Below are positions 1 to 64,000 of a stretch of 64,000 nt of DNA, in pieces (within the stretch, counting starts at the first letter, position 1; every line of letters begins with the position of its first letter). The notes beneath the pieces are model-generated. The model searched no databases, had not been told where the DNA came from, and saw only the letters and a program-made list of their open reading frames with translations. The DNA is taken from positions 62,001-126,000 of the forward strand of contig JAPLAU010000028.1 in NCBI GenBank assembly GCA_026393115.1. Reading direction: 5' to 3'. The position numbers and the translations under genes are program-made. The stretch comes from Actinomycetota bacterium (GTDB lineage: Bacteria; Actinomycetota; Actinomycetes; S36-B12; CAIYMF01).

Positions 1-34
1 GTCGGTGATTCCGGCAGTCGCAGGCGGCTGAGGG

Positions 35-1400
35 CTACATTCCGGCGAGAGTCAGCGCTGCCTGAAGTGACGTGCGGAAGGCGGGCGTGGTGGCAGACGC
101 GCCGCTCACGTTGGTAATGAGTGTGGCCGCCGTTGTCGAAGTGGGCTGCTTGGTCAATGTCTGAGTGCACAGCTTCGGAATGGCTGACGGGTTGATGGCC
201 CCCGAGTCACTGTTCGTCGGGTAGGTGGCCCAGCATCCGGTGGTTGTCTTGCTGGCACTGGAAGTCACGACGATGGTGACTTGGATGTAGCCGTAAGTGG
301 TGAGGCCTCTCTTGTCGGCGACAGATGTGCCTTGATAGGCACCGGCTGTGAGGGCCGTCGAGGGCACTGACGTCGTGGCGCCCACTGCCGTCACGGTGTA
401 GCTCGCCGTTGTATTGAGGATGGTGCTGACGGGTGTGTACGACGTGGTCAGCGAGGTGCCGAGCAGCGTGCCATCGCGGAATACCTGGTAACTCGTTGCT
501 CCGGTAACGGCGGCCCACGAAATCTTCAATGCTCCGGTGTTGAGCGAGGTCGTGCTGTTTGCCGTGAGGCCCGTGGGAGCGGCGACTGTCGGAGTGGGGG
601 TGGGCGTGGCGGTCGGTGTGGCGGTGGGGGTCGCAGTGGGGGTCGCAGTGGGGGTCGCAGTGGGGGTCGCAGTGGGGGTCGGTGGGGGTCGCAGTGGGGG
701 TCGCAGTGGGGGTCGGCGTGGCGGTCGGCGTGGCGGTCGGCGTGGCGGTCGGTGTGGCGGTCGGCGTGGCGGTCGGTGTGGCGGTCGGTGTGGCGGTCGG
801 TGTGGCGGTCGGTGTGGCGGTGGGTGTGGCGGTGGGGGTGGCGCTTGGCGTGGGTGTGGCAGTGGGTGTGGCGGTCGGTGTGGCAGTGGGGATGGCGGTC
901 GGCGTAGGCGTCGGAACGACAACTGGTGACGTGGCATGGCTAGGGACACACACGGCGTGTGCAACGAGCACCCGAATACGCGAGCGTGTGGTGGCTCGCA
1001 CGACGCTCGTTTGCTTCACTCGGATTTGCCAGGCAGCGCGGGCCTTGTTGGTCGCGGTGTGCGTCTTGTGCATCGTGGCTACCGCAGCTCGAATCTGCAC
1101 GATCGGGGCGTGTGTCGAAAGGCGGTTGACAGCGGTGACCGCCGAAGCCTCCGTTCGGATTGCGCGTGACAGAACGGTGTGTGCCGTTTGTTGACGCTTC
1201 GCGGCTGCGACGACGGCGGGGTACGTCTCAGCAAGTCGAGCAATATCTTGCGCAGTGAGGCAGGTAGGTGCGGCTACCTCGAGTTCGATCCCAGAGTCAA
1301 GGGACAACGGTAGTGCTGCGCCTTGAGCGGCGCCCACCATGGTCACGGCGAGAGTTGATGCTCCGATCACTGCCAGCGCGGTGCGGGCTGTGCTGTCCAT
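35..1400 (-). CDS. Exported FN3-FMN_bind protein, frameshifted in a repeat tract
   Basis: The gene needs two reading frames. From ATG 1400 the first frame gives a signal peptide, an Ala-rich helical region with a Cys pair (APTC...AVCVP) and a long TPTA linker. It then slips out of frame at 672-681, where one 12-bp repeat unit has only 10 bases. The second frame continues the linker, an FN3-like domain ([19 protein letters not shown]) and an FMN_bind-like C-terminus with the acceptor-type motif NVSGASATT, ending at TAG 35-37. The intact paralogue at 2448-3470 has the same domain order, so one protein of about 450 residues was intended. Predicted role: exported flavin carrier accepting electrons from the membrane reductase encoded upstream. 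The indel may be real, phase-variable or a sequencing error. The acceptor position is Ser, not Thr. Confidence 0.75.
591..905. repeat. 12-bp tandem repeat encoding TPTA linker
   Basis: Roughly 25 units of a degenerate 12-mer (GTGGCGGTCGGT and GTGGGGGTCGCA variants on the plus strand) encode Thr-Pro-Thr-Ala on the minus strand. One unit, at 672-681, lacks two bases and breaks the frame. Units of 12 keep frame when gained or lost, so linker length can vary freely, but this 10-base unit cannot. Confidence 0.9.
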
Positions 1401-1522
1401 GTTCTGCCGCCTTCATTCCGAGGTTGTTTCTTTGTCTGAATGAGGTGTCGGCAGTGGTAGGGGGGCATCGTTGCCCTAATCGGGTGAACCTTGGATTCGG
1501 TGTTGAGTTAGTCGCTGAAAAG

Positions 1523-1566
1523 CCAAGTAGCGCAGGGCATTCCGAGGAATGCCCTGCGCTACTTGG
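1523..1566 (-). terminator. Long perfect hairpin, probable Rho-independent terminator
   Basis: Perfect 21-bp arms (1523-1543 and 1546-1566) enclose a 2-base centre. On the minus strand the stem is followed by CTTTTC, a short U-run. It lies 12 bases after the stop of the gene at 1579-2418 and upstream of the frameshifted gene, so it would end or attenuate the flavin operon before its last member. Confidence 0.75.
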
Positions 1567-1578
1567 GTGAACGAGAAG

Positions 1579-2418
1579 TCAGACCTTTGCCTTGATGAGA
1601 GCACCTTGCAGTGAGTTGTAGAACCCTTGGATGCTGTAGCTCGCAGTGGTTCCGGCTCCGGTCGGAAGCGTCGACCCGAAGACATTCACGACCTCAGTGT
1701 TGAGACGAGTGTTGATCTGTGCCTTCGTCCCACCGATGGCGGCCGTACCGATCATTCCCTTGCTGTCAAGACTCACTCCTCGGAGGACCATGTCTTGCAC
1801 GCTGAGCGAGAATGTTTCCCAACTACTGGAGGGACTTGCCGTGTTATAGGCCGCGAGCTGTGTTGCCGCATCGGCGGTGTTGTTGGTGACGTACGGCGCG
1901 CTTTCATTGACGGCGTTGCAAACGCCGCCAGCGACAACCTTTCCCGCCTTGACGTACACGCGCGTCGTGTACTTGCCCCATTGCCATGCACCCGGAAGTG
2001 CGGCTGAGCCGGTGGGGTCGATGCCACTTGGCTGGAAACTGGCGCTAAACGACGTCGTGTAGTTCGCCTTCTTGTACGCGGCGATGGCAGCGGCCTCGGC
2101 CTTAGTGGCCTTGTTCTTTGCGGCCAACGTGGTCGCGTTCTTCTTCTTCTTCCAGGCGGCCGTCTTGGCGACCGTGGCCGTGTGTAGCGCCTTGTACTTG
2201 GCGGTCTTCTTGTAAGCGACAAGCTTTGCAGCGTTGGCACCGTTGAGTTGCGCTGTCACCGTGGCGTCGGATGCGGCGGCTGACGTCGTGCTGCAGACGG
2301 TGAGATTCGGAACAGCGTTCGCAGTTGCGGCGAAGCCGATTAGCGAGGCGCCCACAGAGGCGGTGGCTGCGGTGGCTCCCGTGGCGAGGGCAAGAACGCG
2401 GTGGCGGCGGGTGGTCAT
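1579..2418 (-). CDS. Exported divergent FMN_bind-type protein
   Basis: A 279-residue protein with a twin-arginine-like signal peptide (MTTRRHRVLALATG, cleavage near ANA-VPN), a Lys/Ala-rich helical middle of about residues 65-130 and a C-terminal domain that ends like its paralogues (FYNSLQGAL against FKVSLQSAL). At the place of the flavin-accepting SGAT motif it has TTASYS, so Ser replaces Thr and the motif is degenerate. A GGAG-type site (AGGAGATATGAC) precedes ATG 2418. It lies 29 bases after the gene at 2448-3470, in one operon with apbE. Predicted role: exported flavoprotein or electron carrier. Whether this copy still takes FMN is open. Confidence 0.65.
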   Translation of the reverse strand: MTTRRHRVLALATGATAATASVGASLIGFAATANAVPNLTVCSTTSAAASDATVTAQLNGANAAKLVAYKKTAKYKALHTATVAKTAAWKKKKNATTLAAKNKATKAEAAAIAAYKKANYTTSFSASFQPSGIDPTGSAALPGAWQWGKYTTRVYVKAGKVVAGGVCNAVNESAPYVTNNTADAATQLAAYNTASPSSSWETFSLSVQDMVLRGVSLDSKGMIGTAAIGGTKAQINTRLNTEVVNVFGSTLPTGAGTTASYSIQGFYNSLQGALIKAKV

Positions 2419-2447
2419 GTCATATCTCCTGTGGTTGTCAGTGCTGA

Positions 2448-3470
2448 TCAGATGCCGGCTCGGGTGAGCGCGCTCTGAAGTGAGGTCTTAAAGGCGGGTG
2501 ATGTTGCAGATGCTCCCGATACGGCAGCGATCGTTGCGCTCTGTGCACTGACGGCTTCGGCGCACAGGGTGGGAATCGCGACCGAGTTGATCGATCCCGA
2601 ATCCCCGCTGGTCGGGTAGGTGGCCCAGCAACCGGTGATGCGGTTTGCGGTGACTGCCACGCTCACCTGAATCTGTCCGTACGTTGACAGGCCACGCTTG
2701 TCGGCGATGCTGTCTCCGACGTATCGGCCAGCGCTCATCGCAACTGAAGGGGTCGAACGAACTGATGCGTTGATTGCAGTAACGGTGTACGAATGACGCG
2801 AGTTCGCAACAGTTGATACCGGCGTGTATGTCGTGAAGGCCGTCGTTCCCAGAACGACTCCGTCGCGTGCGATCTCATATGAGGCGGCTCCTGTCACCGA
2901 ACTCCATGACAGACGGAATGCGCCGTTACTCAACGCTGATGCAGAGTTTGACGTGACACCGGCGGGCGTTGTGAGACCGCCAGCAGGCACGGGCGCGGGC
3001 GTAGGTGGTGGAGTCGGTGTAGGCGTCACCGGTGGGGAAGTGGGAGTGGCTCCGCAGGCAGGGGCGTTGGTAGCTGCCGCGCGTGCGGCGTTCAAGGCTG
3101 CGTGTGTGATGTGCTCAGCTTGCCGAGCACGTGCGGTCACACGTCGAGCTTGACGGTACGCCGCATTGGCGCGCTTCTGCTGTGACGTGCTGCCACTCGC
3201 AATCGTCTGGTGTGCCTTGCGCTTTGCCGCGGATTCAGACACGTTCGCGTTGTGCAGTCGCTTCAGGGCAGCCTTTTCGCGAGCGGCGGCGCCGGCGACA
3301 AGGCCTGCGACGCGGTTGCCGCCTTCACACTCGTCGTCGCCGTCGTCCTCGTGATCTAGCGTCGCGATCGGTGCTGATGCCGCCCATGCCTGGCTGACAC
3401 CCAGCAGTGATGCGGCGACGCTCGTCACGCCGATAGCGGCGACGATGGACGGTCTGCGCAATGCCTTCAT
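2448..3470 (-). CDS. Exported FN3-FMN_bind protein
   Basis: From ATG 3470 (SD GGGAG, and 4-base ATGA overlap with the apbE stop) the product is 340 residues. It has a signal peptide with twin arginines (MKALRRPSIVAAIG), an acidic stretch (HEDDGDDECEGG), an Ala/Arg helical region, a short PTPTPPPTP linker, an FN3-like domain (RLSWSSVTGAASYEIARDG) and a C-terminal FMN_bind-like domain ending VSGASATSPAFKTSLQSAL. The expected covalent FMN site is the Ser of SGAS, where the family normally has Thr. It is the intact version of the frameshifted gene at 35-1400. Translation is probably coupled to apbE, which fits a carrier modified by that enzyme. Confidence 0.75.
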   Translation of the reverse strand: MKALRRPSIVAAIGVTSVAASLLGVSQAWAASAPIATLDHEDDGDDECEGGNRVAGLVAGAAAREKAALKRLHNANVSESAAKRKAHQTIASGSTSQQKRANAAYRQARRVTARARQAEHITHAALNAARAAATNAPACGATPTSPPVTPTPTPPPTPAPVPAGGLTTPAGVTSNSASALSNGAFRLSWSSVTGAASYEIARDGVVLGTTAFTTYTPVSTVANSRHSYTVTAINASVRSTPSVAMSAGRYVGDSIADKRGLSTYGQIQVSVAVTANRITGCWATYPTSGDSGSINSVAIPTLCAEAVSAQSATIAAVSGASATSPAFKTSLQSALTRAGI

Positions 3471-4297
3471 GATGTGCTCCCAGTTGATGTTTCGTTGTGT
3501 GCGATTACTTCGAATGCGGGCCCGAAGAAGCTGGCGTTTCCGTCTTTGATCAGGTAGGCCGACCAGTCGGGCAATTCCGCGAACCACTCGACTCCGTCGA
3601 CACCGGAAATCACCAGCGCTGTTGCGAGGGCATCGGCGAGGCCTCCGTCAGGTCCAACGACCGTGGCCGAAGTGAGCTTGACGTTGGTGGTTCCGGTGAT
3701 GGGGTCGAGGATGTGCTTGCCGCGCTCGTATTCGCCGGAGGTTGCCACGGCACAGTCGAGTGCCTCCACAGTCCGTACGACTGCCATGGGGTCGTCGGGG
3801 TGACGAATGCCAACGATCCACGACTGATCGGGTGACTGGTAGCCGCGCAGAGTGACATCGCCCGCTGCATTCACGGCAACGTTCTGGTAGCCGCGTGCAA
3901 CGATCATGTCGGCGGCAATGTCTGCCGCCCACCCCTTGACGTAGCCGGAAGGATCGACGCCGCCCGATACTGCCCACGGATCGAATACGCCGTGCGTGAG
4001 GTCGCGCACTACTGCGCAGTGCTCAAGCACATCGCGCACAACTGCGGGCATTTGATCCATCGTGGCGATGCCGCTGCGCAGTGCGGTGATCGGAGTATCC
4101 ATGCGGTATGTCGAGAACCATGCGTCGACCTGGTGAAGGTACGCGGCGGCCTCGGCAATTGCTGCCTGCGCGCCGCCATCAAGGGTTTCGTCGCGAACGT
4201 CGAAAGTCACGACCGTTCCCCACACTTCTTCGGCGTGCACTTCGCGCACCCATCCGTTGAGGGAGGCGGCAACCGTCTTTGACGCGTCGATGGTCAT
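3467..4297 (-). CDS. apbE: ApbE family FAD:protein FMN transferase
   Basis: ApbE moves FMN from FAD to a Thr or Ser in FMN_bind domains, making a phosphoester link. The 276-residue protein shows the family blocks: DPSGYVKGWA at 115-124, NAAGDV at 143-148, ATSGEYERGKHILDP at about 185-199 and PDGGLADALATAL at about 216-228. It has no signal peptide or lipobox, unlike many ApbE proteins that work outside the membrane, so flavinylation may take place in the cytosol before export. ATGA overlaps join it to FMN_bind genes on both sides, so enzyme and substrates are made together. Confidence 0.92.
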   Translation of the reverse strand: MTIDASKTVAASLNGWVREVHAEEVWGTVVTFDVRDETLDGGAQAAIAEAAAYLHQVDAWFSTYRMDTPITALRSGIATMDQMPAVVRDVLEHCAVVRDLTHGVFDPWAVSGGVDPSGYVKGWAADIAADMIVARGYQNVAVNAAGDVTLRGYQSPDQSWIVGIRHPDDPMAVVRTVEALDCAVATSGEYERGKHILDPITGTTNVKLTSATVVGPDGGLADALATALVISGVDGVEWFAELPDWSAYLIKDGNASFFGPAFEVIAHNETSTGSTS

Positions 4298-5142
4298 GCC
4301 AGACCCGCCGCGTGAAGCGCTGACTGCAGTGACACCTTGAAGGCTGCGCTGGTGTAGGTCGCGCCACTGACATTGGCAACGCTGGCCGACTGTGCGGTGA
4401 TGACCTCGCCGCGCAGTTGGAGCATCGCGGCGTTGGACAGTGACTTGGAAACCAAGCTGTGAGGCTCGGCGAAAGTAGCGGCGAGGGCAGTGACCTTGCC
4501 AGCACTGACGCGGATAGTGACCTGCACCTTGCCGTAGACGGTGTCGCCCATTTGCGAAACGGCCACAGCGCCGAGGTAGTCCTTGAATGCGGCGGCAGTT
4601 GGCGTGGGCGTCGGTTTGGGGGCTGGCTTGGGGGCTGGCTTGGGGGTGGGCTTGGGGGCTGGCTTGGGGGCTGGCTTGGGGGCTGGCTTGGTCGCGGGTT
4701 TCGCGGCCGCTGGCTTGGTCGCGGGCTTGGAGGCCGGTGCGGCTGCGGGCTTGGCAGCCGGTGCCGCCGAGGGCGACGCTGAGCGTGCAGTGTTGGGAGC
4801 AGTTGCCGGAGCGGCAGGTGCGGCCGCCTTCTTCGTTGCAGTTGCAGCTGCCTTCTTTGTGGTGGCTGCCTTGGACGGTGTGGCTGGCGTAGCAGGTGCT
4901 GCAACTGTGGCGTCAGCAGCGGTTTGATCGCCAGCAGCAGGGTCAGCTGCTGCAGGGTCGGCGGCAGCCGGATCAGCAGCGGGGGCAACCCCGGCGTTGG
5001 ATCCGTCAGGCGCAGAAAGAGTGCCGAGAGCAGCGCTGTCAGCCAGTGCGGAGGCGTCGGCGGTCGCAGGATGCGGCGTGTAGGTGAGGGCCGCCGCGAG
5101 TCCTGCGGCGGTTCCGGCCGTGACGATGAGTGCGCGTCGCAT
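4294..5142 (-). CDS. Exported FMN_bind protein with Pro/Ala/Lys wall-spanning linker
   Basis: A 282-residue protein. It begins with MRRALIVTAGTAAG (twin-arginine-like signal), then about 160 residues of Ala, Pro, Lys and Thr with DPAA and PKPA repeats, then an FMN_bind domain (VYGKVQVTIRVSAGKVTALAA, shown here only in part as YGKVQVTIRV) ending in NVSGATYTSAAF. This is the only one of the four carriers with the canonical SGAT acceptor. The linker is of the kind that spans a cell wall. It begins 12 bases after the reductase stop and overlaps apbE by ATGA. Likely first acceptor of electrons from the membrane reductase. Confidence 0.85.
   Translation of the reverse strand: MRRALIVTAGTAAGLAAALTYTPHPATADASALADSAALGTLSAPDGSNAGVAPAADPAAADPAAADPAAGDQTAADATVAAPATPATPSKAATTKKAAATATKKAAAPAAPATAPNTARSASPSAAPAAKPAAAPASKPATKPAAAKPATKPAPKPAPKPAPKPTPKPAPKPAPKPTPTPTAAAFKDYLGAVAVSQMGDTVYGKVQVTIRVSAGKVTALAATFAEPHSLVSKSLSNAAMLQLRGEVITAQSASVANVSGATYTSAAFKVSLQSALHAAGLA
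4615..4692. repeat. 12-bp tandem repeat encoding PKPA linker
   Basis: Six to seven units of GGCTGGCTTGGG, one variant with GGTGGGCTTGGG, encode alternating Pro-Lys-Pro-Ala (minus strand) in the linker of the flavin carrier. All units are 12 bases, so frame is kept. Confidence 0.85.
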
Positions 5143-5154
5143 GTCAGTTTCCGA

Positions 5155-6522
5155 TCAGAAGGCGAACGACTCGTGGTGCAGGCACGACTCCGGAACACCG
5201 GCGGCGCGCGCTGTTGCCAGCACGGAGTCGGTGAAGGAGGTGGGCCCGCAGACGAAGACGTCGCTTGTCGACAGGTTGGGGGCGAACTGGGACAGATAGT
5301 TGACGGTCATGGGGTGGTCGTTACGTGTTCCCGGCAGGTACCAGAGCTTCCAGCCGGAGCGAATCGCCAGTTCCTCGAGTTCGTGGCGCAGCGGTACTGA
5401 GTCCAAGTCAGTGACGCGGTAGAGCAAAGTGACGTCTGCCGACACGGGCATGTCGTCGAGCATCGCGCGAATCGGTGTGATGCCAACTCCCGCGGCGAAC
5501 GCGACCACGGAGTCGGAGCGGCGACGATCGGCGGTGAAGACGCCGTAGGGGCCTTCTGCGATGACGCGGGTTCCGGGGCGAAGGATTGCTGCGAGCTCAC
5601 CTGACTGGTCACCGAGGTTCTTGACCGTGATGCGCAGCCACTGGCCCGTGGGGCCGGCTGACAGCGAATAGGGGTGTGCTTGCCACCACCAGTGGCGCGT
5701 CATAAATCGCCACTGGAAGAACTGGCCGCCGCGGGCGGTGAGTGAGCCGAGATCGCGACCGGTGATGTACACGCTCACCATGCCGGTTGCTTCGTTCACA
5801 ACGTGCGAGACGCGCAACTGGTGGCGTTGTGAGGTAACGAGCGGTGAGATCACGCGGCTTACGAGGATCGTGCCGAAGACGAGCACGTACATGGCGATCC
5901 AGATCCAGCGAAACCATACGTGCTGCGTAAGTACCGTTCCGGTCTCGAGCTGGTGTCCGAAGGCCAGCACCACCGCGACGTAGAAGTACAGGTGAGCGGT
6001 CCACCAGGTTTCGTACTTCATACGTTCACGAATGCGGCGATACGACATCACGCCGAGCAGCATCATGATGGCGAAGCCGCAGGCAGCCGGAACCATCCAT
6101 GGGTACGTGAGGATGATGCTCCACAGTTCGGCGAAGACATTCACGCCTGAGGTCTGGCCGAAGCCAAGGGCAGTGAGGAATACGTGGCCGAGAATGAGAA
6201 GCAGTGACCAAGGGGCCACCGTGCGGTGCCACACCACCATCCGGTCGTGACCGACTTCGCGCTCAAGCCACGGGACCCGTGAGATGAGCAGCAGTAGGAC
6301 CAGGCACAGGTACGTGCCTGCCATCGCCGAGACAGTGCCGAGTGAGGTGGCCAGGCCGCCGGGAGCATCCCACATAGAGCGAGTGGTTACCACAGAACTT
6401 CCGACAATGAGACCTAGGCCGACGCTCGCCACCCCGAAAGTGAGGTCGCCACGAATCCTCAGCGGTGACCGACTGCGCCGGTGCGTCCCGCGGGGGGTGT
6501 TGGGCTGAGCGAAAGTGTTCAT
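5155..6522 (-). CDS. Ferric-reductase-like transmembrane flavocytochrome
   Basis: Start taken at ATG 6522 (upstream AGGA), giving 455 residues. About six membrane segments lie in residues 28-225, with histidine pairs suited to two b haems (H99/H113 and H177/H190). The cytosolic half is ferredoxin-reductase-like: FAD-binding HPYSLSA at 283-289, NAD(P)-binding AAGVGITP at about 343-350, and FVCGPTSF near the C-terminus. It should carry electrons from NAD(P)H via FAD and haem across the membrane to the FMN_bind proteins encoded directly downstream. It is the first gene of the operon. The physiological acceptor (ferric iron, a quinone-like compound, peroxide) cannot be read from sequence. Confidence 0.88.
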   Translation of the reverse strand: MNTFAQPNTPRGTHRRSRSPLRIRGDLTFGVASVGLGLIVGSSVVTTRSMWDAPGGLATSLGTVSAMAGTYLCLVLLLLISRVPWLEREVGHDRMVVWHRTVAPWSLLLILGHVFLTALGFGQTSGVNVFAELWSIILTYPWMVPAACGFAIMMLLGVMSYRRIRERMKYETWWTAHLYFYVAVVLAFGHQLETGTVLTQHVWFRWIWIAMYVLVFGTILVSRVISPLVTSQRHQLRVSHVVNEATGMVSVYITGRDLGSLTARGGQFFQWRFMTRHWWWQAHPYSLSAGPTGQWLRITVKNLGDQSGELAAILRPGTRVIAEGPYGVFTADRRRSDSVVAFAAGVGITPIRAMLDDMPVSADVTLLYRVTDLDSVPLRHELEELAIRSGWKLWYLPGTRNDHPMTVNYLSQFAPNLSTSDVFVCGPTSFTDSVLATARAAGVPESCLHHESFAF

Positions 6523-6670
6523 GGGTCCTGTCTTCGGTAGGTGTGTTCTTTGATGTTGGAGTGAATGTCGGCGAAAAGAAAGCCGATCTATAGCGAAATG
6601 GCCCGGCATAGGGATCCCTTAAGCAAGGGGCAACCTCCCCATGTCAGGAGAGGGTCGAAAAGACGCCCAA

Positions 6671-6701
6671 GTGCCCCTGCAGACCGTTGTCGCAGGGGCA
6701 C
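6671..6701 (-). terminator. Hairpin between reductase operon and DUF5709-like gene
   Basis: Arms GTGCCCCTGC (6671-6680) and GCAGGGGCAC (6692-6701) with an 11-base loop. On the minus strand a weak T-run (CTTTTC) follows about ten bases later. It could end the transcript of the small gene at 6762-7085. Confidence 0.45.
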
Positions 6702-6761
6702 AAGAACGTGCGGTTGAGGGACCTTCGACCATCACCCGGATGGCACAGTGAAAGCCTTCGA

Positions 6762-7085
6762 CTACTCCTCAGTGATCTCGGCGAGGTACTCGGGGTCGAG
6801 GTTTTCGTCGAGTTCTTCGTCTGTCATGACGTGCATGGCGGTCTCCTCGGCGGACAAATCAGTGAGGTCGTGGCTGTCGGAAGCGAGGTAGTCGGCCTCG
6901 ACGTGATCACCCATTCCGTGGTCGTCCTCAACTAGATGTCCGATTCGACCTTCTTCGGGGTGACCAAACGTCTCTTCCGGACCGTCGGTGCCCAATTCGC
7001 GGGATAAGTCGGCGTACAACTCATCGACCACAGCTCGTGCGGGATCCTCATCCCATGGCTGTCGAAGTGACCCGTGGCGAGTCAT
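6762..7085 (-). CDS. Small acidic DUF5709-like protein
   Basis: A 107-residue, very acidic protein. ATG 7085 is chosen because AGGAGG lies 8 bases upstream (7094-7099). The central part (EEGRIGHLVEDD...VEADYLASDSHDLTDLSAEETAMH) matches my memory of DUF5709, a short actinobacterial family of unknown function. There is no signal peptide or membrane segment. It is transcribed away from groEL, and the shared intergenic region holds the CIRCE operators. No function is assigned. Confidence 0.7.
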   Translation of the reverse strand: MTRHGSLRQPWDEDPARAVVDELYADLSRELGTDGPEETFGHPEEGRIGHLVEDDHGMGDHVEADYLASDSHDLTDLSAEETAMHVMTDEELDENLDPEYLAEITEE

Positions 7086-7221
7086 GGCACCCACCTCCTG
7101 TGTGCGAATCGGTCAACGTCCTTCTTCCATCGTCGTCCGCTGGAGGGGGTGGGTCTAGGGGGCGATGGTCCCACCGCCTGCCTTTTTCTGGCGGTGAGTG
7201 AGAGCCGAAATGGCACCCCGG

Positions 7222-7248
7222 CTTGCACTCTCGGGGGGAGAGTGCCAA
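7222..7248. promoter_or_regulatory. CIRCE operator, upstream copy
   Basis: CTTGCACTC, nine bases, GAGTGCCAA: close to the HrcA-binding consensus TTAGCACTC-N9-GAGTGCTAA. The left arm also contains a possible -35 (TTGCAC), with AACAAT about 18 bases on as a weak -10. Confidence 0.85.
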
Positions 7249-7257
7249 CAATAGGAG

Positions 7258-7284
7258 TTAGCACTCGGACCCCGAGAGTGACAG
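7258..7284. promoter_or_regulatory. CIRCE operator, downstream copy
   Basis: TTAGCACTC, nine bases, GAGTGACAG. The left arm is perfect and the right arm has mismatches. It lies nine bases from the first copy. A 160-base leader with no recognised element separates it from the groEL start. Confidence 0.85.
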
Positions 7285-7359
7285 CCCACCGGTCAGTTAC
7301 GGTAACTGCGACACTCGGAACCGGGTGACCCATCTCGAGGTGGGGCGAGGTCGAGTTGA

Positions 7360-9072
<1,713 letters not shown>

Positions 9073-9087
9073 GTCCACTCGCTTTAC

Positions 9088-9128
9088 GGTGGGGTCGGCC
9101 CGAAAGGGTCGGCCCCACCTGCGTTTTT
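9088..9128 (+). terminator. Rho-independent terminator of groEL
   Basis: GGTGGGGTCGGCCC, a GAAA tetraloop and GGGTCGGCCCCACC (two G-U pairs), then TGCGTTTTT. It begins 15 bases after the groEL stop. Confidence 0.9.
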
Positions 9129-9173
9129 GCGACCCTCCGCCTCTCCGCGTTCACCGCTCCCGCAGCGCCGCCC

Positions 9174-9230
9174 CCTTCATCCATGCGTATCCGTCAATCC
9201 CGGCCGGTCTTATGACGGATCGCGATGGAT
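9174..9230. repeat. 57-bp palindromic repeat, copy 1
   Basis: Differs from the copy at 10196-10252 in two of 57 positions. The ends form an imperfect inverted repeat (CTTCATCCATGCGTATCCGT against ACGGATCGCGATGGAT). Its last base is the first base, on the plus strand, of the TTA that makes the stop of the broken gene 9230-10141. Confidence 0.88.
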
Positions 9231-10141
9231 TAGGCCGCGGCAAGGAGTCGGAGGAGTTGTCGATGTAGGCGCTCTCCTAAGTCGTGCCAGCCCCAGCGCA
9301 CCATGGAATGGCCCTGCTCTCGCAGCCAGTCCTCCCGGCGTTTCTCGGCGTAGACGTCTTCGGGAGTGTGGTACTTCCATCGACCGTCGGCTTCACCGAT
9401 GAGTCGTGCGGCGCGCCAGAGGAAGTCGACCCGGTACGAGCGTCACGCGTCACGGAATTCCACCTGGCACTCAGGAAGGGGAAGCTCGCGCTCGACAAAC
9501 CACGCGAAAGAACGAGATTCGAGCGGGTTCTCGCGAAGCGGGCTTAACAGGGGCAGGGCACGTTGGGCTCCGCGGAGTCCGCGTGCCCCAGACTGGCGCT
9601 CAATTGCCTCAGAGAGTTGCTCTGATGACGAAAGCCCCCGCCTGAGCGCGGAGTCACCTGCGCTGAGAGCGTCAGCGAGAGGTGACGTGCGGGAAATGTC
9701 GACCCAGGTGCGGGCCGGCGAAGTGACCGGAATTCCGCCACGGTGGACGATGTCAGCATCGGTGAGTTGTGCGAGGCGCACCCGGGTTCCCGACCGGATG
9801 CCGTTCCAGAAGCCCGGAGGCACGACTAATTCGCGACGTGCGGGGACCCCCGATGCCAGCGCCATCTCGTGAACCGTTGCGGCGGAACCATATGCGACGA
9901 CGGCGCCCGAGATACGACGTGCAGCCGACAGTGCCTCAAGTGCATGTCGTATCCGAGCCTGTTCGAAAGGCTCGTCGACGTTGAGGTCGCTGCGCAGATA
10001 CTGGCCTCGAACGAGAGCCACCCAACGCCCGGAGCGGACCCGGTGCCGTATCTCGTCGTCAGTCAGTCCCACGGCCAGTGCCTCGAGGCGCGTCACCACG
10101 CGAGGCAATCCAGGTGGATCGGGACGAGTGAGGCGAGCCAT
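9230..10141 (-). pseudogene. AbiEi-type/DUF559 protein with in-frame stop
   Basis: Reading from ATG 10141 gives 232 residues with an AbiEi-antitoxin-like winged-helix start (GLTDDEIRHRVRSGRWVALV) and ending VEFRDA, then TGA at 9443-9445. The same frame goes straight on: RSYRVDFLW, RLIGEADGRWKYHTPEDVY, EKRREDWLREQGHSMVRWGW and so on to TAA at 9230-9232. That tail is a DUF559 (Vsr-like nuclease fold) domain. One stop codon therefore separates an otherwise intact protein of about 302 residues. Both flanks carry the 57-bp palindromic element. It may be a decaying defence or toxin-antitoxin-like gene; a readthrough product is less likely. Confidence 0.82.
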
Positions 10142-10195
10142 GATTCCTACTCTGACTCATTCGCAGGTGTCACTGCGTTCGTCATCCACAGCCGC

Positions 10196-10252
10196 CCTTC
10201 ATCCATGCGTATCCGTCAATCCAGGCCGGTCTTATGACGGATGGCGATGGAT
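10196..10252. repeat. 57-bp palindromic repeat, copy 2
   Basis: Second copy, same orientation as 9174-9230, lying between the start of the interrupted gene and the YceI-like gene. Arms TTCATCCATGCGTATCCGTC and GACGGATGGCGATGGATGAA (ends at 10255) pair at about 80% of positions. Confidence 0.88.
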
Positions 10253-10281
10253 GAAGTGCAGGAGGCGGCATACTGCTCACC

Positions 10282-10770
10282 GTGAGTGATTCTCCTCTCG
10301 GAACCTTTGTCGCCTCACCAACCGACGCGACGGTGGCGCGCTTGCGCACTCAGCGCATTGGACTGATGAGTTTCGAACTCGAAGCCCCGGTGACCTCAGG
10401 TCGACTTGAGCTCAGTGCCACGCGTTCGGAATTGATGCTCACGTTGAACATTGCTGAAGTACGTGTGGGTAATCCACTCATGCAGGCTGCGGCACGCGCT
10501 CTCGTCGGATCGGGTGAGAGCGCAACGCTCACCTTCGACGCCTATGGACAAGACGACGATGCGATGCATTTCGCCGGCACCGCACGGGCGGGCGATGTTG
10601 AGGTGCCCATGGAAGTCACGGCGGCCGTGGACGAGCAGGGCGACGCAGTGACGATCACCCTCACGGGCTGGGCGCGCTTCACCGATGTGAAGATTCCACT
10701 GCCTGGAATGAGCCGCGTGAACACGATCGAAGTCGATGTGAGTGTAGCTATTCCATTCGTCCGCACTTAG
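10282..10770 (+). CDS. YceI-like domain protein
   Basis: A 162-residue protein starting at GTG 10282. The pattern of alternating beta strands (LGTFVASPTDATVARLR, RLELSATRSELMLTLNIAEV, ATLTFDAYGQDDD, MHFAGTARAGD, VEVPMEVTA, and a closing WARFTDVKIPLPGMSRVN) is that of YceI/lipid-binding lipocalin-like proteins. It has no signal peptide, so it should act in the cytosol. Ligand unknown. CATACT lies 7 bases before GTG, suggesting a leaderless message; the AGGAGG at 10259 is too far for normal use. It runs convergently into the gene at 10787-11323 with a 16-base gap. Confidence 0.72.
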   Translation: MSDSPLGTFVASPTDATVARLRTQRIGLMSFELEAPVTSGRLELSATRSELMLTLNIAEVRVGNPLMQAAARALVGSGESATLTFDAYGQDDDAMHFAGTARAGDVEVPMEVTAAVDEQGDAVTITLTGWARFTDVKIPLPGMSRVNTIEVDVSVAIPFVRT

Positions 10771-10786
10771 AAACGTCGCTCGCCGG

Positions 10787-11323
10787 TCAGTGCGCGATGA
10801 GCGAGAGCGTTTCCTTGAGCAACACGATGGCGAGTCCGACCGCGACGTCGGCAATTCCCCAGGCGATCGATCGCCCCCATGAGGCTCCTCCGCGGCGTGC
10901 GCCAGTGATACCGGCGATGAAGAGGAAAACGATCAAGACCATCTGGGCAAGAAGGATGGAAGTGTTGTGACTGGTGAACGTTCCGGCGATCAGTACCGTG
11001 GCCAATGCGAGAACAGCGGGTACGAGAAACGACCCGGCGAACCACAGTTCGTTGCCCACGCGGTGAGTCGACATTTCTTCACCGTCGACAAGCCGGTGTG
11101 CAACCACCGTCGACCATGCGTGTGCAATCACGATGGCAAGTGACGTCGCGACGATGAGAATAATCAGCGCGGCAGTCGAGTCGACGACAGCCTTGGTCGT
11201 GGCGGCTTCGAGTACGCCGAGCAAGGTCATTGCGCCGTAGATCGTCAGTGCGGTGCGTTCAATGCGCCGCACATGCTCGGCCGACTCGGCGCTAGTCGGC
11301 TCGGGAATGTCCGAATCGCTCAT
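10787..11323 (-). CDS. Four-helix membrane protein of unknown function
   Basis: ATG 11323 overlaps the helicase stop as ATGA, giving 178 residues; a GTG at 11329 is also possible. After a 35-residue cytosolic start there are about four hydrophobic segments (LIILIVATSLAIVIAHAW, and similar spans near residues 98-115, 125-142 and 155-172). No family was recognised. It is translationally coupled to the XPB-type helicase gene, but nothing in it suggests a DNA-repair role. Confidence 0.75.
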   Translation of the reverse strand: MSDSDIPEPTSAESAEHVRRIERTALTIYGAMTLLGVLEAATTKAVVDSTAALIILIVATSLAIVIAHAWSTVVAHRLVDGEEMSTHRVGNELWFAGSFLVPAVLALATVLIAGTFTSHNTSILLAQMVLIVFLFIAGITGARRGGASWGRSIAWGIADVAVGLAIVLLKETLSLIAH

Positions 11324-12972
11324 TCCCACGTTCCTGCGAGCACGTCGTCGGCGTCGACGATGCGGTAGGCGTACCCCTGTTCGGCAAGGAAGCGTTGGCG
11401 GTGCGCGGCGAAATCGGCGTCGACAGTGTCGCGCGACACGATCGCGTAAAACCGTGCAGTGCGGCCATCTTCCTTCGGTCGCAACACCCGACCGAGGCGC
11501 TGTGCTTCTTCCTGCCGCGAACCGAAGGTGCCCGAGACCTGAATCGCGACACCCGCGTCGGGTAGGTCGATTGAGAAGTTGGCGACTTTGCTGACCACGA
11601 GCACGCGCGTCTCACCTGATCGGAACGAGTCGTAAAGCCGTTGACGCTCTTTGACCGGCATCTCGCCTGTGATCACGGGTGCGTTGAGTCTGTCGCCAAG
11701 ATCGTGTAACTGGTCGAGGTACTGACCGATGACCAGCACGTGATCGTCGGAATGCTGGCGAACAAGTGCCTCGACCACGCGACTCTTGTGGGGTGTCGTA
11801 GCCGCGAGTCGGTAGCGCTCTTCGGGCTCGGCCGTGGCGTACGCCAATCGATCATTGTCGGGAAGTGTCACACGCACTTCAACACAATCGGCTGGTGCGA
11901 TCCACCCCTGCGCCTCAATGTCTTTCCACGGAGCGTCGTAGCGCTTGGGTCCGATCAGTGAGAACACGTCTCCTTCGCGGCCGTCTTCGCGCACCAGAGT
12001 CGCGGTGAGCCCCAAACGTCGCCGTGACTGAATATCGGCGGTGAATCGGAAGATGGGGGCCGGCAACAAGTGGACCTCGTCGTACATGATCAGGCCCCAG
12101 TCGCGCGAATCGAACAGGTCAAGATGCGCGTACACGCCATTCCGCTTGGTCGTCATCACTTGGTACGTGGCGATCGTGACAGGACGAATCTCCTTGCGGG
12201 CACCTGAGTACTCGCCGATTTCCTCTTCGGTCAGCGTGGTGCGCTTGAGTAACTCGTCGCGCCACTGCCGGGCAGCAACGGTGTTGGTCACCAGAATCAA
12301 GGTGGTTGCCTGAACGAGGGCCATCGCGGCGGCACCCACGATGGTCTTGCCCGCGCCGCATGGGAGGACCACTACGCCTGAGCCACCGTGCCAGAAACCT
12401 TCAGCGGCTTCACGCTGGTAGGTGCGCAATTCCCACCCCTCTTCGCGCAAAGCGATGGGGTGCGCTTCACCGTCGACGTAGCCAGCGAGGTCGTTAGCGG
12501 GCCAGCCGAGTCGAAGAAGTACCTGCTTGAGATTGCCGCGCTCACTCGGGTGAACGGCTACCGTCAACGTGTCAATGCGTGAGCCGACGAGTGGCGCTAT
12601 CTTGCGACTGCGCAAGACCTCTTCGAGTACCGCTTGGTCGATTGCGTGCAGAACCAGACCGTGAGTGGGATGGGCCAACAACTGCAGCCGGCCGTAGCGC
12701 GACATAATCTCGGCGACGTCGATGAGCAGCGCATGTGGCACCGGATAGCGCGAATAGCGCAAGAGCACATCGACCACTTGCTCGGCATCGTGACCGGCAG
12801 CACTGGCATTCCACAGGGCCAGCGGAGTGATTCGGTAGGTGTGTACATGCTCGGGAGCGCGCTCGAGTTCGGCGAACGGAGCTATCGCGTGGCGACAGGC
12901 TTCGGAGTCCTCATGGTCGATTTCGAGCAGCAGTGTCTTGTCGCTCTGCACAATCAGGGGTCCGTCGGTCAC
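11320..12972 (-). CDS. DNA repair helicase XPB (bacterial SF2 helicase)
   Basis: A 3'-5' DNA helicase of the XPB/Rad25 type. GTG 12972 ([13 protein letters not shown]) matches the usual start of this family and gives 550 residues. Residues 1-180 form the family's N-terminal domain. Walker A is [11 protein letters not shown] (203-213), motif II is DEVH (298-301), motif III TAT at about 323, and motif [12 protein letters not shown] lies near the C-terminus. It is divergent from cysD with a 65-base gap, and GATGAT lies six bases before GTG. A Helicase_C_3 gene pair sits 5 kb away, a partnership also seen in mycobacteria. Confidence 0.93.
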
Positions 12973-13025
12973 GTACCCATCATCGCGCAGGGGACCGGCA
13001 TCGTTGTGGTCGGCCGTGCGTCCGT

Positions 13026-13031
13026 TACGGT
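13026..13031 (+). promoter_or_regulatory. Leaderless -10 of cysD
   Basis: TACGGT, six bases, then GTG 13038, with no Shine-Dalgarno sequence. Transcription is predicted to begin at the start codon. Confidence 0.55.
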
Positions 13032-13037
13032 CATCAC

Positions 13038-13934
13038 GTGGCTGACCTTCTCGATGCACTTGAGGCGGAGGGCGTGTGGGCGCTGCGAGAGGCGGCCGCA
13101 GCCTTCCGACGACCAGTGCTGCTCTACAGCATTGGTAAGGATTCGGGCGTTCTCCTGCACCTCGCCCGTAAGGCGTTCTACCCCGGCCCCATCCCTTTCC
13201 CTGTGATGCACGTCGACACCACCTGGAAATTCCGCGACATGATCACCTTCCGAGACCAGATGGTGTCCGAATACCAACTCGAACTCATCGTTGCGACGAA
13301 CGAGGCGGCAGTCGCCGAGGGAGTGACTCCCTTCTCACACGGCTCGCAGGAGTACACGCGGCTGATGAAAACGGTCGCACTGCGCGAGGCACTGGATGAA
13401 TACGGGTTCGATGCGGCCATCGGTGGATCGCGCCGTGACGAAGAACGCAGTCGGGCCAAGGAACGCATTTTTAGCTTGCGGATGCCCGGCCATCGCTGGG
13501 AACCGCGTCGGCAGCGCCCCGAACTGTGGCGTTCGGTCAACAGTGAATTGGTCGAGGGTCAGACCATGCGCGTGTTCCCTCTGTCGAACTGGACCGAGCT
13601 TGACGTCTGGCGCTACATCCGCCGCGAAGGGCTTCCCGTTGTGCCCCTGTACTTCGCGGCTGAACGCCCGGTGGTGGTGCGCCAAGGACAACTCATCGTT
13701 GTCGATGATGAGCGCATGCAGTTCGAGCCGGGGGAGACCTCGCAGCAGCGGCTCGTGCGATTCAGGTCGCTGGGCTGCTATCCGCTGAGTGCGGCAGTGG
13801 CAAGTTCGGCCGACACACTCGACGACGTGATTGCCGAGATGGAGTCGAGTAACGAAAGTGAACGAGCGGGCCGACTCATCGATGGCGAAGGCAGTGCCTC
13901 AATGGAGTCCAAAAAGGTGGAGGGCTACTTCTGA
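13038..13934 (+). CDS. cysD: Sulfate adenylyltransferase subunit 2
   Basis: CysD makes adenosine 5'-phosphosulfate from ATP and sulfate together with the GTPase CysN. The PP-loop motif [10 protein letters not shown] is at residues 31-40, followed by the family blocks [27 protein letters not shown] and [18 protein letters not shown] 13038 gives 298 residues, the normal length. Residues upstream of it in the same frame are arginine-rich and unlike the family. The TGA overlaps the cysNC ATG by one base (TGATG), so the two subunits are coupled. Confidence 0.97.
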
Positions 13935-15766
13935 TGGCACTCGCTCCACTCGTGAGGCTCGTTGCCTGCGGCAGTGTCGACGACGGTAAGTCGACACTCA
14001 TCGGCCGGCTCTTGGCCGGAACCGGCTCGGTGCCAGACGACCAGTTGCAGATGGCGCGTACGACGCGACGCTCGGGCAGCACCGTGGCGCCGGGTGAGAT
14101 CGACTATTCGCTGCTCACCGATGGGCTCGAGTCAGAGCGCGAGCAAGGCATCACCATCGACGTCGCCTACCGACACATGGAATTGCCGTCGCACCGGCGT
14201 CTGATCATTGCCGATGCTCCTGGGCACGAGCAATACACGCGCAACATGGCCGTCGCTGCCTCGACGGCCGACGTGGCGCTCTTGCTCGTCGACGCCGAAC
14301 GTGGCGTGCGCACACAAACGTTGCGGCATCTCACTATTTGCTCGCTCATGGGCGTACGTCACGCGGTCATCGCCGTGAACAAACTTGATGCACTCGGTTT
14401 TGACGAAACGGTTTTCGAAGGCATTGCCGACACGTTGCTTCCCGCTGCCGAGAGACTTGGAATCGAGCGCGTCGATGTCATTCCAGTCAGTGCTCTCGAA
14501 GGCGACAACGTCCTTGAGCGCAGTGGTCGTACACCGTGGTACGACGGCCCGACGCTACTCGAGATTCTCGACCAGTCAGAGGCCATCACCAATGGTGAGG
14601 CCGGACTCCGACTGCCGGTGCAGACCATCGTGCGCGCGCCCGGATTCCGAGGTGTCGCTGGAACGATCGCGACCGGAACCGTGCGTGCCGGCGATCGTCT
14701 TGAGGTAGCCGGTCGCTCGCTCACCGCCACCGTTGCCGAAATCGTGCGCTTGAATGCTTCACCGGAATCGGCCGAGGCGGGCGAGGCGGTCTGTCTGCGG
14801 CTGGAACCCGATGTTGATATCACGCGCGGTGACGTGCTGACGTCGGTTGACGACACCTGCCACCCGGCCGATCGATTCTCGGCCGAGTTGGTCTGGTGTG
14901 GCGACGAACCGCTAGCACATGGACGCTCGTACCTCTTAGTGTGTGGACCTCTCACGGTCCCGGCGGTGGTCACGGCCGTTCGTCACCGACTGGATGTCGA
15001 GTCGGGCAGTCTGGAAGCCGCTCGGCTACTGGCACTCAATGACGTCGGTCGCGTCGATATCGCGACGGATGCGCCCGTACCCCTCGACTCCTACGAGCGC
15101 AGCCGACACACGGGCAGCTTCCTTCTTGTCGATCGAGTAACGGGCGACACAGTCGCCGCCGGAATGGTGCGCTTCGCGCTGCGTCGCGCTGAAAACATCA
15201 CCCGACAGGAGTACGTGGTCGATCGCGACGCCCGACGCCGTATCAAGGGACACCCCGCGGGAGTGGTGTGGCTCACCGGACTGTCGGGTGCGGGCAAATC
15301 GACGATTGCGAACGAGGCCGAACAGCGCTTGCATGCACTCGGCGTGCACACCTACCTGCTCGATGGTGACAACGTGCGTTTCGGTCTCAACAAGGACCTG
15401 GGTTTCACTCCGGAGGATCGAGCGGAGAATGTGCGTCGAGTTGCCGAGGTGGCGCGACTGATGGTCGATGCCGGGCTGGTCGTGCTCGTCGCACTGGTCT
15501 CCCCGTTCCGTGGTGATCGTGAGGCGGCACGTGAGCTCTTCGAAGACGGTGAATTCATCGAAGTGTTCGTCGACACTCCGCTCGATGTGTGTGCGGCGCG
15601 CGATCCTAAGGGTCTGTACGCGAGAGCAGCCGCCGGGCAACTGCCGAACCTCACCGGCGTGGGGCAAGACTACGAACCGCCCACGCATGCCGAACTGGTG
15701 CTCTCGGGAACGGATTCCGCGGACGCGTCGGCCGCAGCTATCGTCGCCGCCGTGCTGGCGGAGTAG
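13934..15766 (+). CDS. cysNC: Bifunctional sulfate adenylyltransferase GTPase / APS kinase
   Basis: A 610-residue fusion. The N-terminal GTPase has GSVDDGKST (13-21), DAPGHEQ (94-100) and NKLD (149-152), followed by EF-Tu-like beta-barrel domains. The C-terminal APS kinase starts near residue 440 with Walker A GLSGAGKST, then LLDGDNVRFGLNKDLGF and the lid RDPKGLYARA. It therefore drives APS formation with GTP hydrolysis and phosphorylates APS to PAPS in one protein, as in Mycobacterium CysNC. GGAGGG precedes the start. It ends 6 bases from the convergent M20 peptidase. No PAPS reductase gene is nearby. Confidence 0.97.
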   Translation: MALAPLVRLVACGSVDDGKSTLIGRLLAGTGSVPDDQLQMARTTRRSGSTVAPGEIDYSLLTDGLESEREQGITIDVAYRHMELPSHRRLIIADAPGHEQYTRNMAVAASTADVALLLVDAERGVRTQTLRHLTICSLMGVRHAVIAVNKLDALGFDETVFEGIADTLLPAAERLGIERVDVIPVSALEGDNVLERSGRTPWYDGPTLLEILDQSEAITNGEAGLRLPVQTIVRAPGFRGVAGTIATGTVRAGDRLEVAGRSLTATVAEIVRLNASPESAEAGEAVCLRLEPDVDITRGDVLTSVDDTCHPADRFSAELVWCGDEPLAHGRSYLLVCGPLTVPAVVTAVRHRLDVESGSLEAARLLALNDVGRVDIATDAPVPLDSYERSRHTGSFLLVDRVTGDTVAAGMVRFALRRAENITRQEYVVDRDARRRIKGHPAGVVWLTGLSGAGKSTIANEAEQRLHALGVHTYLLDGDNVRFGLNKDLGFTPEDRAENVRRVAEVARLMVDAGLVVLVALVSPFRGDREAARELFEDGEFIEVFVDTPLDVCAARDPKGLYARAAAGQLPNLTGVGQDYEPPTHAELVLSGTDSADASAAAIVAAVLAE

Positions 15767-15772
15767 GCCCGA

Positions 15773-16930
15773 CTACGCCGTCAACAAGTCGAGAACCAAA
15801 GCGGCCACGATGGCAGCTCGCTGCGGCATGGCCTCGGCAAGTACCCATTCGTCGATCGCGTGTGCACCTGCGCCCACGGCCCCAAGGCCGTCCAGCGTCG
15901 GAACTCCTGCCTCGGCCGTGATGTTGCCATCACTGGCACCACCCACAGCACGCGCTCCGGGATAGGTGATGCCGAGGGTTGGGCAGAGCGCGTCGACTCT
16001 CGACACGAGTGACAGTGCCGCCGATTCGGGCATCGCATGCCGATTGATGCCGCCCTCGACGTCTGCGTGGGCGCCCTGCATCAACGAGTCGTCGGTGATG
16101 AGGGCTCGTACTCCGTCATCGATTCGTTGCTGGTCGGCCAGCGACCATGCACGAACGTCGAGCATCAATGTGGCGTGATCGGGCACCGTGTTTCCCGTGG
16201 TGCCGGCCGACGCCAGTGTCGGCGTGACCGTTGATTCGGCGGCTTCATCCGCCAGGCTTCCGACGGCGAGAGCGAGTCGCGCCATCGCGAGCATCGCGTT
16301 GATGCCACTCGCCGGATCGAGTCCTGCGTGAGCTGCGCGACCGTGCACGGTGATCTGGTACCACGAGGTTCCCTTGCGAGCATTCTTGAGTGCACCGTCA
16401 ATGGACGGTTCGAGAACAAGCGCAGCCTCCGCACGCTCGCACGATTCCAGGATCAGCGCTTTGGACCGCGCGGAACCGATTTCCTCGTCGGTGGTGAGGA
16501 GCAGTCCGACATCGGCCGTGGGAAGGTGGGCAAGTACCTCGGTCAACGCGTAGATGGCCTGCACGGCGCCGGCCTTCATGTCGAAGACACCAGGTCCGCG
16601 CAACACGGTGCCACGCTCTTCGACAGTGACCGACCAGGGAATGTCGCGCAGCGTTCCACATGGCCAGACGGTGTCGAGATGGCCCAGGAGAAGCACGCGC
16701 GGAGTGTCGGGTCCCCAGCGCAGAACCGAACACCCTTCGTGCGTTTCAACCCGTGCAGGGGTCGGAAGGTGCTGTCCGCACAGGCGTTCGGCCACCACAA
16801 TGGCTTCGCGGCATGCTTCGGGGTCGGATGAAGGCGACTCGACCTCGACAAGCGCGCGGGTGTCGTCAATCATCTCGGCAAGGCGGCTTTGGAGTCGCGT
16901 TGCCATCTGTGTCGCTTCGGCTTTCTGCAC
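15773..16930 (-). CDS. M20 family metallopeptidase
   Basis: A zinc-dependent exopeptidase or amidohydrolase of the M20/ArgE-CPG2 type. GTG 16930 (VQKAEATQMATRLQ) gives 385 residues; ATG 16906 is an alternative. The metal and catalytic blocks are GHLDTVWP, GVFDMKAG (metal Asp), TTDEEIGS (catalytic and metal Glu), EPS and a late HAIDEWV. The dimerisation domain starts near KGTSWYQITVHGRAAHAG. Substrate is probably an N-acyl or di-peptidic amino acid. The GNAT gene on the other strand shares its promoter region, which suggests linked roles. Confidence 0.9.
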   Translation of the reverse strand: MQKAEATQMATRLQSRLAEMIDDTRALVEVESPSSDPEACREAIVVAERLCGQHLPTPARVETHEGCSVLRWGPDTPRVLLLGHLDTVWPCGTLRDIPWSVTVEERGTVLRGPGVFDMKAGAVQAIYALTEVLAHLPTADVGLLLTTDEEIGSARSKALILESCERAEAALVLEPSIDGALKNARKGTSWYQITVHGRAAHAGLDPASGINAMLAMARLALAVGSLADEAAESTVTPTLASAGTTGNTVPDHATLMLDVRAWSLADQQRIDDGVRALITDDSLMQGAHADVEGGINRHAMPESAALSLVSRVDALCPTLGITYPGARAVGGASDGNITAEAGVPTLDGLGAVGAGAHAIDEWVLAEAMPQRAAIVAALVLDLLTA

Positions 16931-16935
16931 GCCAC

Positions 16936-16942
16936 TACCGTA
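16936..16942. promoter_or_regulatory. Overlapping back-to-back leaderless -10 elements
   Basis: The 7-mer TACCGTA reads TACCGT on the plus strand, six bases before ATG 16948. It reads TACGGT on the minus strand, six bases before GTG 16930. Both divergent genes would have leaderless mRNAs from -10 boxes that share five of six positions. Confidence 0.6.
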
Positions 16943-16947
16943 GGGCC

Positions 16948-17778
16948 ATGCCTGCCCCGACTGATGACGTGTACGGAGAAGCGGTCGAAGCGGTCGCCGC
17001 GGCCGAGGCGGCCGCTGCCCGAGCAGGTGTGGTGGTGCGCTCATTGCATTCCATCCCCGACCTTGAGAAGGCACGAGTTGTCTTCGATACGACGTGGCCC
17101 TTGCCGGGGGGTGGAACGACGATGGAAATGAACCTATTGCGCGCATTGGAACATTCCGAGTGCTACGTGTCGGCCGCCTTTGCAGTCGAAGATCCCGATG
17201 GGGATGCCGTGGGAGCCGCACTTGCATTTTTAGGCCGTCATGAAGGCGAGGGTGGCATTCGCGAATTGCATCTGCATTCGCATATGGCGGCGGCGCTTCC
17301 CCTGTGGCGCGACCGTCACATCGGTACCGCGCTTAAATTGCATCAGCGGGCGTGGGCGATTCGCCACGGCATCGCCGTTATCGCCTGGACATTCGATCCC
17401 CTTGTTCGACGCAATGCGCGTCTCAATCTGGTCAAACTCGGTGCCGAAGTGTCGGAGTATCTTCCCGACTTCTATGGCGAAATGACCGACGCCATCAATG
17501 CCGGTGACCGTACCGATCGGCTGATGGCCTGGTGGGTCGTCGACTCAGAGCGCGCACGCGTGGCAGCCCGCGGGGGACTCACCCCGATTGCAGCGACCGA
17601 TGGTGCGCGCGTGGTGCCGCTGCCGGACGACATCGTGGCGATCCGTGCTGCTGACCCCGAGGAAGCATTGCGCTGGCGGTTGGACGTGCGTGCCGCCATG
17701 GTCGAGGCACTGAGCGAGGGGTACACGGTCGGTGGAGTTGATTCCGACGGTTCGTATGTGCTGCTACCCCCGGGTTGA
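16948..17778 (+). CDS. GNAT-superfamily acetyltransferase (COG3375-like)
   Basis: A 276-residue protein from ATG 16948. The block HSHMAAALPLWRDRHIGTAL is the acetyl-CoA-binding segment, with R-D-R-H-I-G in place of the usual Q/RxxGxG/A, followed by KLHQRAWAIRHGI and AWTFDPLVRRNARLNLVKLG, as I remember for the COG3375 group. These proteins often sit beside M20-type hydrolases or N-acylamino acid enzymes, and here the divergent neighbour is such a peptidase. The acceptor is unknown. Confidence 0.8.
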   Translation: MPAPTDDVYGEAVEAVAAAEAAAARAGVVVRSLHSIPDLEKARVVFDTTWPLPGGGTTMEMNLLRALEHSECYVSAAFAVEDPDGDAVGAALAFLGRHEGEGGIRELHLHSHMAAALPLWRDRHIGTALKLHQRAWAIRHGIAVIAWTFDPLVRRNARLNLVKLGAEVSEYLPDFYGEMTDAINAGDRTDRLMAWWVVDSERARVAARGGLTPIAATDGARVVPLPDDIVAIRAADPEEALRWRLDVRAAMVEALSEGYTVGGVDSDGSYVLLPPG

Positions 17779-17782
17779 GCGT

Positions 17783-18985
17783 TCAGCTCTCATCGTTCTC
17801 AGCGACACCGGTGATGCGTGCGAGTGCAAATGAGCGGACTTCTTCGTAACGGTGGTCATACGCGGTCAGGAAGCCGCGACTGATTTCGATCGGATCGATG
17901 ATGCGCTCAGTGGCGCGTCCGTCGGTGTCGGCGTATCCGATCCAGACCGACCTCTCATCGGTGATGGCTGATCGGATGGCTGCGATGGTGTCGGCAGGAG
18001 CAGAGACGGGAATCACGCCGAGTCGGTCGGGGCCGCCCACGGGACGGCTTCCGGTAGCAATGCGATCGCCGGCTCGTAGCGCTTTGACAGCCGACGACAC
18101 TAAGAGCGGATCGGGCGTCGTGGGGTCGGTGGTGCGATAGGTCGCCCGCGGGCGAGCAGGGGCTCGACGCGAGTCAGGTCGACGAATCACGACGGTGCCA
18201 TCGGGTGCTTCTGCGGCAGGTGCCAGGCCGATTGCACGCAGCGTCGTCAGGGCTTCATCAACCGTTCCTTGAAGTGCAAGCACTCCGGGGGCGAGTCGAA
18301 CAGGGCGAAGGTGAGCAGCGCGGCGGTCAGCCATGATGGCGCCGATTGTCACCTCATCATCACATCGCACGTACGAGCCGGCCGGCCCTACTCGCACCGC
18401 TCCGTGCCGCCGAGCGACATCCTCGATGAGATAAGACAGTGGCTGGGGAATCGGCGTGCGTGAACGCTTTTCGAAGAAGGTCACCACCTCGTGGGCCGAC
18501 CGTCCCGCGTCGAACGCGCGCCGCAGACTCTCACCCGAAATGCGGTACACGGTAGCTCCGCCGGTGCTCTCGACGTCGGCGACGAGCGCGAGCTCGCGTG
18601 CAAGAAATGATTCGAGGGGCCCGGGCGCAACCACGGTGAGATCTGTTTGAAGCAGTACGTAATCGAGCGGCGTCGGAAGGAGCGGCGTAAGAATTGCCGT
18701 TATGGGTGAGGCGGACTTCGTCGATGATCGTCGGGGCATCTCGTCAGAAGAGAGGAGTGCCAGACCCGGCGCCGACATCACCGCAAGGCCCGTCACTCCG
18801 AGGAGCTCGGCCTCGCGCAATGTCGACGCAATGACCAGATCTCGCAGTCGGCTGCTGCGCCGGGGACGCTTCCAGCTCAACTGCTCGCGCACATCGTTGG
18901 CTGTGCGCGCGCCAGCGGCGCACGTGTCGAGCACGAGTCGCCGCATGTCCGGAGCATCGGGTCGGTCAAGGTCATCGTTCGGCAA
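17783..18985 (-). CDS. Helicase_C_3/WYL protein, C-terminal part of a split gene
   Basis: 400 residues if started at TTG 18985. Residues 95-225 (LPTPLDYVLLQTDLTVVAPG, ATVYRISGESLRRAFDAG) are the Helicase_C_3 (XPB/Ssl2-like) domain, and residues 330-395 (RSVWIGYADTDG...IDPIEISRGFLTAYDH) are WYL-like. In mycobacteria and streptomycetes this forms the C-terminal half of one protein of about 750 residues. Here the N-terminal half is a separate frame at 18972-19982, overlapping by 14 bases. The segment expected between the halves (about 35 residues, WLxxPR-type) is missing. It is either a genuinely split gene with coupled translation or a broken one. Confidence 0.82.
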   Translation of the reverse strand: MPNDDLDRPDAPDMRRLVLDTCAAGARTANDVREQLSWKRPRRSSRLRDLVIASTLREAELLGVTGLAVMSAPGLALLSSDEMPRRSSTKSASPITAILTPLLPTPLDYVLLQTDLTVVAPGPLESFLARELALVADVESTGGATVYRISGESLRRAFDAGRSAHEVVTFFEKRSRTPIPQPLSYLIEDVARRHGAVRVGPAGSYVRCDDEVTIGAIMADRRAAHLRPVRLAPGVLALQGTVDEALTTLRAIGLAPAAEAPDGTVVIRRPDSRRAPARPRATYRTTDPTTPDPLLVSSAVKALRAGDRIATGSRPVGGPDRLGVIPVSAPADTIAAIRSAITDERSVWIGYADTDGRATERIIDPIEISRGFLTAYDHRYEEVRSFALARITGVAENDES

Positions 18986-19982
18986 TGTCGAGGCCGAGCC
19001 ACACGTCGTACCCGGATGTCGGCAGCCATACGGGGCGCTCTTCTTCGTCGGAAGCGAGGAGCCCGGCGGCGTGAGCTACCTCGATGATCATCGAGGTAGT
19101 GGGTTCATCGGTGTCGAGCAGTCGCGCGGTGGCCGTCAGGTCACGCACACCAAGTCCGCCTGAGCGAAGCTGGCCGGGTGGTGCGATTGACCAGTGATCA
19201 AGGAGATCTTCGGTCAGTCGTACGACGTTGAAGGCGCTCTGCCCGGCCGTCTGCGCCACCGACGTTGCGTCGCTGCCGCTGGCCGACAGGGTCGGGGGCT
19301 CGGGCTCGGGAACCCGCAGGAATGCCCCTCCGCGAAGCGGCAAGGCAACTTCGCGAGGAATGGCGACGGTGGCGTTGTCGACAGGAACCAGTAGAGAGCG
19401 GGCGAGGAGCCACTCAATCGGAGTGTTCGCGCTCTGCACTGTCACCACGCGATCGGCAGACGGGACCTTGCCGATCGGGGGTCCCCACAGCAGTTGGTCA
19501 ATCACAGCTCGCGCGTCGGCAGGGGCGTCCTTCATGGTCTCGAGTACAGCCTTCGATGACAGATCAGTCAGGCCTGCCGGGTGCAACCCGCACGGCCACG
19601 CGCCCACAGCTTCGCGCACACTGCGCACAAGATGCAGGTCGCCAGTCCCCCAGATGAGTGCTCGCTCGCGAAGCGCCGCGAGTGCCCGCTCGATGTGATG
19701 GGGTGCGACGTCGGAGACGGCCTTCAACAGTTTCGGCACAGGACACGGATCGGGCAGGGCTGCGAGTACCTCAGCGATCTGCAGAGTCCAGGCATCCAGT
19801 CGATCAAGGGCGCGCGCCGTCGAAACTGACGTGCTGGCGCGCGACACGAGAGCCGTGAGGTCAGGCGGAACCGGATGAATGAGATCGGGGCGTTGCCGCA
19901 GTAGGGCCGCGAGTTCGTCATCGTCGCGCTCGCGGAGGTCATCAGCGAGCGATCGGGTTGCGGGTGTGTTGCTGCTGACCAT
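18972..19982 (-). CDS. Helicase-associated protein, N-terminal part of a split gene
   Basis: 336 residues from ATG 19982, chosen because TAGCGT lies 7 bases upstream; in-frame starts at 20003 and 20018 also exist. The product (SLADDLRERDDDELAALLRQRPDL, then a winged-helix-like region and LPTSGYDVWLGLDIAER at the end) matches the start of the actinobacterial helicase-C-terminal-domain proteins. It stops where the partner goes on with the rest of a linker and the Helicase_C_3 domain. The overlap with the next frame is 14 bases. Confidence 0.8.
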   Translation of the reverse strand: MVSSNTPATRSLADDLRERDDDELAALLRQRPDLIHPVPPDLTALVSRASTSVSTARALDRLDAWTLQIAEVLAALPDPCPVPKLLKAVSDVAPHHIERALAALRERALIWGTGDLHLVRSVREAVGAWPCGLHPAGLTDLSSKAVLETMKDAPADARAVIDQLLWGPPIGKVPSADRVVTVQSANTPIEWLLARSLLVPVDNATVAIPREVALPLRGGAFLRVPEPEPPTLSASGSDATSVAQTAGQSAFNVVRLTEDLLDHWSIAPPGQLRSGGLGVRDLTATARLLDTDEPTTSMIIEVAHAAGLLASDEEERPVWLPTSGYDVWLGLDIAER

Positions 19983-20030
19983 CCTGCTGACGCTACGCGA
20001 CATCTCGTCGTTGCCCAAGTCGAGGGCACG

Positions 20031-20036
20031 TAGGGT
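20031..20036 (+). promoter_or_regulatory. Leaderless -10 of the HAD gene
   Basis: TAGGGT, six bases, ATG 20043; no ribosome binding site. Confidence 0.55.
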
Positions 20037-20042
20037 CGCTAC

Positions 20043-20654
20043 ATGGCAGTCGTTGGCTTCGATCTCGATATGACCCTCGTTGACTCATCCGAGGGAATCA
20101 CTCGGTCATTGTTGGCCACGTGCGAGCTGTTCGGCGCGTTCCCTCAGGCCGCCGAGGTAACGGCCACCATCGGACTTCCATTGACTGTGGTCTTCCCTTT
20201 ATGGATTCCACAGATTCCCTATGACCAGGCGCTCGAGGCCTACCGGGCTCACTATCGCGCGCACGGCATTCCGACGACCCTTCCCATGCCTGGCGCTCAT
20301 GAGGCCGTTGACATCGTGCGATCGGCGGGTGGGACGGTGCTTGTGGTGAGCGCCAAGAAGATCGATTTCGTCGAGGCAGTGCTCAACGTGGTGGCGATCA
20401 CGGTGGACGTCATCGTGGGTGATCTCTTCGCGGAAGGCAAAGGTGCGGCGTTGTTGAACTACGGTGCCGAGGTCTACGTAGGCGACCACCCGGGTGACAT
20501 GGTGGGTGCGCGAACGGCAGGTGCAGCGGCTGTCGGAGTCTCCACCGGGCCAGCGTCAGCGGATGATTTGTGGAAGTCGGGGGCCGACGTCGTCTTGGCG
20601 TCCCTCGTGGAGTTCCCGGGCTGGCTTGGTGCCCGGATCGACCAGACAGGGTGA
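20043..20654 (+). CDS. HAD-superfamily hydrolase
   Basis: A 203-residue phosphatase-like protein. Motif I is FDLDMTLVDSS (nucleophile and acid Asp), motif II VVSAKK (Ser then Lys), and motif IV VYVGDHPGDMVGARTAG. The cap is helical and inserted after motif I, as in the phosphoglycolate phosphatase-like subgroup. No substrate can be read. The start is fixed by the -10-like hexamer six bases upstream. Confidence 0.88.
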   Translation: MAVVGFDLDMTLVDSSEGITRSLLATCELFGAFPQAAEVTATIGLPLTVVFPLWIPQIPYDQALEAYRAHYRAHGIPTTLPMPGAHEAVDIVRSAGGTVLVVSAKKIDFVEAVLNVVAITVDVIVGDLFAEGKGAALLNYGAEVYVGDHPGDMVGARTAGAAAVGVSTGPASADDLWKSGADVVLASLVEFPGWLGARIDQTG

Positions 20655-20655
20655 T

Positions 20656-20690
20656 TGTGGATAACCTTGCACGGCAGGGATTTCCCCACA
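20656..20690. promoter_or_regulatory. Pair of DnaA-box-like sites before cspB
   Basis: TGTGGATAA (20656-20664) is a perfect inverse of the DnaA box TTATCCACA. TTCCCCACA (20682-20690) matches TTNTCCACA with one change and points the other way. They lie in the 92-base gap between the HAD gene and the cold-shock gene. Confidence 0.45.
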
Positions 20691-20746
20691 GTGACCCGAT
20701 GGTCGGGTTACGCACGTGAGCAACCAATGATCCAGGAGTGATGACG

Positions 20747-21130
20747 GTGCCTACCGGCAAGGTCAAGTGGTACGACGTGGAGAAGGGCTTCGGCTTCTTG
20801 TCCTCAGATGAGGGCGAAGATGTCTTCGTCCACTCCTCGACGCTGCCCAGCGGTGTTGAGGCACTCAAGCCCGGCTCACGCGTTGAGTTCGGAATCGTCG
20901 ACGGCAAGCGCGGCAAGCAGGCACTGTCGGTTGTTGTTCTCGATCAACCCCCGTCGGTCGTGAAGGCGCAACGCAAGCCGGCTGAAGACATGGCTGTGAT
21001 TATCGAAACGTTGATCCGCCTCCTCGACGACACCGGAAACGACTTGCGCCGTGGGCGCTACCCGAAGGATGACAAGGCTCACAAGGTGGCCCAGGTGCTG
21101 CGAGCGGTTGCTGATGACCTCGATGTCTGA
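20747..21130 (+). CDS. Cold-shock domain protein with C-terminal extension
   Basis: A 127-residue protein started at GTG 20747, with AGGAG 8 bases upstream (20734-20738). Residues 1-68 are a cold-shock domain with both RNA-binding motifs (KGFGFLSSDEGED and DVFVHSS). Residues 75-127 are an added helical part (DMAVIIETLIRLLDDTGNDLRRGRYPKDDKAHKVAQVLRAVADDL). The same long form is known from mycobacterial CspB. It should bind single-stranded nucleic acid. Its stop overlaps the start of the DUF3027 gene by 8 bases. Confidence 0.92.
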   Translation: MPTGKVKWYDVEKGFGFLSSDEGEDVFVHSSTLPSGVEALKPGSRVEFGIVDGKRGKQALSVVVLDQPPSVVKAQRKPAEDMAVIIETLIRLLDDTGNDLRRGRYPKDDKAHKVAQVLRAVADDLDV

Positions 21131-22088
21131 GTTTGACGTCACGACGACCACCGACGATGCGCCGGTGGTGCTCGATCAGGTCTGCGCGGATGCTGTCGAT
21201 GAAGCGCTGGCTGTTGCGCGCGATATCGCCGAAGAAGTCGGTCATGTCGGTGCTCACGTAGGAGTCACTGCGATCGACGCGCACACCGTGGTCCATCGGT
21301 TCGAATGCCGTAACCCCGGATACGGCGGCTGGCAATGGGCGGTCGCAGTGTCACGTGCGCCTGAGGGCGCACCCACCATCGATGAAGCGTGGCTCGAACC
21401 GGGCGATGGCGCGTTGCTTGCTCCGCCGTGGCAGCCCTGGAGCGACCGTGTGCAGCCGGGCGACCTCGGTGTCGGTGACGTCTTTCCGACCGCCGCTGAC
21501 GACCCGCGGCTCACGGCCGGATTCACTGCCGTTGATGATCCCGACGGGTTGGTGGCAGATCAGCCGCTACACCCCTTGCAATGGCAATTGGGACTCGGTC
21601 GCGAGCGCGTGCTTTCTGTTGAAGGGCGTGACGAGGCAGTCGAGCGTTGGAATTCCGGTGAGTCCGGACCTGATTCGGCCTTGGCGCGTGCCACATCTGA
21701 TCGGTGCCTGACCTGCGGATGGCTTGTGTCGATGGGTGGCCCTGTTGGCCAGGCCTTCGGCGTATGCGCGCAATCGATGTCGCCATCCGATGGCCGCGTA
21801 GTGTCGTTCCAGCATGGTTGCGGGGCGCACTCGCAGGTCGTTGCCGAGCCTTCGCAGCCCGAGGTGGTTGAGGTGGTTCTCGACGAATTGAGCTTTGACG
21901 AGTTTGCTCTGGTCAGCGATGACGAACCAGAGGCGCCAGTCGATCAGGAGTCAGAGGACCCGACGTCGTCGCCAGTTGAGGCCGACGCCGACGCCGAGGC
22001 CGAAGCAGAGGTCGAGGTCGTCGGCGAGGTCGTCGTCGAGGTGGTTGCTGAAACCGCCGAAGGCGACGAGGCTGCGGCAGAGCGGTAG
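21123..22088 (+). CDS. DUF3027 protein with acidic C-terminal tail
   Basis: 321 residues from ATG 21123, overlapping the end of the cold-shock gene. The core (VVHRFECRNPGYGGWQWAV, EAWLEPGDGALLAPPWQPW, QPGDLGVGDVFPT, and a Cys-bearing DRCLTCGWLVSMGG...FGVCA) is the DUF3027 family, widespread in actinobacteria beside the cold-shock gene and of unknown function. The last 65 residues are almost all Glu, Asp, Ala and Val. That tail lies opposite the coding tail of the DUF2530 gene. No signal peptide. Confidence 0.88.
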   Translation: MSEFDVTTTTDDAPVVLDQVCADAVDEALAVARDIAEEVGHVGAHVGVTAIDAHTVVHRFECRNPGYGGWQWAVAVSRAPEGAPTIDEAWLEPGDGALLAPPWQPWSDRVQPGDLGVGDVFPTAADDPRLTAGFTAVDDPDGLVADQPLHPLQWQLGLGRERVLSVEGRDEAVERWNSGESGPDSALARATSDRCLTCGWLVSMGGPVGQAFGVCAQSMSPSDGRVVSFQHGCGAHSQVVAEPSQPEVVEVVLDELSFDEFALVSDDEPEAPVDQESEDPTSSPVEADADAEAEAEVEVVGEVVVEVVAETAEGDEAAAER

Positions 22089-22327
22089 ACCGCGCGCCGG
22101 CGGATAACGTACGGCAGCCCCATCAATCCGAGCACAAGGCCGCTGACGCAGACCCACGTGATCCACGCGTTACCCGATTCGAGCAGTGATGAGTGCATCA
22201 CCAGCGTGACCACGAGGGCGACGGCCCACAGAACGGTGCCGATGGCAACGGCGTTGACACCGTCTACGTCGAGACCGGCGATCTCAACCGCGGAGGTTGC
22301 ATCGGCGGGCTGTGCGTCGTGGGCCAT
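21944..22327 (-). CDS. DUF2530-like two-helix membrane protein
   Basis: 127 residues from ATG 22327, with TAGGCT six bases upstream (22334-22339). Residues 20-78 (VDGVNAVAIGTVLWAVALVV, two membrane spans, then PYVIRRRAVYR) match the DUF2530 family found next to DUF3027. A Ser/Thr/Ala-only tail of about 45 residues follows, which overlaps the acidic tail of DUF3027 on the other strand by 145 bases. The membrane part is convincing; the tail may be a by-product of the overlap. Confidence 0.75.
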   Translation of the reverse strand: MAHDAQPADATSAVEIAGLDVDGVNAVAIGTVLWAVALVVTLVMHSSLLESGNAWITWVCVSGLVLGLMGLPYVIRRRAVYRSAAASSPSAVSATTSTTTSPTTSTSASASASASASTGDDVGSSDS

Positions 22328-22333
22328 GTCAGT

Positions 22334-22339
22334 AGCCTA
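22334..22339 (-). promoter_or_regulatory. Leaderless -10 of the DUF2530 gene
   Basis: On the minus strand TAGGCT, then ACTGAC, then ATG 22327. Confidence 0.55.
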
Positions 22340-22478
22340 GAGAGTGGCGATCGGACAGTGCACGCTCCTGCTCGATTGGGTGACGGATAGTCACCGAGAG
22401 TAGTATTTTAGGGTCGTGTTCACCCACTAGGATCAACACAGAGTTGATAATTCGGGCACTCTGGGCTGTCATTGTGAC

Positions 22479-23450
22479 GTGGCGTCATCAATTCGTGCAT
22501 CACGCACACCCCTGTTCGTGGGTGCGGCGTGTGCATTGTCAGCGCTCACGATGATGGTGGCGCCGGTTACCGTATCGCGTGCCGCTGCTGCTCCCCCTGA
22601 TTCGGGATGCAGTACCGATCCCACGGTCGCTCGGTTGGCTGTCAGAGATGCGCGCGACAGTGGTGACATCACCACTGCCCAAGCAGCCTCAATCGAGCGT
22701 GACCTTCGGTCGCGACTAGCAACGCGCGCTCACTCATCGACCGCACTACGAACTCGCGCCTCACTCTCAACGTTGGCCCTCGCCGCTTCGTCGGTCACCG
22801 TGCCGGTCTACGTGAATGTCATTCGCAGCGGTACCGCCGCTTCGCAAGGCAACGTCACCGACGCAATGGTGAGTGCGCAAATCGCGGCGCTTAACACCGC
22901 ACACCGCAATGCGCACAGCGCGTTCGTGTTCAAGTTGGTATCAACATCGCGCACCACCAACACGGTGTGGTTCACGGCGACTCAGGGAAGTGTTGCCGAG
23001 TCGGCGATGAAGCGATCGTTGCATCGTGGTGGAGAGAACGCCCTTAACCTCTACACCCTCAACGTGCCAGGGGTGCTCGGTTGGTCGACCCTGCCGTCAT
23101 CGGCGGCCTCGAACCTGCTCAATGACGGCGTCGTGGTGCGGTTCACCACGCTGCCGGGCGGAACGTATGTGGGCTACAACTCCGGCGACACAGCAGTGCA
23201 CGAGGTAGGTCACTGGTTCGGTCTCTATCACGTGTTCCAGGGCGGTTGCTCAACTCCTGGCGACTACATCGGTGACACGCCGGCGCAGGCCTACGCCGAG
23301 TACTCGTGTGGGTTCAGCGACTCGTGTACGGCGTCAGGAACTGACCCGGTCAACAACTTCATGGGCTATACCCCCGACTCCTGCATGTACACCTTCACTA
23401 CGGGTCAAGCCACGCGTATGTCTGATGCGTGGGTGGCCTACCGCGCCTGA
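22479..23450 (+). CDS. Secreted pappalysin-like (M43) zinc metalloprotease
   Basis: 323 residues from GTG 22479. A signal peptide ends near SRAAAA-PPD, a pro-region runs to about residue 100, and the catalytic part holds HEVGHWFGLYH (H241, E242, H245, H251) and the Met-turn region NFMGYTPDSCMYTFT. The Cys pattern (GGCSTPGDYIGDTP, YSCGFSDSCT) is typical of M43B proteases. It should cut extracellular proteins. Possible promoter: TTGATA, 17 bases, TGTCAT, six bases, GTG. Confidence 0.9.
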   Translation: MASSIRASRTPLFVGAACALSALTMMVAPVTVSRAAAAPPDSGCSTDPTVARLAVRDARDSGDITTAQAASIERDLRSRLATRAHSSTALRTRASLSTLALAASSVTVPVYVNVIRSGTAASQGNVTDAMVSAQIAALNTAHRNAHSAFVFKLVSTSRTTNTVWFTATQGSVAESAMKRSLHRGGENALNLYTLNVPGVLGWSTLPSSAASNLLNDGVVVRFTTLPGGTYVGYNSGDTAVHEVGHWFGLYHVFQGGCSTPGDYIGDTPAQAYAEYSCGFSDSCTASGTDPVNNFMGYTPDSCMYTFTTGQATRMSDAWVAYRA

Positions 23451-23488
23451 CGTACCGCATGGGCCCCAGCGTTTGAGACAATGAGGTC

Positions 23489-24964
23489 ATGCTGAGTCGA
23501 ATAGCGCGCGTGGTGGCGGTCGCGAGCGCCGGTTGCATTGTTGCGACCGTTGCCGCCGTGGCGCCAGTTCAGGCGGCGCCAGAAGCTTTCAGCCGGGTAA
23601 CACCGTTGGCCGGAGCCACGTTGCCCACCCAGCTCATCGGCGTGGGTTCTGCTCAGCAGCTGATCGTCGTCACCGATCCCACGCCAACGATGTATGCCAC
23701 GCTCACCGCGTACCAAAAGGTCGGTGCGCTCTGGCATCGCATGCTCGGTCTGATGACGGCTCGCATTGGGCGAAATGGATTTGTGAAAGCGGCCAATCGT
23801 GTTCAGGGCACCGGTACTACACCGACCGGTTCGTTCGTACTGGGCCCTTCGTTCGGTAGCGGCACTTCTCCCGGAACGGCAATGCCGTACCGCAGATTCG
23901 ATTCGACCGATCGTTGGGTGTACGACAAGTCCGATCCGTCGACCTATAACACCTATCAACCGTCAGGAAACTGGGGCAACCAGGAAAAGTTGAGCCAAAT
24001 CAAATACGGCCAGTATCGATACGCCGTGGTTATTGGATACAACCACCCCGTGATGTCGATGTCAGCGAGCGCGCGACCGCATGCGTCGGCTGGAGTTAAC
24101 ACCAAACTCGGCGGCGGAATCTTCCTGCATGTCACCAAGTACATTCCAGGCAACTCGCACTCAGAGCCCACTGCGGGTTGTGTGAGCGTTGACTTACTGC
24201 AGATGAAGGCCCTGCTGAAGTGGCTCAATCCTGCGAAGAACCCGCGAATCATTATCGGTTCGCGATCAACAATCGTTCGATCGTCAGCGCTCAATGCGTC
24301 ATCGGCGGTGACGCCGCTCATGACCACGCGCACCATCGGCTATTCACGTGCGGGCCGAGCGATCATGGCCTACCACCGCGCGGGGTCTAGCCCGACTCGC
24401 GAACTTGTTGTGATCGGAGTTATTCACGGCGATGAGCGCAAGGGTTTGGCGGTGACCACGTTACTCACGTCGCTCAAACTTCCGACCAATCTCGGGGTGT
24501 GGATTATTCCCACCATGAACCCCGATGGCATGCGTTCAGACGTGCGCGGAAATGCGCGGGGTGTCGATCTCAATCGCAATTTCCCTTACTCATGGCGCAG
24601 TGCAAATGCGGGCACCTCGCGTTGGTCGGGTCCCTCTGCGGCAAGTGAACCTGAGACGAAGGCAGTGAAGGCCTTCCTCTCGAAGGTCAAACCGAAACTG
24701 GTAGTCATCTTCCATTCGCCGCTCGGCGGTGTTGACAGTTACGGAGCCAAATCACTCAAAACCGTTAAGCGATTTGCGAAGGCGGCCGGCTACCCCGTCG
24801 GTTACTTCGATTGCGCCGGCGGCTGTCACGGCACGCTGACCCAGTGGTTCAACCATTCGTACAGCGGGCAGGCGATTACCTTCGAGTTCGGGTCGGCGAC
24901 TCCGTCACGATCGTCGATCCAACGAGTGGCTACTGCCCTCACGTCGGTTGCCTCATCGCTCTAG
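23489..24964 (+). CDS. Secreted L,D-transpeptidase (YkuD-like) fused to M14 zinc carboxypeptidase
   Basis: 491 residues. The signal peptide is followed, in residues 45-260, by a YkuD-like domain of the COG3786 type with catalytic HVTKYIPGNSHSEPTAGCV (Cys in TAGC at about 231). Residues 280-490 form an M14 carboxypeptidase/MpaA-like domain: zinc ligands in IHGDERKG (about H313 and E316), RGNARGVDLNRNFPYSW for substrate binding, a later zinc His in FHSPLGG and the general base Glu in TFEFGS. Both domains normally act on peptidoglycan stem peptides: one cross-links or exchanges at meso-diaminopimelate and the other cuts the gamma-Glu-mDAP or a C-terminal bond. I do not recall this fusion as common. 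GAGGT and GACAAT both precede the ATG. Confidence 0.87.
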   Translation: MLSRIARVVAVASAGCIVATVAAVAPVQAAPEAFSRVTPLAGATLPTQLIGVGSAQQLIVVTDPTPTMYATLTAYQKVGALWHRMLGLMTARIGRNGFVKAANRVQGTGTTPTGSFVLGPSFGSGTSPGTAMPYRRFDSTDRWVYDKSDPSTYNTYQPSGNWGNQEKLSQIKYGQYRYAVVIGYNHPVMSMSASARPHASAGVNTKLGGGIFLHVTKYIPGNSHSEPTAGCVSVDLLQMKALLKWLNPAKNPRIIIGSRSTIVRSSALNASSAVTPLMTTRTIGYSRAGRAIMAYHRAGSSPTRELVVIGVIHGDERKGLAVTTLLTSLKLPTNLGVWIIPTMNPDGMRSDVRGNARGVDLNRNFPYSWRSANAGTSRWSGPSAASEPETKAVKAFLSKVKPKLVVIFHSPLGGVDSYGAKSLKTVKRFAKAAGYPVGYFDCAGGCHGTLTQWFNHSYSGQAITFEFGSATPSRSSIQRVATALTSVASSL

Positions 24965-24967
24965 GCT
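24962..24967 (+). promoter_or_regulatory. Leaderless -10 of the 27-residue ORF
   Basis: TAGGCT, CACGGA, ATG 24974. The hexamer overlaps the stop codon (TAG) of the gene at 23489-24964. Confidence 0.5.
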
Positions 24968-24973
24968 CACGGA

Positions 24974-25057
24974 ATGAGCCCTCGCACCCGTCGCATCGCC
25001 ACCATTGTGGTGCTGTTGGGCCTGCTCGCAGCCGTTGCGCTGGCGGCAATTCGCTGA
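24974..25057 (+). CDS. 27-residue single-span membrane peptide
   Basis: ATG to TGA encodes MSPRTRRIATIVVLLGLL followed by AAVALAAIR: a basic start, one hydrophobic helix of about 19 residues and an Arg end. The perfect TAGGCT-N6-ATG spacing seen at other genes of this window supports a real start. It sits alone between two larger genes, 9 bases after the stop of the transpeptidase fusion. Function unknown; small regulators of membrane enzymes look like this. Confidence 0.55.
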   Translation: MSPRTRRIATIVVLLGLLAAVALAAIR

Positions 25058-25111
25058 CCGTACTGGCCTCAGACTGCACATCAGGTGTGCTTCCCGTGAC
25101 ATGCTGAGGCG

Positions 25112-26341
25112 GTGGATGGCGCCGAACTGCGCGACCGCATGCGGGAGATTCTCCTCGATCGACAGGCCCTCGTGCGCGCGACTGCGAGCGGACGTGCGCC
25201 CGGGGCTACCCCTGCGTGGCGTCGGGTGGAGTTACGCCCGGTGACGTTGAAGGCGGGCGCCCGGCTTCAAGTGACCACCTACTCCGCGACCCAGGCCTTC
25301 GCTTCCAATCACCAGTGGGATGCCCCCGAGACGGCAGAAACGGTCGATGCGTTACTCGATGGCGGCTTTGGTGAGTGGACCGTTGACTCGGTGGGAGAGC
25401 GGGTTCGCCTGCGCTCTGGCGCGCGAGGTCGGGTGAGCGGTTCGGTACGGCAGCGAGACGAGCCGCTGAAGGTTGAGTCAGAGCACAATCGAAGCAAAGA
25501 GCGTTTGCTACCGCTTGATCATCCGGTGCTGCGTAGCCTTGGTCTCACCACCGCTGATGGGCAGGTGAAACCAAGTCGCAATGACAAGGTGAGACAGGTC
25601 GATGAGTTTCTCCGCATTCTCGATGCGTCGCTTGCCGATGCGATGGTGCTCGATTCGACGCGACCACTGCGCATTGTTGATCTTGGATGTGGCAACGCGT
25701 ATCTGACTTTCGCGGCACACGCCTTTCTGGCGTCGCGAGGAATGCCGTCGCGCGTGGTTGGTATCGATGTGAAAGAGCAATCTCGTGAGCGCAACACTCG
25801 CTTAGCGAATGAAATGGGCGTAGCCAGCGACGTCACGTTTGTGTGCTCAAGTATTGGTGCTGCTTCTACCCTGGTCGACGAGCATGCGCCTGACGTGGTG
25901 ATGGCGTTGCACGCGTGTGACACGGCATCTGATGATGCGATTGCGGCAGGTGTGCGATCGGGCGCCGCACTGCTACTCGTCGCTCCCTGCTGCCACCATG
26001 ACATTCAGCGGCAGTTGAGCGCTGCACCGGCCCCGGCACCCTACGCGTTGCTCACCCGACATGGCATCGTGCGTGAACGTTTCGGCGATGTACTGACAGA
26101 TGCCGTGCGGGCCGAACTCTTGCGGTTGCTTGGCTACCGAGTCGATGTGATGGAGTTCGTTGGTTCTCAGCACACTCCGCGTAATGTGCTGTTGCGCGCA
26201 GTCAGAACCGGCGCCCCCGCCGATGTCGAGCGCTGGAACGACTATGCGGCGCTTGTCTCTGAGTGGAGCATCGTGCCCACGCTAGGTATCCTGCTCAGCG
26301 GGGAACTTGATCGACGTCGGCCGGGAGAGGCAGACGTATGA
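25112..26341 (+). CDS. Methyltransf_32-like SAM methyltransferase
   Basis: 409 residues from GTG 25112. The Rossmann part has IVDLGCGNAYLTFAAH (SAM loop), VVGIDVKEQSRERN (acidic end of strand 2), MALHACDTASDDAI and LLVAPCCHHDIQRQL, the PCCH block typical of the METTL25/Methyltransf_32 group. The first 150 residues are a separate domain (RVELRPVTLKAGARLQVTTY). The substrate is unknown; related eukaryotic proteins modify ribosome-linked targets. Its stop overlaps the next gene as ATGA. Confidence 0.82.
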   Translation: MDGAELRDRMREILLDRQALVRATASGRAPGATPAWRRVELRPVTLKAGARLQVTTYSATQAFASNHQWDAPETAETVDALLDGGFGEWTVDSVGERVRLRSGARGRVSGSVRQRDEPLKVESEHNRSKERLLPLDHPVLRSLGLTTADGQVKPSRNDKVRQVDEFLRILDASLADAMVLDSTRPLRIVDLGCGNAYLTFAAHAFLASRGMPSRVVGIDVKEQSRERNTRLANEMGVASDVTFVCSSIGAASTLVDEHAPDVVMALHACDTASDDAIAAGVRSGAALLLVAPCCHHDIQRQLSAAPAPAPYALLTRHGIVRERFGDVLTDAVRAELLRLLGYRVDVMEFVGSQHTPRNVLLRAVRTGAPADVERWNDYAALVSEWSIVPTLGILLSGELDRRRPGEADV

Positions 26342-27365
26342 AGAAGTTGAGTTGGGCTGCCGCGGTTCTGGCATTCGCAGTACTCGCTGGCGCTGGATAT
26401 GCGCCGGCGATTGCTGCTGGAGGGACGCCCGAGAAGCTATGTACCTTCGACGTCAAGGAGCTTCCTGAAGTCTCGGGAATGACTCCTAGCATTCGTCATA
26501 AGAACGTGGTGTGGGTGCACAACGATTCATCGGGTGGGCCAGTGATCTACGCCCTTGATCTGTCAAGTTGCAAGATAGTGTCGCGACTGACGTTGGCTGA
26601 CATGCCCGCACGCGACCTTGAAGCAATCGCAAGCGGTCGTGATGCCGCTGGTAACCCAGTTCTCTGGGTCGGTGACTTCGGCGACAATCAGGAGTCGTGG
26701 CCCTTCGTACGCATCTACCAAGTGCCCGAACCTAAGACCCTGACCGATCAGACCGTGCCGGTGCGCGCGTGGCGATTTGAGTACCCGGATGGTCCGCACG
26801 ATGCCGAGACTCTTCTGGCCGACCCTCGAAAGCCGCAGTTGTGGGTTGTGACCAAGGCGTTAGCCACGGGTGTCATTTACAAATTGCCCACGCTTCCGCC
26901 CCTCGCGCTTGGTGAGGTGTGGAAAGAGCCTCTGGTGGCGCAGCAGGTAGGAGAAACCGACGGACTGATCAGCGATGGCGCCGTATCCGGTGATGCGAGT
27001 CGATTTGTGCTGCGCGACTACTTAAGTGCGCGCATCTACTCGGGATTGCCGCCGGGCAAGCCCATCGTGAGTGTTGAACTTCCCACCGAGCAGCAGGGCG
27101 AGGCCGTAACTTGGGCACGCGATGGTCGCGCACTTCTCGTCGCTGGTGAGCGAGAGGGCACGCTCTGGTCAGTACCCCTTCCGCCCGAGGCGTGGACGAA
27201 GAGTGCGCAGGATGCCCAAGCATCGGCGAATAGCGACCCCGGATCTACATTTGACGAAAATGGGTCGGAGTCTGAGTCGCCACTGTCTTTCGGTGCACTG
27301 ATCGGAGTGATTGCACTGGGGCTGCTGATTGTGGTGGGACTTGCTGGAGCTCGCTTCTTCCGTCG

Positions 27366-27369
<4 letters not shown>
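26338..27369 (+). CDS. Secreted, membrane-anchored beta-propeller-like protein
   Basis: 343 residues. Signal peptide to about residue 27, then a repeated-strand region with VSGMTPSIRHKNVVWVHNDS, RDLEAIASG, LWVGDFGDNQ, HDAETLLADPRKPQLWVVTK and GQGEAVTWARDGR-type blocks, a Ser/Glu-rich stalk, one membrane span (residues 318-338) and a basic end RFFRR. The blades look like esterase-like or NHL/WD propellers. No catalytic residues were identified. Coupled to the methyltransferase by ATGA; its stop overlaps that of the convergent MFS gene. Confidence 0.72.
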
Positions 27370-29716
<2,347 letters not shown>

Positions 29717-30841
29717 TTAGGAAGGGTGGTAGCCGGAAGGGGCCACCATCTCGGCGTCCCAGCCAGGAACGGCTTCGGGACGACGTGGTGCGGGACCGAT
29801 GTAGCGCGCGGAAGGACGAATGAGCCGTCCGGTCTTCTTCTGTTCGAGAATGTGCGCACTCCATCCGGCCAGACGCGCGCAGGTGAACATCGACGTGAAC
29901 ATGTGGGCCGGTACTTCGGCGTAGTCGAGCACGATCGCGGCCCAGAACTCGACGTTCGTCTCGAGCACGCGGTCGGGGCGGCGGGCACGTAGTTCCTCAA
30001 GAGCTGCCTGCTCGAGTGCGATAGCAACTTCGTACCGGGGAGCATTCAGTTCAAGCGCGGTACGTCGAAGCACGCGCGCGCGCGGGTCTTCGGCGCGATA
30101 CACGCGGTGACCAAACCCCATGAGTCGATCGCCACGGTCGAGAACCTTGCGAACGTAAGCGCCTGCGTCACCAGTGCGCTCAATTTCTTCGATCATTCCG
30201 AGAACGCGCGAGGGCGCGCCACCGTGCAACGGGCCACTCATGGCGCCGATCGCTCCGGAAATGGCTGCTGCGACGTCGGCTCCGGTTGACGCAATGACAC
30301 GCGAGGTGAACGTGGACGCGTTCATGCCGTGTTCGGCCGCTGACACGAAATAGGCGTCGACGGCACGCACGTGATCGGGTGCGGGTTCGCCGCGCCAACG
30401 GATCATCATGCGCTCGACGACGGTGTCAGCTTTGTCGATCTCGTGCTGCGGAATCATCGGCACGCCGATACCGCGGGCCGACTGGGCAACGAACGACATT
30501 GCCATCACCGAGACGCGGGCGAGATCTTCACGTGCCTTGGCGTCAGACGTGTCGAGCAGCTGGTGCAGGCCCCACGCGGGAGCGAGCATCGCGATCGCCG
30601 ACTGGACGTCAACGCGCACGTCGCCACTGTGCACCGGAATGGGAAACGGCTCTGCAGGAGGTAGACCCGGGTTGAACTCGTTATCAACGAGCAGTCCCCA
30701 CACGTTTCCGTACGACACTCGGCCTACGAGATCCTCAATATCGACGCCCCGGTAGCGCAGTGCGCCGCCTTCGCGGTCAGGTTCGGCGATTTCGGTCTCA
30801 AAGGCGATGACGCCCTCAAGGCCAGGTACGAAGTCGGCCAT
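29717..30841 (-). CDS. citA: Citrate synthase 2 (CitA type)
   Basis: Condenses oxaloacetate and acetyl-CoA. 374 residues with the active-site blocks AEHGMNASTF (H171), PLHGGAPSRVL (H206) and GFGHRVYRAEDPRA (242-255). The third catalytic position reads NVEFWAA: Glu stands where most citrate synthases have Asp, which I recall for this actinobacterial clade too. The C-terminus is YIGPAPRRP. GGAGTGAG precedes ATG 30841. Same orientation as serC, an arrangement also found in mycobacteria. Confidence 0.93.
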   Translation of the reverse strand: MADFVPGLEGVIAFETEIAEPDREGGALRYRGVDIEDLVGRVSYGNVWGLLVDNEFNPGLPPAEPFPIPVHSGDVRVDVQSAIAMLAPAWGLHQLLDTSDAKAREDLARVSVMAMSFVAQSARGIGVPMIPQHEIDKADTVVERMMIRWRGEPAPDHVRAVDAYFVSAAEHGMNASTFTSRVIASTGADVAAAISGAIGAMSGPLHGGAPSRVLGMIEEIERTGDAGAYVRKVLDRGDRLMGFGHRVYRAEDPRARVLRRTALELNAPRYEVAIALEQAALEELRARRPDRVLETNVEFWAAIVLDYAEVPAHMFTSMFTCARLAGWSAHILEQKKTGRLIRPSARYIGPAPRRPEAVPGWDAEMVAPSGYHPS

Positions 30842-30927
30842 CTCTCACTCCGAACTGCTCGATAACTCATTGCTGGAATTGGTCCATTCTTGCGCGTGAG
30901 CCGAACTCCGGTCGAGGCGACCCCGAC

Positions 30928-30933
30928 TAGGCT
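30928..30933 (+). promoter_or_regulatory. Leaderless -10 of pdxH
   Basis: TAGGCT, GGGAGG, GTG 30940. GGGAGG touches the start codon and is too close to be a ribosome site. Confidence 0.5.
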
Positions 30934-30939
30934 GGGAGG

Positions 30940-31644
30940 GTGACTGTTCCTGCGGAGGGCACTGATCTGCATGCGATGCGTGTCGGTTACGGCGATCAAC
31001 CACTTCGTGAGAGCGACCTTGCCGATAACCCGCTGGCCCAGTTCGAGAACTGGTTGGCGAAGGCGGTGGCCGCGGCCCTTCCCGAGCCCAACGCCATGGT
31101 TCTTGCGACGACCAACGGATCCGAACCCTCGGCGCGTACCGTGTTGCTCAAGGGCGTCGACGACCGCGGCTTCACATTTTTCACCAACCGAGGATCACGC
31201 AAGGCCTCCGATCTTGCGTCCGTTCCGCTGGCCTCCCTCGTGTTTCCCTGGTTCGCGATGTTTCGGCAAGTGATCGTGTGTGGCCCTGTGGTCGAAGTGC
31301 CGCGCGAAGAATCAGCCACGTATTTCGCCTCGCGGCCGCGCGGCGCGCAATTGGGTGCGTGGGCATCTCGACAGTCGTCGGTGATCCAGGGAGAGGACAC
31401 CCTTGAGCGGGAGTTCGCCGACGCGACTGCCCGATGGCCCGAGCCGGAGCCCGTGCCGCTGCCCGACCACTGGGGCGGGTTCCTGGTGATGGCGACGAGC
31501 GTGGAGTTCTGGGCAGGGAAACAGTCGCGATTGCATGATCGCCTGCGCTACGTGCGGTCAGGTCCGGCTCCTACGGAGTCGACCGGTGGCGCGCGGCTCG
31601 GTGACGCGTCACGGTGGTCGACGATCGAACGTTTGGCGCCTTAG
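30940..31644 (+). CDS. pdxH: Pyridoxamine 5'-phosphate oxidase
   Basis: An FMN enzyme that oxidises pyridoxine or pyridoxamine 5'-phosphate to PLP. 234 residues with the family order MRVGYGDQPLRESDLADNP, AMVLATTNGSEPSARTVLLK, GFTFFTNRGSRKASDL, FAMFRQVIVCGPV, FASRPRGAQLGAWAS and the C-terminal LHDRLRY with WSIERLAP-like end. PLP serves the neighbouring aminotransferase SerC. Its TAG overlaps the stop of the convergent gene at 31641. Confidence 0.96.
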   Translation: MTVPAEGTDLHAMRVGYGDQPLRESDLADNPLAQFENWLAKAVAAALPEPNAMVLATTNGSEPSARTVLLKGVDDRGFTFFTNRGSRKASDLASVPLASLVFPWFAMFRQVIVCGPVVEVPREESATYFASRPRGAQLGAWASRQSSVIQGEDTLEREFADATARWPEPEPVPLPDHWGGFLVMATSVEFWAGKQSRLHDRLRYVRSGPAPTESTGGARLGDASRWSTIERLAP

Positions 31645-31985
31645 TCCTCAAGCCAGGCACGCACCAGCATCGCGAGCACATCATCGCGTGAGTACCCCTG
31701 CTCGTCGGCACGCTTGTCGAGGGCCTTGCGTTGCGCTTTCGGAAGCCGGAACGTTATCTCGACCTGTTTGGCGTCCTGCTTGTGTGACTTCCGCGGATTC
31801 GGAGCCTTCGCATCGGCGCCTGACTTGGGCTTCTTGCCCTGCTTGCCCTGTGGTACCGCCCAGGTGGGAACGGCAGCGAGGGCGTCAGCGGCAGGGCCAT
31901 CAGCGGTGTGCGTGACCGCGGTTGCTGGGCTGGTTCCCGAATCGGCAGCCCGTTGCAGCGCGGGACGAGGCTGGGGATTGGTCAT
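31641..31985 (-). CDS. Ribbon-helix-helix protein partner of ParA
   Basis: 114 residues. The first 70 are disordered (Ala, Pro, Lys, Ser). The last 44 (KQVEITFRLPKAQRKALDKRADEQGYSRDDVLAMLVRAWL, shown in parts: VEITFRLPKAQRKALDKRA) have the strand-helix-helix pattern of a RHH DNA-binding domain. ATG 31985 overlaps the ParA stop as ATGA. This is the layout of a partition pair such as ParA/ParG-like, or of a ParA-like positioning pair with a disordered adaptor. Confidence 0.75.
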   Translation of the reverse strand: MTNPQPRPALQRAADSGTSPATAVTHTADGPAADALAAVPTWAVPQGKQGKKPKSGADAKAPNPRKSHKQDAKQVEITFRLPKAQRKALDKRADEQGYSRDDVLAMLVRAWLED

Positions 31986-32791
31986 GCGAAACCTCCGGCA
32001 GGTTGTGTGCGCGTTGCGGTGAGCCTGCTGTCGATTGCGCTCAGCAGTAGGTCGAAATCGCGACTGATTTCGCGTGCGCCGGCCCCGGCCCAGGCCTGAA
32101 TCGGAACACCGGCGCCCTGACTCGCCGGCACACTGACCCTTTCGGTCAGCACCGGATCGAGCAGCAAGTCTGGGTAGGCCTCGCGCAGTTCGGCGAGGCG
32201 AAACACCTGCTCGGCCGAACGCGCGCGCACGCGGTTGACCACGATGCCGGCAGCCACCAGTCGCGGATTGGTGGAAGTGCGCACGATGTCGAGCGCCTCC
32301 ACTGCCTGTGCCGCTCCCGTGAGAGCGAAATACGAGGGATCGGTGACGATGAGGGCTGCGTCAGCGGCAACGAGGGCGTTGCGTGTGAGTTCGCCAAGGG
32401 TTGGTGGGCAGTCGATCAGCGTCAGCGTCTCGCTTCCGGTGATCTTGTGCAGAACGCGGCTCAGCCGTGCACTTGAACCTGGCGCAGTGCTCGATCGATG
32501 TTCCAAGGAGCGTTCGGAGGGAAGGACCAGTACGCGGTGGACTCCGGCCGCCACCGGCCAGGTCGAGGGCATGAGCGCGTCGGCGGCAATGCCGCGGCGA
32601 CCGTCGGCCAGAGCGTCGCTCACCGTGAACGGTGGGTCGTCGATACCCAAGGCTGCGGTCGCATTGGCCTGAGGATCGAGATCGACCACGAGAACCGTGC
32701 GTCCGCGCGCGGCAGCGGCTCCCGCCAGTCCGAGAGTCACGGTGGTCTTGCCGGTGCCGCCCTTGAGTGAAAGGACAGCGATGCGGGTCAC
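31982..32791 (-). CDS. ParA-family ATPase
   Basis: 269 residues from GTG 32791. Deviant Walker A KGGTGKTT at residues 10-17, VVDLDPQANATAALG (Walker A' region), TLIDCPPTLGELTRNAL (Walker B). A single ParA with a small DNA-binding partner, away from the usual parAB-dnaA region, points to an orphan system that positions something other than the chromosome origin, or to a remnant of a plasmid. Nearby direct parS-like repeats were not seen. Confidence 0.88.
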   Translation of the reverse strand: MTRIAVLSLKGGTGKTTVTLGLAGAAAARGRTVLVVDLDPQANATAALGIDDPPFTVSDALADGRRGIAADALMPSTWPVAAGVHRVLVLPSERSLEHRSSTAPGSSARLSRVLHKITGSETLTLIDCPPTLGELTRNALVAADAALIVTDPSYFALTGAAQAVEALDIVRTSTNPRLVAAGIVVNRVRARSAEQVFRLAELREAYPDLLLDPVLTERVSVPASQGAGVPIQAWAGAGAREISRDFDLLLSAIDSRLTATRTQPAGGFA

Positions 32792-32845
32792 GAGGCCAGT
32801 CTGTCGTACGAGCGGCGTTCATGGCGCTGAACAAGCTCGCTGGGT

Positions 32846-33679
32846 TTAAGCGGGCTTGGTGCCTCGGATGAAAGCGCTCGTCACCGCGCCCTCGAGTGCC
32901 TCGAGTGCCGCTTCGACATCAAGATCGTGCGGTATCTGTGCGGGGTCGAGTGCTGCTGCCATCGACAGCAGTTGAGTGCGGTCGTACACCATCGTCGTTT
33001 CAATGCTGGAATCAACGAAACCCGCCTGCGTGAGTGCCTCGCGCAGATCGCTTTCGAGCATGGCTCCCGCGATACATCCGGTCCACGCTGCCACGAGGCC
33101 AGCAACCGCAGACGGAAGCGGGCGACGCAGCACGATGTCAGAGATGGCGAGTCGGCCAGTGGGTCGCAGCACGCGGAAGGCTTCGCGGAAGACGGCGTGT
33201 TTGTCGGCCGAGAGGTTGACGACGCAGTTGCTGATGATGACGTCGACGCACTCATCGGGCAGGGGGATGTTCTCAATCGTCCCGATGAGAAAATCGGCGT
33301 TCGTGATAGCTGTCTCTGCCTGATTGCGTAAGGCGAGCGCGTGCATCTCGGGAGTCATATCGAGTCCGTAGGCCATGCCATCGGGTGCGACTCGGCGAGC
33401 CGAGAGCAGCACGTCGATGCCACCACCAGAGCCGAGGTCGAGCACCACCTCGCCGGGTGCGAGTTGCGCGAGTGCTGTGGGATTGCCGCACCCGAGGGAG
33501 GCGACGGCCGCTGCAGCCGGAATGGCGTCGCGTTCGGCATCGTTGTAGAGGCCAATGCCGAAAGGAACGTCGACCGGCGTCGGACCGCAACACGACATGG
33601 TCGCTTCGCGTGCGGCGCGTCCGTAGCGTTCTTGCACAGCCGCGCGGATCGCTTCAGGTTCGGATGCGAGGTCGGTCAT
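32846..33679 (-). CDS. arsM: Arsenite S-adenosylmethionine methyltransferase
   Basis: ArsM methylates trivalent arsenic to volatile or less bound forms. 277 residues with the SAM loop VLDLGSGGGIDVLL, the expected three arsenic-binding Cys (C64 in SLGCGNP, C152 in SNCVVNLS, C202 in GCIAGAM) and an N-terminal Cys pair C30-C31 (SCCGP). AGGAGTTCCC precedes ATG 33679. It lies 14 bases after arsR, forming an arsR-arsM unit with no pump or reductase gene in view. Confidence 0.93.
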   Translation of the reverse strand: MTDLASEPEAIRAAVQERYGRAAREATMSCCGPTPVDVPFGIGLYNDAERDAIPAAAAVASLGCGNPTALAQLAPGEVVLDLGSGGGIDVLLSARRVAPDGMAYGLDMTPEMHALALRNQAETAITNADFLIGTIENIPLPDECVDVIISNCVVNLSADKHAVFREAFRVLRPTGRLAISDIVLRRPLPSAVAGLVAAWTGCIAGAMLESDLREALTQAGFVDSSIETTMVYDRTQLLSMAAALDPAQIPHDLDVEAALEALEGAVTSAFIRGTKPA

Positions 33680-33693
33680 GGGAACTCCTGATG

Positions 33694-33999
33694 TCAGACA
33701 GATGCGGTTGCGATTGGAGAGGTGAGCCGCACCAATTGCTCGAAGGGGTCGGCAAGTGCGTCGCAGCAGAGGGAGTACACATTGCTGCGACCGCGTGGGG
33801 TCACGCTGACCAGCGAGGTATCGCGGAGGGCTTTGAGGTGATGGCTCACCAACGTTTGGGAAAGCCCCGTCATCTCGACGAGTTCACGAACGGTTCGCTC
33901 GCGCTCAGCGATCGCGAGCAGCATGGCCAGCCGGTTCTCGTCAGCGAGGGCTTTGAGTATCGGAGTCAACCGGCGTGCGGTGGCTGTGTGCTGATCCAT
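33694..33999 (-). CDS. arsR: ArsR/SmtB family repressor
   Basis: 101 residues from ATG 33999. The winged helix includes LADENRLAMLLAI, RTVRELVEMTGLSQTLVSHH (recognition helix) and TPRGRSNVYSL (wing). A Cys pair near the C-terminus (YSLCCDAL) could bind arsenite; the classic CxC in the recognition helix region is absent. TTGACA, 17 bases, TTCCAT, six bases, ATG makes a likely leaderless promoter, with a small palindrome over the -35. Confidence 0.9.
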   Translation of the reverse strand: MDQHTATARRLTPILKALADENRLAMLLAIAERERTVRELVEMTGLSQTLVSHHLKALRDTSLVSVTPRGRSNVYSLCCDALADPFEQLVRLTSPIATASV

Positions 34000-34028
34000 A
34001 TCTTGATGGAAACACCAATAGAGACTGA

Positions 34029-34043
34029 TGTCAACAGTATTGA
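34029..34043 (-). promoter_or_regulatory. arsR promoter -35 with overlapping palindrome
   Basis: On the minus strand TTGACA (34034-34029) forms the -35, and TTCCAT (34011-34006) 17 bases later the -10. The palindrome TCAACAGTATTGA (34031-34043) overlaps the -35 and is inside a wider inverted repeat CACCAAT...ATTGGTG. Good place for autoregulation by ArsR. Confidence 0.5.
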
Positions 34044-34079
34044 TTGGTGGATACTCGAGGAGTGGGTCAGGCGTGAGGT

Positions 34080-35453
34080 TCACTCCCTCGGCGGTAGAGC
34101 GGCCAGCCGGCGCAGCGATTCCTCTCGCTCGTGGGCGTGATCGACAAGCCGGTCGGGGTAGCCCTCGGTGAGTCCGTCGATCACAGCCCAGGGTTCGTGG
34201 ACCGCGGCGCCTTCAAGATGGTGAAGCTCGGGAATGTAGCGACGTACGTAGTCGCCATTCGGATCGAATCGCAGTCCTTGGGTTACTGGGTTGAACACGC
34301 GGTAGTAGGGCGAGGCGTCGGTGCCGCAGCCGGCGGTCCATTGCCAGCCGTGTGTGTTACTCGCGAGATCTCCGTCGCGAAGATGACTCATGAACCACCG
34401 GGCGCCGCGCCACCAGGGCAGGTGGAGATCTTTGATCAGGAATGACGCCACCACCATGCGCACGCGGTTGTGCATCCAACCCTCGGCGAGCAATTGACGC
34501 ATGCCTGCATCGACGAAGGGATAACCCGTCCGGCCCTCACACCAGGCAGTAAACCGTTGCTCTGCAGCACCACCTTCGTCAACAACCATCTGCTCAAAGC
34601 GCGAATCAAGACTTGTATTCACGCTCGCCGGATGATGGTGAAGCACGTCGGCGTAGAACTCGCGCCAGGCGAGTTCTTTGCGGAGCACCTCGGCGCCGTC
34701 GCAATCGTCAAGATCGGACAGCATCGTGCGGGGATGAATCTCGCCCCACTTGAGTGCCGCGGACAACAGGGTCGTGCCATCGAGATCAGCCCTATTGCGG
34801 TGCTCGCCGTACTCGGCCACCTTGTGTGCACGGAAAGAGTCCCAGCGCGCGAGCGCTGCCTGCTCACCCATCGTCGGCAACAGCGTGCCGACAAGTGCGG
34901 GCGCCGTGGGGTGGCCGTCGCACTCGATCGGCATCCACCAGTCGACATCGCTGGGGCACTGATCGGCAGGTGCGCGCCAGCCATGGGCTAGCCACGCTCG
35001 GTAGAACGGTGTGAAAACCCGATACGGCGTCTGATCACCCTTCACCACTCGTCCCGGCGCCACTGCGTAGGGCGAGCCGGTACGTTCGAGCGAAATGTCG
35101 CTGAGGGCGAGTGCGGCTTCGACCGCCGCATCACGTCGCTGGCCGTACGGGCCGAAATCGGCGGCGCAGTGCACTGAGCGCGCGCCTGCTGCCGCCACGA
35201 CCCGTGGCACCACCTCGACCGGTGCGCCGTGTGCAATGAGAAGGTGACCACCGAGCGAGGCATCGAGGGCGCGCATCGACGCCACCATTGCGGCCTGACG
35301 TATCGGTCCCGCACTCGCCCACAAGACCGGGTCAAGGACAAACAGGGGGACCACGCGCCCGTCACCATCGGCACGTGATCGGGCCACCGCAGCGAGCAGC
35401 GCGGGGTTGTCATCGAGGCGCAGATCGCGTCGGAACCACAGGACAGCCGGCAT
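34080..35453 (-). CDS. phr: Deoxyribodipyrimidine photolyase
   Basis: A class I cyclobutane pyrimidine dimer photolyase of 457 residues. The N-terminal antenna domain starts AVLWFRRDLRLDDNPAL. The FAD domain has WREFYADVLHHHP, GRTGYPFVDAGMRQL, WMHNRVRMVVASFLIKDL, WWRGARWFMSHLRDGDLASN and HGWQWTAGCGTDASPYYRVF. It repairs UV damage with blue light, which suits a surface-water or plant-surface life. It is divergent from the DtxR gene and 80 bases upstream of arsR on the same strand. Confidence 0.96.
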   Translation of the reverse strand: MPAVLWFRRDLRLDDNPALLAAVARSRADGDGRVVPLFVLDPVLWASAGPIRQAAMVASMRALDASLGGHLLIAHGAPVEVVPRVVAAAGARSVHCAADFGPYGQRRDAAVEAALALSDISLERTGSPYAVAPGRVVKGDQTPYRVFTPFYRAWLAHGWRAPADQCPSDVDWWMPIECDGHPTAPALVGTLLPTMGEQAALARWDSFRAHKVAEYGEHRNRADLDGTTLLSAALKWGEIHPRTMLSDLDDCDGAEVLRKELAWREFYADVLHHHPASVNTSLDSRFEQMVVDEGGAAEQRFTAWCEGRTGYPFVDAGMRQLLAEGWMHNRVRMVVASFLIKDLHLPWWRGARWFMSHLRDGDLASNTHGWQWTAGCGTDASPYYRVFNPVTQGLRFDPNGDYVRRYIPELHHLEGAAVHEPWAVIDGLTEGYPDRLVDHAHEREESLRRLAALPPRE

Positions 35454-35541
35454 GGAGGCCTAGCCTAGGTGACAATGGGGCAGACCGCGCCCGCACGGGC
35501 GATGTGTCTGGCCCGAGGCGATGGTCGAAAAGGAGCGCCGA

Positions 35542-36237
35542 GTGAGCGACCTGATTGATACCACGGAGATGTACCTCAGAACGCTGTATGAGCTGCAGGA
35601 GGAAGGCGTCGTGCCGATGCGGGCACGCATCGCTGAGCGGCTCGGCCAAAGTGGACCAACCGTTTCGCAAACGGTCGCGCGCATGGAACGGGACGGACTG
35701 GTCACGATCAGGGACGACCGCCATCTTGAACTGACTGACACCGGACTTCGCTTGGCGACTCGCGTGATGCGTCGTCACCGAATTGCCGAGTGCATGCTGG
35801 TTCAGATACTTCACCTTGATCTTGCGTCGGTTCATGCCGAAGCGTGCCGCTGGGAGCACGTCATGAGTGACATTGTTGAACAGCGCATTCTTGAGATCGT
35901 GGGGCATCCCTCGGTGTCACCTTTTGGAAACCCGATTCCGGGTGTGCCCGTGAGTGAAGAAACAGTCGACGCCAGCGAACTCCTTCCGATTTCTAACTTC
36001 GGAAGAGACGGATCGGAGTGGGTGACGATTCATCGCATCGGTGAATCTGCGCAAGATGACCCGGCGCTGATGGAGCGATTCGCTAAGGCCCGCGCCCTCC
36101 CAGGTGAAACCGTCAAGGTTGCGGCTTCCGACGGTGGCACTCTCGTTGGCAGTGCAGGGGAGTACGTCGAACTCACCGCGGCTATCGCTGCGCATGTGTT
36201 GGTGCGTTCCGCCAGACAACCTGCCTCAGACGGATAG
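35542..36237 (+). CDS. DtxR/IdeR-family metal-dependent regulator
   Basis: 231 residues from GTG 35542, with AAGGAG 6 bases upstream. The winged helix is IDTTEMYLRTLYELQEEG...RIAERLGQSGPTVSQTVARMERDGL. The dimer and metal domain has RRHRIAECMLVQIL, EACRWEHVMSDIVEQRILEIVGHP (C, E and H ligands) and PFGNPIPG. The C-terminal SH3-like domain is present. It should repress iron (or manganese) genes when the metal is plentiful; the ferric-reductase operon 29 kb away is a possible target, but no perfect 19-bp box was seen there. Confidence 0.93.
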   Translation: MSDLIDTTEMYLRTLYELQEEGVVPMRARIAERLGQSGPTVSQTVARMERDGLVTIRDDRHLELTDTGLRLATRVMRRHRIAECMLVQILHLDLASVHAEACRWEHVMSDIVEQRILEIVGHPSVSPFGNPIPGVPVSEETVDASELLPISNFGRDGSEWVTIHRIGESAQDDPALMERFAKARALPGETVKVAASDGGTLVGSAGEYVELTAAIAAHVLVRSARQPASDG

Positions 36238-36240
36238 CGT

Positions 36241-36246
36241 TAGCCT
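36241..36246 (+). promoter_or_regulatory. Leaderless -10 of the SDR gene
   Basis: TAGCCT, GAGTAG, ATG 36253. The hexamer starts 3 bases after the stop of the DtxR gene. Confidence 0.5.
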
Positions 36247-36252
36247 GAGTAG

Positions 36253-37074
36253 ATGAGCGCACCTACGTCACCAGAGGCAGTCGCGATGTTCTCAAGCGAC
36301 GCATTCGCGGGTCGCCGGGTGTTGGTGACCGGCGGGGGTAGTGGCATTGGCCGCGCCACCGCATTGCTCTTTGCTGGTGCGGGGGCACACGTTGCTGTGA
36401 TGGGTCGGCGCATTGAAACCTTGGAAGAGACGGCGGCATTAGCTCCGGCGCGATCGCTGCCCATCGTGCCGGTGGTGTGCGATATCCGTGAGTCCGATCA
36501 GGTCGATGACGCACTCGATCGCATGGTCGCCGACGACGCACTCGGCGGACTCGACATCTTGGTCAATAACGCGGGCGGTCAATTTGTGGCACCGGCCGAG
36601 CAAATCACTGCCAAGGGTTTTCGCGCAGTGACGCGATTGAATCTTGAAGCGGTGTGGTACCTCACGACTCAGGTCGCCGTGCGTGCGTTCATCCCCCAGA
36701 ACAACGGTGTCGTCGTGAGCGTCACCATGACGCCGCACCGCGGTATGCCGGGCATGTCGCACTCATCGGCCGCTCGCGCAGGCGTTGAATCACTGATGCG
36801 CACCCTCGCAGTTGAGTGGGGTCGTTACGGAATCAGGTGTGCTGCCGTGGCGCCGGGCATCGTGCACACCGATGCGTGGGAGCGGTACGGACTCGATCCT
36901 GCGGCTGTCTCGACGGTGATACCTGTTGGTCGACTGCAGACAGCCGATGAGGTGGCGTGTGCCATCGCTTTCGTCGCTTCACCCGCAGGTGGGTACATCA
37001 CGGGTACCACCCTCACTGTCGATGGGGGGCTTGACGTCAGCGGTCCCGGAGCGCTGCTCGGGTCAGCCGATTGA
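36253..37074 (+). CDS. SDR oxidoreductase with non-canonical active site
   Basis: 273 residues. The cofactor loop is VTGGGSGIGRATAL (TGxxxGIG) and the NNAG motif is present. The usual Y-x-x-x-K is replaced: the matching segment is SHSSAARAGVESL, with Ser at the Tyr position and Arg at the Lys position. A similar HSxAARAG stretch occurs, as I recall, in 2,4-dienoyl-CoA reductase-like SDRs, which use another mechanism. Likely a fatty-acyl-CoA reductase; not a standard alcohol dehydrogenase. Confidence 0.85.
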   Translation: MSAPTSPEAVAMFSSDAFAGRRVLVTGGGSGIGRATALLFAGAGAHVAVMGRRIETLEETAALAPARSLPIVPVVCDIRESDQVDDALDRMVADDALGGLDILVNNAGGQFVAPAEQITAKGFRAVTRLNLEAVWYLTTQVAVRAFIPQNNGVVVSVTMTPHRGMPGMSHSSAARAGVESLMRTLAVEWGRYGIRCAAVAPGIVHTDAWERYGLDPAAVSTVIPVGRLQTADEVACAIAFVASPAGGYITGTTLTVDGGLDVSGPGALLGSAD

Positions 37075-37236
37075 CCAGGCGGGCGGCGCCCCTGGAGGGG
37101 CCGTTGAGCCAGATTCTCTGCCCGATTTGATGCCGGGTTCACATCGACCGTTCACGGATGGGTCAGCGAGGGGTTGCAAAGCGTGTGCAACGGGTAGTAT
37201 GACGACGCCCCAATGGTTCCGGAAAGGACTACGAGA

Positions 37237-39123
37237 ATGCGGTCAGTGCGACCTGCTGGTGTTGTTGCTCTGGCATTGCTCTCGAGTGCGGTTGTCGCGA
37301 TGGGGCTTGTGGCTCCCGCAAGTGCCTACGAGTTGGTGCCGCCCAAGCAGTTGCGAAGTCATCACGACCAGCATGGCGAGCACCATCTCCGGGGCGCGAA
37401 CAATCGAGCCTTAACTGGTGCGCAAGGTAGTGGACTGCTGACCTACCACGGCGGAACCGGAGGCATCGGAGTCACCACGGGTGCTCCCAAGGTTTACGTC
37501 GTCTTCTGGGGTAGCCAGTGGGGTGCCCAAGGTACCGATGGCAATGGCAACGCAACGTTCAGCAACGACACCCTCGGAGTTGCGCCTCGTGTCCAGGCGT
37601 TCCTGAAGGGTCTTGGAACGAACGGTGAGCGGTGGTCGGGTGTCATGACCGAGTCGTGTGAGGGCGTGGCCGTAGGCGCCACGTCGTGCCCGGCTTCAGC
37701 GGCACACGTTGGCTATCCAACGGGTGGCGCCCTTGCTGGCGTCCTCTACGACAATGCAGTAGCAGCCCCGACAACGGCCTCTGACACAGAGATCGCTCAG
37801 GAGGCTGTGAATGCGGCGGTGGCCTTTGGAAACACCACCGCGGCATCGAACCGAAGCGCCCAGTACGTCATCGTGAGCCCCTCAGGTCTGCACCCCGGTG
37901 GATTCAATGCGCCGTTGAACTGGTGTGCGTGGCACGACGGCACTGGTGGATATCTGGTCACCAGTGGTGCTGGCGGCCCGATTGCCTTCACTAACCTTCC
38001 GTACCTCACTGACGTCGGCGGTTCCTGCGGAGCCAATTACGTGAACAGTGGTACCGCTGGCGCAGCCGATGGTGTCACCATCGTCGAGGGCCATGAGTAC
38101 GCCGAGACCATCACTGACCAGTTGCCCAGTGGTGGGTGGTACGACGCCGCGGGTTACGAGAACGGCGACAAGTGCGCGTGGGTGGGTTCGATCTCGACCT
38201 CTCCTTTCCCGTCGAACGGAGCCCAGAACATTGCGCTTGCCACCGGATCCTTCCCGGTGCAGGCCAACTTCTCCAATGCAGCCAACGCCTGCGCCGTCGC
38301 GGCACCCATCGTGAGCGGAACGTCGACAACAGTCACGTTCAACTCGACGCCGGGTAACCAGTCAGGACCGATCGGCACTCCCGTGAGCGTGTCGGCTGCT
38401 GCGACTGCGTCTGACGTCACCAAGACCATCACCTACTCCGCAACCGGCCTGCCCGGTGGCCTGACCATCAACTCGTCCACCGGATTGATCTCCGGAACGC
38501 CGAGCGCCGCGATTCTGTCGTCGCCGGTGAAGGTCACGTCGACGACCAGTGATGGCGCTGTTGCCAGCACGTCGTTCACGTGGACCATCAGCAATCTGGC
38601 GGGTAACACGGTCGCGGTCACTGCGATTGCGACCAAGTCCAGTGGCAAAGGCAAGGCCGCCACCCAGACCGCCTCTGCAACCGACGACCAGGCGCTGCAG
38701 AAGTTGACCTGGTCGGCCACCGGACTTCCTTCCGGAGTCACGATCAACGCGACGACCGGCACGATGAGCGGAACGGCGACCACGGCTGGTACGTACACCG
38801 TCGTGGTGAAAGCCGCCGATCTTACTGCGGCTTTCGGCACCACGACGTTCACGTGGAACGTGACCGCGCCTGTGGTGACGAACCCTGGGGCGCAAAGTAC
38901 CGCACGTCGAACCGTTGTCAGCCTTCAGATCGTGGCGACTGACCCAGGTGCGACCTTGACCTACTCAGCAAGTGGCCTTCCGACCGGTCTGACGATCAAT
39001 GCGACCACCGGAAAGATCACGGGAACGACAAATAATTCCACCGCCACTAAGAACGTGTCGGTGACGGTGCGCGACAGTAATGCCGTGAGCACCGTGGTGT
39101 CGTTCCAGTGGAGGATCGTCTAG
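37237..39123 (+). CDS. Secreted protein with HEYAE motif and three Ig-like (He_PIG) repeats
   Basis: 628 residues from ATG 37237, with AAAGGA upstream. Signal peptide to APASA-YEL. Residues 35-335 form a globular domain with VYVVFWGSQWG, a metalloprotease-like VEGHEYAETITD and GWYDAAGYENGDKCAW. A second His three residues on, as in HExxH, is missing. Three repeats of about 85 residues follow, each with TYSATGLPGGLTINSSTG-type putative Ig cores (cadherin-like/He_PIG). The globular part resembles plant EXORDIUM-type or related actinobacterial secreted proteins, but I cannot assign it. A -10-like TAGTAT lies at 37195-37200. Confidence 0.75.
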   Translation: MRSVRPAGVVALALLSSAVVAMGLVAPASAYELVPPKQLRSHHDQHGEHHLRGANNRALTGAQGSGLLTYHGGTGGIGVTTGAPKVYVVFWGSQWGAQGTDGNGNATFSNDTLGVAPRVQAFLKGLGTNGERWSGVMTESCEGVAVGATSCPASAAHVGYPTGGALAGVLYDNAVAAPTTASDTEIAQEAVNAAVAFGNTTAASNRSAQYVIVSPSGLHPGGFNAPLNWCAWHDGTGGYLVTSGAGGPIAFTNLPYLTDVGGSCGANYVNSGTAGAADGVTIVEGHEYAETITDQLPSGGWYDAAGYENGDKCAWVGSISTSPFPSNGAQNIALATGSFPVQANFSNAANACAVAAPIVSGTSTTVTFNSTPGNQSGPIGTPVSVSAAATASDVTKTITYSATGLPGGLTINSSTGLISGTPSAAILSSPVKVTSTTSDGAVASTSFTWTISNLAGNTVAVTAIATKSSGKGKAATQTASATDDQALQKLTWSATGLPSGVTINATTGTMSGTATTAGTYTVVVKAADLTAAFGTTTFTWNVTAPVVTNPGAQSTARRTVVSLQIVATDPGATLTYSASGLPTGLTINATTGKITGTTNNSTATKNVSVTVRDSNAVSTVVSFQWRIV

Positions 39124-39641
39124 TTCGGCGGTTGTACCGGAATCACTACTTCGTTGCGGCGCATGAACCACGGCGTCCACGGTGGGTCGTAGCGGGCGAA
39201 GCGTGGCGGCCCGCTGGCAGTGAGCCCAGCCTTCTCGACGCCTGCTCGCAGACGTCGCTCGACGTCGGCGCAGGTCTTCTCCGTCCATCGTCCGCTGAAC
39301 TTCTCAGCCGCAGCCCACTCCTCGGTGACGGCCCGTAGGTTCACCGACGAATCCTGGGGCGCAGGAGCTGACTCAAGGGTTGCATCGGCGGGAAGCACGA
39401 AGGACACGGCATGGCCCGACCCCCGGCTGGGCGCGCTCTGAATAACGGGAGCGGTCATGGCCAACTTCTCGCCGCTCATGTTGCGGCCGGAAATGTAGGA
39501 GACGAGAGGGCGAAACCCGATGCTTCCTGCACTCTCAAACGATGCCTGCACGTCAACTTCGGCGAGCACGTGGGGCGCATAACGGCGCAGTTCCCACTCT
39601 CCGTACGACCGTTCCACCGTGTAGAGCTGTTCCTGTGTCAT
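39120..39641 (-). CDS. SOUL family haem-binding protein
   Basis: 173 residues with YTVERSYGEWELRRYAPHVLAEV at the start (shown in part: ERSYGEWELRRYAPHVLAEV), ISGRNMSGEKLAMTAPVIQ, and WTPWFMRRNEVVIP at the end: the complete SOUL/HBP fold. Members bind haem or other tetrapyrroles in the cytosol; their role in bacteria is poorly known. The stop overlaps that of the convergent gene by CTAG. Confidence 0.92.
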   Translation of the reverse strand: MTQEQLYTVERSYGEWELRRYAPHVLAEVDVQASFESAGSIGFRPLVSYISGRNMSGEKLAMTAPVIQSAPSRGSGHAVSFVLPADATLESAPAPQDSSVNLRAVTEEWAAAEKFSGRWTEKTCADVERRLRAGVEKAGLTASGPPRFARYDPPWTPWFMRRNEVVIPVQPPN

Positions 39642-39773
39642 GTCTCCACGGTACGTCGGATGCGAGTTGTGGGCTAGTCGGGTCGTAACAGATGGAACCT
39701 AGGCACGTACGCTGGTCGTCACATAGGGGAGGGCGGCCAACTGGCGCCTCCCAACGATTGACGAAGGAGTCCG

Positions 39774-41621
39774 GTGGCTGAGTCCGAGCCTGATGTCACC
39801 GTTCGACGTCGGCGGGTGTGGCCATGGGTGGTCATCGGCCTTGCTGTCGTGGGGCTACTCAGCGTCATCGTGACGGGCTATGCCTTCGTGACCATCGCGG
39901 TGTCTGCGAAGTCGGCCCAAGGGCACCTTGAAGCGGCCAAGGAGGCCCTGAAGAACTCGTCGGTGGCAACGGCGCGCACTGAAGTCGCCGCGGCGAAGGC
40001 TGATGTCGACGCTGCTTCGGGCGAAACGGGGCTGCCACCGGTGCGTGTGTTGGGGGTAGTGCCAGTGGTGGGCACCGCGGTGAGCGATGTCGATTCGCTT
40101 GTCTCGGCCGTCTCGCACACCGTTGACGCGTCGGAATCTCTGGTCGATGCCTACGCTCTCGCCACGGGCACCGAGGGAACGACCAAGTTGCTACAGGGCG
40201 GCTCGGTCAATCTCGCTGCCATTCCTCCGCTCGCCACTGCTATCACCACTGCGCGTGCCGATCTCACCCAGGCATCAATCGATCTGAACAACGTGCGCGG
40301 AACGGTTCCCGGAACCGCGACACTTGCCGATGCGCGCGATCAGATGGCCGAAGTGGTTGATCCGCTGCAGCAGACGCTCACGACGGTCGAGGGCGTGCTG
40401 CCCCGCCTCGACGACGCCCTCGGAGCGACCTCGCCCAAGCGCTACCTCCTGGCAGTACTGAACTCAGCTGAACTGCGACCCAGCGGTGGCGCTCCGCTGT
40501 CCGTTGCGCTGCTGACGTTCGACAAGGGCAAGCTCACGGTCAGCGAACGCGGCCAGGTCAGTACCCAGATCATCCCCGGAAACCCGCTCGTCGCGTGGCA
40601 CCACGCAACGACCACGCCATTCCCAACGGGCGACCAACAAAGTCGTTTCGTCAATTCCAACCTCCACCCCGACTTTGCCTTGGCCGGTGAAGAGCTCATG
40701 CGGGCTTGGGCGGCTTCAGATAAGCCTCCGGTTAACGGCGTGATTGCCATTGACACCAGTGCCATCATCGCGGGGCTGCGGGCGACGGGGCCGATTACGA
40801 CGGCAGGGTTCGGTGAGGTGACAGCCGACAATTTCGTCGACAAGTGGGTCAACAGTTATCGCAAGTTCAGCAGTGCCAACGGTGACCGACAGTCGATCAA
40901 CAACGTGCTGGCCGGCGAACTCATCACTCGGCTGTCGAGTGGAGAGGGTGCCTTTAAGTTGATGAAGGAACTGGCTACCGTGGCACCGGGACGCCACGTG
41001 CAGGTACACCTTGAAGATGCCGCACTGCAGAAGGCCGTCGATGAGGCTGGGCTCGGTGGTCACGTCAGTTCGCCGACCGGTGACCATTCGGCATGGTTCT
41101 CAACGAACTCCAATGCCAGCAAGACCGACGTGTTCTCTCGCCGCAATCTGACCATCACGGCAACTGTTGGTGCTGATGGTGGGGCCACGGTGAAGCAGAA
41201 GATGGTGGTCTACAACCAGACGCCCGAAGGATTCGGCGACGGTTCAGCCCAGGGGTACTTGACGGCCGTCAACCGCAGCGCATGGTGGGCGTACGTGCCT
41301 CAAGGTGCGATCGACGCCACACTCAGTCACCCGTCTGGTTGGCTGCCGTCACGCACGTGGTCGGACGGAATGGGGCGCACCATCATGGTCACGGGGGGCA
41401 CCTTGGCGGCCCGTCAGTCCGCCACGATTAGCCTCACCTACCGGTTGCCGGCCGGCACGTTCCCTGACGGGGTCTATCGCCTCACGGTTGATCCGCAGCC
41501 GGTTCTTCGCGCGGTGCGCCTTCGCTTGCTCGTCGGTGCGGCCGGAGCCGAGCCCGTCGAAGTGATGAAAAACGTTCCCATTACCCAAGTGATTTCGGTC
41601 GAGCAGCCCACACGCGACTGA
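39774..41621 (+). CDS. DUF4012 membrane-anchored exported protein
   Basis: 615 residues from GTG 39774 with AAGGAG just upstream. One membrane span at about residues 16-38, then a helical region (SAQGHLEAAKEALKNSS...) and the DUF4012 core (YLLAVLNSAELRPSGGAPLSV, and the central part with FPNAD-like NSNLHPDFALAGEEL). DUF4012 proteins in actinobacteria lie at the edge of exopolysaccharide clusters, as here. The extracellular domain may take part in attaching or releasing polymer; not shown. Confidence 0.88.
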   Translation: MAESEPDVTVRRRRVWPWVVIGLAVVGLLSVIVTGYAFVTIAVSAKSAQGHLEAAKEALKNSSVATARTEVAAAKADVDAASGETGLPPVRVLGVVPVVGTAVSDVDSLVSAVSHTVDASESLVDAYALATGTEGTTKLLQGGSVNLAAIPPLATAITTARADLTQASIDLNNVRGTVPGTATLADARDQMAEVVDPLQQTLTTVEGVLPRLDDALGATSPKRYLLAVLNSAELRPSGGAPLSVALLTFDKGKLTVSERGQVSTQIIPGNPLVAWHHATTTPFPTGDQQSRFVNSNLHPDFALAGEELMRAWAASDKPPVNGVIAIDTSAIIAGLRATGPITTAGFGEVTADNFVDKWVNSYRKFSSANGDRQSINNVLAGELITRLSSGEGAFKLMKELATVAPGRHVQVHLEDAALQKAVDEAGLGGHVSSPTGDHSAWFSTNSNASKTDVFSRRNLTITATVGADGGATVKQKMVVYNQTPEGFGDGSAQGYLTAVNRSAWWAYVPQGAIDATLSHPSGWLPSRTWSDGMGRTIMVTGGTLAARQSATISLTYRLPAGTFPDGVYRLTVDPQPVLRAVRLRLLVGAAGAEPVEVMKNVPITQVISVEQPTRD

Positions 41622-41642
41622 CGGCACAGAAGCCGAGGACTA

Positions 41643-42428
41643 CTAGGCGCAGGTTTCCGGCGGTGAGAGAGCCCAAGGCGCGGCGAGTCCCGGTTGTTCA
41701 AGTACATGCGAAAGCTCGGGCGAGGTGAGTACGACCCAGCCACGCCGAGAGCCCGTCTCCTGCTCAGACGCAATGGAAGGGTAGGCGCCACGCCACTTGG
41801 CAAGTGGGGGCAGGATCGTGCGATCAAGGCGAACCCCGGGACCGTAGTTGTCGAATCCGTAACCTGAGTCACCTGGAACTTCGAAGTCGTCGATGACCAC
41901 GATGGCGCGACTCCATGATGCGCCGATCATGGTGAGTTCGTCAGCGAGCGGGAGGTCGTCGCCCCAGTGGGCGTCAAGGTAAAAGAGGGTGACCTGGTCG
42001 GTGAAACTGGGCTGAATGGATAGCGCGTGGATCACGGTTCGGGAGTCACCAAGGTGCAAGGTGACGTTGGTAGCTTCGGAGAGTCGTTCAGCGGCAACCG
42101 AGTAGTAGAAGGGATCGACCTCAACGCTGACCACGGAGTTGACGATCGTGGCCAGATATTCCGTGGTGACTCCATGGAAGGTGCCTGTTTCAATCGCACA
42201 TGTCACGCGTGCGCGCTCGATAAGCGCCCGGATGATGGCGGCGCGCTCATGTTGGGCGTTAAAGGGCTCTGGGTCCGAAGGTTGATTGGATGTTCGCCTT
42301 CGACTACCCCAGCCAGTCACCGATCGTAGCCAAAGCGCTGCGGGTTGGGCCTGATCAGGAAGACGCGAAATCAGACTCCCCGCATAGACCGTGCTCTCTC
42401 GTGGTCTCGGTCGCACGTGTCCCTCCAC
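41643..42428 (-). CDS. Methyltransferase-fold protein of the polysaccharide locus
   Basis: 261 residues from GTG 42428. IETGTFHGVTTEYLA is the SAM loop, VSVEVDPFYYSVAAERL holds the acidic residue after strand 2, LHLGDSRTVIHAL and FYLDAHWGDDLPLADEL follow, and IVVIDDFEVPGD is a metal-site-like stretch. The pattern fits Methyltransf_24-type enzymes that O-methylate sugars. It points against the flanking genes. The first 50 residues are low in similarity to the family, so a later start is possible. Confidence 0.72.
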   Translation of the reverse strand: MEGHVRPRPRESTVYAGSLISRLPDQAQPAALWLRSVTGWGSRRRTSNQPSDPEPFNAQHERAAIIRALIERARVTCAIETGTFHGVTTEYLATIVNSVVSVEVDPFYYSVAAERLSEATNVTLHLGDSRTVIHALSIQPSFTDQVTLFYLDAHWGDDLPLADELTMIGASWSRAIVVIDDFEVPGDSGYGFDNYGPGVRLDRTILPPLAKWRGAYPSIASEQETGSRRGWVVLTSPELSHVLEQPGLAAPWALSPPETCA

Positions 42429-42541
42429 TCCGTTGAACTGGGTTGCTCGGTGCGCTGGGGCTCAGCCTAGATTGAATCTGGGAATGACTTCGCATGTACT
42501 ACGCACACGGGTGAACTCGTTCGTTTCGCCACTGACGCGTG

Positions 42542-42547
42542 TAGGGT
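42542..42547 (+). promoter_or_regulatory. Leaderless -10 of the polymerase gene
   Basis: TAGGGT, GAGGCA, GTG 42554. Confidence 0.55.
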
Positions 42548-42553
42548 GAGGCA

Positions 42554-43843
42554 GTGAACGAAGCTACGGCATCTCCAGCCGAATCCAGGGTGTGGTGGCG
42601 CAGCGAGGGGTCACTCGCCGTCTTCGTTGTAACCGTTGTGAGTCTGCCCGATTTCAGCTTGATGGTGCCCGAACCGTTGCTCACTGTTGCCGACATTTCG
42701 TTGCATCCCATGGATGTGGTGGCTCTCGCGGCGGCAATTCTTGGTGTGTGGCGAATGATTCGGACTCGCAAACTCGGCGTGGAGTCTGGTGCAGTGGCCG
42801 TGCTCTGGCTGCTACTGGCGGTTGAGGTGTTGCGTGGCGCGATGATCTTCGGATTTCAGCCATCGGTCAATTTCGGCCGAGTTCTTTTCTACGGGCTGGC
42901 GGCCCTGACGTACGCGGCGTGGTTGCCTCGTCGCTGGTCGCGCAGAGATCTACTGGGAGGCGTTCCCGCTCTGCTTGTGATTCTGGGTCTGTGTCTAGGG
43001 CGTTTTCTTGCCAGTGGGCTACTACTCAGGCACGACGGTGACAATGCCGATGTGCTGATGGTCGACCTGCGCCCAGTATCGGCCTCCGGGGCCTTCTTCT
43101 TGCTGGCGGCTGCTTTCATTGTGGTTTCCGGCCGCACTCAATCTGGCACTCGTTCTTATGTTGCAGCGGGGGCATTGGCACTGGTCGTAGTACTCGTTCA
43201 GCAACGAACCGTCTGGTTTTGCATCGCTGCAGCAGTGCCGGCATGGATCATTGCCTCGTGGCTTGATGTGCGTGAGGGTGTACTCGTCATGCCGAAGCGC
43301 TTTCTGCAGGGTGTGACTGCGATAGGCGTCGTCGTCGTCGTTGGCGTTCTCGTCACTCCGAGTCTGAGGAATTCGGCGACTGACACGAGCAACCTCACGT
43401 GGCGCTTCCATCAGTGGGGCGATGGCATCAATGCGATGCCGGACGCTGTGGCATGGATTATCGGCCGGCCCAGTGCCAGCAGTCGTGACCAGTGGGACTT
43501 TTCCGCCTATCTCAATCGGGTGAAGATCACGCACGGCTCGGGTCTGACCACGCATTCAACGTATGTTGACTTGCTCCTCCTAGTAGGGCTCGTTGGTCTG
43601 GCGGCTGTACTTGTTCTCATCTTCCGTTCCGCGACTCGTCGGTATGACCGGCTGTGGATTTCGTCTGCCGGAGCAGTGGCCCTGAGTGTCGCGGTGATGG
43701 TCTACGGCGTGACCTATTTCTTGCCGGTTATCGCGTTCGCGCTTGTGGGCATGGCTTTAGCGGAGAGAATTCGCCAGCGACCTTGGTCGAACGGCCCGCT
43801 TGAGGGTGGCGCTGCTGCTGCGTCTGAGTTGACTCACGGGTGA
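42554..43843 (+). CDS. O-antigen ligase/polymerase-like membrane protein (Wzy type)
   Basis: 429 residues with about ten to twelve membrane spans and a large extracytosolic loop around residues 275-335 (SLRNSATDTSNLTWRFHQWGDGINAM and onward, ending near THSTYVDLLLLVG), the usual layout of Wzy/WaaL proteins. It should join lipid-linked repeat units on the outer face. It begins the three-gene run polymerase, glycosyltransferase, flippase. Confidence 0.82.
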   Translation: MNEATASPAESRVWWRSEGSLAVFVVTVVSLPDFSLMVPEPLLTVADISLHPMDVVALAAAILGVWRMIRTRKLGVESGAVAVLWLLLAVEVLRGAMIFGFQPSVNFGRVLFYGLAALTYAAWLPRRWSRRDLLGGVPALLVILGLCLGRFLASGLLLRHDGDNADVLMVDLRPVSASGAFFLLAAAFIVVSGRTQSGTRSYVAAGALALVVVLVQQRTVWFCIAAAVPAWIIASWLDVREGVLVMPKRFLQGVTAIGVVVVVGVLVTPSLRNSATDTSNLTWRFHQWGDGINAMPDAVAWIIGRPSASSRDQWDFSAYLNRVKITHGSGLTTHSTYVDLLLLVGLVGLAAVLVLIFRSATRRYDRLWISSAGAVALSVAVMVYGVTYFLPVIAFALVGMALAERIRQRPWSNGPLEGGAAAASELTHG

Positions 43844-43847
43844 CACG

Positions 43848-44930
43848 ATGACCTCCGGTGGCCCGACAGTTCTTCTCATCACCAATCAGCCGCAGGTCAG
43901 TCACGCTGTGGGACACGAACAGGCGTACCGGACGCTGGTTGAAGCCGGCTATCTCGGGGCCGTTGACATCGTGAGTTGGCGAGGGTCAAACGGACACCTT
44001 CCGCAGGGCAATCTCGAGTCGGTACTCACACTCCTTGAAACCCGAACTTATGACGTCGTGGTTGTGTGGAGCTCAGGTCACTTCCCTGGCACTCGTGCTT
44101 CTTTCGATCGTCTGAACGCAGCGATGAAATCAGCGACGCTTCTCTACTGGGAGGGCGACTCCTGGGGACGTGGCAAGCCCGTGACTCGGGAGATGCGCTG
44201 GTGGTTGCAACGCGCTGACGTAGTCATTTCGGCCTCGGGGGACCCTCAGCCGCACATGCTTCTTAATGCGGGTGCGCGGGAAGTGAGGTTCAGTCCGCAG
44301 GTTGTGGATGAAGGAGTGTTCGCTACTGAGTATTCCTCGAATTGGAGCCCACCGGCTACGTCCCGCGGTGCGATCATGATCGGAAGTTACGAGGCTCGGA
44401 TCCCGATCATTGGTGGAATGCCCGGCGATGGTGAACGTCGTCGATTGGCACGCGCCTTACGGAAGCGTTTCGGGGGGACCTTTACTCTGCGTGGACGAGG
44501 TTGGCCCTCGAGTTGGGCGGTGTCACCGGTGGCCTACGAGGGGCAGGTGCGTGAGATTGCGACACACCGAGTCTCGGCGAACTGGGACCACTATCCGCGC
44601 TATGCCGATTCCTCCAGCGACCGCCTGCCGATCGCGCTCCTCGCAGGACGTCCCCATGTGGCGGGGCGCCACCCGGGGATGGAGTGGCTACCCGGGCCAG
44701 AAGTCGGATTCTTTCAAGAATCCACAGTGTCGGCGGTTGTTGATCGCGTGGGCGAATTGATCGATGATCCGCAGCGCTGCGCGCGCCTTGGAGTGGAGGG
44801 GCGTCGGTGGGTGGTGGGCCGACTCTGTGCTGAGCAGGCGGTGCGCTACCACCTGTCACTCGTTCTCGATGAGGTCCCTGCGCCGACAATCGAACCGTGG
44901 ACCGCACTGCCCGGACCCTGGCGGTTGTGA
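43848..44930 (+). CDS. Glycosyltransferase of the GT-B type (CgeB-like)
   Basis: 360 residues, 4 bases after the polymerase stop. VLLITNQPQVSHAVGHEQAY at the start and the pair DRLPIALLAGRPHVAGRHPG and LIDDPQRCARLGVEGRRWV at the end form the nucleotide-sugar half of a GT-B fold, with the C-terminal glycosyl_trans_1_2 (CgeB) pattern. Donor and acceptor unknown. Overlaps the flippase start by one base (TGATG). Confidence 0.8.
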   Translation: MTSGGPTVLLITNQPQVSHAVGHEQAYRTLVEAGYLGAVDIVSWRGSNGHLPQGNLESVLTLLETRTYDVVVVWSSGHFPGTRASFDRLNAAMKSATLLYWEGDSWGRGKPVTREMRWWLQRADVVISASGDPQPHMLLNAGAREVRFSPQVVDEGVFATEYSSNWSPPATSRGAIMIGSYEARIPIIGGMPGDGERRRLARALRKRFGGTFTLRGRGWPSSWAVSPVAYEGQVREIATHRVSANWDHYPRYADSSSDRLPIALLAGRPHVAGRHPGMEWLPGPEVGFFQESTVSAVVDRVGELIDDPQRCARLGVEGRRWVVGRLCAEQAVRYHLSLVLDEVPAPTIEPWTALPGPWRL

Positions 44931-46426
44931 TGCGTGGACGGGCACTCGTCGTCGGTTCTGGACTCCTGCTCAGCAGCCAGGTCACGATTGCTCTCGTCCA
45001 GTTTGGCTATGCAGCGCTAGTGAGCCGCATCATTGCACCCGGAGGCTTTGGTGACTACGCCGTTGCACTTGCCGCGGTGGGGTTAGCGAGTATCTTCACC
45101 ACCGCCGGAATTGGGGCGGCCACGGCGCGAGCTCCCGAATTAGGAGAGCGACAGCAACGGGGTTTAGTTCGCACCGCCCTCGTACTCGGCGTCGTGGGAA
45201 CGGCGACCACCGTCGTCTTGGCTGCACCGTGGGCGCGCCTCTGGGGGCAGCCAACGGCGGTAGGCACCGTTCAATTGGCGGGGCTGGTCCTCCTGCTCGG
45301 CCCGCTTGCTGCGGTCATGCTCAACATCATGCGGCGCGAGGGTCGTTACCACGCGGTGGCGGTAGTCACCCTCTCAGCTGGAGTCGTCGCGCTGGCTCTC
45401 GGAACTGCTGCCGCATGGTGGGCGCGCAGCGCTGAATCACTGCTGGTCCCGGCCATCGTGATTCCCGCACTGCAGGCGGTAGGGGCGATTATCGCTCTTG
45501 GACGACTGATTCTGCCGCGTCGTGATCGGCTTTCAGCGGGAGAGGAGGGTCGGTTCGCCCGGCGTGCTAGCGGTGTCGACGCGGTCGCTTATCTCGTGGG
45601 AAATCTGCCAGCGTGGTGTATCAGTCTGGTTTTCGGAGCGCCGTCCCTCGGCGCCTTTAACCGGGCCACGGTGGTGTCGAGCGTGCCGCTGTACATGCTG
45701 CAGTCGTCAGCTCTTTCGACCGTTTACCCCGAACTGCGTGAAGGGGCGGTCCGTTCCGATCGCGCCGCGCGCACGCGTTCAGACATCGTGTTGCTCATGG
45801 CATGGGTTGCGATGCCAGTGACCGTGGGCATCGCAGTGCTCGGGAGTCTGCTCATTGAGACCGTGCTGGGGCCCCGGTGGCAGGAATCGGAATGGATCGT
45901 CCCCTTTCTCGCCGTGAGCGCGGGTATCTATTTGCCGACGATGGTGCTCTACTCCGTGGTCGAGACGCACGGTAGGTTCCGCCCGCTGCTGGTTGCCCAA
46001 CTAATTGCGCTCGCGGCGACAGTGGTGGGCGCAGCGCTGACATTCCTGCGACACTCCTCGGTGCCTGTCTTGCTGAGCATGTCGGTAGGAGCGCTACTCA
46101 TTCATGCGGTGCAGTTGCGCGTCGCGTCACGTGCGGGGCTGGTCGACGGCAAGGTCGTGCAGAGGGGCTATGCCGAACTCGTCCTACCGACTGCCCTATT
46201 CCTGCTGTTCACGCTGGCAGTGCGATGGACCGTGTTGACGTTCATCGACTCTCCGGCCCTACGTCTACTGGCCGCTGGACTCTTGCTGTGTGTGGCGGCC
46301 GTACTCGCACTGCCGTGGTTGAGGTCAGCGACGCCCCTTCGATTAGCGCGCCAATACGGCGTGGGACGAGGGACAGCGACTGCTTCGTTGCCAGTTGACG
46401 TGCCGCCAGATCTTCCTGCTGCCTAG
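44930..46426 (+). CDS. Lipid-linked oligosaccharide flippase (Wzx type)
   Basis: 498 residues from ATG 44930, which uses the last base of the upstream stop. Twelve to fourteen membrane spans; the start SGLLLSSQVTIALVQFGYAA and the later FGAPSLGAFNRATVVSSVPL are typical of polysaccharide_synt/MATE-like exporters. It should flip the undecaprenyl-linked unit to the outside. Its TAG overlaps the stop of the convergent gene by CTAG. Confidence 0.88.
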   Translation: MRGRALVVGSGLLLSSQVTIALVQFGYAALVSRIIAPGGFGDYAVALAAVGLASIFTTAGIGAATARAPELGERQQRGLVRTALVLGVVGTATTVVLAAPWARLWGQPTAVGTVQLAGLVLLLGPLAAVMLNIMRREGRYHAVAVVTLSAGVVALALGTAAAWWARSAESLLVPAIVIPALQAVGAIIALGRLILPRRDRLSAGEEGRFARRASGVDAVAYLVGNLPAWCISLVFGAPSLGAFNRATVVSSVPLYMLQSSALSTVYPELREGAVRSDRAARTRSDIVLLMAWVAMPVTVGIAVLGSLLIETVLGPRWQESEWIVPFLAVSAGIYLPTMVLYSVVETHGRFRPLLVAQLIALAATVVGAALTFLRHSSVPVLLSMSVGALLIHAVQLRVASRAGLVDGKVVQRGYAELVLPTALFLLFTLAVRWTVLTFIDSPALRLLAAGLLLCVAAVLALPWLRSATPLRLARQYGVGRGTATASLPVDVPPDLPAA

Positions 46427-47277
46427 AGATCCTTGCCAGGCCGCCAGTGACGCGAGCCGGCCCACAATGGTCGAACGTAACTCGCAGCGAGGTAATAGGG
46501 CCAACGCACGCCAGCATGACGGCGGAGGTAACGCAGTTGACCTCTCCATGGTCTGGCGGTCGGTTGCTGAAGTGCGCGCCAGACCACGAGAGGACTCCCT
46601 TCGGGAACAGGGCGAGGTAACGTCGGCGCGCAGGTTCCTTGGGTGCCCGGGCATGTGATCATGTGGACTCCGGCGGCCGCAGCGCGCAGACTGTAGTCGT
46701 CATCGGCTTGCGCGTGGGCGAAGCCCCCGTCGATTGTGCCGACGAGGTCATGTGCGCAGCGAGGCACGAGAACGATGTTTCCGTTGAATGCGTCAACGTC
46801 CTCGGGCTCACGACTTTCCGGTAGGGATCTGAAGCGTTGGGGATGCCGATCGACCCGACCTCTCGCACCGAAAGTGACGGCTCCTGAATCGGGGTGCCGC
46901 GTCGAGCCGACAATGATTGCGTCGGGGTACGCAGCGTGTACGTGGAGGATGCGCGCCAGTGCATCTGGATCGAGAACCACATCGTCGTTGAGCCAGAGCA
47001 GCATGTCTGGGCGCAGTGACAGTGCTCGCTGCTCGGCGAGTGCCATGGCCGCTGCCCAATACAGTTGGCCGCTTCCCTGAACAATGTCTACCTCAGGGAA
47101 GTCGCGCCTGACTGCATCCCCAGTTCCGTCGGTACTTCCGTCATCGACAAGCACCACGAAGAGTTGTCCGTGAAATGGTTGCTGCGTGTGAAGAAGCGAG
47201 CGTAGACACTGCAGTGTCGTTTCGCGCCGGTCGTGCACCGCGATGAGAGTCACAATCCGAGGCACATCGACCCCCAT
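46423..47277 (-). CDS. Family 2 glycosyltransferase, rhamnosyltransferase-like
   Basis: 284 residues from ATG 47277; a TTG at 47313 would add 12. GT-A fold with IVTLIAVHDRRETTLQCLRS, LVDDGSTDGTGD, the metal-binding LLWLNDDVVLDPDAL (DD) and the acceptor-side GGFAHAQADDDYSLRAAAAG. The FGARGRVDRHPQ middle matches rhamnosyltransferase-type GT2 enzymes. Convergent with the flippase. Confidence 0.86.
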   Translation of the reverse strand: MGVDVPRIVTLIAVHDRRETTLQCLRSLLHTQQPFHGQLFVVLVDDGSTDGTGDAVRRDFPEVDIVQGSGQLYWAAAMALAEQRALSLRPDMLLWLNDDVVLDPDALARILHVHAAYPDAIIVGSTRHPDSGAVTFGARGRVDRHPQRFRSLPESREPEDVDAFNGNIVLVPRCAHDLVGTIDGGFAHAQADDDYSLRAAAAGVHMITCPGTQGTCAPTLPRPVPEGSPLVVWRALQQPTARPWRGQLRYLRRHAGVRWPYYLAASYVRPLWAGSRHWRPGKDL

Positions 47278-47312
47278 CGGCTGATTGGCACCCCGCTCTT
47301 CGGTGTTAGGCA

Positions 47313-47340
47313 ACTATAAGCCTCTCCAGTACTGTGGCAA
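47313..47340 (-). promoter_or_regulatory. Promoter of the GT2 gene
   Basis: On the minus strand TTGCCA (-35, 47340-47335), 16 bases, TATAGT (-10, 47318-47313). It overlaps the plus-strand hexamer TACTGT (47330-47335) that lies 7 bases before GTG 47343, so the divergent genes share their promoter DNA. Confidence 0.45.
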
Positions 47341-47342
47341 GG

Positions 47343-48470
47343 GTGCGCATCGCTTTGGTTCATTCATTCTATTCGAGTCGATGGCCCAGCGGTGAGAATG
47401 TCGTTGTCGAGAGTCAAGCTCAGGCCCTGCGCGATGCCGGACATGAGGTACTGCTTCTTGGACGGCACACAGATGATCTTCAGGTGCAGCCCGGCTACGG
47501 TGCTCGAGCTGCCACCCGCGTGATGACAGGACGTGGTGGAGACCCGACCCGCTACCTTCAGGCGTTTGCGCCCGATGTCGTGCACGTGCACAACCTGTTT
47601 CCCAACATTGGAACTCAATGGTTGGAGCAATGGCCAGGTCCTGTGGTGGCGACGGTGCACAACTTCCGGTCGATGTGTGCGAACGGTCTACTCTTCCGCG
47701 ACGGGCAGGTGTGTACGGAGTGTCCTGACGGCGATCCGTGGGCGGCACTGCGGCACTCGTGCTACAGAGGGTCACGACTGGCGACGCTCCCACTAGCTGT
47801 TAAGAACTCGCGAGGGATTGTCGGTGACGCCGTGCTCAGCCGGGCGGATCGTATTGTGGTGTTACTCGCGGGAGTTGCTTCAATTCTCGAACGGTATGGA
47901 CTCGACCTGACTCGTACGAGGGTTATTCCTCACTTCGTATCCGACGTAACTCCTGCGGTCGCGCCGACCCCCACAACACAAGCATGGGTGGTAGTCGGGC
48001 GCCTTACGCCGGAGAAGGGTGTCGCCAGCCTTGTATCGGAGTGGCCGCCTGGGGTTCGCCTCGATGTGGTTGGAGAAGGATCTGAGGCGACAAAATTGAC
48101 CGCTGATGGAGTCCAACTTCTCGGGAACATGGATCGTGATGAACTCAGACGGCGACTGCCCTCGTACACAGGACTGATCCTTCCGAGCGTCTCGCTCGAG
48201 AGTGCTCTCCCGCAGACGGCGATGGAAGCACTTGAGGCCGGCGTACCTATTGTCGCCCGCAGTGGCTCGCTCGCTGCGATGGACTTGAAAGACACCGGAG
48301 CAGCGGTGCTTTGGGACGATCATGGGCCCATCGCGCCGATGCTCGATCGAGTGAGGCACGGTGGCGCGTCTATGCGAGCGCGGGCGAGAGCGGTCTACGA
48401 AACCAACTACATGCCGGCCGCGTGGATCGAGTCGCTGATTTCCTGCTACCACGAGGTGATTACCTCCTGA
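47343..48470 (+). CDS. Family 4 glycosyltransferase
   Basis: 375 residues from GTG 47343; GTG 47334 is an in-frame alternative. GT-B fold: ALVHSFYSSRWPSGENVVVE (donor glycine loop), VVHVHNLFPNIGTQWLEQWPG, a Cys cluster (MCANGLLFRDGQVCTECPDG) seen in this subgroup, WVVVGRLTPEKGVASLVSEW and the EX7E region LPQTAMEALEAGVPIVARSG. Adds a sugar during assembly of the repeat unit. Its last 11 bases overlap the convergent gene. Confidence 0.9.
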   Translation: MRIALVHSFYSSRWPSGENVVVESQAQALRDAGHEVLLLGRHTDDLQVQPGYGARAATRVMTGRGGDPTRYLQAFAPDVVHVHNLFPNIGTQWLEQWPGPVVATVHNFRSMCANGLLFRDGQVCTECPDGDPWAALRHSCYRGSRLATLPLAVKNSRGIVGDAVLSRADRIVVLLAGVASILERYGLDLTRTRVIPHFVSDVTPAVAPTPTTQAWVVVGRLTPEKGVASLVSEWPPGVRLDVVGEGSEATKLTADGVQLLGNMDRDELRRRLPSYTGLILPSVSLESALPQTAMEALEAGVPIVARSGSLAAMDLKDTGAAVLWDDHGPIAPMLDRVRHGGASMRARARAVYETNYMPAAWIESLISCYHEVITS

Positions 48471-49389
48471 GTGCACCTCGGGCCTTGCGAAGTGCCTTGG
48501 CACAGTAGCCACTGGGTGTGGCTTCAAACGTGTCAACCAACATCGTGCGATCGACTGCACGATCGACTGCCACGACTTCGGGATGCGTCAGCGGCCATGG
48601 CATAGGTTCTGGTTCGCGGGCCCACTTTGGCTGATACCCGGCGTGGCTGGCGCTCTCGCTGACTCCTACGTTCGCGGTTAGTGTGCGCGCCGGCATGATG
48701 TGAACGGAGCCTGACGCCAGACTTCGGGCAGTGAACCCCGCATCCCATGTGTCGACTCGACCAGACTCCGCGTCGTTAAAGCGTCGGCGCAAGACTTCGG
48801 TGAGTAGCCTGGGCCACTGCCTCTGGCGAGCGATGCCATCGAGGTCGCACCACTCGTGCCAACCAGCCACCGACGTGATCTCCGGATTCCAGGCGCGCCT
48901 CCACGTGGCCCATCCCCAGATCAAGGGCATCGCGGTGAAGCGATAACTGTCGGTCTGGCCTGCACGTTGGCCTGGAGAATCAAGACTGAGTCCAGCGATG
49001 CTGTAGACGCGCTCGTCGTCGGCATAGCGTGCGAGCATCTCGGCTGCGAAACGCAGGAAATCAGGGGAAGCCACCACATCGTCTTCAAGGATGATGCCGG
49101 CCGACTCGTTTTCCAAGAACCACGTGATGGCCGCGGTTACCGCGGCTCCGCAGCCGAGGTTGGTCGGTGCGAACAGGGTGTGAAGCGTGCAGTCCCAATC
49201 AACGAGGTCGGCGCACTGACGTACAGCTTCAGTGGCCGGACCGTCGTCGACGACGCCAGCGCGGGGCCAATCGCACGCGAGGTAGAGAGTCGACGGGGCC
49301 CAGGAGCGAAGGCGTTCGATCTGGCGGCGCATCAGATCGGGACGGTTGAAGCCGATCACGAGCACGGGCACATCGTGATGCGCCACCAT
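48460..49389 (-). CDS. GT-A glycosyltransferase (GT2-like)
   Basis: 309 residues. VLVIGFNRPDLMRRQIERL, a donor-side FAPTNLGCGAAVTAAITWFL and the metal motif GIILEDDVVASPDFLRF (EDD), then PLIWGWATWRRAWNPEI and the acceptor-side DTWDAGFTARSLASGSVHI. The GWATWRRAW block is common in nucleotide-diphospho-sugar transferases of capsule loci. ATG 49389 shares a base with the upstream stop. Confidence 0.85.
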   Translation of the reverse strand: MVAHHDVPVLVIGFNRPDLMRRQIERLRSWAPSTLYLACDWPRAGVVDDGPATEAVRQCADLVDWDCTLHTLFAPTNLGCGAAVTAAITWFLENESAGIILEDDVVASPDFLRFAAEMLARYADDERVYSIAGLSLDSPGQRAGQTDSYRFTAMPLIWGWATWRRAWNPEITSVAGWHEWCDLDGIARQRQWPRLLTEVLRRRFNDAESGRVDTWDAGFTARSLASGSVHIMPARTLTANVGVSESASHAGYQPKWAREPEPMPWPLTHPEVVAVDRAVDRTMLVDTFEATPSGYCAKALRKARGALRR

Positions 49390-50141
49390 CAGTACGCGCC
49401 CCTGCCTCGCAGTACCGCGGGGATGGTGCGAGCGAGCAGAACGAAGTCGGTAAGAGGTGACCAGTGGTCGACGTAGTGCAAGTCGAGTGCGAGGCTTTCA
49501 TCCCAGTCGAGATCGGACCGACCAGAGACCTGCCACAAACCGGTGATTCCGGGTTTGACGTCGAGTCGTCGCATGGCCTCGGGGCTGTACCGCTCGACGT
49601 CGTCGAGGGGATGAGGTCGAGGGCCAACCAGACTCATTTCACCTCGCAACACATTGAGGAGTTGAGGTAACTCGTCGAGCGAAAAGTGTCTCAAGAACCG
49701 GCCTGCCCGCGTGATGCGGGGATCGTCTTCGAGTTTGAAGGTGACCGATTCAGACCCGTTCACATCGGCCGCCTCCTCGCGTAACTCCTCGCGCAATTCC
49801 TCAGCGCCGTCGATCATCGAGCGGAACTTCAAGAATTGAAAGTGCTGGCCTTCTTTCCCGACCCGCGTTTGCACGAAGAGTGCTCGGCCGGGGCTGTCGA
49901 CACGAATCCAGGTGGCCAGTGCCAGCATCGGGATTCCGAGTGTGGTGAGCAAGGCGGCCGATCCGGTGACATCGACCGCACGCTTCACCGCGTTCGCGAT
50001 AGGTCGTGGTGCGACCGGTGTTGCAGGAGCGTTCTCGACAGGAGCGCTTTCGGCAGGAGCGCTTTCGGCAGGAGTGCTTTCGGCAGGAGTGCTCCATGAG
50101 CGAACGAGACGCTCGTTTCTGATTCGACTGTCGAGGCTCAT
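49389..50141 (-). CDS. Priming sugar phosphotransferase (WbaP/WcaJ family core)
   Basis: Moves a sugar-1-phosphate from a nucleotide sugar to undecaprenyl phosphate, the first step of polymer assembly. 250 residues: about 45 disordered residues with a TPAES repeat, one membrane segment (residues 58-80), then [40 protein letters not shown] and [13 protein letters not shown]. The four-helix and CoA-binding-like N-terminal parts of long family members are missing, so it is the short single-span type. ATGA overlap with the epimerase gene. Confidence 0.93.
50025..50095. repeat. 15-bp tandem repeat in the priming transferase gene
   Basis: Four and a half units of AGGAGCGCTTTCGGC (variants AGGAGCGTTCTCGAC, AGGAGTGCTTTCGGC). 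On the minus strand it encodes the (T/A)PAES repeat of the disordered N-terminus. Frame is kept. Confidence 0.88.
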
Positions 50142-51085
50142 GACGTGCCCACCTGGCTGGTGAACCAGTCGACCGTGCGTTGAAGACCGGTGGCCAGATC
50201 AACCGTCGGCTCCCAGTCAAGTGTTTCGTTGGCCAGAGTGATGTCGGGGCGGCGGCGCCGCGGGTCGTCGGTCGGCAACGGGTGTCGGTCGATGGCTGAC
50301 TCAGATGATGTGAGAGCGAGTGTGAGATCTGCCAACTCGGCGACGGTCACTTCTTGTGGGTTGCCGAGATTGATCGGACCCGTAACGCTGTGGTCGGTGC
50401 CCATCATGCGCATGAGTCCTTCGACCAAATCATCGACGTAGCAGAACGAGCGCGTCTGATTGCCGTCGCCGAATAGCGTGAGCGGTGCGCCGCTGAGCGC
50501 ACTGACAACAAAGTTTGATACCACGCGCCCGTCGTCGGGTGCCATGCGTGGCCCGTACGTGTTGAAAATGCGCACGACCTTAATGTCGAGATCGTGCTGG
50601 CGTCGGTAGTCGAAAAAGAGGGTTTCAGCGCAGCGCTTGCCCTCGTCGTAGCACGCACGGGGCCCGATCGGATTCACACTTCCGACGTAATCCTCGGTTT
50701 GCGGGTGCACTTCGGGGTCGCCGTACACCTCGGACGTGGAGGCGAGCAGGATGCGCGCGCCCGTGCGCTTGGCCAGACCGAGCATGTTGATCGATCCGAC
50801 GACTGCCGTCTTGATCGTGTGCACGGGATCGCGTTGGTAGTGAACTGGCGAGGCAGGGCAGGCCAAGTGGTAGACCTCGTCAACGTCAACGAACAGTGGA
50901 AGCGTGACGTCGTGCTTCTGGAACTCGAAGTGGGGGTGCTCAAGCAGGTGGTTGATGTTGGTCATTGAGGACGAGTAGAGATTGTCTACGCATACGACAT
51001 GGTCGCCTTCGTCAATGAGTCGATCGCACAGGTGGCTGCCGATGAACCCGGCACCGCCCGTCACAAGAACTCGTCGCTCACTCAT
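50138..51085 (-). CDS. UDP-glucuronate decarboxylase (UDP-xylose synthase)
   Basis: An NAD-dependent extended SDR that turns UDP-glucuronate into UDP-xylose. 315 residues from ATG 51085; ATG 51094 is an alternative. [17 protein letters not shown] binds [23 protein letters not shown] is the UXS signature, [15 protein letters not shown] and [12 protein letters not shown] hold Ser and the Tyr/Lys pair, FNTYGPRM follows. This suggests xylose or a derivative in the polymer. Coupled to the priming transferase by ATGA. Confidence 0.93.
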
Positions 51086-51121
51086 TGCCCACATCCCCCC
51101 GGTTGTCGCGTCAAGTGTATC

Positions 51122-51892
51122 TTACTGGGCGCGTTTTTGCCGGATCACTTCCGTCACGAACCGAGGGTTACCCCAGAAGTAGCGGCGTGCTAGCCGGCGA
51201 GGCTCGATCGCGAGGCGAAACGCCCACTCAAGGCCACTGCGCTGTAGCACCGCAGGGGCCTGGCGCTTGGTGCCAGCAATGAAGTCGAACGCGGCTCCAA
51301 CGCCGAGAGCCGTGACGGGCAATGCGTTGGCGAGTCTGCGGCACTCAATGTCTTGCTTGGGTGTTCCGAGGCCCACCCATACGCACTGTGCGCCAGATTC
51401 GCTGATGCGTTGGTCGCGTTCAAGGAGTTCATCAACGGTGGGAGGACGAAAAGGGGGCGACTCGACTCCGACCAACTCGACGCCGGGCCAACGTTCGGTG
51501 ATGGCCGTGGTGAGTGCAGCCAACGTTTCTTGATCGGAGCCGAGTAGATAGTGGCGAAGTGACACCGCCCGCCCCTGGTCGAGAACCGCGCACATGGTGT
51601 CGGGTCCGTAGACGCGCGACCAGCCCGCAACGTCACGGTGAAGTCGCTTGCCAGCCCACACGATGGGAACACCGTCGCAAAAAACGGCGGAGGCGCTGTC
51701 GGAGAGGGTGGCGTAGTCGGCGTCATCGGAAGCGAGGGCGACGTTGTAGGCGTTCCAGAACAGCACTGCGTTGCCTGAGCCATGGTTGACGGCCGTTGCT
51801 TCATTAATGATCGACTCGGTCGCGGTGGCCAAGTCACACACGCTGAAGTTCACGTGTCCGATGGGTGCCCGCGTCAAGGTATCGAGAGTCAT
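51122..51892 (-). CDS. WecG/TagA/CpsF family glycosyltransferase
   Basis: 256 residues from ATG 51892, two bases after the stop of the upstream gene. LFWNAYNVALASDDADYATL, the catalytic Asp in VFCDGVPIVWAGK, YGPDTMCAVLDQ, YLLGSDQETLAAL, and WVGLGTPKQDIECRR with GVGAAFDFIAGTKRQAP make a full GT26 domain. These add N-acetylmannosamine-type sugars to lipid-linked acceptors. In-frame codons upstream of 51892 lie inside the neighbour and are rejected. Confidence 0.93.
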   Translation of the reverse strand: MTLDTLTRAPIGHVNFSVCDLATATESIINEATAVNHGSGNAVLFWNAYNVALASDDADYATLSDSASAVFCDGVPIVWAGKRLHRDVAGWSRVYGPDTMCAVLDQGRAVSLRHYLLGSDQETLAALTTAITERWPGVELVGVESPPFRPPTVDELLERDQRISESGAQCVWVGLGTPKQDIECRRLANALPVTALGVGAAFDFIAGTKRQAPAVLQRSGLEWAFRLAIEPRRLARRYFWGNPRFVTEVIRQKRAQ

Positions 51893-51894
51893 TG

Positions 51895-53295
51895 TTACCC
51901 GAGTTTGACTGGCATCGTGGTGATGGTGATCGTGCCGGCGGGCTTCTTCACACAACTGCCATAGGCGGGGCACACCGTGATGGCGCCGCGTGTGACGTAG
52001 CCCTTGCCGCTGTCAGTCCATGCCACGCTGAACGACAGCGTGCGGGCGCCGCTGACACGGGTGGCCGTGCACACGTGCAGCCGTGTTCCGGTGCAGCTTG
52101 TCACGTTGGCTCCCGCCAACCACGTGCGGATGGTGCCAAGAGCCTTCGTGGCAGGAGTGTCGTAGTAGGTCTTGATACCTAGGTACGTCATGCCATTCGA
52201 CCATGCGTACCAATACACGCGCTCGATACCCAGGCGCAGCGAATCGAGGTAGGTGCGTGCGAGCCAGTCGGCAGATTTCGTTCCGGGGATGTCGGTGTGG
52301 GGGTACTTCGGTGAGCCATCGGGATTCGTGCCCGGGCCGGCGATTCCGTAGTTGATCTCGGTATTCCACAGCGGCCGGGCGGGTGCACCAGATGCAGCGA
52401 TGCGCGTACGCATCAGTGCCACGGCTGCGGCAGCATCGGCCGGTGTGCCCGTGCCCGAGGGGTACGGGTGGAACGAGTAGGCGTCGATGGGCCACGCGCG
52501 CCCCTTGTAGCCGCGCACCGATGACAGGGCGCTGAGGTAGCGCGGGAAGAATCCGCTGCCACTGGAGATGCCCATGCGAGTGGTGGTGCTCGGCGACACT
52601 GTCTTGAAGGCGGGATTGACCGACTTGACCGCGATGTCAGCCAGGCCGGTGAGTTGTGCCAGTCGGGTGGCAGTGCCCGAATAGAAACTCGGCAGGTTCG
52701 CTTCATTCCATACTTCGAACGACCACGTGGTGGTCGGGAACTTCGTCTTCGCGCGACTTGCCACGGCCTTGACGTACCGACTCCACGCGTAATCACTGCT
52801 GGGCGGCGCGATGCTGACCTGGGGGGTGTAGAAGGGGCTGAGTTTGGTGGGATTACTCGAGGCCCAAGGGGCAGGCATGCCGAGCACCATGAGAAAGTCG
52901 CGAACGCCCCGGGACTTACCGGCGTTCACTGCGGCATCGAAGTTGGTCCACTGGAAATCGCCGCCCTTGGTCGGCTCGATATTGCCCCACATCGTGCCGG
53001 TATCCCAGAGGCGGTACGAACCCGCGACGGCTTGCGGTACGCCGGCGTTGAGGCCAGGGTGCAGGCCGAAGAACGTCTGGCTTACCTTGCGCGCAGCGGT
53101 CGGCGTGATGGCGGCCGTGGTGAGCGCGGGGGAAGGGGTCGGCGATGGCGTCTGAGTGGGGGAACTGGATGTCACTGCTGCCGCGGTGAAGGACGCGGAA
53201 GAACTGAGCGTCGGCGCGGAGTCGGCGGGGGCTGTGCATGCTGCCATGGCAGCGGCAGCAAGCAGGGCAACGTACGCCGTACGGTGCGTTGCCAT
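51895..53295 (-). CDS. GH39-like glycoside hydrolase lipoprotein
   Basis: 466 residues from ATG 53295 with GGGGAGG upstream. A signal peptide with a lipobox-like MAAC puts Cys at residue 20. A Ser/Thr/Pro linker follows to about residue 68. The (beta/alpha)8 domain has the acid/base Glu in FEVWNEANLP (E198) and the nucleophile in LWNTEINYG (E313), as in clan GH-A families such as GH39. Its place at the end of the polysaccharide genes suggests trimming or release of the polymer, as PslG does in Pseudomonas. A paralogue lies at 57212-59155. Confidence 0.83.
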   Translation of the reverse strand: MATHRTAYVALLAAAAMAACTAPADSAPTLSSSASFTAAAVTSSSPTQTPSPTPSPALTTAAITPTAARKVSQTFFGLHPGLNAGVPQAVAGSYRLWDTGTMWGNIEPTKGGDFQWTNFDAAVNAGKSRGVRDFLMVLGMPAPWASSNPTKLSPFYTPQVSIAPPSSDYAWSRYVKAVASRAKTKFPTTTWSFEVWNEANLPSFYSGTATRLAQLTGLADIAVKSVNPAFKTVSPSTTTRMGISSGSGFFPRYLSALSSVRGYKGRAWPIDAYSFHPYPSGTGTPADAAAAVALMRTRIAASGAPARPLWNTEINYGIAGPGTNPDGSPKYPHTDIPGTKSADWLARTYLDSLRLGIERVYWYAWSNGMTYLGIKTYYDTPATKALGTIRTWLAGANVTSCTGTRLHVCTATRVSGARTLSFSVAWTDSGKGYVTRGAITVCPAYGSCVKKPAGTITITTMPVKLG

Positions 53296-53397
53296 GCGAC
53301 CTCCCCAACTACCGGACACATGTTCCAGTGTAAGTGACTGGGGACAGGTCCTGGCGGGTTTCGTGGGCTGAGTGAGGGCGGTGCTTACGCTGCGTGA

Positions 53398-53904
53398 CTA
53401 AAAGTCGCCGGCCTGCTGGCGCATGTCACGCAGAGTTTCGACGACGCCGCGCATGGGGGCCGATGACAGCAGCGGATCGGTGAACACCTCGGCGTTGAGG
53501 GTCTGCGTCGCGCGCTCGGCCACCTGCCGTCCCCGGGCGGAGATTTCAACCAGCGTGGTGCGGCGATCGGTGGGGTGGGGCTGCCTGGCGACGAGGTGCG
53601 CTGCCTCGAGACGGTCGACGGCGTTGGTGACGCTGGTTTGGTGCACTTGCAAGCGTGAGCCGATCACCCCCATCGGGAGTGATCCGCGGCTACTGAGGTG
53701 CAGGAGCATCAGCACTTCGTAGCGGGCGAAGGTAATCTCGAGGGGTTTGAGCACGGTTTCGACCCGGGAGAGGGCGATTTGATGGGCCCGCATGAGTGAG
53801 GTGACCGCAGCCATACCGTCGGCCGCGTCATTCCACCCGTGCGCCTCCCACTGGCGACGCGCCTCGGCAATGGGGTCGGAATTGAGGGGGCGGCGGTCGA
53901 CCAT
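53398..53904 (-). CDS. MarR family regulator
   Basis: 168 residues from ATG 53904, with TACGCT six bases upstream. Winged helix: FARYEVLMLLHLSSRGSLPM, GSRLQVHQTSVTNAVDRLE (recognition helix), VARQPHPTDRRTTLVEISARG (wing). Divergent from the isobutyryl-CoA mutase gene with 67 bases between, which hold an inverted repeat. In many actinobacteria such a MarR gene adjoins icmF, so acyl-CoA or acid sensing is likely. Confidence 0.9.
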   Translation of the reverse strand: MVDRRPLNSDPIAEARRQWEAHGWNDAADGMAAVTSLMRAHQIALSRVETVLKPLEITFARYEVLMLLHLSSRGSLPMGVIGSRLQVHQTSVTNAVDRLEAAHLVARQPHPTDRRTTLVEISARGRQVAERATQTLNAEVFTDPLLSSAPMRGVVETLRDMRQQAGDF

Positions 53905-53910
53905 GGCGTC

Positions 53911-53916
53911 AGCGTA
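53911..53916 (-). promoter_or_regulatory. Leaderless -10 of the MarR gene
   Basis: On the minus strand TACGCT, GACGCC, ATG 53904. Confidence 0.5.
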
Positions 53917-53945
53917 GCGGGGCAGCGAGGTCTATCGACACCCAT

Positions 53946-53963
53946 TAGTCGGATGTCCTACTA
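53946..53963. promoter_or_regulatory. Candidate MarR operator
   Basis: TAGTCGGA, two bases, TCCTACTA: arms match at seven of eight positions. The right arm overlaps TACTAT (53959-53964), which lies 7 bases before the GTG of the mutase gene, so binding would block its promoter. Confidence 0.5.
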
Positions 53964-53971
53964 TTTATCGT

Positions 53972-56900
53972 GTGAGCGACTTCAAGCTGCATGTCCCCGT
54001 CAATCCGGTGCGTGTTGTCACCGCCGCCAGCCTGTTCGACGGCCACGACGCCGCGATCACAATCATGCGGCGGCTACTCCAGTCGCAGGGAGCCGAGGTG
54101 ATTCACCTCGGCCACGACCGCAGTGTTGACGACGTGGTGACGGCCGCGGTTCAAGAGGATGTGCAGGCCGTCGCGGTGTCGTCCTACCAAGGCGGTCACC
54201 TTGAGTACTTCGGCTACCTCGTCGAGCGCCTTGCCGAACGCGGGGCGGGTCACGTGCGCGTCTACGGCGGCGGTGGCGGCGTCATCGTGGGTGAGGAAAT
54301 CGATCAACTCGCGCGGATCGGTGTGCGTATCTTCAGCCCGCAGGACGGGCAGCGACTCGGGCTCGTGGGCATGATCAACGAGATCATCGCTGAGTGCGAC
54401 ACCGACCTGTCCGCAGGCGGCGCTGACATCACGGCGCTCGCTTCAGGTGACTCGGCGGCGCTGGCGCGTGCGCTGACGGTTCTGGAAGCGGGCAACGATC
54501 CGGCGTTGGCCACGGCCATTCGCGGATTCACTTCAGCGCGGCGCATTCCGGTGCTCGGCATTACCGGAACTGGCGGATCGGGAAAGTCGTCACTCACCGA
54601 TGAACTCGTGCGCCGGATGCGTCGCGATTCGCAGGACAAGTTGCGCATCGCCGTACTTGCCATCGATCCCACGCGCCTTCGCGGGGGAGGGGCACTGCTC
54701 GGTGACCGCATTCGCATGAACTCGCTCGATCCCGATGTCGTGTTCTTCCGTTCATTGGCGACTCGCACGTCGGGCGGTCAACTACCTCCGGGCCTTGACG
54801 ACATGACGGCGGCGTGCGCGGCAGCCGGATTTGATGTCGTCGTGATCGAAACCCCGGGAATTGGTCAGGGTGACACCGGCATCGTGTCCCACGTTGACGT
54901 CTCGCTATATGTGATGACGCCTGAGTTCGGTGCTGCATCTCAACTCGAAAAGATCGACATGCTCGACTTCGCCGATGCTGTGGCCATCAACAAATTTGAG
55001 CGACGCGGTGCTGAAGATGCACTGCGCGACGTGTCGCGCCAACTGGTGCGCAACCGGCAGGCGTTTGGCACGCCATGGGATGCCATGCCGGTGTTCGGAA
55101 CGAGTGCCGCACGTTTCGACGACGATGGTGTGACCGCGCTGTACCAGTACCTGCGCGGACTGCTTGCTGAAAAGGGGCTCGTGTCGTTCGACCCGGTTCT
55201 TCCCGAGGTTGAAGGTCGCACGTCATCTCAACTCACGGCTGTCATTCCGCGTGGTCGCGAGCGCTACCTCGCGGATGTCGCCGCGTCGGTGCGCGACTAT
55301 CACACAGAGACAGCTGTGCAGGTGCCCGTAGCCCGAACTCGTCAGCAACTTGTAGCCACCCGTTCGCTACTTGTTGAGGCAGGTCAGAGCGATGCGGCCG
55401 CGGCCGTTGAGACATTGGCGATCGAGTCTGAGGCACAACTGTCGGACAACTCGGTTGAACTGCTGCGTGAGTGGCCCGAGATTCGCGCCACCTACTCGGG
55501 TGATGAATTGGTCTACACCGTGCGCGATAAGGAAATTCGCACTGCGCTCGCTCGTACGACCCTCTCGGGATCGCGCGTCTCGCGTGTTGCTCTGCCACGC
55601 GAAGGCGATGACGGCGAACTGCTGCGCTTCTTACGAGCCGAAGGTGTTCCTGGCCGCTTCCCCTTTACCGCCGGCGTTTTCCCGTTCAAGCGTGATGCGG
55701 AAACACCTGCGCGCATGTTCGCCGGCGAAGGTGACGCGGCGCGCACGAACCGTCGCTTCCACCTGCTGTCGGAAGGTCAACCGGCGACGCGGCTGTCGAC
55801 TGCGTTCGATTCAGTGACGCTCTACGGGCGCGACCCCGCTGCTCGACCCGACGTCTACGGCAAGGTCGGAACATCGGGAGTGTCCATTGCGACTCTCGAT
55901 GACATGCGTGAGCTCTATGCGGGATTCGACCTGTGCTCGCCGAACACATCGGTCTCGATGACGATCAATGGCCCCGCACCGACGATTCTGGCGATGTTCA
56001 TGAATGCCGTCATCGATCGCGAAGTGGAACAGTTTGTCGTTGACAATGGCCGCGAGCCGGATGATGTCGAGCGCCAACAGATTGCGGGCCGTGCTGTCGC
56101 CACCGTTCGCGGCACGGTGCAAGCCGACATTCTCAAGGAGGATCAGGGCCAGAACACCTGCATCTTCTCGACTGAGTTCTCATTGCGGGCGATGGCCGAT
56201 ATTCAGCAGTGGTTTATCGACCACCAGGTGCGCAACTTCTATTCAGTGTCGATCAGCGGCTATCACATTGCCGAAGCCGGGGCGAACCCCATCAGTCAGT
56301 TGGCATTCACTTTGGCCAATGGCTTCACCTACATTGAGGCCTACCTCGCGCGCGGTATGAACATCGATGACTTCGCGCCGAACCTCTCGTTCTTCTTCTC
56401 GAACGGGATGGATGCCGAATACACGGTGATCGGTCGAGTGGCGCGTCGCATCTGGGCGATTGCCTTGCGTGATCGCTACGGAGCAGATGAGCGTGCGCAG
56501 AAGTTGAAGTACCACATTCAAACGTCTGGCCGTTCTCTGCACGCGCAGGAGATGGACTTCAACGACATTCGTACGACGTTGCAGGCATTGTGCGCGCTCT
56601 ACGACAACGCCAACTCACTGCACACCAACGCGTACGACGAGGCCGTCACTACTCCCTCTGCGCAGTCGGTGCGGCGCGCGTTGGCGATTCAGATGATCAT
56701 CGATCAGGAATGGGGACTGTCGATGAACGAGAACCCTCTTCAGGGCTCGTACATTGTTGACGAACTCACCGACCTCGTTGAAGAAGCCGTACTCGCGGAG
56801 TTTGAGCGCATCGCTGATCGTGGTGGTGTGCTGGGCGCCATGGAGACCGGCTACCAGCGCGGTCGCATTCAGGACGAGTCAATGCTCTATGAACACCGCA

Positions 56901-57211
56901 AGCACGATGGCACTCTTCCGATCGTGGGTGTCAACACCTTCCTCGCCGAGACCGTCAACGACAGCGTCGGTCAGTCGCTGGAATTGGCTCGTGGCACTGA
57001 GGAAGAGAAGCAGTCACAACTGAGCCGGCTGGCGGCGTTCCACGAGCGCAACCGCTCTGAGGCTCCGGCTGCGTTGGCGGCTCTTCAGCACGCGGCCACC
57101 AGCGGTGGCAACGTCTTCGACGAGTTGATGAAGGCCGTGCGCGTCTGCTCGCTCGGTCAGATCACCGATGCGTTCTTCGAGGTGGGTGGACAGTTCCGCC
57201 GCTCGATGTAG
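53972..57211 (+). CDS. icmF: Fused isobutyryl-CoA mutase
   Basis: 1079 residues combining three parts. Residues 8-140 are a B12-binding domain with FDGHDAAITIM (the lower-ligand DxHxxG-type motif). Residues 155-410 are the MeaB-like G-protein chaperone with Walker A GTGGSGKSSLTD at about 197-208. Residues 540-1079 are the radical mutase barrel (YGKVGTSGVSIATLDDM, GQNTCIFSTEFSLRAMADIQ, SVSISGYHIAEAGANP, NENPLQGSYIVDELTDLVEE). It interconverts isobutyryl- and n-butyryl-CoA, and often pivalyl- or isovaleryl-CoA, with adenosylcobalamin; the chaperone part loads and repairs the cofactor. GTG start, no ribosome site. The end abuts the next gene with no gap. Confidence 0.95.
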   Translation: MSDFKLHVPVNPVRVVTAASLFDGHDAAITIMRRLLQSQGAEVIHLGHDRSVDDVVTAAVQEDVQAVAVSSYQGGHLEYFGYLVERLAERGAGHVRVYGGGGGVIVGEEIDQLARIGVRIFSPQDGQRLGLVGMINEIIAECDTDLSAGGADITALASGDSAALARALTVLEAGNDPALATAIRGFTSARRIPVLGITGTGGSGKSSLTDELVRRMRRDSQDKLRIAVLAIDPTRLRGGGALLGDRIRMNSLDPDVVFFRSLATRTSGGQLPPGLDDMTAACAAAGFDVVVIETPGIGQGDTGIVSHVDVSLYVMTPEFGAASQLEKIDMLDFADAVAINKFERRGAEDALRDVSRQLVRNRQAFGTPWDAMPVFGTSAARFDDDGVTALYQYLRGLLAEKGLVSFDPVLPEVEGRTSSQLTAVIPRGRERYLADVAASVRDYHTETAVQVPVARTRQQLVATRSLLVEAGQSDAAAAVETLAIESEAQLSDNSVELLREWPEIRATYSGDELVYTVRDKEIRTALARTTLSGSRVSRVALPREGDDGELLRFLRAEGVPGRFPFTAGVFPFKRDAETPARMFAGEGDAARTNRRFHLLSEGQPATRLSTAFDSVTLYGRDPAARPDVYGKVGTSGVSIATLDDMRELYAGFDLCSPNTSVSMTINGPAPTILAMFMNAVIDREVEQFVVDNGREPDDVERQQIAGRAVATVRGTVQADILKEDQGQNTCIFSTEFSLRAMADIQQWFIDHQVRNFYSVSISGYHIAEAGANPISQLAFTLANGFTYIEAYLARGMNIDDFAPNLSFFFSNGMDAEYTVIGRVARRIWAIALRDRYGADERAQKLKYHIQTSGRSLHAQEMDFNDIRTTLQALCALYDNANSLHTNAYDEAVTTPSAQSVRRALAIQMIIDQEWGLSMNENPLQGSYIVDELTDLVEEAVLAEFERIADRGGVLGAMETGYQRGRIQDESMLYEHRKHDGTLPIVGVNTFLAETVNDSVGQSLELARGTEEEKQSQLSRLAAFHERNRSEAPAALAALQHAATSGGNVFDELMKAVRVCSLGQITDAFFEVGGQFRRSM

Positions 57212-59155
57212 TTAGCCAGCGAGTTCAACAAGTGCCGGCTCGGTGCCGACCTTGGTGTCTGCCGCGGCGATTCCAATCGACCCGGAGAGCGTCTGGACTG
57301 ACTTCACTGTTCCGAGGATTGACAGCGGAAGTGCGGTGCCTGCCTCGCTCCAGGTGAGGAATCGAGTGGAGCGGTCGGCCATCGTGAGCTTGCACGAGGT
57401 AAGTCCGCCCGCGGACGTGGTGCAGCCAGCCATTGAAGACGCGGCCGACAGCCAACCCTGCATTTTCGTGATCGTGCTGTAGGCCTCGGTGCTTGAGTAC
57501 ATCGTGATGCCGATGTCGGCTCCGATACCGGAGGGCATCCACCCGTACCAGTAGGTACGTGTGACTCCGGCGCTGAGACCGCGAATGTAGGTCTGAGCCA
57601 CGAACGCGCGCACCTCGGAGTCGGAGAGAGTCGGCAGGATCGGCTCATCCTTGGGGTTCGTGCGGTAGTTAACCTCGGTGTTCCAGATGTCCTTGGCGGG
57701 AGCATTGGCCTCGCGGAGGAGTCGCTGGAACATGCCCATCAACTTCGCGCAGTCAATCGGGTTCGATGCGTAGAGCGGGTAGAAGTGCGCGGCGTAAACA
57801 TCAACGGGCCAGTTACGTGCGCTGAGTCCGGCGAAGTAACTCACCGCGAAAGTGAAGAAGTACTTCACCTTGCGAGTGGCCAGCGACGACGACACGGTGA
57901 TTGCGTGAGTGCTCGTTGCAGTGTTGACCCGTTTCACCACGTCGTTGGTGATCTTGGTCATTTCTGCAGCGTCACTGGCGCTTCCCTGCCAGAAGTTAAC
58001 GAGGTTGATTTCGTTTCCGGCTTGGTAGGAATCGATGCGACCCTGGTAACGGTTTGCCACGGCGTACACAAAATTGGCGTACGCGTTGCTTGAACTGGGA
58101 AGCGATGTGTAACTCTGCTTGAGCGAGGTGGGAGGGTAAGCCGATCCCTTGCCGTACATCTCGCCGGCCGCGTCGGTCTTGGTCGCGTAGAACTTTGGTG
58201 TTGAACCGAAGGTGTAAAGAATCGACTGGTGGTTGGCTTCAGCCAGCAAGACCAGTTTGTCGAGGCGCTTCCAGTCGTAAACTCCCGGCGACGTTTCGAT
58301 GTTGCGCCATGAGGTGCCGGAGTCCCAGAGTCGGATGCTGCCAAACTCGGCAGGAACTGAGGTCAGTGTGTCGACAGTGCGCTGTGCTTGGTTGCTGAGC
58401 ACGACGCCGAGGGTTTCTGGGCCCACCTTGACGCTTTTCACGGCAACGGGTGCGGTGGGTGCAGCCGAGACGTTGACAGTGACCGACGGCGTGGTGACGG
58501 CAGCCAGACCAGGCGCTGCCTTCAGCATGACGCGCGCTTCGATGCGGCCACTGTGCGTAGGTGTGTAGTTGACGATGCCGGATCCGTTCAGCACGGTCGA
58601 TGCGACATCAACCCATGCGCTACCACGGTGCACCTGCACGACTGCCGTGCGCGCGGCCTTGAGCGACGCTGTCGGTGTTGCCTTGATGGTGACCGAGAAG
58701 GGTTCGGGAACATCCCACGAGGTGGATGTGGGTGCGAGAACTGTGGCAGAGGCTTTGGTTGCCTGAACCTTGAGCGACACCGGAGCTCCGGTGACGGCCG
58801 GCAACTTCTTGAACGCGGGAATGAAGGCTCGGTAGGAGTAGGTGCCAGCGGCGGTCGGCGTGTGGGTCAAGCTGGGCTTGCCCTTGCCTGACCACGTCAC
58901 CGAACTCACCTTGACCCATGCAGTTCCCTTGCGTACCTGCAGTTGAACGGGGCGCCTGGCAGCGGCCACGCCGGTCAGGGTTGCGGCGAAGGTGACCTTG
59001 GCGCCGGTACCGGCAAGGGTGGTAGAGGGCTTGAGAACTGCTTTCGCCGCCGTGGGGTGCAGGTGTGCTGAAGCGGGGCGGATGTTCGCCGCGGCCGGGG
59101 CTGCAAGGCTGATGGCGACGGCAAAAGCCGCCGCGGCACCGAGGGTGCGCAGCAT
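57212..59155 (-). CDS. Secreted GH39-like glycoside hydrolase with two Ig-like domains
   Basis: 647 residues. A signal peptide ends near APAAA-NIR. Residues 38-130 and 135-230 are two Ig-like domains of the kind LQVRKGTAWVKVSSVTWSGKG. Residues 245-560 are a (beta/alpha)8 glycosidase with acid/base Glu in YQAGNEINLVN (E382) and nucleophile Glu in IWNTEVNYR (E494). The catalytic part matches the lipoprotein paralogue at 51895-53295 block for block (RLWDSGTSWRNIE against RLWDTGTMWGNIE). Probably acts on extracellular polysaccharide. Confidence 0.85.
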   Translation of the reverse strand: MLRTLGAAAAFAVAISLAAPAAANIRPASAHLHPTAAKAVLKPSTTLAGTGAKVTFAATLTGVAAARRPVQLQVRKGTAWVKVSSVTWSGKGKPSLTHTPTAAGTYSYRAFIPAFKKLPAVTGAPVSLKVQATKASATVLAPTSTSWDVPEPFSVTIKATPTASLKAARTAVVQVHRGSAWVDVASTVLNGSGIVNYTPTHSGRIEARVMLKAAPGLAAVTTPSVTVNVSAAPTAPVAVKSVKVGPETLGVVLSNQAQRTVDTLTSVPAEFGSIRLWDSGTSWRNIETSPGVYDWKRLDKLVLLAEANHQSILYTFGSTPKFYATKTDAAGEMYGKGSAYPPTSLKQSYTSLPSSSNAYANFVYAVANRYQGRIDSYQAGNEINLVNFWQGSASDAAEMTKITNDVVKRVNTATSTHAITVSSSLATRKVKYFFTFAVSYFAGLSARNWPVDVYAAHFYPLYASNPIDCAKLMGMFQRLLREANAPAKDIWNTEVNYRTNPKDEPILPTLSDSEVRAFVAQTYIRGLSAGVTRTYWYGWMPSGIGADIGITMYSSTEAYSTITKMQGWLSAASSMAGCTTSAGGLTSCKLTMADRSTRFLTWSEAGTALPLSILGTVKSVQTLSGSIGIAAADTKVGTEPALVELAG

Positions 59156-59246
59156 GACCGAGTGTGATGAATGCTTGATGACGAACTCCCTAATTCCCCT
59201 GTTGGACTGAACCTACGTAGGGTGTGGTTCCACCGTCACCTCGTGT

Positions 59247-59283
59247 CACTCGTGTGGGTGACACCGTGACACCCACATGAGTG
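59247..59283. promoter_or_regulatory. Large inverted repeat upstream of the glycosidase gene
   Basis: CACTCGTGTGGGTG, nine bases (ACACCGTGA), CACCCACATGAGTG: 13 of 14 arm positions pair. It lies 92 bases before the glycosidase ATG (minus) and 95 bases before the DUF1348 ATG (plus). A site of this size suits a dimeric regulator; no T-run marks it as a terminator. Confidence 0.55.
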
Positions 59284-59365
59284 CAGGTATCACTCCACGT
59301 CACGCTTCAGGTGCGGAGAGGCGTTTATCTGGATCGTGATTCATCCGCCTGGATGACCGCTGGCG

Positions 59366-59371
59366 TAGTGT
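59366..59371 (+). promoter_or_regulatory. Leaderless -10 of the DUF1348 gene
   Basis: TAGTGT, GCCGGC, ATG 59378. Confidence 0.55.
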
Positions 59372-59377
59372 GCCGGC

Positions 59378-59845
59378 ATGGAACCTCGTCCCCCCGTGCC
59401 CCCGTTCACTGCTGAATCAGCCGCCGCGAAGGTGCGCGGAGCCGAAGACGCGTGGAACTCGCGCGATCCCGAGCGGGTCTCGCTCGTCTACACCGAAGAC
59501 ACCCAGTGGCGCAATCGGGCGGAGTTTCCGACTGGCCGCGAGCAGGTGGTCGAGTTCCTGCGCCGCAAGTGGGCTCGCGAGCTGGAGTACCGGCTCATCA
59601 AGGAGTTGTGGGCCTTCACGGATTCGCGTATCGCGGTTCGGTTTGCCTACGAGTGGCGCGATGACTCGGGATCATGGTTCCGCTCGTACGGAAACGAAAA
59701 CTGGGAGTTCACCGAGACCGGGCACATGCGTCGACGATTCGCCAGCATCAACGACCTACCGATTGCCGAATCCGAGCGCCTATTCCTCTGGCCTCTGGGA
59801 CCACGACCGGCCGATCACCCCGGACTTAGTGAGTTGGGGCTGTAA
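59378..59845 (+). CDS. DUF1348 / NTF2-like protein
   Basis: 155 residues. The whole length is an NTF2/SnoaL-like cone: [74 protein letters not shown] and [13 protein letters not shown] are the DUF1348 pattern. Function unknown; small-molecule binding or isomerase-like. The last 20 bases overlap the convergent FUSC gene. Confidence 0.92.
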
Positions 59846-60812
59846 TTCGCCGACGCAGCTTGTCAGCCCCTGCGAGCACGACGAGCGCCGCCAATGCCAC
59901 CGCGGCGCCGACGAGTGTGTACGTCAGTCGAATTCGGTCGGTTTCAATCACCGAGCCGCTGTAACCCTCGAGCAGTACGACTGCTGGCGTGATCCAGGTG
60001 ACGATCTTCCAGTACGGATTCGTACCGCTCAGCAACGACAGCGCAACTCCCATGCACGCAAGGCCGAGAGCGAACAGGGCCCACGGTGGATGGATGACGA
60101 ATCCGATTGCGAAAGCAATGGCGAAGCCAAGCAAGGTGCCAAGAGCCCGGTGCAGTGAACGCTGCAGAGTGCGCGCGCCGTAAGGCTGCATGACCAACAG
60201 GATGGTCATCATCATCCACGCGCCGCCGTGCCCGAGGTCATATCGCGCTACTACCCATGAGGCGCCACCGACAAGAACAGCAACAACGGCCGCAAAGGCC
60301 ATCGTGCGTTTCGTGGATGCCGGGTTGGCTGAGGGGAAGTGGATGCGCCCGCGCAATTTGCTTGCAAAAAGCGCGGCCCATCCGGAAGCGAGTGCCATCA
60401 CGACGCCTGCCAACATCGCATTCTGCAGGGTTCCGCTTTCGCGAAGTGGGTGTGGTGGATCGGTAATCACGAAAGCGATGGCAATGGGAATGGCACTGGC
60501 TGATCCCCACCATCCGTAGCGTGCTGACAGTCCACAGACTCCCGCGACCAGACCCATCACACACAGCGACCAGAGGGGCGATCCATCGGCCAGGACTGCC
60601 AGAGTTGTTGCGATTCCAAACGCGGCAATTGTTGGCAGTGTGTAGCGAGCTGGAACGCCGAGCAGGATGATGAGCGTCTCGAGTGTTCCGAGAGTCCAGA
60701 TGCCGGCCGAGTCAGGCTGACCCATGAGGGCGAGCACAACGATCGGTAGCGTCAAGCAGACCAGAAACAGTCCGATTGACGCTACCTTGCGCATCGTTGA
60801 CGCATTGGCCAC
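59826..60812 (-). CDS. FUSC family membrane protein
   Basis: 328 residues from GTG 60812; a TTG at 60824 is the alternative. Two blocks of about five membrane spans are joined by a cytosolic loop, and the second block begins [21 protein letters not shown], followed by [29 protein letters not shown] (shown in part: [15 protein letters not shown]), the signature of FUSC/aromatic acid exporter proteins. Possibly efflux of organic acids. TTGGAT lies six bases before GTG. Confidence 0.87.
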
Positions 60813-60851
60813 GTGGTAATCCAAGCACGAAGTGCGGGGACCTACTCCAGA

Positions 60852-62204
60852 TCAGCGGCTGAAGTCAGCGATGTACGGGCTGACGACCGTTGACCCTGAC
60901 ATCACATAGATGCCGATGACTGACTGCTGGTAGACGGAGTTGCCGCTGGTGACTACCGAACTCGGGTACTTCACGGGCTTCCACGTTGCGGCCTTGAATG
61001 CACCTGAACTGGTGCGCCCCACGTTGGCGAAGAATCCTTCACCGCGGGTGAGTGCGCCCACGCCGACCCGGTCGCCGGTGAGATTGAAACCGCCGTTGCC
61101 ATCAGGTGTGATTCCGTCGAAGTGGGTGATGAGATCGCCTGACGTGCGATTGCCGTAGTCGTACGAACGCCACCCAGAGAGCGTGCGCGTTGCTGAGGCA
61201 TAGTTCACGAGGTAGGCGTGCTCAACTGGCTTGGCAGTGCCGACGGGGGGCGAGAAGTAGCCGCCGGCGATCGTGTACTGGCCGGGAGAGTTGTACCAAA
61301 TTCCGTACGCAGTGATGCTGACGGCGCCCGCCTTGGTGATTTCGAACCAGGAGGAACCAGTGGTGTTCGTGACGAACGCGCGTCCGGCGATCAACGTGGT
61401 GTCGAAGTTGCCGACCACGAGGCCACCTCGCGTGCTGTGCGCGATCGTGTTCTTGAGTGAGTCAGTGGTGATCGACTTGTACAGACCTGCACCGACTGTT
61501 CCTGTCGGTGCCCCGAGCGACGGATGTGCCTTTTGGTAGGCGATCACAGCGGCGCGAGTTTGAGTTCCGAACACACCGAGGGTTGATGTGCCTGCAGTGA
61601 TGGAAGGAATCGAGTAGCCGCGTGCGATCAGCGCCTTCTGGACTGCTCGCACACGCGCACCAGACATCCCCTGACTCAGGGTCGTGATGAATGCGGGGGG
61701 CTTCCACGCGTGCGCGCCAGTCGTGACGAGCGACGTGGCATCCAAGGTGGTCCAGGTGAGAGTTCCGGTGGGGCCGGTGGGCGCGTCGACGATCACTCCG
61801 TGGTCGAGCTTCGCGGTCTGCGACGTCTTGTAACTGCCGACGACACGCAGGCCAGTGCTGCCGATGTTGTCGGGGCCGTACAGGGCGGTGCTGGTCGTCG
61901 TCTTATTCGGTGTTGACGGCCGGTTGAGTGCGGTCCAGGTGCCCGAGCCTGACAGCGAGCCGGTGTAGACGAGCCCCTGCGTGCCACCGGTCGTGGGCTT
62001 GTACACGCCACTGATGTAGACGAGGTCGGGATCGGACGTTCCGGTGGTGCGAATACCGGTGACCAGCGATGACGATCCGGCTGCAGCACCCGAGTAGGGG
62101 AAGGGCGAGTAACTCGGCGTGGGCAGAGGGACCGCCATGGCTGATGTGGAGCCGATGACGGTGAAAACTGCGGTCGCTGAAACGACCATGGCAAAGCGCT
62201 TCAT
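60852..62204 (-). CDS. Secreted protein with an inserted peptidoglycan-binding domain
   Basis: 450 residues with AAGGA upstream of ATG 62204. The signal peptide ends near SAMA-VPL. A repeated-strand domain (residues 28-165 and 245-450, with blocks such as GIRTTGTSDPDLVYISGVY and GIWYNSPGQYTIAGGYFSPP) is split by a PG_binding_1 domain at about 170-242 (LSQGMSGARVRAVQKALIAR, FGTQTRAAVIAYQKAH). The outer part looks like one propeller or beta-sandwich cut by the insert. It should bind the cell wall; no catalytic residues are evident. Confidence 0.8.
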   Translation of the reverse strand: MKRFAMVVSATAVFTVIGSTSAMAVPLPTPSYSPFPYSGAAAGSSSLVTGIRTTGTSDPDLVYISGVYKPTTGGTQGLVYTGSLSGSGTWTALNRPSTPNKTTTSTALYGPDNIGSTGLRVVGSYKTSQTAKLDHGVIVDAPTGPTGTLTWTTLDATSLVTTGAHAWKPPAFITTLSQGMSGARVRAVQKALIARGYSIPSITAGTSTLGVFGTQTRAAVIAYQKAHPSLGAPTGTVGAGLYKSITTDSLKNTIAHSTRGGLVVGNFDTTLIAGRAFVTNTTGSSWFEITKAGAVSITAYGIWYNSPGQYTIAGGYFSPPVGTAKPVEHAYLVNYASATRTLSGWRSYDYGNRTSGDLITHFDGITPDGNGGFNLTGDRVGVGALTRGEGFFANVGRTSSGAFKAATWKPVKYPSSVVTSGNSVYQQSVIGIYVMSGSTVVSPYIADFSR

Positions 62205-62264
62205 CTGGGCATGTCCTTAGCTCGGGTTCGGACGTATTCGGTTAACTCTGTATGTCAGTGAACC

Positions 62265-63017
62265 TTAGATGCCGCCATGGCCCGAGATGGTTCCAGCACA
62301 GCGAATGTAATAGCGGTGCGAAATTGAGTACGCCTTGTAGTTCGCGGTGGCTGAGGCCCGGATTACCACCACCACCGTCACCGGCTGGTACCCAAAGGTT
62401 TGAATGGTGACCTTTCCAGTCGTGGCGTTCGTCGTGACCTTGACCAGTTGCTGATCGCCCGCGGGAACGATGCCCCGCGCGGCCTTAACGGTGACGCGCA
62501 CCTTCTGGCCGATGTTGGTCAGGCAGGTACTCGAGATCAACGTGCGTGTTCCCCTGAGGGGAAGGCCGCGAGGCATCGTGGCGCACGTTTGCGTTTGCGT
62601 GGCTTTGTTGACCGTCAGTGAGCCGCCGCCGTATTCGACTGGCCTCTGCCCCGTAGCGACGCCGTAGTCGCATGTCACTGGGTATGTGCCAGCAGGAAGG
62701 ATGGCGTACATCGGAACGGCCGCGCGAGCGTTGGTCACAGGTCCAGCAATCACGAAGCAGTGGGGTTCTGTGGTCCAGCCGCCTGTGTACGGGGTGGCAG
62801 GGTCGCCCGTAACGGCGGTAAACGAATAACTCGGTGTGCGTTGACCGTAGGTGATGGTCTGCGACACAGGCGAGGGCTTGACGAAGATGGGATCAAGTTC
62901 CGAGGGGGTCAACGACGTGGCCAGGGCCGGTGCTGCAGCAAGCGCGATCGTGGCCAGCGTGAGCGCAGAAGCGGCGACAAGGCCGGTTCCGAATCGCGAG
63001 GGGGTGGACGTTCTCAT
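62265..63017 (-). CDS. Secreted MBG/Ig-like protein
   Basis: 250 residues. Signal peptide to about residue 34 (PALA-TSL). Residues 45-140 resemble an MBG-type domain (SQTITYGQRTPSYSFTAV... GGSLTVNKATQ), and the rest has Ig-like strands with a Cys pair (TCATMPRG and SSTCLTN). It ends HRYYIRCAGTISGHGG. No enzyme motif. 60 bases separate it from the PG-binding protein on the same strand, so both may be part of one surface-protein group. Confidence 0.72.
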   Translation of the reverse strand: MRTSTPSRFGTGLVAASALTLATIALAAAPALATSLTPSELDPIFVKPSPVSQTITYGQRTPSYSFTAVTGDPATPYTGGWTTEPHCFVIAGPVTNARAAVPMYAILPAGTYPVTCDYGVATGQRPVEYGGGSLTVNKATQTQTCATMPRGLPLRGTRTLISSTCLTNIGQKVRVTVKAARGIVPAGDQQLVKVTTNATTGKVTIQTFGYQPVTVVVVIRASATANYKAYSISHRYYIRCAGTISGHGGI

Positions 63018-63152
63018 GGATTCCTCCCGTATGAGTGCGTGCGACCGTCACGTCGACGCTATTCCTTCACGGATAGGTCAAACGTCCCATGAGGTGAAGG
63101 TCACGCCGATTGGCTCATCGGTGCGTCGGTGGAAGTGTTGCTGCTCGTTGTC

Positions 63153-63422
63153 TTAGCCGCCGGCGGTGATTGTTCCGACTTTGATGAGCGTCATATAGGT
63201 GCCGATCGCAGTGACGGGTTCACTGAAATTGTTGTCGTTGCATCGGGCCTCAACATTCGCGGTTGCGCCAAGGGTGAACCAGGTGGTGAGGGCGATGTTG
63301 GTGTTGCTGCCGTAGTTGACTGTCGCAGCACCGGCCCCGGGTGAGATTCCGAGGAGGGTGTCACCGCTGTAGAGATTGCATACGACCGTGTCGGTCGTAG
63401 TGAAACTATCGCCATCGCTCAC
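63153..63422 (-). CDS. Short beta-rich protein without a signal peptide, possible fragment
   Basis: 89 residues from GTG 63422; the frame is open back to a TAA at about 63469-63471 and no better start exists. CNLYSGDTLLGISPGAG and TWFTLGATANVEARCNDNN look like an exported beta-sandwich with one disulfide, but no signal peptide precedes them. Possibly the remnant of a longer secreted protein whose 5' end is lost. Lies between the MBG-like and cupin genes. Confidence 0.45.
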   Translation of the reverse strand: MSDGDSFTTTDTVVCNLYSGDTLLGISPGAGAATVNYGSNTNIALTTWFTLGATANVEARCNDNNFSEPVTAIGTYMTLIKVGTITAGG

Positions 63423-63493
63423 GGTGGTGGTGAAGTTATCCGCGCGCAGTGATGCGCGATGCAGTTACTTTCCGCCCAGTGAGACGATGGTTG

Positions 63494-63844
63494 TCAGTCC
63501 GCTAGGGCCCAGAACTCCTTGAAGCGGCTATGAAAAGTCCAGGTCGACAGGTGACCTTTCGGAAGGAACGCGATGTCACCCGGTGACAGGTCGACCCCCG
63601 ATCCGTTGTCGAGTTCGATTGTGACTGAGCCCTCGAGTACGTAAATGATCTCGTTGTACTCAAGCATGTAGGTGGTCTTCGATGGATCGCACTCAAAGAT
63701 CCCGGTCGCCCGAGCGCCATCGTCGAAGTCCTCGAACAGCGTGAACCCGCGGCCGTTCGGAACCCCTTCGTGGATAGTGACGCCTTCTGGCTGCCATGCC
63801 TCAAGGGCAGTCTCCGCCACGCGGGCCTTAATGATCTCGCTCAT
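63494..63844 (-). CDS. Cupin (DUF861/EutQ-like) protein
   Basis: 116 residues with GGGAGGAG 6 bases before ATG 63844. A single cupin barrel: FECDPSKTTYMLEYNEIIYVLEGSVTIEL (metal-site strand E-Y-N-E-x-x-Y with the Glu pair, shown in part as EYNEIIYVLEGSVTIEL), then LSPGDIAFLPKGHLSTWTFH. It fits the (S)-ureidoglycine/EutQ-like cupin_3 group; catalytic role not clear. Start overlaps the stop of the upstream gene by ATGA, so they form an operon. Confidence 0.88.
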   Translation of the reverse strand: MSEIIKARVAETALEAWQPEGVTIHEGVPNGRGFTLFEDFDDGARATGIFECDPSKTTYMLEYNEIIYVLEGSVTIELDNGSGVDLSPGDIAFLPKGHLSTWTFHSRFKEFWALAD

Positions 63845-64000
63845 GGGTTGCTCCTCCCGGCAATAGCGGTGATATCGGACGACGGGCGATCTTGAATTTG
63901 CAATACCTCCTCGTACTGAGAATCAGTGCTTCCGAGGACGCGGTTCTCGCGAACGAAGTCCAGCGGCGTGGATGGATCATGGGTATCGATCTCCCGGGCA
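63841..64000 (-). CDS. 3' end of an unidentified gene, cut by the window edge
   Basis: From the window edge an open frame on the minus strand encodes 52 residues (EIDTHDPSTPLDFVRENRVL ... SSDITAIAGRSNP, then TGA), and its TGA overlaps the cupin ATG as ATGA. Open frame to the edge and the coupled junction mark it as the tail of a real gene. Product not recognised. Confidence 0.6.
   Translation of the reverse strand, partial: AREIDTHDPSTPLDFVRENRVLGSTDSQYEEVLQIQDRPSSDITAIAGRSNP

Follow-up and report, generated by a model that had tools for sequence, protein, structure and literature searches.

The closest described counterparts of the gene analyzed here are pairs of separate enzymes of the Gram-negative periplasm, Pgp2 and Pgp1 of Campylobacter jejuni and Csd6 and Csd4 of Helicobacter pylori, in which a YkuD protein and an M14 protein make successive cuts on mDAP-containing peptide stems. 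Previous work showed that in C. jejuni the tripeptide made by Pgp2 is the substrate of Pgp1, and that the two genes co-occur and are neighbors in several genomes (PMC3961634). The cut made by Pgp1, which converts monomeric tripeptides to dipeptides (PMC3310789), is the same as that of MpaA, which cleaves the gamma-D-Glu-mDAP bond in murein tripeptide (PMC6403190). These M14 relatives act on gamma-D-Glu-mDAP of uncross-linked stems (PMC6403190, PMC3310789), and tetrapeptides are also cut by MpaA-type enzymes (PMC3310789). Among YkuD proteins, Csd6, Pgp2 and Bd1075 of Bdellovibrio are all LD-carboxypeptidases (PMC8938487, PMC4599014, PMC3961634). Many LD-transpeptidases have Arg two residues beyond the catalytic Cys, at Cys+2 (PMC8938487, PMC10653827); Csd6, Pgp2 and DpaA have Ala there (PMC8938487).

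In the window, the whole 64,000-nucleotide stretch of DNA from an uncultured actinobacterium that was analyzed, the YkuD and M14 superfamilies meet in one gene of the forward strand, whose reading frame is open from an ATG at 23489 to a stop at 24964 and encodes 491 aa. By inspection, the N-terminus MLSRIARVVAVASAGCIVATVAAVAPVQA resembles a signal peptide, predicted at residues 1–29 (23489–23575, +) from its basic start, hydrophobic core and A-x-A-like end, VQA; stand-alone homologs of either half begin alike. Lipoprotein anchoring via Cys16 was considered and rejected, S-A-G-C being a poor lipobox that lies inside the hydrophobic stretch. There follow a YkuD domain with an N-terminal strand region (residues ~46–257; 23624–24259, +), a linker (residues 258–276; 24260–24316, +) and an MpaA-like peptidase M14 domain (residues 277–491; 24317–24961, +). 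The linker was placed from homolog boundaries, as first-half homologs stop at about residue 265 and second-half homologs start at about residue 275. Pfam YkuD (PF03734) matches residues 91–249 with an E-value of 6.8e-7 (30.4 bits versus a cut-off of 23.4) and Pfam Peptidase_M14 (PF00246) residues 277–410 with an E-value of 6e-18 (65.9 bits versus 21.6); Pfam found no further domain in the fusion protein, including no PG-binding domain. AlphaFold2, given the full protein and an alignment of two rows at 91% identity, returned a pLDDT of 28. The first-pass annotation had described an L,D-transpeptidase-type (YkuD) domain and an M14 peptidase in one secreted protein. That architecture stands, with both Pfam matches above their cut-offs and the same fusion in a second species, and the ORF is predicted to encode a single secreted polypeptide joining the two domains.

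The second species of the genus (L002/L031) has the fusion at 91% identity with gene order kept. Between the two species dN/dS is 0.07 for the YkuD half and 0.11 for the M14 half at a dS of ~0.47, so that both halves are maintained under purifying selection. The same fusion in a second species, together with the low dN/dS, rules out an assembly or frameshift artefact. The earlier suggestion that the fusion might mark a frequent actinobacterial family was not borne out: among the matches listed for the order's 166 genomes, just two, both of one genus, showed the fused architecture, and no further fused copy appeared in samples of 394 genomes of the class and 396 of the phylum. Outside the genus, the two halves are separate secreted proteins in the genomes sampled. 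Nor was a fused copy found in plasmid or phage records, and a scan of viral contigs gave no YkuD relatives and only distant M14 relatives. The fusion is thus rare and, as far as sampled, confined to one genus. No report of a YkuD-M14 fusion was found in the open-access literature; the domain pairing is a modest novelty, a combination of two known enzyme kinds.

The first-pass annotation had also noted catalytic motifs in both halves, and their catalytic residues proved invariant. In the YkuD motif, H214...T228-A-G230-C231, residues H214, T228, G230 and C231 are the same in the fused half and 21 stand-alone homologs (n = 22), and A229 varies. PF03734 is matched by all 22 of these family members, and the YkuD assignment, which the annotation had tied to the presence of a YkuD fold, therefore holds by sequence. 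The catalytic His214 codon lies at 24128–24130 (+) and that of Cys231 at 24179–24181 (+), in the context TAGCVS, where Ser233 occupies the position that is Arg in many transpeptidases (PMC8938487). Between catalytic His and Cys there is a fusion-specific insertion of seven residues, TKYIPGN (216–222; 24134–24154, +), identical in both fusion-bearing species, which brings the His-Cys distance to 17, compared with 9–10 in the 21 stand-alone homologs. In the M14 half, H313, E316, R353, N362, R363, H409 and E466 are invariant across the fused half and 20 stand-alone homologs (n = 21); we take these to include the metal ligands, Asn-Arg pair and catalytic Glu typical of zinc carboxypeptidases. His313 and Glu316 of the HGDE motif (24425–24436, +) and His409 (24713–24715, +) would be the zinc ligands and Glu466 (24884–24886, +) the catalytic Glu, and for Asn362-Arg363 (24572–24577, +) a carboxylate-binding role is presumed from the carboxypeptidase A family. 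The residue beside His409 is Ser in the fusion but almost always Gln in homologs. A Cys442-x-x-x-Cys446 pair (24812–24832, residues 442–448) is common to most stand-alone actinobacterial homologs of the order and is likely a disulfide of an exported enzyme.

MpaA is known as an intracellular peptide-recycling enzyme. The NCBIfam MpaA model (NF007897) matches residues 279–468 of the fusion with an E-value of 1.4e-20, at 73.3 bits versus an equivalog cut-off of 157, which places the M14 half by sequence among MpaA relatives, below equivalog level. With the family profile, MpaA structures were reached at E-values of 1.5e-28 (5hxd) and 7e-25, far above other carboxypeptidases, and E. coli MpaA was matched at 103 bits. 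The fused half shares the M14 family, the HGDE, NRNF and FHxPL motifs and the catalytic Glu with MpaA of E. coli and Vibrio; it differs in that MpaA stands alone, whereas the fused half is predicted to be exported and is joined to a YkuD domain. The genome's MurE carries a DNPR motif, presumably the mark of a DAP-type enzyme, and an mDAP-containing wall is therefore expected. Given such a wall and the MpaA-like sequence, the M14 half should trim peptide stems. Opening of cross-links by the M14 half is not expected from its sequence relationships.

The role of the YkuD half is less plain. The first-pass annotation had it forming 3-3 links or exchanging D-amino acid ends at mDAP while the M14 half cuts stems, so that a single enzyme would open and re-form cross-links and remodel the wall locally. 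The Cys/His pair of a YkuD domain is intact, the domain family is named after transpeptidases, and the stand-alone relatives are annotated as 'L,D-transpeptidase family protein'. When used at E-values up to 10, however, the family profile reached three YkuD structures only, Bd1075 (7o21; 1e-4), Csd6 (4xzz; 0.18) and Pgp2 (6xj6; 0.67), the latter two not significant alone, and matched no transpeptidase structure, although the same collection contains many. This was shown by a control, the genome's LdtMt2-like paralog, which matched LdtMt2 in that collection at 1e-63. A second control, an ErfK-like paralog used as a single sequence, found no relevant structure either, so the missing transpeptidase matches mean little alone.

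Sequence around the catalytic Cys points the same way as the profile. None of the 22 family members has the Arg that E. coli LdtA-E carry at Cys+2, its place being taken by Ala, Ser or Gly; Bd1075, the nearest solved YkuD structure by profile, likewise lacks the Arg. The pattern T-x-G-C-[IV]-[A/S], T-A-G-C-V-S in the fusion, agrees with Csd6 and Pgp2. But Arg is missing in mycobacterial-type transpeptidases as well, and because the genome's own LdtMt2-like and Fn3-type paralogs have Gly and Asn there, its absence is a hint and no proof. In a local comparison with E. coli YkuD proteins, DpaA scored 3.0 bits and the transpeptidases 0 to -2 bits, which does not separate them convincingly. LdtMt2-type LD-transpeptidases share the YkuD Cys/His chemistry with the fused half but, unlike it, have Ig-like domains and an S-H-G-C motif. 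The presence of an aromatic ahead of the catalytic His (Phe212) was tried as a carboxypeptidase mark and dropped, since LdtD and the LdtMt2-like paralog share this feature. The 1,3-cross-linking LdtGo type was set aside on its reported distribution, which is limited to Alpha- and Betaproteobacteria with a few relatives (PMC10864386). The fusion was not classed with the Csd6/Pgp2/Bd1075 group, because by Pfam it lacks the C-terminal NTF2 domain of that group, whose place the M14 domain occupies; Bd1075 carries NTF2 and has no M14 (PMC8938487). Against the remodeling model stand also the four other YkuD proteins already in the genome and the fact that M14 enzymes of the MpaA kind, which cut uncross-linked stems, are not known as cross-link openers. 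With no transpeptidase signature and a profile that reaches only LD-carboxypeptidase structures, we consider a transpeptidase role for the YkuD half rather doubtful, and with it the opening and re-forming of cross-links by one enzyme.

We therefore favor, at about an even chance, the proposal that the fusion is a secreted bifunctional trimmer that shortens stems sequentially from tetra- to tri- to dipeptide. The YkuD half (Cys231/His214), acting as an LD-carboxypeptidase, would cleave a tetrapeptide stem between mDAP3 and D-Ala4, producing a tripeptide whose mDAP carboxylate is free. In the MpaA-like zinc half, Asn362 and Arg363 would grip that carboxylate, and the zinc and Glu466 would cleave the gamma-D-Glu-mDAP bond, so that mDAP is released and the stem is left as a dipeptide. 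The linker would hold the second active site beside the product of the first. The YkuD step need not come first, since MpaA-type enzymes also cut tetrapeptides; an S66 (LdcA-type) protein encoded in the genome could also supply tripeptides. Such an enzyme is likely to serve wall maturation or turnover, perhaps cell shape, or mDAP salvage.

The trimmer would carry out on one chain what Pgp2 with Pgp1, or Csd6 with Csd4, do as separate proteins. The likeness is one of superfamilies and steps, as the similarity of the YkuD half to Pgp2 and Csd6, which have an NTF2 domain, is very weak, and the fused M14 half is nearer MpaA than Pgp1 or Csd4. The two actinobacterial families are also paired outside the genus. 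An independent genomic pairing of both families is seen in a genome of the same class (G860; L093:3104-5490), whose separate YkuD and M14 genes meet tail to tail and share 4 bp. Across 60 relatives the families occur together more often than expected: 25 genomes have both, 19 have neither, and 7 and 9 have a single one (Fisher p = 6e-4; p = 0.007 for well-completed genomes; kinship is ignored in both). Gene fusions often join enzymes of one route. More tentatively, with a probability that we would put clearly below even, the protein may be the first single-chain LD- plus DL-carboxypeptidase, with the product handed from site to site and the TKYIPGN loop adapted to the neighboring domain.

The neighborhood of the gene bears on a different use. 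A secreted M43-type (pappalysin-like) metalloprotease is encoded upstream on the same strand, at 22479–23450 (+), and its gene stops 38 bp short of the fusion gene, a position kept in the second species; the two genes are a possible operon. Directly downstream, at 24974–25057 (+), lies the gene of a 27-aa basic, hydrophobic peptide, MSPRTRRIATIVVLLGLLAAVALAAIR, which is conserved at the peptide level in the second species. The earlier description of an adjacent secreted protease and membrane peptide is thus correct, and both are conserved. PADLOC gave no match, and hence no sign of a defense system. With a secreted protease next door, both halves of the fusion could hydrolyze peptidoglycan fragments of other bacteria, releasing D-Ala and mDAP as nutrients alongside the M43 protease. 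Predicted secretion, the conserved gene order and the lack of a PG-binding domain that would tether the protein to its own wall fit such scavenging. However, no such protease was seen beside the stand-alone relatives of other genomes, and co-transcription of the M43 and fusion genes is only putative; we regard scavenging as improbable.

The origin of the two halves bears on the possibility of a neutral fusion. The direct homologs of each half are stand-alone actinobacterial YkuD proteins and secreted M14 proteins, mostly 34–52% identical. The YkuD homologs are separate genes without the seven-residue His-Cys insertion, and some bear other additions, e.g., CWB2. One such homolog, from a different family within the class (G593; L099:1-1893), continues into three CWB2 cell-wall-binding repeats, showing that the YkuD family tolerates C-terminal partners. 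In trees, good support (96/94) sets the YkuD half apart from the copies present in the genus's own family; the M14 half clusters with stand-alone proteins of two families of the same class, f87 and f98 (support 89/91). Proteins of f87 and f98 are also the closest by identity among the matches listed, at 48–52% for M14 and 46–47% for YkuD. These relationships suggest that both halves were acquired from outside the family, separately from resident genes. The genome's only M14 is the fused one. Its four further YkuD proteins (L074, L075, L078) comprise the LdtMt2-like paralog, which matches the LdtMt2 structure at an E-value of 2e-63, and, by inspection, one with fibronectin-like (Fn3) and binding parts and two adjacent short ErfK-like proteins with GGCVR motifs.

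A chance joining of two unrelated secreted enzymes that act independently would account for trees that set each half outside the copies of the family to which the genus belongs, and for a fusion seen, among the matches listed, in one genus only. It accords poorly with retention of the fusion over a dS of ~0.47 with both halves constrained, and with the pairing of the two families elsewhere (Pgp2/Pgp1, the co-occurrence in 60 relatives, and the tail-to-tail genes of G860), and a neutral fusion seems to us unlikely too. Very improbable is a DpaA-like amidase, in which the YkuD half would free a protein or other group from mDAP before the M14 half trims the stem: DpaA also lacks the Arg (it has Ala) and has a His-Cys distance of 8, near the 9–10 of the stand-alone members, but its match is 3 bits only, its substrate, Braun's lipoprotein, is Gram-negative, and the His-Cys loop of the fusion is longer (17).

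Two-step trimming of peptide stems is known from helical Gram-negatives. If the fusion is indeed a two-step trimmer, it would place a large and poorly characterized actinobacterial YkuD family, annotated as transpeptidases, in the same pathway as an MpaA-like peptidase, and many 'L,D-transpeptidase family' proteins of the class would be predicted to be stem trimmers.
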